A DNA stretch of 33,570 nt from a bacterium ADurb.Bin243 (GTDB taxonomy: Bacteria; Muiribacteriota; UBA9980): positions 1 through 33,570 of the forward strand of contig MWBZ01000037.1 in the NCBI GenBank assembly GCA_002069765.1. Reading direction: 5' to 3'. How positions within the stretch are numbered: position 1 is the first letter of the stretch; each line of letters begins with the position of its first letter. Positions 1 to 33,570 of this stretch are shown here, in pieces. Under the pieces are notes generated by a model. The model saw nothing but the letters and a program-made list of their open reading frames with translations, was not told the origin of the DNA and made no database searches. The position numbers and the translations under genes were made by a program.

Positions 1-1
1 C

Positions 2-316
2 GGCCTCGCCGAACCGGGCCGCAACAGGCTTATCCGCCTGGCGTACGACGTTTTGGGCAACATTTCTTTTTTTACCGCCGGCGAAGACGAAGTGAAAGCG
101 TGGACCATACAGAAAAACGATAACGCCCACGAAGCGGCCGGAAAGATACATTCAGACATTCAGCGCGGCTTTATTAAAGCCGAAGTCGTTTCCTATGCAG
201 ATTTTCTCGAGCACGGCAGCGTCGAAAAAGCCAAAGCGGCCGGCAAGTACAGGCTCGAGCCCAAGCATTACGTAGTAGCTGACGGCGATATCATAAACTT
301 CAGGTTTAACGTTTAA
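2..316 (+). CDS. ychF: YchF/Ola1 GTPase-family ATPase, C-terminal part (5' end outside window)
   Basis: Only the last 104 codons are present and the reading frame is open from the first bases. YchF is a ribosome-associated P-loop NTPase of the Obg group that prefers ATP and is linked to translation and oxidative stress. The visible part is the family's C-terminal TGS-like region: [14 protein letters not shown], then [22 protein letters not shown] and the terminal [11 protein letters not shown], all matching the usual end of YchF almost word for word. The G domain and Walker motifs lie upstream of the window. A TTG at 53 is internal, not the start, because family sequence ([14 protein letters not shown]) continues upstream of it. 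wecB begins 13 bp after the stop, so the two may be cotranscribed. Identification is confident. Confidence 0.93.
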
Positions 317-329
317 TCGCATACGTATA

Positions 330-1484
330 ATGAAAAAAGCGTTCAAAATATTATCCATATTCGGCACCAGGCCCGAGGCCATTAAAATGGCCCCGGTCGT
401 GATGAAGCTTGCCGCCGCGGCCGAAGCGTCCGGCGGCAGGATCGTTTCGCGCACTCTGGTGACCGCCCAGCACAGGCAGATGCTCGACGACGTGCTGAAA
501 ATATTCGATATCAAAGCCGACCGCGACCTGGACCTGATGAGCGAAAACCAGTCGCTGCACGATCTGACGGCAAAGATAATAACCTGCGTTTCGGAATTTC
601 TTGCCGTTGAAAAACCCGATCTGGTGCTGGTCCACGGCGATACCACCACGGCCATGGCGTCGTCGCTCGCGGCTTTTTATCAAAAAATAAAAGTCGCCCA
701 TGTTGAGGCCGGCCTTCGCACGTCCAACATCTACGCCCCGTTTCCCGAGGAAATCAACCGCCGCGTCTGCGACGTTATATCGAGCGTCCACTTCGCGCCC
801 ACCGAAAACGCGCGCAAAAATCTTATCCGCGAAGGCGTTTCGCCGTCGAATATCACCGTCACCGGAAATACCGTCGTGGACGCGCTTTATTATATAATTA
901 AAAATAAAGCCGTGCCGGTAAGCTCGCCGCGGATCAGAAAGGCGCTCGACGCGAACATGAAGATCGTGCTCGTAACCGCCCACCGCCGCGAAAACTTCGG
1001 CGAGCCTTTCGAGCGGATGTGCGACGCTTTTTTTAGGATAGTGAGCGAAAACGAAGACGCGGTAATCGTATATCCGGTTCATCTGAACCCTAACGTGAAA
1101 AACGCCGTGGAACGAAAATTCAATGAGTTCAAAGGGCCGGCTAAAGAGAGGATTATCCTCGAAGCGCCCATGCAATACCTCGAGTTCGTTACTTTGATGA
1201 ACGCCGCTTATATTATACTCACGGATTCGGGCGGCATTCAGGAAGAAGGCGCCACGCTGTCAAAACCTGTCCTGGTCATGCGCGAAGACACCGAGCGCCC
1301 CGAAATCATCGAAGCCGGATGCGGCATTCTGGTCGGCGCCGATACCGATAAAATAGCGCGCGAAGTAAAAAGGCTTATAGCCTCCAGGGAGCGATATGAT
1401 GAAATGGCCTGCGGTTCGAAGTGCTTTGGCGATGGCGACGCCGCGGATAAAATAGCGGCGGCGATATGCGGCTCGATGATTTGA
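330..1484 (+). CDS. wecB: UDP-N-acetylglucosamine 2-epimerase (non-hydrolysing)
   Basis: Interconverts UDP-GlcNAc and UDP-ManNAc in the cytoplasm, supplying ManNAc-type sugars for surface polysaccharide. The 384-residue length is normal for the family. Visible family motifs are FGTRPEAIKMAPVV near residue 11, TAQHRQML (45-52), HGDTTT with Asp104, VEAGLRT with Glu126, TGNTVVDAL (178-186), TAHRRENFGE with His218, and TDSGGIQEE near residue 300, which belongs to the UDP-binding half of this GT-B fold. The ATG at 330 is 13 bp after the ychF stop and lacks a clear ribosome binding site, so translation may depend on the upstream gene. The gene ends 3 bp from the stop of a convergent dehydratase gene that also uses UDP-GlcNAc, which supports a polysaccharide role. 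The hydrolysing relatives (NeuC type) are a less likely alternative. Confidence 0.93.
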   Translation: MKKAFKILSIFGTRPEAIKMAPVVMKLAAAAEASGGRIVSRTLVTAQHRQMLDDVLKIFDIKADRDLDLMSENQSLHDLTAKIITCVSEFLAVEKPDLVLVHGDTTTAMASSLAAFYQKIKVAHVEAGLRTSNIYAPFPEEINRRVCDVISSVHFAPTENARKNLIREGVSPSNITVTGNTVVDALYYIIKNKAVPVSSPRIRKALDANMKIVLVTAHRRENFGEPFERMCDAFFRIVSENEDAVIVYPVHLNPNVKNAVERKFNEFKGPAKERIILEAPMQYLEFVTLMNAAYIILTDSGGIQEEGATLSKPVLVMREDTERPEIIEAGCGILVGADTDKIAREVKRLIASRERYDEMACGSKCFGDGDAADKIAAAICGSMI

Positions 1485-1487
1485 AGC

Positions 1488-3380
1488 TTATTTGACTAAT
1501 TTTACGATCGTTTCTTTTTCGTCGCGGCTCTTCTTGCGCCGCTCCAATATTTCCGGTTTATAGCTTCCGGTGATCTGTATGAGCTTTTTCTTTATCTGAA
1601 AAGGATTGTTGTCGCGCGCGAACCTTTCAATGGCCGATATTTCCTTTTCCAGGAGGGCGGCGTTTATTTCCTGCTTTTTAGCTATGAATATTTTTTTATG
1701 CACGGTGCGCATGGTTCCTTCTTCGGCGGTGAGCAGCTCTTCGTAAAGCTTTTCGCCGGGGCGAAGGCCGGTGTACTTGATTTTGATATCGCTGTCCGGT
1801 TCGAAACCCGACAACCTTATGAGGTCGCGTGCAAGATCGGCTATCTTAACGGGATTTCCCATGTCGAGTATGAAGATTTCTCCGCCTTTGGCCATGACTG
1901 AAGCCTGAACAACGAGTTTAGCCGCTTCGGGTATGGTCATGAAGTACCTCGTTATTTCAGGATGCGTTACCGTAACGGGGCCGCCGGCCTCGATCTGCTT
2001 TTTAAACAGAGGAATGACCGATCCGCGGGAACCCAGGACGTTGCCGAAGCGGACGGCTACGAACTTAGTGCTGGATTCATGAGCCTTAGACTGGATGTAC
2101 ATTTCGGCCACGCGCTTTGTGGCGCCCATTACCGATGTGGGATTAACCGCCTTATCGGTTGAGATCATGACGAAAGTCGATACCTTATATTTGGCGGCCG
2201 CATCTGCGACGTTTTTAGTTCCGAGAATGTTGTTTTTGACGGCTTCGTCGGCATGCGATTCCATCAGCGGCACGTGCTTATACGCGGCGGCGTGGAAAAC
2301 TACGTCTATGCGGCGTTTGGAAAAGATATCGTCGATTTTGGCGCGGTCCTGGATATCGGCTATTATCACTTCGTGAAGGATTCCGGGATAGTCGAGGTTT
2401 AATTCGTTGTTGACCAGATATACGCTGTGCTCGCCGCGCCCTACCAGATAAATTTTTTCAGGTTTGAACTTGATGACTTCGCGCACTATCTGAGAACCGA
2501 TAGAGCCGCCCGCGCCGGTTATGAGAATGGATTTGCCCTGTATGTGGTTTTTGATTTCGTGTATGTTCAGATCAACCTGTTCGCGGCCTAGAAGGTCTTC
2601 TATTTTGACGTCGCGTATCTGTGAAAGGTAAACGTTTTCGTCGATGAGTTCGTAAACGCCCGGAACGGTCTTAACGCTGATTTTAGCTTCGGCGCAAGCG
2701 TCTATTATGGGTTTCATTTCAGAGCCGGTTGCTGAAGGGATGGCGATTATTATTTCGGATACCGAATAATCGCACGCGAGCTCCATAAGAGCGCGCCTGT
2801 CGCCTAAAACCGGTATGTTGTGGATTTTCATGCCCTTTTTGTCGCGGTCGTCGTCGATTATGCCGACGGGTTTGTAGCCGAGTTCTGGGTGTTTTAACAT
2901 TTCACGTATTATCATTTCGCCGGCGTCTCCTGCGCCGTAAATGAATATGGTTTTGGCCGTTTCCGCGGGAGGGCGTTTGCGCATGTAAAGATACTCGTAA
3001 CGCCATCTGAGCACTAATCTCGAAAAACCCACCAGAAAGAAGGTGATGAACATGTCCAGCGCCATGACCGAACGCGGAAAACGGCCCTGGAGAAAGTAAA
3101 TATATGTTATAATAATAAAAGAGCTCGCGATTATCGATTTGAAGATGTTGACCAGATCGTCGACCGACGCATAGCGCCAGATGCGGTTATAAAGCCCCAT
3201 GAAATAAAACGTGGTCACTTTAATGACTGCGAAAGTGAAGAAGAGCGAATATTCGCTGTATTGCGCCGGAATCTGGCCGCGGTCGAGATAAAACGTGATA
3301 AATAAGCTTATAAAAAGCGACGCGATGACAAGTATCGAGTCGGTTATTACAAGAATCACTCTTTTGCTTTTAGTATCCAT
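1488..3380 (-). CDS. Membrane-anchored UDP-GlcNAc 4,6-dehydratase (FlaA1/PglF/WbpM/CapD family)
   Basis: Long form of the polysaccharide-biosynthesis dehydratases, 630 residues. About four hydrophobic segments lie in residues 8-120. A first Rossmann-like domain follows (IFIYGAGDAGEM, 145-156), then the catalytic extended SDR domain with the NAD-binding GAGGSIGSQIV (289-299). The active-site stretch is STDKAVNPTSVMGATKR (407-423), where Thr-Asp-Lys and the downstream Met replace the usual SDR Ser-Tyr-Lys triad, as in PglF and WbpM. That makes UDP-GlcNAc 4,6-dehydration the likely reaction, giving the 4-keto-6-deoxy precursor of bacillosamine- or QuiNAc/FucNAc-type sugars. The start has no ribosome binding site and sits just downstream of a promoter (3390-3418), so the mRNA may be leaderless. 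The C-terminal tail from 600 is basic. The exact product is not determinable here. Confidence 0.9.
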   Translation of the reverse strand: MDTKSKRVILVITDSILVIASLFISLFITFYLDRGQIPAQYSEYSLFFTFAVIKVTTFYFMGLYNRIWRYASVDDLVNIFKSIIASSFIIITYIYFLQGRFPRSVMALDMFITFFLVGFSRLVLRWRYEYLYMRKRPPAETAKTIFIYGAGDAGEMIIREMLKHPELGYKPVGIIDDDRDKKGMKIHNIPVLGDRRALMELACDYSVSEIIIAIPSATGSEMKPIIDACAEAKISVKTVPGVYELIDENVYLSQIRDVKIEDLLGREQVDLNIHEIKNHIQGKSILITGAGGSIGSQIVREVIKFKPEKIYLVGRGEHSVYLVNNELNLDYPGILHEVIIADIQDRAKIDDIFSKRRIDVVFHAAAYKHVPLMESHADEAVKNNILGTKNVADAAAKYKVSTFVMISTDKAVNPTSVMGATKRVAEMYIQSKAHESSTKFVAVRFGNVLGSRGSVIPLFKKQIEAGGPVTVTHPEITRYFMTIPEAAKLVVQASVMAKGGEIFILDMGNPVKIADLARDLIRLSGFEPDSDIKIKYTGLRPGEKLYEELLTAEEGTMRTVHKKIFIAKKQEINAALLEKEISAIERFARDNNPFQIKKKLIQITGSYKPEILERRKKSRDEKETIVKLVK

Positions 3381-3389
3381 AGAAGATTA

Positions 3390-3418
3390 ATTATAACATT
3401 TTTACAAACCAGATTCAA
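3390..3418 (-). promoter_or_regulatory. Sigma-70-type promoter for the dehydratase gene
   Basis: On the minus strand, TTGAAT (3413-3418) is separated by exactly 17 bp from TATAAT (3390-3395). The ATG at 3380 begins only 9 bases beyond the -10 hexamer, so transcription would start at or within a few bases of the start codon. Confidence 0.65.
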
Positions 3419-3448
3419 TAGTTTTTATCGCGCGTGAATCAAAAACGC

Positions 3449-3477
3449 TTGACATGCGTTGCGTCTTATGTTAAAAT
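3449..3477 (+). promoter_or_regulatory. Sigma-70-type promoter for the small His/Cys-rich gene
   Basis: TTGACA (3449-3454), a 17-bp spacer and TAAAAT (3472-3477). Only 6 bases separate the -10 from the GTG start at 3484, the usual distance to a transcription start, so the message may be leaderless. Confidence 0.7.
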
Positions 3478-3483
3478 TTTTAC

Positions 3484-3795
3484 GTGAAGCAAAATTTCAA
3501 ATATTTAATTTCAGCCCTTATTATTGCATACCTGCTTTCTTTCGCGCAGTTTATGGTTTTCGACCACGATTCCTGCGAAGAAGGCCATTCGCATCAAAAA
3601 CAATGCCCGCTTCACAAACACTGCTGCGGCTCTTCACATCTCAACGCGCATAACGCGATAACCTCCGCCGGCGAAAAGTTTTCTCCGCCCGCAGTTTCCT
3701 GCGGAGCCATTTTGCAGCGCGGCTTTATTTGGGTCGAAAACCTTTTCGTCAAAACGGTTTTTCATCCTCCGCGGCCTTCCCGAAACCTTTCATAA
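3484..3795 (+). CDS. Small exported His/Cys-rich protein beside a metal efflux operon
   Basis: A 103-residue protein with a basic start and a hydrophobic segment at about residues 8-24 (signal peptide or membrane anchor). A dense run of potential metal ligands follows: DHDSCEEGHSH, CPLHKHCCGSSH. The C-terminus ends in a Pro-rich HPPRPSRNLS. Small proteins with this layout (hydrophobic N-terminus, His/Cys cluster, PPR-like tail) often stand at the head of heavy-metal efflux operons, such as CopL/DUF2946-like proteins; this link is by architecture only. The start is inferred: GTG at 3484 is the only start codon before the hydrophobic segment, it has no ribosome binding site, and a promoter lies 6 bp upstream. 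A likely role is periplasmic metal binding or buffering for the pump encoded downstream. No enzymatic motif is visible. Confidence 0.62.
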   Translation: MKQNFKYLISALIIAYLLSFAQFMVFDHDSCEEGHSHQKQCPLHKHCCGSSHLNAHNAITSAGEKFSPPAVSCGAILQRGFIWVENLFVKTVFHPPRPSRNLS

Positions 3796-3888
3796 TCCGC
3801 TCGAAGCGTCTAAAACAATAAATTTAGAATTTTTCTTTTTACGTCAATTAAAATTTAATAAAAAATAATGCGCCGCGGCGCGCATATG

Positions 3889-3917
3889 TAACGGCATTAA
3901 CCCACGGCCGTTATAAT
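3889..3917 (+). promoter_or_regulatory. Inverted repeat overlapping a TATAAT box upstream of the efflux channel gene
   Basis: TAACGGC (3889-3895) and GCCGTTA (3907-3913) form a perfect 7-bp inverted repeat with an 11-bp centre. The right arm runs into TATAAT (3912-3917). No good -35 is present at 17 bp, which fits a regulated promoter. This is a candidate operator for a metal sensor; no regulator gene lies next to it. The GGAGG ribosome binding site and ATG follow at 3941-3951. Confidence 0.45.
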
Positions 3918-3948
3918 AAGCGGTTCGCGGTATTAATACGGAGGAGTA

Positions 3949-5301
3949 ATGCGTAATCTTCAGCTGTTATTAGTGTTGGTTTTGTTGAGCGCTCTTTTGC
4001 CGGGCGCGCTATTTAGCGCGCAGGAAAAAGTTTCCGCGATCGAAAGTTTTTCCGGTTTGATCAGGGCGAATAACGCGGGCGTCAAAAGGTTCGAAAGCGA
4101 GCTTAAAAGCGCTGAACGCGAACTTAAGGCGGCTTCGAAACCGTCGGCCGTGATGCTTGAAATCGAAGGCGAGAGGACCTTCGAAAGCGGCGAAGAAAAA
4201 AAATACGAAACCAAAAATATAGAATTTTCTAAAACTTTCGGCCCGAACGATCCCGGTTCAGCGTTAAAAAGAAAAAACTCGATCGAGCTTAAAATTAAGC
4301 GCGAACAGGCTCTCAAAGCGATCGACGACATCGTTTACGGCTCTTACGCCGGTTTATTAAACGCTCTCAAGCTGGCATACCAGAAAAAGCTGGCGGCGGA
4401 AAACCTTAAAATAGCCGAAAACATAATTGAAGCCGTCACTAAAAAATACGAGGTGGCGCTCGGCTCTAAAATGGAAATAGAACAGGCCGTTCTGGATTAC
4501 GAAGTCCAGTTTTTAAAGGCGCTCGAAATAAAAGGCGCGTTCGAAAATCAAAAAGCGGCGCTGGAAATAGAAAACGGTATCGTTGAACCGGGCGTGCTGA
4601 CTTCTTTTCTCGAATTGCGGCGGACGGTTTCCCTCACAGGCGAGATTGAAATGCTTTTAAGCTCGGCGTCTATCGCCGTAGAAGACGTTAAAAAACTATA
4701 TTCGGACGCCCGCGCGAAAAGACGCGATCTGAAATCGGCGTTATACGAAGTCGAGCTGGTGGACGCTATGGCCGGAATGGAAAGGCGCAGCGGCTCTCCG
4801 GAATATAAACTGGGGTTTTTAAGAAGCGTAAATGATTAAAAGGAAGCCGAACGCGGCGTTAAACTCGGGATTTCAATACCGGTTTATGATTTCGGCAGGC
4901 GCAGGGAAACTATTGACGCGCTCAAGTTGAAAATGTCGGGATACCGCACCGAACTAGGCGTGAAAAGTTTTTTTGCGGAGCATATCGAACGAAGCATATT
5001 GCTGGATATTACGGAAAAATATAATTTGTGCATGCTTAACCGTGAAAAACTCGAACGGCTCGGCGGAGTCGGGCTGAAAAAAGCTTCGGGGCTTCTCGGC
5101 ATGGCCACTATCGGATATACCGAAGGCGCCACAACGCTGTTCGAATATCAGAACGCCAAAAAAAGCTATTTCGAGTTTTTCGAGCAGCTAATCGCGGCCG
5201 CTTTCGATTTTAACATATCTCTTCTGGAATTAAGAAAGGCGTGCGGCGTTCCGCCTGATGAAAATGCAGATATAATGGGACGTTTCATAAAATTAAATTA
5301 A
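3949..5301 (+). pseudogene. CzcC-like TolC-family outer-membrane channel gene split by an in-frame TAA
   Basis: In CzcCBA-type pumps the CzcC protein is the outer-membrane exit duct. The frame starts at ATG 3949 after a strong GGAGG site. It encodes a signal peptide (about residues 1-24, ending LFSAQ) and the first coiled-coil OEP half (NNAGVKRFESELKSAERELK, about 43-62). It stops at TAA 4837-4839, codon 297. The same frame is then open to 5301, and its first residues (KEAERGVKLGISIPVYDFG) are the classic start of the second OEP repeat. The whole would be about 450 residues, normal for CzcC. CAA to TAA is the simplest origin, but a base-calling error is equally possible. Translation might restart at ATG 4936, giving a separate C-terminal piece without a signal peptide. 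The adaptor and pump genes follow in the same direction and look intact. Confidence 0.82.
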
Positions 5302-5319
5302 AAGATAAGGCGATGATGC

Positions 5320-6996
5320 ATGAATATAAAAAAAAATCGATATATTTCAAACGTTAAAACCGTTTTTTTATTTATCGCGGTTATTTTGATCGGCGGCTTT
5401 TGTTACGGACGGCTTAATTTATCCGGCGCTTCGGCGGCCGGCGGCGAAGCGGCGCACGATCACCGGAACTGTTCGCATGCCGAAGGCGAAGCGGCTAAAC
5501 ATGAAGAAGCGAAAGCCCCTTCTGAAGCTTACGAAACTTTCAGCCTCAAAGACCGTTCGGCCATAAAGACGCCTGAGTCTCATGACGGACATAACCATGG
5601 CGCGGAATCCGCCGGCCGCGAAAAAGAAGCGGCGGCCCACGGCCCCGGCGACGGGCACGATCACGGCAGCGAAGCCGCTCACGGCGCCTTGGCCCCTGAA
5701 ATTAAAATAGACGGCCTGGTGACGGAAAAGGCCGTAGCTGAAACCGTATATGAAACGGTAAGCGCTAACGCGACCGTCAGATTTCATCCCGATCATTACG
5801 CTAAAATAGTGCCTTTCGTTCCGGGGCGGGTAAAACAGATAAAGGCCAGGCTCGGCGACCGCGTTAAAAAAGGCCAGGAACTTATGGTTGTCGAATCGGT
5901 CGAAATATTCAACGCTAAGGTCGAATACTTAAAAAACCTCAACCGCTATGAAGTCGCGCTCGCTAAATATGAAAATATAGTGCAGATGGGCGAACTTGGA
6001 TCGTTTACGCAGAAAAACGTAGAAGAAGCCACGGGTTCTCTGGCCGACGCGAAATCGCAATATGAAAAAGCCCTTGTAGCGCGTGAAACGGCGTCTAAAA
6101 AATATGAACGCGTTAAAAAATTAGTGGATTCCGGAGTTTCGTCCCGCTCGGAGCAGGAGCAGGCCGAAAACGAACTCAGAAGCGCGTCTATCGAAGTCGA
6201 ATCGTCTAAATCCAAGCTAGAAAACGCTCAAAAATCCATGTCGCGCGTAGAAAAACTCAGCGACGCTAAAATTTCGCTTAAAAGAGAAACGGCGGATATT
6301 CAGACGGAATTCTATGAAGCCAGGCAGAATTACGACATATCGCATAAATATTTAGCCGTCGTAGGCGTGGAATGCGAGCCGGGCGGCGACTGCAAAATAC
6401 ATGAACTGGGCACGTTTTCTATTTATTCCCCGATAGACGGAATCGTTATCGAAAATAACGCCGTAATCGGCGGCAGCATCGATACTCAGACGGCCGTGAT
6501 GTGCGTCGGCGATTACGACGTAACGGCCATAGATATAGACATCTATGAGAAAGACCTTTCCAGGGTCCATAACGGCCAGAGAGTCGAAATTGAAAATATT
6601 TACGGCAAGACCATAGCCGGCCGGATAACTTATATGAGCAATATACTCGAGCAGAACACCCGCACGCTTAAGGCTAGGGCTGAAATCGACGAAAACCCTT
6701 CACTTCTTAAAATCGGCGAATTCGTTAACTGCGTGATACTGGCCGCCGAGCGCAAAAATGCCGTTACGGTGCCTCAGGCCGCGATCATAGAAGACGGCGG
6801 AAGGTTCCTTGTTTATATTAAATGCGGCAAGTCTTACGATAAAGTTTACGTGAAGCAGGGCCACAAATTCAGGGACCGCGTCGAGATAATCGAAGGCGTA
6901 AAGCCCGGCGACGAGGTAGTTACCGTCGGAAACTACCAGCTGTTTAATATGTCGATGTCTAACAAGCTTGAATTAAGCTGTGATTCGTGCAAATAA
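5320..6996 (+). CDS. RND efflux periplasmic adaptor, CzcB-like, with His-rich N-terminus
   Basis: Membrane-fusion protein linking the inner-membrane pump to the outer-membrane channel; 558 residues. A signal anchor (about 13-30) is followed by a His-rich stretch from 46 to 121 with eleven histidines (AHDHRNCSH, SHDGHNHG, GDGHDHG), probably a metal-binding antenna. Then come the first lipoyl/barrel-sandwich half (IVPFVPGRVKQIKARLGDRV), a long alpha-helical hairpin (about 200-340), the second lipoyl half (SIYSPIDGIVIENNAVIGG), a beta-barrel and a membrane-proximal domain. The protein ends in CDSCK, a CxxC pair. It starts at ATG 5320, 18 bp after the channel frame ends; ATGs at 5312 and 5315 are in another frame. 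It is part of the channel-adaptor-pump operon. The pattern argues for a divalent heavy metal or copper substrate, which sequence alone does not settle. Confidence 0.9.
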   Translation: MNIKKNRYISNVKTVFLFIAVILIGGFCYGRLNLSGASAAGGEAAHDHRNCSHAEGEAAKHEEAKAPSEAYETFSLKDRSAIKTPESHDGHNHGAESAGREKEAAAHGPGDGHDHGSEAAHGALAPEIKIDGLVTEKAVAETVYETVSANATVRFHPDHYAKIVPFVPGRVKQIKARLGDRVKKGQELMVVESVEIFNAKVEYLKNLNRYEVALAKYENIVQMGELGSFTQKNVEEATGSLADAKSQYEKALVARETASKKYERVKKLVDSGVSSRSEQEQAENELRSASIEVESSKSKLENAQKSMSRVEKLSDAKISLKRETADIQTEFYEARQNYDISHKYLAVVGVECEPGGDCKIHELGTFSIYSPIDGIVIENNAVIGGSIDTQTAVMCVGDYDVTAIDIDIYEKDLSRVHNGQRVEIENIYGKTIAGRITYMSNILEQNTRTLKARAEIDENPSLLKIGEFVNCVILAAERKNAVTVPQAAIIEDGGRFLVYIKCGKSYDKVYVKQGHKFRDRVEIIEGVKPGDEVVTVGNYQLFNMSMSNKLELSCDSCK

Positions 6997-7009
6997 AAGG
7001 CGGTGAAAA

Positions 7010-10000
7010 GTGCTTTCAAAAATAATACAATTCTCAGTGAAATCCAGAACGTTGATTTTCATAATCACCGCTCTTATATTTATAATGGGCGTACGCTCTG
7101 CGTTTAGAGTCAACCGCGATATTCTGCCGGATCTCGCGATACCGATAATAACCATAGTTATAGAAAATCATTCGCTGGGGCCGGAAGATATGGAAAATCT
7201 TATAGCCCGCCCACTGGAATCGAGCATACGCTCGGCCCCCGGCGTCAACAAGGTGGTCAGTGTCTGCGGCCTCGGTCTTCTGGCCGTCACCGTGGAATTT
7301 CAATGGAACGAAGATCCGTGGCGCATCCGCCAGTCCGTATCCGAGAAAATAGCCGCAGTTCAGGCGTCTTTTCCGGCAGGCACCGAAGTTTCTTCCATCG
7401 GTACGGCGTCTTCGAGAATGAGCGAAATTTTCGAATTTTATCTCAGCGGCGATACCGATGAGATGTCTCTTCGAGAAATCGCTAATTTTATTGTAAAGCC
7501 GAAATTACAGACAGCGCAGGGAATTGCCAGAGTGAGAATTTTCGGCGGCGACGCCAAGCAGTTTCAGATATTGGTCGATCCAAATAAACTAAAAAAATTC
7601 GGCCTTTCGCTCGACGAAGTGGAAAAGTCGGTTGAAGAAAATAACCATAATTTCACGGGCGGCATATTTCCATCGCATGGAATCGAATATGTAATACGCG
7701 GCATCGGAGCCATCAAAAACGTCGGCGAACTCGAAAACATAATACTTGCTTCGCCGAACGGGGTTCCAGTGCATCTTTCGGCGGTAGCCAGAGTGGTGGA
7801 AGGCCCGGCGCTGAAAAGAGGGCTGATGGAAGTTAACGGGAAACGGGTGGTATCGCTTACCGTTTCAAAACAGCAAGGCCTCGATACCGTCAAAGCTGTC
7901 GCTTCTTTGAAAAATTCCATAGCCGAGATAAAACCGTTTTTGCCGTCCGGGATTAAGCTCGAAACTTTTTTCGACCAGTCCGAACTTATAAACGATACTT
8001 CTAAAAATCTTTCCGAGGCGATGCTGATCGGCGGCCTGGCGGTAGTATTGATTCTATACCTTTTTTTGAACAATATCGTAGCGACATTCGTTTCGGCGGT
8101 CACCATACCGCTTTCGGTCGCCGTTACTTTTTACTTGATGTATCTTGCGGGAGTATCGGCCAATATCATGTCGCTCGGCGGCATAGTCGTGGGAATCGGG
8201 ACTCTCGTGGACGCCGCTATAGTCATCTGCGAAAATATATTCAGGCACCTTGAATCGAAAAAGCTCGCTCTCTACGATTCGGTTATAATAGGAGCGTCCG
8301 AAGTGTTTAAGCCGGTGCTTGCCAGCACGCTTATTATATGCGTGGTATTTATGCCGCTTATGACTCTCGGAGGATTCGAAGGCAGGATTTTTTCGCCTTT
8401 CGCGTTAACTATGATCGTTTCGATATTCGTCGGGCTCCTGCTGTCGTTTCTTTTAGTCCCGCCGCTTATATTTTTAATACTTTCAAAATATAAAAATTAC
8501 GAAGGCGGCCGAAATCATTTTATAGCGTCTTTTTTTGTTAAAAAATTCGAGCCTTTGCAGCGCGGCGTTCTGGCGAACGGCCGCACTTTTTCCGCCGCGG
8601 TATTCATTCTTTTCGTTTTAGCCATAATCGCTTTGATAAATCTTCCGGTCGAACTGCTTCCGCCGATAGATGAAAATGCGGTTATGCTGAGCGTGGTTAC
8701 GCCGCCCGGCTCGAGCCTCGCCGAAACGGCCCGCCTGACCAAACTCGCCTGCGAGAAGATCAAAGGAGTCGACGATGTCGAAAGCGTTCTGCAGCGAAGC
8801 GGCCGCGCCGAAGGCTCCGATTGCATCGAGGGAGTGAACGTTTCCGAGCCGTATATAAAACTCGTTCCGCGCTCGAAACGCAAACACTCCATGGAAAAAC
8901 TTTTTGATTTAATGAATGAAAGGGTTAAAGACATTCCGGGCATTCTGGTTATCTTTACACAGCCTCTGGCCAATCGCATAGAAGAAACCCTTTCCGGAAC
9001 TTCGGCGAAATTTTCGATCAAGCTTTTCGGCCACGATTTGAACGCGCTTTCCGAAAAAGGGAATGAGCTTTTAAACCTGATTTCGACCGTGCCGGGGCTT
9101 ACCAATCTTCAAATCGAACAGACGCAGGGCGTCCCCACGGTGGTTATAAAGCCCGACAGGCGAAAGGCGGCAAAGTTCGGACTTAATATCGAAGACATAG
9201 CCAGGACTGTAGAAATGGCCATAGAAGGCAAAACCGTATCCCGCGTACTGACCGGCGGCCGTGAATACGATATAGTTTTAAGGCTGGACGAGCGTTTCAG
9301 GAAGACGATGTCCGACATAGGCGAATTGTATATAGACACGCCGGCCTTCGGAAAAGTGAAGCTCGGCGAGGTAAGCGAGATCAATTCCACGAAGGGGCCC
9401 AGTTCGGTGAAGCGCGAGGATATGCAGCGCAGGATACAGATCAACGGAAGCATTTCGGGACGAGACCTGTTTTCCATAACTGACGATATCAAAAAGAAGC
9501 TCGCGGGGATTAAACTCCCGGAAGGCTATTTTATTTCGTTCGGCGGCAACTATGAAAAACAGGTCAGGATGTTAAGTGAAATAACTTACGCGTTTCTGCT
9601 CGCGCTGATAGGCGTTTTTGCCATATTGTTCGTGTCTTTTGGAAGCGTCAGCCAGTCGCTTTTGATAATAGTCACCATTCCGCTGGCTTTGATGGGAGGA
9701 GTTTTCGCTCTTTTCGTCACGGGAACCTCGTTGAACGTATCGTCCCTGGTGGGATTTATAGCCCATTTCGGGCTTTCCGTGCAGAAGGGCGTTATTCTTG
9801 TGGAATATATCAACGATTTGAGAAAGCGCGGCCACAACCTTATGTCGAGCGTTATAAATGCGGGAAAAATAAGGCTGCGGCCTGTTTTGATGACCAGCTT
9901 CACTACCGCGTTCGGAGTGGTTCCCATAGCGCTCGGTTTCGGCGCCGGAGCCGAAATGCAGCAGCCGCTGGCGATAGTTCTTATAGGCGGGCTTATAACT

Positions 10001-10153
10001 TCGACCATATTTACTCTGCTGTGGCTTCCTTTATTTTACGGGACCGCCGAAAAATTCACTATGGAAACAGCTCATGAATCTACAGTCAGGCTTATAAGGC
10101 GCCTTTACGGCAAAAAAGACCTTTATCCAGGCGAAGTGGAAGACGAAAAATAA
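7010..10153 (+). CDS. Heavy-metal RND efflux pump, CzcA/CusA-like
   Basis: Proton-driven inner-membrane pump of the RND superfamily; 1,047 residues, full length. It has the usual duplicated plan: one transmembrane helix (about 13-30), a large periplasmic loop, a helix bundle (about 337-490), a second periplasmic loop and a final bundle (about 868-1010). TM4 contains GIGTLVDAAIVICENI, with Asp401 and Glu408 at the proton-relay positions; this resembles CusA more than CzcA. However, the CusA methionine triad appears absent: the first two Met positions read Glu (in EETLSG) and Leu (in KFGLNI). A divalent ion is therefore more likely than Cu(I)/Ag(I), as inference. GTG 7010 is chosen because AAAGGCGGTG lies just upstream; it is 13 bp from the adaptor stop. 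The gene ends 10 bp from a convergent gene. Confidence 0.92.
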   Translation: MLSKIIQFSVKSRTLIFIITALIFIMGVRSAFRVNRDILPDLAIPIITIVIENHSLGPEDMENLIARPLESSIRSAPGVNKVVSVCGLGLLAVTVEFQWNEDPWRIRQSVSEKIAAVQASFPAGTEVSSIGTASSRMSEIFEFYLSGDTDEMSLREIANFIVKPKLQTAQGIARVRIFGGDAKQFQILVDPNKLKKFGLSLDEVEKSVEENNHNFTGGIFPSHGIEYVIRGIGAIKNVGELENIILASPNGVPVHLSAVARVVEGPALKRGLMEVNGKRVVSLTVSKQQGLDTVKAVASLKNSIAEIKPFLPSGIKLETFFDQSELINDTSKNLSEAMLIGGLAVVLILYLFLNNIVATFVSAVTIPLSVAVTFYLMYLAGVSANIMSLGGIVVGIGTLVDAAIVICENIFRHLESKKLALYDSVIIGASEVFKPVLASTLIICVVFMPLMTLGGFEGRIFSPFALTMIVSIFVGLLLSFLLVPPLIFLILSKYKNYEGGRNHFIASFFVKKFEPLQRGVLANGRTFSAAVFILFVLAIIALINLPVELLPPIDENAVMLSVVTPPGSSLAETARLTKLACEKIKGVDDVESVLQRSGRAEGSDCIEGVNVSEPYIKLVPRSKRKHSMEKLFDLMNERVKDIPGILVIFTQPLANRIEETLSGTSAKFSIKLFGHDLNALSEKGNELLNLISTVPGLTNLQIEQTQGVPTVVIKPDRRKAAKFGLNIEDIARTVEMAIEGKTVSRVLTGGREYDIVLRLDERFRKTMSDIGELYIDTPAFGKVKLGEVSEINSTKGPSSVKREDMQRRIQINGSISGRDLFSITDDIKKKLAGIKLPEGYFISFGGNYEKQVRMLSEITYAFLLALIGVFAILFVSFGSVSQSLLIIVTIPLALMGGVFALFVTGTSLNVSSLVGFIAHFGLSVQKGVILVEYINDLRKRGHNLMSSVINAGKIRLRPVLMTSFTTAFGVVPIALGFGAGAEMQQPLAIVLIGGLITSTIFTLLWLPLFYGTAEKFTMETAHESTVRLIRRLYGKKDLYPGEVEDEK

Positions 10154-10163
10154 AAATGCGTTT

Positions 10164-10679
10164 TTACATTCTAATGGCTTTATAACCGGCGAATTTACCT
10201 TCTTCGAAGTATAATTCGAGGCCTTCGCAATACGACGGCGGCCCGCCGAGCTTCGACAGATCTTCTCCGGGAAGGCATGCGGCGGCAATAGTCTGAACTA
10301 TTCCGCCGTGAGTTATTATCAGCGCGCGGCCTTCATCCGGAATATCGGCCGCTATGCGCCCTATCAGCGCTTCGAGTTCTTCGGCGAAATGCGATAGGGC
10401 CGTTCCTGCGCACATTTTAGCTGAAAAATCGGCGTAAGGCGAGTCCCAGAATATTTCGGCGCTGACGCCGTCGCCCATGGTGGCCAGAAGGCCGTACTGC
10501 TCGTCCACCGCGAAACCCATCGCGATCGCGGTTTCAAAAGCGCGTTCGAGCGTGCTCGTAATGACCCGGGCCGGCCGTTTCATGGCGTTGCCGGCGCCGC
10601 GCGCCAGGTCCACGCCTTTCTGGTTGAGATGCGCTCCGGCGCCTCTGACGCTGTGACGCCTTATTTCTATCACTTTCAT
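10164..10679 (-). CDS. Histidine phosphatase family protein (SixA/phosphoglycerate mutase-like)
   Basis: A 171-residue cytoplasmic protein of the branch-1 histidine phosphatase fold. The N-terminal RRHS (residues 7-10) carries the phospho-accepting histidine, His9, in place of the usual RHG. STLERAFETA (42-51) is the family's conserved Arg-containing helix. ITHGGIVQT (122-130) holds the second catalytic histidine, His124. The small size is close to SixA and other short phosphatases rather than cofactor-dependent mutases (about 230-250). The start has AAAGGA upstream on the minus strand, and TATAAT (about 10700-10705, minus) may be its -10. It is followed closely by the convergent pump gene. 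The substrate is unknown; phospho-His, sugar phosphate and nucleotide targets are all possible. Confidence 0.75.
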   Translation of the reverse strand: MKVIEIRRHSVRGAGAHLNQKGVDLARGAGNAMKRPARVITSTLERAFETAIAMGFAVDEQYGLLATMGDGVSAEIFWDSPYADFSAKMCAGTALSHFAEELEALIGRIAADIPDEGRALIITHGGIVQTIAAACLPGEDLSKLGGPPSYCEGLELYFEEGKFAGYKAIRM

Positions 10680-10708
10680 TTATTTTTTCCTTTCGCTTAT
10701 TATAGAGA

Positions 10709-10726
10709 GGACGCCTTTCGGCGTCC
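10709..10726. terminator. GC-rich hairpin between histidine phosphatase and PBP1A genes
   Basis: GGACGCC (10709-10715), loop TTTC, GGCGTCC (10720-10726): a perfect 7-bp stem. It lies downstream of the PBP1A stop on the minus strand, with only a weak T-tract in that direction. It is a probable terminator of the PBP1A transcript. Confidence 0.5.
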
Positions 10727-10745
10727 TTTATCCTTTATCCTTTAT
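10725..10745. repeat. Short tandem repeat, three copies of CCTTTAT
   Basis: Three head-to-tail copies of a 7-bp unit lie directly beside the terminator hairpin. It is noncoding and too short to assign a role; it may be slippage-prone. Confidence 0.6.
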
Positions 10746-10763
10746 TATTAATTTTTAATTTGA

Positions 10764-13019
10764 TTATTCGTCGCCGTCGGCGGTTATTTCGTCTTCTATT
10801 TCGTCGGTTTCCAAAGGAAGACCGCCTAATTTTGCGCTGGCCATCTGCTTTTTAGCCGCGGCGTCGGCGGGCGCGCCCGGATCGAACGCTCCGGCGTCTT
10901 CCGTTTCGACGACTATTTCTTCGCCGGATTCCGCGGATTCGTCAGTTTCAGATTCGGTGTAATCTACTACGTTTTTAATTCCGTCCTGTTTGGCGAAGTA
11001 ATTGTCGATGCCTTCGTCGTCGGTGCCGTGGGTGCACATAGCTTCGGGTTCGAATCCGCGTTTGAAAGACTGCATGGCCTTGTTCGTGCATGTTTCGCAT
11101 GCCAGAAGGCCCGTTTCCTTGCAGATGAACTTTTTAGTTATATTGCCGGGTTCTTTAAAATCTACGACAGGTTTATCTTTTAAGGCGGCGAGCATAAATT
11201 CGCGCCATACCGGGCCGACGGTGCGTCCGCCGGATTTGCCTGATCCGAGCGGTTTTCGATCGTCGTTTCCCACGTAAATCGCCGTGACCAGGTTCGGAGT
11301 GAATCCTATGAACCATGCGTCGATGTAATTGTTCGTAGTTCCGGTTTTAGCGGCCGCCGGCCGGCCGATTTTAGCCGACGTGCCGGTTCCGTGCTCGATG
11401 ACGCCGCGCATCATTTCCGTCATTACAAAAGCCGTTTCGGGCTCTAAAACTTTTTCGCCGCGGTAACCCGGGTCGTATAATACGTTCCCTTCGTTGTCGA
11501 GCACTTTGATAATAGCCGTCGGAGGTACTCTTATGCCTCCGTTCGCTATTACGCCGTATGAAGAAGCCATTTCAAGCGGAGTTACGTCGCACGCGCCGAG
11601 AGCGAGCGAGAGGTTATTGCCCAGCTGCGATTTAATGCCCATTTTGTGAGCTATATCTATGACGCGCTGTATTCCGACTTTTTCTAAAAGTTTAACCGCT
11701 ATAGAGTTGAGGGATTTTTCAAGGGCGGTTTTAAGGGTTACGTCGCCGAAGTAACGGTTTTCATAGTTGGCGGGGCGCCAAACTTTTCCGGTGTAGGGAT
11801 TCACTTTTTCTATAGGTTCGTCGGTCATGACGCTGTTGGCGCTCATGCCCATCTGGATGGCCGCCGTGTAAATGAAGGTCTTGAAAGTCGATCCCGGCTG
11901 CCTTCTGGCCTGCGTGGAGCGGTTGAATTCGCTCTGCTCGTAAGAACGCCCGCCTACCATCGCTTTGATATGCCCGTTCTGAGGGTCGAGGGAAATCAAT
12001 GCGCCCTGGAGCGTGGGATGCGTTTCCAGCGGATTGTCCTTATAAATTTTAGCGTTCAGAAATGCTTCTTCGGCGGCTTTCTGTATTTCCATGTCGATGG
12101 TGGTGTAAACTTTCAAGCCGGAAGTGTAAACCTTTTTGGGGCCGAATTTATTTATCAGTTCGTTACGCACGTGTTCTACGAAATACGGCGCGCGCGTGAT
12201 TTCTTTTTTTGCGGTTTTAAGGTGCAGCGGCATGTCTTTTGCCGCGCTGGCCTGCTCTCTGGTTATAAAGCCGTGCTCGGCCATTTTATTTAAAACGAGC
12301 ACCTGCCTTTCTTTAGCGTGTTTCGGGTTGACGAACGGGTCGTTTTTGGTCGGGTTTTTGGGAAGACCGGCCAGTATGGCGGCTTCCGCAAGCGAAAGGT
12401 CGGCGGGCTTTTTTCCGAAATAAATATCGGAAGCCGAGGCTACGCCCCACGCTCCGTGGCCGAAGTAAATTTCATTCAGGTAAAGTTCGAATATTTCCTG
12501 CTTTGAAAATTTCTGTTCGATTTTGAACGCCAGGAGTATTTCTTTTATTTTTCGCGAAAAAGTCTGTTCCTGAGTCAAAAATGCGTTGCGCGCCAGCTGC
12601 TGCGTGATGGTTGATGCGCCCTGGCGTATTCCGCCGCTGCGCCAGTTGGAAACGGCCGCGCCGATTATACGCACGAAGTCGATTCCGTAATGTTCGTAAA
12701 AACGTGAATCCTCGATGGCGAGAAAAGCCTGCTGCAGCTTCAGGCTTATTTCGTTCATTTTGACTTTCTCAGTGCGGTTTTCCACTTCGTGGAATTCCGC
12801 GATCTGCGCGTTGTTTATGTCGTACACTTTCGTGTTGAGTTTCGGCTTGTAGGTGTGATAGCCGACTTCGGGGAGCTGATCGGAAAACGTCTTTACTACG
12901 CCGATTATGGCGCCGGCGACGATTACCGACAGCATTAAAAACATGAAAAAGCAAAACTTTATGAATGAAAAGACCAGCGACCTTTTTTTAGGTTTGGGCT
13001 TTACATCGGTAGTTTTCAT
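10764..13019 (-). CDS. mrcA: Bifunctional class A penicillin-binding protein 1A
   Basis: Peptidoglycan synthase anchored in the inner membrane; 751 residues. It has a short basic cytoplasmic tail and one transmembrane helix (about 17-43). The GT51 glycosyltransferase domain carries the catalytic Glu103 in EDSRFYEHYG, GASTITQQLARN (134-145) and ELYLNEIYFG. The transpeptidase domain has the nucleophile Ser377 in STFK, SLN at 436-438 and KTGT at 558-561. After the catalytic part there is a cysteine cluster (Cys633, Cys641, Cys644, Cys662) and a strongly acidic tail (about 687-751), unlike most PBP1A proteins. The start has an AAGGAGAG site upstream. There is a 139-bp gap to the preceding hydrolase gene, so it probably has its own promoter. 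Often called ponA in other phyla. Confidence 0.94.
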   Translation of the reverse strand: MKTTDVKPKPKKRSLVFSFIKFCFFMFLMLSVIVAGAIIGVVKTFSDQLPEVGYHTYKPKLNTKVYDINNAQIAEFHEVENRTEKVKMNEISLKLQQAFLAIEDSRFYEHYGIDFVRIIGAAVSNWRSGGIRQGASTITQQLARNAFLTQEQTFSRKIKEILLAFKIEQKFSKQEIFELYLNEIYFGHGAWGVASASDIYFGKKPADLSLAEAAILAGLPKNPTKNDPFVNPKHAKERQVLVLNKMAEHGFITREQASAAKDMPLHLKTAKKEITRAPYFVEHVRNELINKFGPKKVYTSGLKVYTTIDMEIQKAAEEAFLNAKIYKDNPLETHPTLQGALISLDPQNGHIKAMVGGRSYEQSEFNRSTQARRQPGSTFKTFIYTAAIQMGMSANSVMTDEPIEKVNPYTGKVWRPANYENRYFGDVTLKTALEKSLNSIAVKLLEKVGIQRVIDIAHKMGIKSQLGNNLSLALGACDVTPLEMASSYGVIANGGIRVPPTAIIKVLDNEGNVLYDPGYRGEKVLEPETAFVMTEMMRGVIEHGTGTSAKIGRPAAAKTGTTNNYIDAWFIGFTPNLVTAIYVGNDDRKPLGSGKSGGRTVGPVWREFMLAALKDKPVVDFKEPGNITKKFICKETGLLACETCTNKAMQSFKRGFEPEAMCTHGTDDEGIDNYFAKQDGIKNVVDYTESETDESAESGEEIVVETEDAGAFDPGAPADAAAKKQMASAKLGGLPLETDEIEDEITADGDE

Positions 13020-13130
13020 TTATAATCCACTCTCCTTGATGAATAAAAAAAAACGCCATGCCTGATAGAGTGTTTATCGGAATTAATTTTACTTTATTAA
13101 GATGCGATTTTTAAAAAACCGTTTTAATGT

Positions 13131-13146
13131 CACGGTTCGAGCCGTG
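13131..13146 (-). terminator. Weak hairpin after the hydrolase gene
   Basis: CACGG and CCGTG arms flank a 6-base loop 13 bp downstream of the hydrolase stop. On the minus strand a T run follows, but about 11 bases later than usual. It may end the hpt-hydrolase transcript; this is uncertain. Confidence 0.3.
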
Positions 13147-13158
13147 GCTGAGGTTCGT

Positions 13159-13800
13159 TTAGTTTAAATACATATTGTTCTTTTTTTCGTGAGCTATGCT
13201 CGTATGAGGGCCGTGACCAGGTAAAACGACGATATCGTCTTTAAGGGCGAATAATTTTTCCGTAATAGAGCGCCGCAGCGTGTCGAAGCTTCCGCCGTGC
13301 AGATCGGCCCTGCCGACGGATTCGAGAAAAAGCGTGTCGCCCGCGAAGAGGACCCTGTCGTCATAGTTGAAGCAGGAACCGCCGAATGTATGGCCGGGAG
13401 TATGTAAGGTTTTAAGCTTGAGGTATTCGGAGACCTCTATTATGTCGCCGTCTTTAAGTATAAGGTCGGGGGTTTTAAGCGAAACGCTTTTGCCGCTCAT
13501 AATCGAATAGTTGATCATGGGATTTTTGAGCATTTCGATTTCGGCTTCGTGGGCGGCCAGTTTTATCTGGTTTGAAGAGTATTTTTCGAGCATGAAATTA
13601 ACCGCCCCGATATGATCGTAGTGGCCGTGGGTAAGGATTACATAAACCGGAATCAGGCCGAGCCCTTCTATTTTTCGCGATATTTTTTCGGCTTCCGCGC
13701 CCGGATCTATTATTGCGCATCTTTTCGTTTTTTCACAATAAATGATATAGCAGTTGGTCTGCAGTTCGCCGACCGGCGTTAAGAGTATATTTTTCAGCAT
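13159..13800 (-). CDS. Metallo-beta-lactamase-fold hydrolase, glyoxalase II-like (YcbL type)
   Basis: A 213-residue cytoplasmic protein with the two-metal site of the MBL fold: THGHYDH (57-63, the HxHxDH motif), then HTPGHT, AGDTLF and LPGHGP in the order and spacing of the short glyoxalase II-like group (YcbL, about 215 residues). It probably hydrolyses a thioester such as S-lactoylglutathione or a related compound. The open frame extends upstream to 14232, but that stretch overlaps hpt in another frame and reads as basic low-quality protein. ATG 13800 is preceded by AAAGG at a good distance and begins exactly where family similarity begins (MLKNILLTPVGELQTNCY). It lies 41 bp downstream of hpt and is probably cotranscribed. 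Confidence 0.87.
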   Translation of the reverse strand: MLKNILLTPVGELQTNCYIIYCEKTKRCAIIDPGAEAEKISRKIEGLGLIPVYVILTHGHYDHIGAVNFMLEKYSSNQIKLAAHEAEIEMLKNPMINYSIMSGKSVSLKTPDLILKDGDIIEVSEYLKLKTLHTPGHTFGGSCFNYDDRVLFAGDTLFLESVGRADLHGGSFDTLRRSITEKLFALKDDIVVLPGHGPHTSIAHEKKNNMYLN

Positions 13801-13841
13801 ATCGAAGTACCTTTCTATTTTTTTATGAATGTGCGGGCAGA

Positions 13842-14411
13842 TTATATGTGCGGCTGCGGGCTTATTAAAACAGAGGCCACGTAAGGAAGGTTTCTCAAAT
13901 ACTGTTCGTAATCGAGGCCGAAGCCGATAACGAATTCGTTTGGAATTTCGAACCCCACATAGTCTATGGCCAGCTCCACTTTGCGGCAGGAAGGCTTTGA
14001 GAGCAGCGAGCAAATTTTGATCGACTTTGGATTGCGGGTTTTCATATATTCTTTTAAAAAACTGAGAGTGATTCCCGTATCTATAATATCTTCGATTATT
14101 ATGACGTTTTTTCCTTCGATATCCTCTTCGATGTCTTTTGTGATCTTGACTTTGCCGCTGGTAGTTTTTTCGTTGCCGTAGCTTGAAACGCCCAGAAAGG
14201 AGCATTCGCAGGTTATCGTCAGATGGCGGCATAATTCGGACATGAACATGAAGGCGCCTTTTAAAATGCCCACCAGATAAACCGGTTCGTCTTTGTAATC
14301 GGCGCTTATCTGAACGGCCATTTCTTTTATGCGTTCGCGCAGCTCTTCTTCAGATATTATTTTTTGAACTTTCAGAAGCTGATTTTTAATTTTATATTCC
14401 ACATACGACAT
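13842..14411 (-). CDS. hpt: Hypoxanthine phosphoribosyltransferase
   Basis: Purine salvage enzyme that converts hypoxanthine or guanine plus PRPP into IMP or GMP; 189 residues, normal length. Family signatures are LVGILKGAFMFM (46-57), the PRPP-binding VIIIEDIIDTGITL (103-116) with Glu107-Asp108, and a C-terminal VGFEIPNEFVIGFGLDY that binds the purine base. The start ATG is preceded by AAAAGGAG. It is first in a probable two-gene unit with the hydrolase. Its promoter (14459-14487) stands back to back with the lipA promoter. Confidence 0.93.
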   Translation of the reverse strand: MSYVEYKIKNQLLKVQKIISEEELRERIKEMAVQISADYKDEPVYLVGILKGAFMFMSELCRHLTITCECSFLGVSSYGNEKTTSGKVKITKDIEEDIEGKNVIIIEDIIDTGITLSFLKEYMKTRNPKSIKICSLLSKPSCRKVELAIDYVGFEIPNEFVIGFGLDYEQYLRNLPYVASVLISPQPHI

Positions 14412-14458
14412 AATTTAGCTCCTTTTCGCTGATGTTGCCGCTTCGTTTACCAATATTT

Positions 14459-14487
14459 ATTATACCATACTTTACGGGCGTATGCAA
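14459..14487 (-). promoter_or_regulatory. Sigma-70-type promoter for hpt
   Basis: Minus strand: TTGCAT (14482-14487), 17-bp spacer, TATAAT (14459-14464). The leader to the hpt ATG is about 40 bases. Confidence 0.7.
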
Positions 14488-14531
14488 GCGTCCCTATTAA
14501 AAGGAATGGGCGTTCCGGCGGCCCGAGCGAA

Positions 14532-14560
14532 TTGACAATTTTGTGATAATAAGTTATAAT
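14532..14560 (+). promoter_or_regulatory. Consensus sigma-70-type promoter for lipA
   Basis: Perfect TTGACA (14532-14537), 17-bp spacer, perfect TATAAT (14555-14560). The leader to ATG 14604 is about 36 bases and contains AGGAAAG as ribosome binding site. Confidence 0.88.
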
Positions 14561-14603
14561 ACGCTCGCGATTTAGCCAATTTCATAAGGTCAGGAAAGTA
14601 ATC

Positions 14604-15497
14604 ATGATAAAGAATAAAATACCGGAAGAATTAAAAGCGGAAATCATTAAAAATAAATCCGGGTATCGTGCGGGCGAAAGCCTTAAAACGCGCAGCCTTC
14701 TTAAAGAACTCAATCTTAATACCGTTTGCGAAAGCGCGTTGTGCCCTAACCGCGGCCGCTGCTTCAAAGACGAAGTGGCGACTTTTATGATACTCGGCGA
14801 CCGATGCACGCGCGCATGCTCTTTTTGCGCGGTCAGCCGTCAAAAACCGGAGCCGCCGGACCCGGCTGAAATAAATAACGTGGCCGAAGCGGTCAGCCGT
14901 CTCGGATTAAAATACGTCGTAATAACCTCGCCTACCCGCGATGATCTTGCCGACGGGGGCGCGTCTCATTTCGGGGCGGTTATAAAAAGCATAAACAGGC
15001 TGTGCCCTCAAACTAAGGTCGAAGCGCTTATTCCCGATTTTAAAGGGGATCGCGATGCGCTTAAGATGGTTTTTGTAGAAGGGCTTACGGTATTATCGCA
15101 CAACCTGGAAACCGTTAAAAGGCTTTATGGCGAAGTTAGAAGCGGGGCCGACTACGGCCGTTCGCTCGAACTTATAAGACGCGTCCATGAGATTTCAAAA
15201 GAAGTTTTTTCGAAGTCCGGCATTATGGCCGGGCTGGGCGAGACGCCGGAAGAGGTTAAAGAGCTCATGGCAGACCTGCGTTCGGCCGGATGCGATATTT
15301 TTACGATAGGCCAGTATATAGCGCCTTCGGTTAAAAGCCATGCTGTAAAAGAATACGTCGATAAATCGGTGTTTGAAAAATATAAAGTCCTGGCCTTGGA
15401 AATGGGCTTCAAAGCCGTCGCGTCGGCGCCTCTGGTAAGAAGTTCCTTTCTGGCCGAAACTACTTTTAACCAGATACTTCCCCGCGCCGCAAAGTGA
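14604..15497 (+). CDS. lipA: Lipoyl synthase
   Basis: Radical-SAM enzyme that inserts two sulfurs into octanoyl groups on lipoyl domains of 2-oxoacid dehydrogenases and the glycine cleavage system. The 297-residue length is typical. The auxiliary iron-sulfur cluster site is Cys42, Cys47 and Cys53 (CESALCPNRGRC). The radical-SAM cluster is Cys68, Cys72 and Cys75 (CTRACSFC). TSPTRDDLADGGASHF and the C-terminal RSSF serine motif, which ligates the auxiliary cluster, are also present; the usual Tyr after RSS is Phe here. It starts at ATG 14604 after AGGAAAG. No lipB or lplA neighbour is in the window. It converges with the Fur-family gene across a 32-bp gap. Confidence 0.95.
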   Translation: MIKNKIPEELKAEIIKNKSGYRAGESLKTRSLLKELNLNTVCESALCPNRGRCFKDEVATFMILGDRCTRACSFCAVSRQKPEPPDPAEINNVAEAVSRLGLKYVVITSPTRDDLADGGASHFGAVIKSINRLCPQTKVEALIPDFKGDRDALKMVFVEGLTVLSHNLETVKRLYGEVRSGADYGRSLELIRRVHEISKEVFSKSGIMAGLGETPEEVKELMADLRSAGCDIFTIGQYIAPSVKSHAVKEYVDKSVFEKYKVLALEMGFKAVASAPLVRSSFLAETTFNQILPRAAK

Positions 15498-15514
15498 ATT
15501 TGCCGTTCGCGGGC

Positions 15515-15529
15515 GCGCTCGCGGAGCGC
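15515..15529. terminator. Hairpin between lipA and the Fur-family gene
   Basis: GCGCTC, loop GCG, GAGCGC: a perfect 6-bp stem in the 32-bp gap between convergent genes, followed on the plus strand by TTATTT. It is a possible terminator for lipA; the T-tract is short. Confidence 0.45.
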
Positions 15530-15970
15530 TTATTTACCGGATGAGCATTTACGGCATTCGCCGTAAATTTCAAGCTTGTGGTCCAATATTTTAAAGCCTG
15601 TTTCGCGAGCTATTTTTTGCTGTAATTTTTCTATCTGCTGGTTATAAAATTCGATTATTTCTCCGCATTTAACGCAAAAGAGGTGGTCGTGGTGCTTGTG
15701 CGCCGCGCCGCGCGCTTCGATTTCGTAATAGGATTTTTTATCGTGGCCGGTGAATTTTTTTATTATTCCGTTTTGTTCTAAAAACGTAATATTTCGATAA
15801 ATTGTGGCGGCGGAAATGTTATCGTGATAAATATGTGACTTTTCCAGGATTTGTTCCAGATTAAGATGGTTGCCCTTGTTTTCGATCAGCACGGTAATTA
15901 TTACCTCGCGCTGTTTGGTAATCTTAAGCCCGCCAGCTTTAATTTTGGCTAAAATACTTTTTTCATCCAA
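15530..15970 (-). CDS. Fur-family metal/peroxide-responsive transcriptional regulator
   Basis: A 146-residue DNA-binding repressor of the Fur/Zur/PerR family. The N-terminal winged helix includes ISAATIYRNITFLEQNGII (52-70). The metal region has HKHHDHLFCVKCG (91-103) and a second Cys pair at 139/142 (CRKC); the four cysteines form the structural zinc site. The four histidines near 91-96 offer regulatory metal ligands. Which metal it senses cannot be read from this. The start is TTG at 15970, chosen because AGAGGCG lies 8 bases upstream and the family N-terminus begins here. It has its own promoter (16003-16031), back to back with that of the next gene. The nearby metal-efflux operon is not adjacent, so a regulatory link is speculative. 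Confidence 0.88.
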   Translation of the reverse strand: MDEKSILAKIKAGGLKITKQREVIITVLIENKGNHLNLEQILEKSHIYHDNISAATIYRNITFLEQNGIIKKFTGHDKKSYYEIEARGAAHKHHDHLFCVKCGEIIEFYNQQIEKLQQKIARETGFKILDHKLEIYGECRKCSSGK

Positions 15971-16002
15971 GTTAAGCGCCTCTTGTAGTTTATTTTTGTT
16001 TT

Positions 16003-16031
16003 ATTATAACTTATTTTTCGGGATTTTGCAA
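16003..16031 (-). promoter_or_regulatory. Sigma-70-type promoter for the Fur-family gene
   Basis: Minus strand: TTGCAA (16026-16031), 17-bp spacer, TATAAT (16003-16008), giving a leader of about 30 bases. Confidence 0.65.
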
Positions 16032-16048
16032 TTTTTTTTGTATTGCTG

Positions 16049-16077
16049 TTGACACGGTTCATTTTATTAAGTATAAT
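16049..16077 (+). promoter_or_regulatory. Consensus sigma-70-type promoter for the small secreted helical protein
   Basis: Perfect TTGACA (16049-16054), 17-bp spacer, perfect TATAAT (16072-16077). The -35 starts 18 bp from the divergent promoter of the Fur-family gene, so a protein bound here could control both. Confidence 0.88.
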
Positions 16078-16148
16078 TATTTTGTAAGTTAAAAAAACAA
16101 CGTAAAAACCGAAATATAACGATGATTATAAAAAACGGAGGTAACAAT

Positions 16149-16691
16149 ATGAGAAACACTATATCTTTTTTTATAGCAGCCGCGGTTATAATACTTTCAA
16201 TAAATCCTGCGCTCGCTTTCGGCGATCCGGCAAATTCGCCCAATGTCAACGCTACCGTTTATAACACTTTCCAGAGTGAACGCGAAGGCCTTCGCGATAA
16301 CGTCAATCAGATTTCTCAAGATGCAAGAGAAGCCCGCGCGTATGTAGTCGAAAAAACCGCCATGGTAAAAAATTCGGTTTCCAGAACCTCTACGGTAGCC
16401 GGCAGCCTGGTTGAACGCGCAACCAGCGGCGACATCAAGGAAAGAATAAGCGAGCGCATCGAGTCCGGCGTCGCCGAAGTTAAAAACGGATGCGAAAATT
16501 TTAAAAGCCAGGTCGGCCCCGCTGTTAAAGAAGGCGTAAGCAGATTCAAACAGAGCGTAAGCAACGGCGTTGAAAACACCACCGCAAATATAAAACGTAA
16601 AATTCATCCCATCGGATACAGCGTCAGAAGCGTTGTAGACAGGGCCGGAAGCGCCGTCGGTCAAGCTATAGACAACGTTCTTAACAGATAA
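16149..16691 (+). CDS. Small secreted alpha-helical protein of unknown function
   Basis: 180 residues. The N-terminus is a clear signal peptide with likely cleavage after PALA (about residue 23). The mature part is hydrophilic, predicted amphipathic helix with repeated Ser/Val/Lys/Glu heptad-like patterns and few aromatics. It resembles apolipoprotein- or LEA-like proteins in composition, but I do not recognise a family. There is one cysteine in the mature part (NGCENF). ATG 16149 is chosen over the in-frame ATG at 16122 because a perfect GGAGGT (16137-16142) sits in between and the signal peptide starts here. A consensus promoter and a strong terminator frame it as a single-gene, probably highly expressed unit. 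A periplasmic, envelope-associated or stress role is possible but not shown. Confidence 0.72.
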   Translation: MRNTISFFIAAAVIILSINPALAFGDPANSPNVNATVYNTFQSEREGLRDNVNQISQDAREARAYVVEKTAMVKNSVSRTSTVAGSLVERATSGDIKERISERIESGVAEVKNGCENFKSQVGPAVKEGVSRFKQSVSNGVENTTANIKRKIHPIGYSVRSVVDRAGSAVGQAIDNVLNR

Positions 16692-16725
16692 GACAACATC
16701 GGCATTAAAAATAAAATAAAAAAAG

Positions 16726-16760
16726 AAGAGGCGGAACACAACCCGCCTCTTTTTTTTATT
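16726..16760 (+). terminator. Strong intrinsic terminator after the small secreted protein gene
   Basis: AAGAGGCGG (16726-16734) pairs with CCGCCTCTT (16743-16751) around an 8-base loop and runs into a tract of eight Ts. It lies 35 bp after the stop codon. Confidence 0.9.
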
Positions 16761-16768
16761 AAAATTTG

Positions 16769-16797
16769 TTGACGGGCGCTAAATTTATATTTACATT
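16769..16797 (+). promoter_or_regulatory. Possible promoter for the UbiB-family gene
   Basis: TTGACG (16769-16774), 17-bp spacer, TACATT (16792-16797). The -35 is good and the -10 moderate. The leader to ATG 16889 would be about 85 bases. Confidence 0.45.
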
Positions 16798-16888
16798 TCA
16801 GATTATTTAGATTAAAATAATAGAAGTTTTTGGTTGATTAGCGGCCGGTTTTTATGCTTGCGGGTTAAAATGAAGGAAAGTATAGTTT

Positions 16889-18580
16889 ATGGGGATTTTC
16901 AATATAAAAAAAAGATATAAGTTATTTTTGCGGTATAAAGCTATCGCCAATATTCTTATCAAGCACGGGCTCGGTTTCGTGATTGAAAAGATAGGCATAT
17001 TCCGTATTTTTAATATTAAAACTAAAGTGTTCAGGATTCTTTCTACCGCCGAAAATCCTCATAAAATGGGAACGCTTGCGCAGAGAATTAAATCCGCTCT
17101 CGAGGAGCTCGGGCCGACTTTTATAAAATTCGGCCAGCTTTTATCGCTTCGTCCGGACATGCTTCCGGAGAATTTAATCGCCGAGCTTTCAAAACTTCAA
17201 GACGAAGTCGAACCTTTTGCGTTCGATAAGGTCGTTTCCATAATAGAAAGCGAATATCAACGCCCCGCCGGAGATTTTTTTTCAGAAATTACTCCCGAAC
17301 CGATCGGTTCAGCTTCGATAGCTCAGGTGCACAAGGCTATTTTGCTTAACGGCGAAAAGGTCATTATAAAGGTAAGAAGGCCCGATATTGAAAAAACTAT
17401 CGAATCCGATATCGAGATTTTATTTAATTTCGCTAAAATGCTGGCCAACAGGTTTCCGGAAATCAGGCTTTATGAGCCGGTGCGCATGGTCGGCGAGTTC
17501 GCCCGCCATATCAGGCGGGAAATCGATTTCAGCATCGAAGCGCAGAACTGTGAAAGATTTTACAAAAATTTTGAAAACGATGCTACGATTCACATACCGA
17601 AAGTTTATCAATCATTTACCACCGCGCGGCTTCTGGTTCTCGAATATATGTCCGGCGTTAAGGCTGATAGGGTCGATGAGCTCAAGGCCCTTGGTTTCGA
17701 CCTTAAAACTATCGCTCATAACGGGGCGAGCGCTTTCTTTAAAATGGTCCTTATAGACGGACTTTTTCATGGCGATCCGCATCCCGGAAACGTTTTTATC
17801 AGATACGACGGCACTATCGCTTTTATAGATTTCGGAATAACCGGAAAACTTACCGAAGAACACCAGACCAGGGTCGTCAATATGTTTCTCGGCCTTATGA
17901 CCAGAGACAGCGATAAAATACTTAAAAACCTTCTCGTTATGGGCGTAATGCCCGATAACATCGATATAGGTCTTTTGAAGTACGAAATAGACGAATTTAT
18001 AGACGATTATTACGGGCGGCCGCTTAAAAATATCGAGCTGGGCAAAGTGATGCTTCAGACTATAAAAATCGCGGTCAGGCACAAAATAAGGGTGCCTGCC
18101 GAATATTCTCTTTTGAGCAAGGCTACGATGGAAATAGAGGCGATCGGACGAAACCTGGATCCCGATTTCGAGGCCAACAAGATCGCCGGCCCGTTCATTA
18201 AGGAAATAACGAAAAAACTCCTCTGGCCGCAGAATTTTTCGAAATTTTTTATAAACTTCGCGGAAGATATTAAAGAATTTGTAACCGAATCGCCGCGCTC
18301 GTTCAATTCGATCATTAAAAAAGTCGAAAAAGGCAAGCTCGCTATCGAGTTCCATCACATAGGCCTCGAAGAACTCATTAATAAGCTCGATTCGGTAAGC
18401 AGCCGTATTTCGGTTTCTCTTATTATTTCGGCTATAATCGTGGCTTCCGGTTTTATAGTAATGACCGGCCGCGGCCCCATGGTTTACGGCATTCCTACAC
18501 TCGGCCTGATAGGGTTCGTTACCGCCGGCTTTCTGGGAATAATACTTATATTATCGGTCTTCCGTTCGGGGCGGCTGTGA
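16889..18580 (+). CDS. ubiB: UbiB/ABC1/ADCK-family atypical kinase-like protein
   Basis: A 563-residue protein-kinase-like ATPase that supports quinone and other isoprenoid lipid metabolism at the membrane. Hallmarks are KFGQ (80-83) of the family's N-terminal extension, the Ala-rich nucleotide loop IGSASIAQVHKA (139-150), Lys161 in IIKV, HGDPHPGN (294-301) and the DFG motif at 314-316. Two hydrophobic helices near 508-527 and 534-555 form the C-terminal membrane hairpin typical of UbiB. It starts at ATG 16889 with AAGGAAAG 8 bases upstream. The stop overlaps the start of the FtsX-like permease gene (TGATG), so the two are translationally coupled. No ubiquinone or menaquinone biosynthesis gene is in the window, so the symbol denotes family, not proven pathway. 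Confidence 0.9.
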   Translation: MGIFNIKKRYKLFLRYKAIANILIKHGLGFVIEKIGIFRIFNIKTKVFRILSTAENPHKMGTLAQRIKSALEELGPTFIKFGQLLSLRPDMLPENLIAELSKLQDEVEPFAFDKVVSIIESEYQRPAGDFFSEITPEPIGSASIAQVHKAILLNGEKVIIKVRRPDIEKTIESDIEILFNFAKMLANRFPEIRLYEPVRMVGEFARHIRREIDFSIEAQNCERFYKNFENDATIHIPKVYQSFTTARLLVLEYMSGVKADRVDELKALGFDLKTIAHNGASAFFKMVLIDGLFHGDPHPGNVFIRYDGTIAFIDFGITGKLTEEHQTRVVNMFLGLMTRDSDKILKNLLVMGVMPDNIDIGLLKYEIDEFIDDYYGRPLKNIELGKVMLQTIKIAVRHKIRVPAEYSLLSKATMEIEAIGRNLDPDFEANKIAGPFIKEITKKLLWPQNFSKFFINFAEDIKEFVTESPRSFNSIIKKVEKGKLAIEFHHIGLEELINKLDSVSSRISVSLIISAIIVASGFIVMTGRGPMVYGIPTLGLIGFVTAGFLGIILILSVFRSGRL

Positions 18581-19842
18581 TGAAAATAAATCTCGAATTT
18601 TACATGGCCGCAGCCTTTTTTAAAAAAAGCCTTTCTTACGGCAAATATCCGGTGATTATGATAGCGGCGGCAGCGGCTATGGTTATACTGATAGTGTCGG
18701 TGGCCGAAGGTCTGGATAACGAACTCGTCTCAAAACTTATAGGCGCCAGTTCGCATGTGGAAATCACTACTACTGACGGTTTTGGATTCAGCGATTATGA
18801 AAGTTTCATAGATAAAATAAAAAACGAGAACGCCGGTATAATAAAAGGCATTACGCCGCGGTTTACCGCCGACGCCATTATATCTAAAGACGAATATTCA
18901 ACTGGCATAAGGCTTATCGGCGCCGACTTCACTTCGGAATCGAGCGTTTCGGATTTTTTTCCCGGGCTGAATTCAATATATTCAAAATTGCTTTTGCTGG
19001 CGGAAACCAAACAGCCGTCGCCGCGGGGCGATTCGGGTAAAAAAAACGGCTTGGAAGCTTCAAAACCTGATTTCCCGTTTTTAATAACCGGAAAAGTGCT
19101 CTACGACAAATTCCGATTGTCGCCCGGCGAAAACCTGAAAATAACGACTATAAACTCCGAAGCTTTTTTTACGCCGCTTACCACTTTTGAAATAGGCATT
19201 TACGACTATGATTTCAGTTACTGCTTTTGCGATATCAAAACGCTTCAAAAGCTTCTCGGATATGAAGGCGTCGCTACTTCCATATTGATAAAACTTAAAG
19301 ACATAAATCTGACCGATGAATTTTGTGAAAAATTAAAAAAATCGATCAAAGATGAAACCATTCTGGTCAGAACATATAAACAGGTTAATAAAAGCCTTTT
19401 TGCCACTATAAAAATCGAACGCATGGTGCTGTTTTTTATAATTTTCCTGGCGCTGGCGCTGGCGAACATGGCGGTAGCTTTCGTTATTTCGCAAAACGTA
19501 TACAGGCGCATGAAAACCGTAGCCATTATGAACGCTCTTGGAACGGAAATGAACTCTGTGATGAGGATGTTTTTTTACGAGGGCCTGATATACGGCTTTA
19601 TCGGACTGGCGGCGGGGGTCGGAGCGGGTGTCGGCGGCGGGTTTGCGATCGAGTGGCTCAATTTTAAAGTGCCGGCGGAGGTTACGCTTTATTATAGCGT
19701 GACCGTTATTCCGGTAAAACTTAATTTTATTAATATTGCAGCGATATCGGTCATAGAGCTTTTCGTGCTTTTGATAAGCTCGATCGGCTCGGCGCGGAAA
19801 ATCCTTAATGCCGATATTATAGAATCGCTCAGAAACTCATAA
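18580..19842 (+). CDS. FtsX/LolC/LolE-like ABC transporter permease without an adjacent ATPase
   Basis: About 420 residues with the four-helix FtsX plan: TM1 near 25-44, a large periplasmic MacB-type domain (about 45-282), then three helices near 283-304, 337-358 and 382-402. The segment MNALGTEMNSVMRMFFYEGL after TM2 matches the coupling-helix region of LolC/LolE (lipoprotein release) permeases. Start: GTG 18577 and ATG 18580 are both in frame. ATG is preferred because GGGGCGG lies 6 bases upstream and it overlaps the ubiB stop. A LolD-type ATPase is normally next door; here the next gene is convergent and unrelated, so the ATPase must be encoded elsewhere. A role in lipoprotein trafficking is inferred by family, not shown. 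Confidence 0.82.
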   Translation: MKINLEFYMAAAFFKKSLSYGKYPVIMIAAAAAMVILIVSVAEGLDNELVSKLIGASSHVEITTTDGFGFSDYESFIDKIKNENAGIIKGITPRFTADAIISKDEYSTGIRLIGADFTSESSVSDFFPGLNSIYSKLLLLAETKQPSPRGDSGKKNGLEASKPDFPFLITGKVLYDKFRLSPGENLKITTINSEAFFTPLTTFEIGIYDYDFSYCFCDIKTLQKLLGYEGVATSILIKLKDINLTDEFCEKLKKSIKDETILVRTYKQVNKSLFATIKIERMVLFFIIFLALALANMAVAFVISQNVYRRMKTVAIMNALGTEMNSVMRMFFYEGLIYGFIGLAAGVGAGVGGGFAIEWLNFKVPAEVTLYYSVTVIPVKLNFINIAAISVIELFVLLISSIGSARKILNADIIESLRNS

Positions 19843-19858
19843 TCATATTTCAAAACAA

Positions 19859-19885
19859 AAAAGCCGCCGTTAAACGGCGGCTTTT
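19859..19885. terminator. Bidirectional terminator between permease and HAD genes
   Basis: AAAAGCCGCCGT (19859-19870), 3-base loop, ACGGCGGCTTTT (19874-19885): a perfect 12-bp stem with T-tracts on both strands, the better one on the minus strand. It lies between two convergent genes. Confidence 0.9.
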
Positions 19886-19934
19886 GCATTTGTCGAGCGC
19901 TATGGTCTTTTTTACGCTCTAATTTATTATCGGG

Positions 19935-20750
19935 TTATTTCCACGATTTAATCCACGGTATGGATGCGTTAACCGGCACGGCTTTAGGCGAATGGTTCGT
20001 TTCTACGAAAACGACTATCGCGCCGGGAAACACTTCTTTAAACAGGTTGACGTTTTTAGGCTCGTTATCAAAAGACGCTATCACTTTTCCCATTTTCAAT
20101 ATTTCGGCCGATGCCGTCTTTTTATATTCATCATCTTTGATTTTCTTTTCGGGTTTCGTTAAAAGCACTGAATTGGTATCGCCGATAGGGAATTTATAAT
20201 CTTTAAGAGACTGAAGAGTGCCTTTTTCCATATCGGGAGTATCGCGGCCGGTTAAATAAACTATTTTAGCTCCGGCTTTATGGAGTTTGGCGACGTAGTC
20301 GACGGCGCCTTCATAAGCTTTATCTAAAACGACGTATTTATCGGTAAAAAACTTATCATACCAGACCTTCTTAAGTTCTTTCAATATTTTGTCGTCGTTG
20401 ATTCCTATGTTTTTGAGAGTGTCGTCGAGCGAATACGCCAGATTTTCATTTTTCATGGCTTTAACGGCTTTATAAAAATCAGGATACTTATCTTTTACGG
20501 TTTCGGCGAATTCTTCGATAATGGCGCGGTTGCGGGGCGCGTTGTCAAAAAGCGTCGAATCCAGATCGAATACCACCACAGGCAGCTGTTTTTCGGCGAC
20601 AGCTTTTTCGCAGGCTTTTAATGTTTCATCAAGAAGCTCCGGCTTATATACCGGCGCGCTGCCGTCGGAAGTGACTGCGGCGACGGCGAGGCTTACTCCA
20701 AACGATAGTAAAAGCGTTAAAACTACCAAAGAAACTGTGAACAATTTCAT
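19935..20750 (-). CDS. Exported HAD-superfamily phosphatase
   Basis: 271 residues. The signal peptide (about 1-25, ending VAAV) is followed by a HAD phosphatase domain: VVFDLDST (59-66) with nucleophile Asp62 and general acid Asp64, LTGRDT as motif II, and SFDNEPKN as the acidic metal-binding motif near residue 231. The secreted HAD acid phosphatases (subfamily IIIB and relatives) have this layout. The substrate is unknown but would be periplasmic phosphomonoesters. ATG 20750 is preferred to an in-frame ATG at 20762 because a GGAGGG ribosome site (20755-20760) lies between them. Its promoter is at 20777-20805 and a bidirectional terminator follows, so it is a single-gene unit. Confidence 0.83.
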   Translation of the reverse strand: MKLFTVSLVVLTLLLSFGVSLAVAAVTSDGSAPVYKPELLDETLKACEKAVAEKQLPVVVFDLDSTLFDNAPRNRAIIEEFAETVKDKYPDFYKAVKAMKNENLAYSLDDTLKNIGINDDKILKELKKVWYDKFFTDKYVVLDKAYEGAVDYVAKLHKAGAKIVYLTGRDTPDMEKGTLQSLKDYKFPIGDTNSVLLTKPEKKIKDDEYKKTASAEILKMGKVIASFDNEPKNVNLFKEVFPGAIVVFVETNHSPKAVPVNASIPWIKSWK

Positions 20751-20776
20751 ATATCCCTCCATTATTATTTTTTAAT

Positions 20777-20805
20777 ATTATATCAGAATTAATTTATTTA
20801 ATCAA
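20777..20805 (-). promoter_or_regulatory. Sigma-70-type promoter for the exported HAD phosphatase
   Basis: Minus strand: TTGATT (20800-20805), 17-bp spacer, TATAAT (20777-20782). The leader is short, about 20 bases. Confidence 0.72.
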
Positions 20806-20862
20806 TATTCAAATCCAAAAGTATTCGATTTCAAATATAAGTAAAGATTTTAAGAAAATACT

Positions 20863-20944
20863 GTTGATAAATCCAACGATTGAATTGTGATGAAGTCACC
20901 GTAGTGATGTGAAAAACAACATAAGTTTTGTTGGTTAATCCAAC
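20863..20944. repeat. Pair of near-identical 15-bp imperfect palindromes flanking further small inverted repeats
   Basis: GTTGATAAATCCAAC (20863-20877) and GTTGGTTAATCCAAC (20930-20944) differ at two positions and each can fold. Between them GTGA (20887), TCAC (20896) and GTGA (20904) form alternating inverted repeats. The layout is that of a small palindromic intergenic element or a structured leader; it is not assignable. Confidence 0.45.
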
Positions 20945-21187
20945 ACGAGTATTGCCAGATAGTTAAAAATCGTTGATAAGCTATGCAAGAATTTATATAA
21001 AGCATGGTATGATAAATGCTAATAAAAAAAATGAAATCGTAATTATTTTAAAAACTGCATGAAAAGATTTTTGATAAGTTACAAATCAATCCACTTATAG
21101 CTTTATTAAAAGCGCACATCCGGGCCTTTTCTAAATTTTTCTTAAATTAGTACATTTTATAAAAAAATTATGAGAACGTTGATGTCG

Positions 21188-21218
21188 GGCTTCTTGTTTT
21201 TATCTGACGAAAGAAGCC
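21188..21218 (+). other. Hairpin in the leader of the NHL lipoprotein gene
   Basis: GGCTTCTT (21188-21195) and AAGAAGCC (21211-21218) are perfect 8-bp arms around a 15-base loop, about 60 bp before the start codon. No T-tract follows, so it is not a normal terminator. Confidence 0.45.
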
Positions 21219-21277
21219 GCCAATAAAAACGACGGCAACGTATTATAAAGATTGTGTTGAAGCGGAGCGTGAAAGTT

Positions 21278-24200
21278 ATGATAAGAAATACATTGAACTC
21301 AAACTTGAATAAGGCGTTCATTATTTTCAGTTTGATATTTGCGGCCGCTGTATTTAACGGCTGCGGCGGCAGCGATGGCGGCGGTTCGCCTCTCGGCTCT
21401 CTTGGTTATAAAGACTCGATGATTGCGGCCGATGCCGGTTCGATAAAAAACATAACGGAACTGGCCGCTCTTCAAAATATTATGGTTACCGAAGATAATC
21501 AGGACGAATATTTTCTTCAACTGGAAAAAATATTAAACGGCGATTTTATTAACGCGAACTTGAAATCAAATGATCCTTCGGCCGTTTATTTTTCCGGCAT
21601 AGTACTTAACAGGGTCACAGACGAGGTGGCTGCCGGAACCGCGTATGATCTGAAATCAAAAATTATTGCTACGGCGCATTTTTCAAATAACGTATCCGAA
21701 AATATAACTCCTTTCTGGACAATTTATTCGGGCGGCGGTTCTTTTGACGGGGCGGTATTTTCGGCGCCTTCTAATAATGATAGAACCGTTTTTATTGCCA
21801 GCTTCGTCAAAAACGGAACGACTAAATTCGCGGTTTTCAGATTGAGCACGGTAACCGGCGTTCAAGCTTCCGGCGTTCGTTCCGCGGCGTCCGCCCGTGT
21901 AGCCTCTTTGCCGTACGATTGCGGTTCGAAAGATTCGCATAAAAAGAACGATAAGGATTTTCGAGATTGTGACTCCAAAAATTCATGCAAAAAGCATGAT
22001 AATGATCCGCATGATTGCGGCTCTAAAAATCCATGCAAGAAGCACGATTCTTTTCAGCTTTTATTGAGTAAAACCTCGGACGAAATTTTCATAAACTCTT
22101 CAACCGCGGTTTATGATCTTTCGCAAATTACAGTTACGGCTTTTAATCCCGTCGGAAAAGAAAAAGACAGAACCGAATATCCTCATACTACATGGGCGCT
22201 TTCATCAGGCCTCGGCGTTTTAAACGGTAAAGTTTATACGGCTGCGGTTCCGGAAACCGCCGTTTTCACGGTTAGTTACGCTCATGCCGGAACGGTTTTG
22301 ACTGCGGAATTCACTCTGCGGATCGTGGGGCTTTCTTCGATTAGACTGGATAAAACGTCGGACGAAATAATTCTTTCGACTATAAAACCCAACACATACG
22401 ATCTTTCTAATATTGCAGTGAGCGCGGATTATTCAAATTCAACGACTAAAGACGTGACCGGCGATCCTAATACCGTGTGGACGATTGTTTCCGGCGCCGG
22501 AACGCTTGACGGAAAATTATATACGGCTACGGCGGCCGAAAAGGCCTTTTTAAGAGCGAGCTACACAGAAGGCGGCATAATTAAAACCGCCGATTTTACT
22601 TTAGATATTTTAAAAATATCGTCTATTGCCCTCGTTAAAAATTTCGACGCGATTATGCTTTCGCCGGCCGGCCCCAATTCTTATGACTTTTCAGGCATTG
22701 GAGTAACGATATTTTACTCGAACGGGGTTTCCAGAGAGGTAACTGACGACGAAAACACTATGTGGTCAATGGTTTCCGGCCTGGGTACTCTAAACGGAAA
22801 GGTTTACGCCGCAAAGGCTATTGAAACCGCATCCTTCAAAGCGCTTTATAAAGGCGCGGAAGATTCCGTCGCGGCGGGTTTTGATTTGAAGGTCGACGGC
22901 CTGTCGTCGATCGTTTTAAATAAAAGCCTCGATGAAATAAAACTTTCTCTTACCGGCCCCGGCGCATATGACCTTTCTAAAATAGCCGTTACGGCGCATT
23001 ATACTAATTCCTCCTCCCGCGAAGTTACGGAAGAGCCGGCCGCTGTATGGGCTCTGACTTCCGGCTCCGGCGGGCTTAACGGTAAAATATACACGCCTCC
23101 CGCGGCATCGGAAAAAGCGGTTTTAACGGTTAGCTATACCGAATGCGGCGTCACCGCGAGCGCGCAATTCGAACTTACGGCCGTGCTCGATTCCATGCCG
23201 CCGGCGGTTTCGCTTAGCGACGACCACCCGGACGCCTCCGTTAAAAGCGGCGACGTTATTGTGATTACTGCCCAGTTCACCGATAACGATAAGATTAACG
23301 AAGTGCCGCCGCCCGCGATTTCCATTGGCTCTTCGGTCGTCGATGCCCCCATGACTAAAGTTTCCGATTTCAGCTGGGTTTATACATGGACCGTTGCCGC
23401 GGGAATTTACGGCGCTCAGAAAGTTTCTATAAACGCCTCGGACGTTACGGGTAATCGCAACACGCCCGCTACCGGTAAGACCGAATATACGATCGAGCAG
23501 CTAATTCAAAAATATGAATATGTAAAGCAATTTTCGGGTTTGATATATCCGTGCGGCGTCGCGGTGGATTCTACCGGCAACGTGTACGCGACCAGTCAGG
23601 ACCACTCTATAAGAAGATTTGACGCCTCCGGAAATCCTATAAAAAAATGGGGATCATATGGAAGCGGAAACGGTAAATTCTATAACCCGGCCGGGATTGC
23701 GATCGATCCTGCCGGATACGTTTATGTCGCGGACGAATTCAATAACCGCATTCAAAAATTCGATTCCAACGGTAACTTTATATTAAAATGGGGTTCTTAC
23801 GGTTCGCAGAGCGCCCAATTTTATCATCAGTTCGATGTCGCTGTAGATTTCGCCGGATATGTTTATGTCGCGGATACGTTGAACCATCGCGTTCAAAAAT
23901 TCGATTCTAACGGTAATTTCATATTTATGTTCGGAAGTTTTGGAACCGGTGACGGCCAGTTTAATAGAGTCACGGCTGTAAAGGTAGACCTTTCAGGAAA
24001 TATTTACGTCACCGACGCTAACAATAACCGCATTCAAAAATTCGATTCTAACGGCAATTTCATACTTAAATGGGGAACCGCGGGAACCGGCGACGGCCAG
24101 TTCAGCTACCCCAGCAATATAGCGCTGGATTCCGCCGGCAACGTTTACGTGTCGGACCATAATAATAACCGCGTTCAAAAATTCGATTCAGCCGGAAATT

Positions 24201-24340
24201 TTATTACCCAATTCGGCTCTTCGGGAGCGGGATCTGGCCAGTTCAATCAGCCGTATGGAATAGCCATAGATTCAGCCGGCAATGTTTATGTATCCGACTG
24301 CTATAATCATCGCGTTCAAAAATTTTCGCCGAGATATTAA
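21278..24340 (+). CDS. Large lipoprotein with Ig-like repeats, a Cys/Lys-rich insert and a six-bladed NHL propeller
   Basis: 1,020 residues from ATG 21278, preceded by GGAG; an upstream in-frame TTG at 21254 is less likely. The hydrophobic N-terminus ends in FNGC, a loose lipobox with Cys29 as the lipidated residue, followed by a Gly/Ser linker. Five Ig-like repeats of about 95 residues share a pattern of SSI.L.K..DEI, YDLS.IAV.A.Y, W...SG.G.L.GK.Y and A.F.L. Three copies of a DCGSK...KK.D motif (214-257) are inserted after the first repeat. A further Ig-like domain spans about 641-740. Six NHL blades of about 47 residues (about 754-1020) carry the repeated NRIQKFDSNGNF and GNVYV.D cores. The protein should sit on the cell surface or in the periplasm as a binding scaffold. 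The ligand is unknown. It ends in a strong terminator. Confidence 0.85.
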   Translation: MIRNTLNSNLNKAFIIFSLIFAAAVFNGCGGSDGGGSPLGSLGYKDSMIAADAGSIKNITELAALQNIMVTEDNQDEYFLQLEKILNGDFINANLKSNDPSAVYFSGIVLNRVTDEVAAGTAYDLKSKIIATAHFSNNVSENITPFWTIYSGGGSFDGAVFSAPSNNDRTVFIASFVKNGTTKFAVFRLSTVTGVQASGVRSAASARVASLPYDCGSKDSHKKNDKDFRDCDSKNSCKKHDNDPHDCGSKNPCKKHDSFQLLLSKTSDEIFINSSTAVYDLSQITVTAFNPVGKEKDRTEYPHTTWALSSGLGVLNGKVYTAAVPETAVFTVSYAHAGTVLTAEFTLRIVGLSSIRLDKTSDEIILSTIKPNTYDLSNIAVSADYSNSTTKDVTGDPNTVWTIVSGAGTLDGKLYTATAAEKAFLRASYTEGGIIKTADFTLDILKISSIALVKNFDAIMLSPAGPNSYDFSGIGVTIFYSNGVSREVTDDENTMWSMVSGLGTLNGKVYAAKAIETASFKALYKGAEDSVAAGFDLKVDGLSSIVLNKSLDEIKLSLTGPGAYDLSKIAVTAHYTNSSSREVTEEPAAVWALTSGSGGLNGKIYTPPAASEKAVLTVSYTECGVTASAQFELTAVLDSMPPAVSLSDDHPDASVKSGDVIVITAQFTDNDKINEVPPPAISIGSSVVDAPMTKVSDFSWVYTWTVAAGIYGAQKVSINASDVTGNRNTPATGKTEYTIEQLIQKYEYVKQFSGLIYPCGVAVDSTGNVYATSQDHSIRRFDASGNPIKKWGSYGSGNGKFYNPAGIAIDPAGYVYVADEFNNRIQKFDSNGNFILKWGSYGSQSAQFYHQFDVAVDFAGYVYVADTLNHRVQKFDSNGNFIFMFGSFGTGDGQFNRVTAVKVDLSGNIYVTDANNNRIQKFDSNGNFILKWGTAGTGDGQFSYPSNIALDSAGNVYVSDHNNNRVQKFDSAGNFITQFGSSGAGSGQFNQPYGIAIDSAGNVYVSDCYNHRVQKFSPRY
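21590..23182 (+). repeat. Five Ig-like coding repeats (about 290 bp period)
   Basis: The repeats start near 21590, 22049, 22325, 22613 and 22898. They are clear at protein level but diverged in DNA, so the expansion is old. The first is separated from the second by the Cys/Lys-rich insert. Confidence 0.75.
21917..22048 (+). repeat. Three copies of a DCGSK-type Cys/Lys/His motif
   Basis: The encoded units are DCGSKDSHKKND, DCDSKNSCKKHD and DCGSKNPCKKHD. Five Cys and several His and Asp lie within about 44 residues, in a linker between Ig-like repeats. This could be a metal-binding or disulfide-bonded hinge. Confidence 0.7.
23537..24337 (+). repeat. Six NHL coding repeats (about 141 bp period)
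   Basis: Successive units share nearly identical DNA around the words encoding NRIQKFDSNGNF, so this part is more recently amplified or homogenised than the Ig-like part. The sixth unit ends at the stop codon, closing a six-bladed propeller. Confidence 0.8.
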
Positions 24341-24381
24341 TCGCTCGAATGATTAAATAGTAAAAGATTTGCCGCATAAGT

Positions 24382-24419
24382 AAAAACCCCTGACAATCTA
24401 ATGAAAGTCAGGGGTTTTT
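24382..24419. terminator. Bidirectional terminator between the NHL lipoprotein gene and tRNA-Asn
   Basis: AAAAACCCCTGAC (24382-24394) and GTCAGGGGTTTTT (24407-24419) form a perfect 13-bp stem with a 12-base loop. T-tracts on both strands let it end both the lipoprotein mRNA (+) and the tRNA transcript (-). Confidence 0.93.
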
Positions 24420-24423
24420 GAGG

Positions 24424-24495
24424 CTCCGGAAGTAGGACTCGAACCTACAGCCTGTCGGTTAACAGCCGAATGCTCTACCATTGAGCTATTCCGGA
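24424..24495 (-). tRNA. tRNA-Asn (anticodon GTT)
   Basis: 72 bases. The acceptor arm TCCGGAA/TTCCGGA is 7 perfect pairs, the D arm is GCTC/GAGC, the anticodon loop CTGTTAA reads GTT, and the T arm GTAGG/CCTAC encloses TTCGAGT. The outermost anticodon-stem pair is a T-C mismatch. The discriminator is G, as expected for Asn. The 3' CCA is not encoded; CCT follows. A consensus promoter lies upstream and a terminator follows. Confidence 0.96.
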
Positions 24496-24523
24496 ACGAT
24501 AACGTCACATAATGACAGAATTG

Positions 24524-24552
24524 ATTATACTATAAATTTCTAATTTTGTCAA
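24524..24552 (-). promoter_or_regulatory. Consensus promoter for tRNA-Asn
   Basis: Minus strand: perfect TTGACA (24547-24552), 17-bp spacer, perfect TATAAT (24524-24529). The tRNA 5' end is 28 bases beyond the -10. Confidence 0.9.
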
Positions 24553-24604
24553 GTAAAAAAAAATCTTTTTTAAAAAAATTAAAAATTCTTTTTTCTTTTT
24601 TAAT

Positions 24605-24633
24605 TTGAATTTATAAAATAATTGTGGTAGAAT
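24605..24633 (+). promoter_or_regulatory. Probable promoter for murB
   Basis: TTGAAT (24605-24610), 17-bp spacer, TAGAAT (24628-24633). The leader of about 107 bases contains a perfect palindrome at 24686-24699. Confidence 0.55.
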
Positions 24634-24685
24634 AAGTTTCGACAAAATTAAATCCCGCGTATTAATTTTTCTATTTTTATTTCGA

Positions 24686-24699
24686 TATTACCGGTAATA
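24686..24699. promoter_or_regulatory. Perfect 14-bp palindrome in the murB leader
   Basis: TATTACCGGTAATA reads identically on both strands and lies about 47 bp before the murB start, downstream of the likely transcription start. It is a candidate operator (roadblock position) or chance. Confidence 0.4.
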
Positions 24700-24746
24700 A
24701 TTAGTTTGTAAATTACAGGATAAAATTAATATCGTCGGGAGAAAAA

Positions 24747-25781
24747 ATGCAAAAAACTGCGCTTATGAACACGACAACCGTTAAAACCAGAACCGATTAC
24801 ACAAAATTAATCAAAACAAACGAACCTTATATATTAGGCGATGATTCGACTATTGTTTACGGCGCCGACATGCGCGAGCATACTACGTTTCGAATAGGCG
24901 GCCCGGCCGACGCCTTTATAGAAGTCACGAGTCCCGAAGGCCTCGTAAAGGCTATAGCCGGAGCCAGGGCGGCCAGGATTCCTCATTTTATCCTGGGCGG
25001 CGGCTCTAACCTTTTAATCGACGATTGCGGAGTTTCCGGAATGGTCATTAAAAACCGGTATAAAAATATTACGGTTTTAGACCCTCAAAGCCTTAACTAT
25101 CTTTTGCCTTCGCTTTCGCCGCAAGAATCTGAAACGGCCGTATTTCTGCTGGCCGGTTCCGGGACCAAATTGTCTGAAATAGTTAATTTCGCCTGTGACA
25201 ACGCCCTTACCGGATGCGAATTCCTTGCCGGAATTCCGGGCACGCTGGGCGGCGCCGTATACGGCAACGCCGGGGCGTACGGTAAAAGCATAGGCGATCT
25301 GCTGGTTATGGCCAAACTGATAAACGATTCCAGCTCGATTTCCTGTGTGGAACGTGATTATTTTAACTTCAACTACAGAACGAGCCGGTTGAAAAAAAGC
25401 GGCGAATGCCTTTTATCGGCTATCATTAAATTAAGCCGCGGCGACGAGAAAAAAATTAAAACCGAAGTCGATAAAATAATTACCGAGCGTCACTTGAAGC
25501 ATCCGCCCGAGTATATAGGCTGCGCGGGATCGTTTTTTAAAAACGTTGCGCCCGTAACCCCTAACTCCCGAAGAATAGCCGCAGGATATTTTCTTGAATT
25601 GGCAGGAGCCAAGGATATGAAACACGGAAATGCCGAAGTGTATTCCAAGCATGCAAATTTTATAATTAATCCGGGCGGAGCTACATCCGCCGAGGTTTTA
25701 AACCTGGCGAAAAAACTTAAATCAAAAGTGCTTGAAAAATTCGGTTTGATGCTTGAAGAAGAAGTGCTATATATAGGCTGA
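24747..25781 (+). CDS. murB: UDP-N-acetylenolpyruvoylglucosamine reductase
   Basis: FAD- and NADPH-dependent second step of UDP-MurNAc synthesis, cytoplasmic. 344 residues, longer than the usual 290-310 because of an N-terminal stretch of about 40 residues before the FAD domain. Family signatures are TFRIGGPADAFIE, FILGGGSNLLIDD, FLAGIPGTLGGAVYGNAGAY, FNYRTSR, GCAGSFFKN with the catalytic Ser, and KHANFIIN near the C-terminus, with a conserved Glu in LEEEV. The type I Tyr loop is absent, placing it with type II (Gram-positive-like) MurB. The start is preceded by GGGAG. No other mur genes are adjacent, which is unusual because murB often lies in the dcw cluster. A bidirectional terminator follows. 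Confidence 0.94.
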   Translation: MQKTALMNTTTVKTRTDYTKLIKTNEPYILGDDSTIVYGADMREHTTFRIGGPADAFIEVTSPEGLVKAIAGARAARIPHFILGGGSNLLIDDCGVSGMVIKNRYKNITVLDPQSLNYLLPSLSPQESETAVFLLAGSGTKLSEIVNFACDNALTGCEFLAGIPGTLGGAVYGNAGAYGKSIGDLLVMAKLINDSSSISCVERDYFNFNYRTSRLKKSGECLLSAIIKLSRGDEKKIKTEVDKIITERHLKHPPEYIGCAGSFFKNVAPVTPNSRRIAAGYFLELAGAKDMKHGNAEVYSKHANFIINPGGATSAEVLNLAKKLKSKVLEKFGLMLEEEVLYIG

Positions 25782-25817
25782 TTTTAAATTCAAAGCCGGC
25801 ATGCTATAATATAAAAT

Positions 25818-25848
25818 AAAAAAGCCTCCTTTAACGGAGGCTTTTTTT
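25818..25848. terminator. Bidirectional terminator between murB and the CoA-binding gene
   Basis: AAAAAAGCCTCC pairs with GGAGGCTTTTTT across a 6-base loop (25830-25835), with long T-tracts on both strands, between convergent genes. Confidence 0.92.
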
Positions 25849-25872
25849 ATCGCTGGTTTTTATCTTTATAAT

Positions 25873-26274
25873 TTATTTGCAGCCGGATGCGGCGCAAACC
25901 ATAATACAGGAACCGTCGTGGATAGATTGGATTCCGAGCTTTTCGCACTCGCCGATTAAATCGTCGTCATAAGCGCCGGGCTGAAACCATACGATTTCGA
26001 TGCCTTTATCTTTTACGGCCTGCATCATTTTTTTTGCTCTGGGGGCCGGTATTACAAAGTTTAAAAATTTTACGTATTCCGGAAGCGAAGCTATATCGCT
26101 GAAGCACTCCAGACCTTCTATGACGCTTTTACCGGGATTTACGGGCAGGACTTTATAGCCTTTGGAAACGAGATTTTTAAGGATAATATTTCCGTATTTT
26201 TCGGGATTGTCGCTTGCACCGACGAGACCGAAAACTTTTGCCGAAAGAAACGATTGGATAAGTTCTTCGTTCAT
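25873..26274 (-). CDS. CoA-binding domain protein (YccU-like)
   Basis: 133 residues, a single Rossmann-like CoA_binding_2 domain. The N-terminal VFGLVGASDNPEKYGN (14-29) is the nucleotide-binding loop. VLPVNPGKSVIEGL and VWFQPGAY are further conserved family positions, and CIMV lies in the typical C-terminal segment. Length equals the YccU family. Proteins of this type bind CoA, but their physiological role is poorly known. The ATG at 26274 is 1 bp from the preceding gene's stop, with AAAGGAA inside that gene, so the two are translationally coupled. It ends with Cys-Lys after two further nearby Cys residues. Confidence 0.85.
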   Translation of the reverse strand: MNEELIQSFLSAKVFGLVGASDNPEKYGNIILKNLVSKGYKVLPVNPGKSVIEGLECFSDIASLPEYVKFLNFVIPAPRAKKMMQAVKDKGIEIVWFQPGAYDDDLIGECEKLGIQSIHDGSCIMVCAASGCK

Positions 26275-26275
26275 A

Positions 26276-27514
26276 TTAATTTCCTTTATATGCAGGCGCG
26301 TTTAATTTTTCGAACCTGTTTTTATGCTCTCTGGATTTTATAAGCTTGTCGATTTCGGAGCTTATTTTTTCTACGCTGTCGTTGGCGCCTATATAGCGGA
26401 CGCGCCTTTCAACAGGGTCTATTATAAAGAGGGCGGGAATTCCCTTGACTCCGTACCTTTGCATGCCGCGGCCGGTTTCGTCTATGTAAACGTTCCAGCT
26501 GACTTCGGGGTAGCTGGCGAGATATTTGTTGACGGTTTCGACTTTTTCATTGTAGGATACGGCGATAATTTCGATATCGTTTTTATATCCTGAATATACT
26601 TTTGCGAGTTTCGGCCTTAATTCGGAGCAATAAGAACACCAGGTGGCGAAAAATTCCAGAATGCAAATTTTGTCTTTTGCCAGCTGATCGAATTCTATAT
26701 TGAAAGACGTCTGCGTTCCGTCGAGTTTTTTTATGGCGAATGAAGGCGCTTCGACTCCGACCATCATAGTGTTTCCCTGCAGCCAGTCTATGGTTTTATA
26801 TAAAAGCGACGCCCTGTCTGCGGCGCCGTTTATTCCTTCGATGCCGAACCCGTAATAGCAGGCGCGGAAGGAGCATGTTTGAAGCTTCATTGCCGCCGGC
26901 ATGGTTTTGGCGGCGTCATAATACAATATGGGCTCGACGTTATCGTAGGGGATTAAAACGTCGCAGGAAGCGAGGTTGAGAGCGCCGTCGCCGCCTGAGG
27001 CCTCCGGATCGCCGTTAAGCGTGAGGCCGTTGGTTATGAAATCGTTATTGACGCCGTACAGCGTTTTGGCCGCGGCGTTTTTATTCTGGATGTCGATCTT
27101 AAGATAGCTCATCATAGGCGAATTGTAAAATTCTTCCCCCATGTTCTGGCCTATCAATAAAAGCGCCCCGCCTTCACCCATGAAATCCATTACGTCGGCT
27201 ACTTCGTCGAGACGAAGCTGCGAGCCTTCGTAACGGTCGTTCGCTATTCTGACAACCGTTCCGCGCTTATATTGGGTGTACTTTGCGTAATTAGCCGTGC
27301 CGGAGGTTTTGATGTCCCAGATGTCGTATTTTATTCCGGCGTCGGAAAGCGCTTTAATATAGAATTGACTGTGATAGTCCGCGGCGTCGTATAAAACGAC
27401 GAGAACCGGTTTGGATGCCCACTGCGCAAAAACAGGCGAAGAACAAATATTAGTTATAAATAATATACTAATTATAAATATTATTTTTATGAACAATACC
27501 CTTGTTTTACACAT
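26276..27514 (-). CDS. Exported protein with a C-terminal TlpA/ResA-like thioredoxin domain
   Basis: 412 residues. A signal peptide (about 5-31, ending PVFAQ) leads into an N-terminal domain of about 230 residues starting VLVVLYDAADYHS. It resembles a flavodoxin- or GATase-like alpha/beta fold (LLLIGQNMGEE) that I cannot assign to a family. The C-terminal redoxin domain has FFATWCSYC with Cys293 and Cys296 as the CxxC redox pair, then VSYNEKVETV and KGIPALFIID with the cis-Pro. It is probably a periplasmic thiol reductase. ATG 27514 is preferred over ATG 27550 because GGAG lies 9 bases upstream and the signal peptide begins here. A promoter lies at 27557-27585, and the CoA-binding gene follows 1 bp after the stop. 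Confidence 0.82.
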   Translation of the reverse strand: MCKTRVLFIKIIFIISILFITNICSSPVFAQWASKPVLVVLYDAADYHSQFYIKALSDAGIKYDIWDIKTSGTANYAKYTQYKRGTVVRIANDRYEGSQLRLDEVADVMDFMGEGGALLLIGQNMGEEFYNSPMMSYLKIDIQNKNAAAKTLYGVNNDFITNGLTLNGDPEASGGDGALNLASCDVLIPYDNVEPILYYDAAKTMPAAMKLQTCSFRACYYGFGIEGINGAADRASLLYKTIDWLQGNTMMVGVEAPSFAIKKLDGTQTSFNIEFDQLAKDKICILEFFATWCSYCSELRPKLAKVYSGYKNDIEIIAVSYNEKVETVNKYLASYPEVSWNVYIDETGRGMQRYGVKGIPALFIIDPVERRVRYIGANDSVEKISSEIDKLIKSREHKNRFEKLNAPAYKGN

Positions 27515-27556
27515 GGTTTCACGCTCCTGGAAAATATTGGATAAGAACATGAGTTA

Positions 27557-27585
27557 ATTATACAATATAATTTTTTATTAGTCAA
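27557..27585 (-). promoter_or_regulatory. Sigma-70-type promoter for the thioredoxin-fold gene
   Basis: Minus strand: TTGACT (27580-27585), 17-bp spacer, perfect TATAAT (27557-27562). It sits between the tyrosine phosphatase stop and the thioredoxin-fold gene, making the latter plus the CoA-binding gene a separate unit. Confidence 0.82.
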
Positions 27586-27602
27586 TAGCTTGCAGTTAAT
27601 TT

Positions 27603-28292
27603 TTAATTAATCAGTTCCGCCTCTACTGTATCGGCCTTAATTACTTCGTTCATGATCTTTTTGGAGTCCAGCGAATTGAGGTATGTTTTTAAATTAGACC
27701 AGATTTCATGAAACCCGAAATTTTCCATTTCTTTTATGGCGTCGCTCATTTTCCAGCCTTCTACTACTACGCGGTAAACCGCGCACATCGTTCCGGTGCG
27801 GTCCGCCCCGTGCTGGCAATGGACGAATACGGGCTGGTATTTGGGATCGGTGACCAGTTTTAAAAAATTTACGACGTAATCGTCTTTAAAGTTCCAGGTG
27901 TATATTCCCATTCGTTTATAGTATAATCCGAGGCCTTTGAGCATGGAACGATCGGAGTGAAAAGCTCTGAGACTAAGCACGGTCTTAACGCCCATCTTTT
28001 TTAATTCTTTGAATCCTTCGGCCGTAGGCTGCTCGCCGCGGTAGAGAGTTTCGGATATTTTAGCGAAGTTTTTAAGGCCTTCTATATCGTTTTTGGCGAC
28101 GGCATATTTGGGAGTAGAAAGTTCGGTTTCAGAAGTTTTAGCCGCGGCAGCCGAAAGGAGTTCGGGCTTTAAAACGAACGCTTTTTCTTTTGCCGATAAA
28201 GGTAGCAGACTTCCAAAAATACAGAATAAAAATACGGCTGAGACGATTATGACTTTTGGAGTAATTCGGCCGGCAGTGGTTAAATTTTTCAT
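27603..28292 (-). CDS. Exported dual-specificity/tyrosine phosphatase-like protein
   Basis: 229 residues with a signal peptide (about 13-34, ending PLSAK). The cysteine phosphatase loop is HCQHGADRTG, with Cys159 and Arg165 in the CX5R signature. VKTVLSLRAF (102-111) and the LYRGEQPT entry motif match bacterial DSP-like phosphatases (DUF/Siw14-type), some of which act on inositol phosphates. General-acid Asp candidates lie at FKDD (135-138). AAGGAG precedes the start. The substrate is unknown; export suggests an envelope or environmental phosphate source rather than cytoplasmic signalling. It is adjacent to, but probably transcribed separately from, the thioredoxin-fold gene. Confidence 0.83.
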   Translation of the reverse strand: MKNLTTAGRITPKVIIVSAVFLFCIFGSLLPLSAKEKAFVLKPELLSAAAAKTSETELSTPKYAVAKNDIEGLKNFAKISETLYRGEQPTAEGFKELKKMGVKTVLSLRAFHSDRSMLKGLGLYYKRMGIYTWNFKDDYVVNFLKLVTDPKYQPVFVHCQHGADRTGTMCAVYRVVVEGWKMSDAIKEMENFGFHEIWSNLKTYLNSLDSKKIMNEVIKADTVEAELIN

Positions 28293-28474
28293 GTTTTATC
28301 TCCTTATAAAATTTATCTGGCGCCCAACAAATACTTACCCACATACAATGAAAAGGGAACATTTATCTTTAAAAAACGAAATTAAATATATCATTTAAAA
28401 TAATAAAAGTAAATAGTATTTCATCTTTATGCCGGCCTTTTCTTTTTACTCCCCGGTTTTATTTTATATTCCCT
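28293..28474. other. Intergenic region between divergent phosphatase and TolC-family genes
   Basis: 182 bp of AT-rich sequence before the duplicated block. It must hold the promoter of the tyrosine phosphatase gene, but I could not pick a convincing -35/-10 pair. Nothing else is visible. Confidence 0.5.
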
Positions 28475-28779
28475 TTAATTTTATGAATTTTTTGCCGATA
28501 ATTATAGCGATGAATTTTATCTGAAAGTTAATTTCATTCGGTTTTTCGGTTTTAAAGCCGGACTAAAGCTTAACTATGAAACCTAAATCTATTAATATAA
28601 GTCATAAAGAAAAAGGGGAGATTTATGAGTACTTTTTTCACTAAAAAAACTGGAGTTTTGATGGGGTGCGCCGCTTTATCGCTAGCAATTTCTTTAGGGC
28701 CTCTCGCTTCGGGCGCCGAAGCGTTCAATAAAGAAGCCATCGAGCAGATGAAGGAAAAATTGAATTATAAGAAGGCTGA
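28475..28779. repeat. 305-bp perfect tandem duplication, copy 1
   Basis: Reads base for base the same as 28780-29084. It contains the leader, ribosome site and first 51 codons of the TolC-family gene. The unit boundary shows no obvious microhomology. Confidence 0.95.
28570..28598 (+). promoter_or_regulatory. Weak candidate promoter, duplicated with the 305-bp block
   Basis: TTAACT (28570-28575), 17-bp spacer, TAATAT (28593-28598), each 4 of 6 to consensus. The same pair recurs at 28875-28903. If real, the TolC-family gene has two tandem promoters. Confidence 0.33.
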
Positions 28780-28783
28780 TTAA
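28625..28783 (+). pseudogene. Truncated duplicate start of the TolC-family gene (52 codons)
   Basis: The ATG at 28625 follows GGGGAG and encodes the same signal peptide and first residues as the gene at 28930 (NKEAIEQMKEKLNYKKA), then Asp and TAA created by the duplication junction. The offset of 305 bp is not a multiple of three, so it cannot read into the second copy. If expressed it would give an exported peptide of about 20 residues after signal cleavage. It is most likely a non-functional relic of a tandem duplication or an assembly product. Confidence 0.75.
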
Positions 28784-29084
28784 TTTTATGAATTTTTTGC
28801 CGATAATTATAGCGATGAATTTTATCTGAAAGTTAATTTCATTCGGTTTTTCGGTTTTAAAGCCGGACTAAAGCTTAACTATGAAACCTAAATCTATTAA
28901 TATAAGTCATAAAGAAAAAGGGGAGATTTATGAGTACTTTTTTCACTAAAAAAACTGGAGTTTTGATGGGGTGCGCCGCTTTATCGCTAGCAATTTCTTT
29001 AGGGCCTCTCGCTTCGGGCGCCGAAGCGTTCAATAAAGAAGCCATCGAGCAGATGAAGGAAAAATTGAATTATAAGAAGGCTGA
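28780..29084. repeat. 305-bp perfect tandem duplication, copy 2
   Basis: Second unit, directly abutting the first. It runs from the TTAATTTTATG word to codon 51 plus two bases of the intact TolC-family gene. Confidence 0.95.
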
Positions 29085-30555
29085 AAAAACAGAGAAAAAT
29101 TCAAAAATCGAAACTGTAAAACCGCCTGCAGAAAACAAAAGCGAAGTTAAAATCGAAACGGTTAAAAAGAGCGCAAAAGCGGATTTAAAATCCGAAGTAA
29201 AAGCGGAGGCGAAACCTGAAGTAAAAGCAGGCGTGAAAACCGAAGTTCTTGCCCCGTCTCAAACGGCGCCTGCGGTAAAGGTGGAAGCGCAGTCTCAGTC
29301 CGGCGCTCCTATGGCGGCTGAAGAGCTCGATCTGGTAGGAAGCATTAAATTCGCTCTGGATAATAACAGAAATTTGAAAGCGGCTGAAAAAGGCGTTCAG
29401 CTCGCCGATATAAAAATAAGGGAAGCAAAGGCTAAATACGATCCGCAGCTATCTTATCAGGGTATAGTAACGCGTATGGATCAGGCCACCGTAATGCAGC
29501 TCGGCCCCGTGAGCGTTAAAATGGCGGATAAAATTATTCAGGACCATAAAATCAACTATTCGCAGGCTTTATACACTTCGAACCGCGTGGAATACGGAAA
29601 ACTTATGGCTGAAAAGTATAAAGAAGCCGCGGTTTTTGCCGTAGATTCCGCCCGCGTGAACCTGGTTTACAATGTAAAGAAAGCGTTTTATGACCTTCTG
29701 CTGGCAAAGGAATTCGTAAAAGTTTCCAAAGAGTCCGTCGAATTGATCGCGGCCCATGTGCAGACCGTTAAAAACCGTTTTAACGCAGGAACCGCTTCGA
29801 AATTCGACCTTTTGCGCGTCGAAGTACAGGAAGCTAATACAAAACCTAATATGATCAAAGCCGTTCACGGCCTTACCATCGCCAAAAACGCTTTTAATAA
29901 TATTCTCGCCCGGCCGCTCTTTTCCGATATCGAAATAGCCGGCGAACTGAAAAAATCACTGCTTCCTTTAGTAGACCTTGAAAGCGCTCTCAATACCGCT
30001 ATCGGCACAAGAGACGATATAAAGGCCGCGAAAGCCGAACTGGAAGCGGCCGGCGCTTCAATGAAGCTGGCGAAATCAGGCGACAAGCCCACTGTGGCGT
30101 TAAGCGGAACTTACGATCAGGCCAAAGGCAAATCGTATCCCGTTGAAAAATTCAACGAAACGTGGAATATGAACGTAGTTGCCCAGGTGCCCATATACGA
30201 CGCAAAAGAATCGAAACACGCGCTCGAAACGGCCGCCACAACTTATGAACAGAAAAAAATAAATTTCGATCAGCTTATCGAAAACGTAAAGCTCGAAGTT
30301 AAAATAGCTCACCAGGAATTGATTCAGGCCGACGAACTTATAACGGCTTCGGAAAAGAACGTCGAACAGGCTAAAGAAGCGCTTTCGATCGCCCAGGTTT
30401 CATACGATAACGGCCTTAATACAAACCTTGAAATAATGGACGCTCAGCTCGCGCTCACTCAGGCTAAAACCAATTACTTCCAGTCGCTTCACGATTACGG
30501 CGTGGCGTTCGCTAAACTCGAAAAATCAATGGGAATTGCGAGAATCGCCGAATAA
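28930..30555 (+). CDS. TolC-family outer-membrane efflux channel with Lys/Glu-rich linker
   Basis: 541 residues, longer than most TolC-family proteins (about 420-490). A signal peptide (about 1-34) is followed by a low-complexity linker to about residue 135, rich in Lys, Glu, Ala and Val with recurring EVK words, and then two OEP repeats. The first begins LVGSIKFALDNNRNLKAAEK; the second includes VAQVPIYDAKES. The long helical segments (VSYDNGLNTNLEIMDAQLAL) and the C-terminal FAKLEKSMG are typical. The trimer would be an outer-membrane exit duct for a tripartite exporter. No adaptor or pump gene is adjacent. It could serve the metal pump whose own channel gene is interrupted, but that is speculation. 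GGGGAG precedes the start, and a terminator follows. Confidence 0.88.
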   Translation: MSTFFTKKTGVLMGCAALSLAISLGPLASGAEAFNKEAIEQMKEKLNYKKAEKTEKNSKIETVKPPAENKSEVKIETVKKSAKADLKSEVKAEAKPEVKAGVKTEVLAPSQTAPAVKVEAQSQSGAPMAAEELDLVGSIKFALDNNRNLKAAEKGVQLADIKIREAKAKYDPQLSYQGIVTRMDQATVMQLGPVSVKMADKIIQDHKINYSQALYTSNRVEYGKLMAEKYKEAAVFAVDSARVNLVYNVKKAFYDLLLAKEFVKVSKESVELIAAHVQTVKNRFNAGTASKFDLLRVEVQEANTKPNMIKAVHGLTIAKNAFNNILARPLFSDIEIAGELKKSLLPLVDLESALNTAIGTRDDIKAAKAELEAAGASMKLAKSGDKPTVALSGTYDQAKGKSYPVEKFNETWNMNVVAQVPIYDAKESKHALETAATTYEQKKINFDQLIENVKLEVKIAHQELIQADELITASEKNVEQAKEALSIAQVSYDNGLNTNLEIMDAQLALTQAKTNYFQSLHDYGVAFAKLEKSMGIARIAE

Positions 30556-30594
30556 CTTCGCGGATTATTAAACGCAATTCTTAATGGCGATAAT

Positions 30595-30632
30595 AAAAAC
30601 GGCCTCTGAAACTTTCTGCAGGGGCCGTTTTT
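30595..30632. terminator. Terminator after the TolC-family gene
   Basis: AAAAACGGCCTCTG and CAGGGGCCGTTTTT form a long stem with one G-T pair around a 10-base loop. T-tracts occur on both strands and it lies between convergent genes, so it can serve both. Confidence 0.9.
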
Positions 30633-30672
30633 ATTTTAAATTAATATTTGTTTCATTAACGATCGCGGCATT

Positions 30673-32469
30673 TTAATTTTTTTTGCGTTTATAAAGCGAT
30701 GTGAAGTTAAGATATTTTCTTTTTATTTTATGCGGAGCTTCGTTCGTCCTCATCGATCGCAGGTAGTCGAAAAAGGCATTCCTTATTTCAGTTTTTTCAT
30801 GCTGCAGGGCCTTTGCGGCCGGCGAAGAAAAAACGCGGCAGCCTTCCTTTTTTAACATCGCTTCGCACGCTTTCATAAAGACATAGTATCCTCCGCGGGA
30901 GCCGCGGCCGGCTTCGAACGAACCGGCTATCGCCGCGAGCGCAGGAACTGAATTTTCAAGCAAGAACTTAAGATAAGCCATACGCATTCCTATATCGCCG
31001 CCTGCCGGGGCTTCGACGAAATAATCTAAGTAATGCGTGCCGCCGATATATTCGGGCAGATTATATTTTGCAATGCCGTTTTTATAACTTTCGATATAGT
31101 CTTTTTTCGTTCCGGAGGGAACTATGAGCGATACCGAAGAAAAAGCCGGGTAAACCGCGTCGGCGAGCCTTAACTCGTTGTTGACGGGATTGCCCCTGTG
31201 GGCGCGGCCGCAAAATTTGAAGTTGAAAATGAGCTCCGCGGTGTCGTTTAAAAGGCCGTAACCGGTTATTTTGCCGTTCATTTCATCTATGTATTCAAGC
31301 CTTTCAGAAAGCGGCATATAAACCGGTTCTTCGCGGCATGAATTAAAAATTTTTAAGTTCCCGTCAAGATTTTTTTGGAATTCGTTTATTTCGGAAAATC
31401 TTTTTATACCTGTCCCGTCGCTTTCCCAGCTGTTTTTGGGATAAAACTGGGCGTTTTCCAGGAATAAGACTTCCCTGTCAAAAATGAATCTGGGAGATGG
31501 AATTGCGATATTTTTAAGCGTGTATGGAGAGTCGTAGTAGTTGATGCCCGGGCCGTATGAAAGATAAATATATGTGTTCTGGGCCGAACCTATGTCGGTT
31601 TGATCCAGCTTATTCATGTCGAGCGAAATATTTTCTTCGACGAATGAACGTTTGGCCCTTATGTCCTGTGAGATGATCGGGTAATCATTTTTTAAAAACG
31701 AAACGGCCAGCTTTATGTCGAGCGAACGTTTTTGGCAGACTTCGGCGACGTTTCTGTTGTAAGTGATTTTATGCGTGGGATAAAATAGAAAGCGGCCTTT
31801 TAAGGCTTCTTCCGGGGATGAAATCAGCCGGTTTACATAGCCGAAATAATCAGGCCTGTCGAAGTAATAGCGATTGTATTTAACTGTATTTTGAACTACG
31901 GCTATTTTTGCGGGGAATAAGCGTTCGACCATTTTGCCGAAAACCAGAGGCATCTTTTCTGATCCGGCTTTTGTAATTATGCGTAAATATCCCCTGTCGC
32001 TTATAAAAGCGTCGTTATCTATACGGTTTATTTTATAAGGGACATAAAGAACTTCGCAAAGCGCGTCCGCGGCGTCAAAACTAAAAATGAGCGAACTGGC
32101 TTTTTCGTAAAACACGCTCCCGTTTTTTCTATAAGTTTTAAACTTTCGTTTTTCAGACTCGAATATCGATGGATTTAGATGTTTTTCAATGCCGCGGCCG
32201 AGTTTTGAAAAAAATTCATAGCTTCCGCGTTCGTAAATAGCGTAAATAATCAAGCCGTTTTTTTGGCCGCCGCAGCTTAAAAAAATTGCCCTTGGTTCGC
32301 CCGGCCGGGATTTAAGAGATTCGAAAAAAACGCCGTCGATTTTTTGGACGAAATCTTCGTCCAGGTCAAGGGCGAAGGCGCTTATGCCGCACGATACCGC
32401 AAGCGCTATAATAACGCCGGCCAGAAAAAAACGCGATATTAGCTTAAACTGATTTGATTTAAATTTCAT
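30673..32469 (-). CDS. Large exported protein of unknown function
   Basis: 598 residues, AAGGAA ribosome site upstream. A signal peptide covers about residues 1-34 (basic start, hydrophobic core, ending SAFA). The rest is a mixed hydrophilic protein rich in Tyr and Phe, with no further membrane helix. It contains ten or so cysteines spread singly, no lipobox and no repeat. I could not match any catalytic motif. A Gly/Arg patch, GSFEAGRGSRGGYY (about 528-541), and a basic C-terminal tail (KIKRKYLNF, YKRKKN) stand out. The gene runs alone between two terminators, separated from the upstream PLP-enzyme gene by a hairpin. It is probably periplasmic or secreted and lineage-specific, with unknown role. 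Confidence 0.7.
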   Translation of the reverse strand: MKFKSNQFKLISRFFLAGVIIALAVSCGISAFALDLDEDFVQKIDGVFFESLKSRPGEPRAIFLSCGGQKNGLIIYAIYERGSYEFFSKLGRGIEKHLNPSIFESEKRKFKTYRKNGSVFYEKASSLIFSFDAADALCEVLYVPYKINRIDNDAFISDRGYLRIITKAGSEKMPLVFGKMVERLFPAKIAVVQNTVKYNRYYFDRPDYFGYVNRLISSPEEALKGRFLFYPTHKITYNRNVAEVCQKRSLDIKLAVSFLKNDYPIISQDIRAKRSFVEENISLDMNKLDQTDIGSAQNTYIYLSYGPGINYYDSPYTLKNIAIPSPRFIFDREVLFLENAQFYPKNSWESDGTGIKRFSEINEFQKNLDGNLKIFNSCREEPVYMPLSERLEYIDEMNGKITGYGLLNDTAELIFNFKFCGRAHRGNPVNNELRLADAVYPAFSSVSLIVPSGTKKDYIESYKNGIAKYNLPEYIGGTHYLDYFVEAPAGGDIGMRMAYLKFLLENSVPALAAIAGSFEAGRGSRGGYYVFMKACEAMLKKEGCRVFSSPAAKALQHEKTEIRNAFFDYLRSMRTNEAPHKIKRKYLNFTSLYKRKKN

Positions 32470-32517
32470 AAATTAAGGTTCCTTTTTGATGCGCGTAAAA
32501 CCCCGGATAAAATAACA

Positions 32518-32540
32518 GGGGCAGGTTATCGGCCTGCCCT
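32518..32540 (-). terminator. Terminator after the PLP-enzyme gene
   Basis: GGGCAGG and CCTGCCC arms with a 7-base loop lie 26 bp downstream of the stop on the minus strand, followed by TGTTATTTTAT. Stem is good, T-tract broken. Confidence 0.6.
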
Positions 32541-32565
32541 CTGCTTTTCTGTGCTTTTTAAAAAA

Positions 32566-33570
32566 TTATTTTATTAACTTGAGCGCATTTTCGAGATCGC
32601 AAATGATATCGCACGCGTCTTCGATTCCCATCGAAAGCCTTATCCCGCCCGGATCGATTCCGAACTTTTCCTGTTCGTTAATCGGAATCGCGGCGTGCGT
32701 CATTGAAGACGGATGCTCGATGAGGGTTTTTATCATGCCGAGACTTACGGCGAGAGTTATTACAAGCGACTTTTCAGCCAGGTGGTCGATGATGACTGAG
32801 CCGGATTTTGAAGCGGCGGCGGGTTTACCTTTAATGACGAAATAAAGCATCGAGCCGGGAGCGAAATTACCGTCGCAATCGACGAGCTGCTTTCTGGCTA
32901 TTTTATATTGCGGATGCGATTTTAATCCGGGATATGAAACGCGGGCTATTTTGGGGTGTTTTTCAAGAAATTCTGCGACCTGCATGGCCGTAGCCTGCTG
33001 TTTTCTCATGCGGATATCCAGCGTGGGAAGGCCGTAAACAAGGGTCGGCCACGCGGATTTGGGCGCCAGTACTCCGCCGAAATCTTTACGGTACATGAGA
33101 AGCGCGGTGCGCAGCTCTTTTGGGCCTACCACGATTCCGCCCATGTCGGTTCCGAAGCCGCCTATGCCTTTTGTGAGGCTCGCAAGGCTTATATCGGCGC
33201 CGAGCGAGATGGGCCGCTGGCAGAACGGCGTGGCGAAAGTGTTGTCAACGACGATTTTAATTTTTTCTTCTTTTTTGCGTTTGGAATTGACTTTATCTAC
33301 GGCCTTGCGAAGCTCGCCCAGGTCGATTATTTCAAGCGTAGGGTTGGACGGCGTTTCAAGGTATATTACGCGCGTCTCTTTTTTTATTTCGCGCATAACT
33401 TTTTCGATATCTAAAAGATTGGTGAAGGTGACGTTTTTTCCGTCGCGCGGAAACCAGTTTGCAAGAAGGCTGTATGTGCAGCCGTAAAGCGTATGGTGCG
33501 CGATTATGTGCTCGCCCGATTTGGTAAGTACTCCGAGGACCGCCGATATGGCGGCCGATACCATAAGGAG
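32566..33570 (-). CDS. Cys/Met metabolism PLP-dependent enzyme (5' end outside window)
   Basis: 334 residues of a roughly 400-residue trans-sulfuration enzyme. The frame stays open to the window edge, so the ATG at 33564 is internal. Visible signatures are YLETPSNPTLEIIDL, the PLP-binding VVDNTFATPFCQRP, the Schiff-base lysine in SLTKGIGGFGTDMGG, the C-terminal TLIEHPSSMTHAAI and IRLSMGIED. The family covers cystathionine gamma-synthase, cystathionine gamma/beta-lyase, methionine gamma-lyase and O-acetylhomoserine sulfhydrylase. The active-site tyrosine and substrate-specific cysteine lie near HTLYGCTYSLL, where LYGCTY resembles methionine gamma-lyase, but this does not settle the activity. 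The product acts on sulfur amino acids in the cytoplasm. Confidence 0.88.
   Translation of the reverse strand, partial: LLMVSAAISAVLGVLTKSGEHIIAHHTLYGCTYSLLANWFPRDGKNVTFTNLLDIEKVMREIKKETRVIYLETPSNPTLEIIDLGELRKAVDKVNSKRKKEEKIKIVVDNTFATPFCQRPISLGADISLASLTKGIGGFGTDMGGIVVGPKELRTALLMYRKDFGGVLAPKSAWPTLVYGLPTLDIRMRKQQATAMQVAEFLEKHPKIARVSYPGLKSHPQYKIARKQLVDCDGNFAPGSMLYFVIKGKPAAASKSGSVIIDHLAEKSLVITLAVSLGMIKTLIEHPSSMTHAAIPINEQEKFGIDPGGIRLSMGIEDACDIICDLENALKLIK

Follow-up and report, generated by a model that had tools for sequence, protein, structure and literature searches.

Small tandem duplications that arise spontaneously in bacteria are generally known to consist of identical copies placed head to tail, with one novel junction and an intact gene retained, and promoter duplications upstream of efflux genes are known to give a transporter-type gene an additional promoter. 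The locus analysed here, in the draft genome of the bacterium ADurb.Bin243 (Muiribacteriota), resembles both: a 305-bp unit spanning a putative promoter, a leader, a ribosome binding site and the start of a TolC-family gene is written twice in direct succession. It differs from the former in lacking junction microhomology and in being known from an assembly alone, and from the latter in being known as a sequence only. A further likeness is to the repeats that short-read assemblers return in exactly two identical copies when the unit exceeds k (PMC6052550), whereas for ADurb.Bin243 the type of assembly is identified only by a 75-bp contig overlap. The literature on metagenome assembly duplications and microhomology duplications yielded nothing directly usable. 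The window, i.e. the whole stretch of DNA analysed (33,570 nucleotides), is the entire contig C37 of this 317-contig draft, which is probably metagenome-assembled; the congeners compared with it were assembled from metagenomes.

The 305-bp repeat, its breakpoints and its relatives

The two units (28475-28779 and 28780-29084, + strand) abut head to tail and are 100% identical on direct comparison, as the first-pass annotation of this DNA had claimed; TRF reports 2.0 copies with 100% matches and a score of 1220. Extension past the unit is 0 bp on the left as well as on the right and no shift of the repeat is possible, even by a single base, since the base preceding copy 1 differs from that preceding copy 2 and the bases following the copies likewise differ. 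The breakpoints are therefore unique and microhomology is absent. The same annotation had seen no microhomology of three or more bases at the junction, and in fact not even 1 bp is shared. Slippage between short repeats was rejected as the origin because of this junction homology of 0 bp. The 25-mer across the novel junction (28772-28796, + strand) occurs once in the whole genome. No further occurrence of the unit was found in the rest of the genome, other contigs included, and the junction was not found in viral contigs.

A tandem-repeat scan covering 2.61 Mb of the genome, with contigs C250-C259 (read as N) left out, found, at unit lengths of 50 bp and above, no exact tandem duplication besides the 305-bp repeat; the other exact tandem repeats have units of 12, 19/38 and 24 bp. 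As the sole repeat of its kind in 2.61 Mb, it is not attributable to chance.

Comparison with congeners was used to read the ancestral state. One copy each is present in G003, which is 83% identical across the unit, and in G002. The left flank of copy 1 and the right flank of copy 2 both align with G003, and the window with one copy deleted aligns with it through both breakpoints. The site is unreadable in G001, whose contig stops within the TolC-family gene. Single-copy versions, which the first-pass annotation had proposed looking for, are thus present in both readable congeners, so that the duplication is derived in the ADurb.Bin243 lineage; as judged from these two sites, it is private to ADurb.Bin243 among the genomes compared. 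Contigs break within the same TolC-family gene in two of the three congeners (C572 and C37 in G003, C113 in G001).

The channel gene and the sigma-28-like element

The gene running on from copy 2 (28930-30555, + strand) is intact and encodes a TolC-family outer membrane protein of 541 amino acids. Its product matches PF02321 (OEP) in two stretches (6e-47, 160 bits), which places it among the TolC/OEP outer membrane factors, and its sequence relatives among solved structures are CusC and OprM. The type I secretion TolC model TIGR01844 scores 136 bits on it, below the cut-off of 225. The repeat and the OEP domain together bear out the earlier description, in which a tandem duplication spans the beginning of a TolC/OEP gene. 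From the ATG at 28930, 155 nucleotides (51 codons and 2 nucleotides) lie inside the unit, in agreement with the 51 codons given before. Copy 2 retains the putative promoter, the leader, the ribosome binding site and the uninterrupted 541-residue reading frame, and the duplication therefore costs no coding sequence. Copy 1 is more than a leader. Its reading frame has the same start as the full gene, at 28625, reads MSTFFTKKTGVLMGCAALSLAISLGPLASGAEAFNKEAIEQMKEKLNYKKAD and then meets a TAA stop made by the junction, giving a 52-codon minigene (28625-28783, + strand) for a signal peptide and about 19 further residues.

The sigma-28 consensus is TAAAGTTT-N11-GCCGATAA. The unit opens with TTAATTTT-ATGAATTTTTT-GCCGATAA, that is TTAATTTT-N11-GCCGATAA, and each copy thus begins with a putative sigma-28-like promoter: P1 (28475-28501, + strand), assigned from the motif match and from counterparts in two congeners, and the identical P2 (28780-28806, + strand), assigned from the motif match. 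Measured against the consensus, which is an enterobacterial one, the -35 box agrees at 6 of 8 positions, the spacing is 11 and the -10 box agrees at 8 of 8. The counterpart in G003 lies at the same place and reads TAAATTTT-N11-GCCGATAA; that in G002, also at the same place and in otherwise poorly alignable DNA, reads TTAATATT-N11-GTCGATAA. The genome contains flagellin genes and two FliA/WhiG-type sigma genes above the curated cut-off of TIGR02479. The element thus shares with FliA promoters the layout of its boxes and the octamer GCCGATAA, in a genome that has FliA genes. It differs from them in its incomplete -35 match, and also in its -10 box from several flagellin genes of the genus, which carry a related motif with TAAAGTTT, TAAAGTTC or TAAATGTT followed by N11-(A/T)TCGATAT, with a TAAA-type -35, 48-61 bp upstream of the start.

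Upstream of genes, the sigma-28-like motif was found 13 times on the same strand and 18 times on the opposite one, without strand bias (~2 Mb). The scan therefore showed no enrichment of the motif there, and the argument for function is one from conservation and resemblance only. That the opening element is a sigma-28-dependent promoter is a reasoned guess from its sequence. The conserved element with which the unit opens supports the earlier suggestion that the duplication adds a second promoter and leader. The -35 box begins exactly at the left breakpoint; this coincidence was noticed post hoc and deserves little weight. The octamer GCCGATAA is common, with 349 copies in ~2 Mb, and the one at 28192, inside the neighbouring phosphatase gene and without a matching -35, was judged a chance occurrence. 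A scan of the + strand of the unit gave no sigma-70 promoter or terminator. That the leader contains a structured RNA, such as a riboswitch, was also considered and rejected, as there was no Rfam match (only a tRNA elsewhere) and the fold z-score was 0.16.

The assembly and competing explanations

Overlaps of exactly 75 bp link contig ends of the draft (9 matches for 78 ends, each reciprocal pair counting twice), and no Ns were found in the 2.61 Mb of contigs, which points to a graph assembly with k~75 and not to N-gapped scaffolds. Wrong joins in such a graph need shared words of length k, while a join with zero homology needs words, and hence reads, that span it; this favours a real junction. 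Since the unit is longer than k, the graph would contain it as a single loop, and how many times it is written is left to the assembler. When arrays of 300-bp units were simulated in published work, SPAdes wrote two copies for true copy numbers of two to five (PMC6052550, Table 5). Both copies may thus have been written from one graph edge, and the count of two and the perfect identity carry little information on age or copy number. The first-pass annotation had read the zero divergence as a sign of a very recent event, of maintenance by recombination or of an artefact; recency and maintenance no longer follow from it, while the artefact stands as a rival. More widely, an exact two-copy repeat whose unit exceeds k in a graph-assembled draft is evidence of neither copy number nor recency. 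At the left end of the window, positions 1-354 overlap the end of contig C212 of this genome (G000, 3293-3646) over 354 bp, with 12 SNPs between 75-bp exact stretches. Judged from this pattern, the overlap is an unresolved strain bubble, and the sample holds two strains or more.

The explanation we favour, with moderate confidence, is a small lineage-specific tandem duplication covering promoter, leader and signal peptide, which would be real in at least part of the population and have a modest effect on expression. The kind of event is ordinary, and both the reality of the duplication and the presence of its junction in reads of the sampled population appear probable. The duplication is possibly polymorphic, and the cell may hold two or more copies, their exact identity being assembly-dependent. 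Two points speak against a real duplication: microhomology-free breakpoints are less usual for slippage-type duplications, and strain variants in the sample (C212/C37) are a setting in which assemblers err locally. In the main rival, two sequence ends were abutted during scaffolding, gap filling or contig merging with their 305-bp overlap kept, and the cell has one copy. The fragmentation of the draft into 317 contigs and the strain heterogeneity at a contig end are in its favour, and an unmerged overlap would also look perfectly identical with zero junction homology. However, that same zero homology speaks against a join of the commonest, k-mer type, as does the lack of Ns across the 2.61 Mb; moreover, contig overlaps here are 75 bp, and a k~75 graph would have merged an exact overlap of 305 bp. 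No second such duplication is present in 2.61 Mb, so a systematic assembly error was rejected. Taken together, we regard an artefact as a serious possibility, though a rather unlikely one.

The junction may also be real in a minority of cells, or belong to an array of more than two copies that the assembler unrolled to exactly two. Being one form of a real junction, this possibility overlaps in probability with the others. The SPAdes simulations agree with it, and in a sample of mixed strains a minority variant could have entered the contig; the bin has no contig with the single-copy allele, although graph assemblers normally would not output one. We hold it to be unlikely. It is very improbable that the duplication is a selected regulatory element, retained for the tuning of channel expression by two promoters or by the signal-peptide minigene: the unit does start exactly at the -35 box without disrupting the gene, but the boundary match is post hoc, the duplication is absent from both relatives with a readable site and there is no sign of maintenance. 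To the still more elaborate idea of an expression switch, in which a reversible, homology-free duplication of promoter and signal peptide would act on a channel gene under motility-sigma control in an uncultured phylum and the secreted 52-residue minigene made by the junction would take part in that control, we attach hardly any credence.

Under the favoured explanation, a homology-free event would have joined a site shortly after codon 51 of the TolC-family gene to the first base of the sigma-28-like promoter. The gene would stay intact behind P2, and P1, added upstream, would also drive the minigene. If the duplication is fixed, transcription from P1 would run through the minigene and a 146-nucleotide spacer into P2 and the gene, while P2 alone would give the ancestral transcript, but without the ancestral DNA upstream of its -35 box. 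With an active motility sigma factor, transcription of the channel gene would then be modestly changed. One copy would be lost frequently by homologous recombination, making the change reversible, and RecA excision of one copy is plausible. If real, the locus is one more example of a small tandem duplication that adds a promoter without breaking a gene.

Neighbouring genes in the window

Upstream of the repeat lies a divergent gene (27603-28292, - strand) for what is probably a secreted DSP/PTP-like phosphatase. Directly after the signal peptide region of the channel gene, Lys/Glu-rich low-complexity 24-bp repeats (29100-29330, + strand) vary among the relatives. Beyond the channel gene, a 598-residue protein (30673-32469, - strand) matches nothing in Pfam or NCBIfam and, judged by eye, seems to carry a signal peptide. 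A 48-bp tandem repeat (21941-22048, + strand) lies inside the gene of an apparently secreted repeat protein of 1028 residues, whose repeats look NHL-like by eye only. A second outer membrane factor, CusC-like and belonging to a CusA/CzcA-type RND operon (5320-10153), is encoded at 3949-5301 (+ strand), in a reading frame that a stop interrupts after codon 296. Its homologue in G002 is open across 457 amino acids, and the ADurb.Bin243 gene is likely a pseudogene or affected by a base error.
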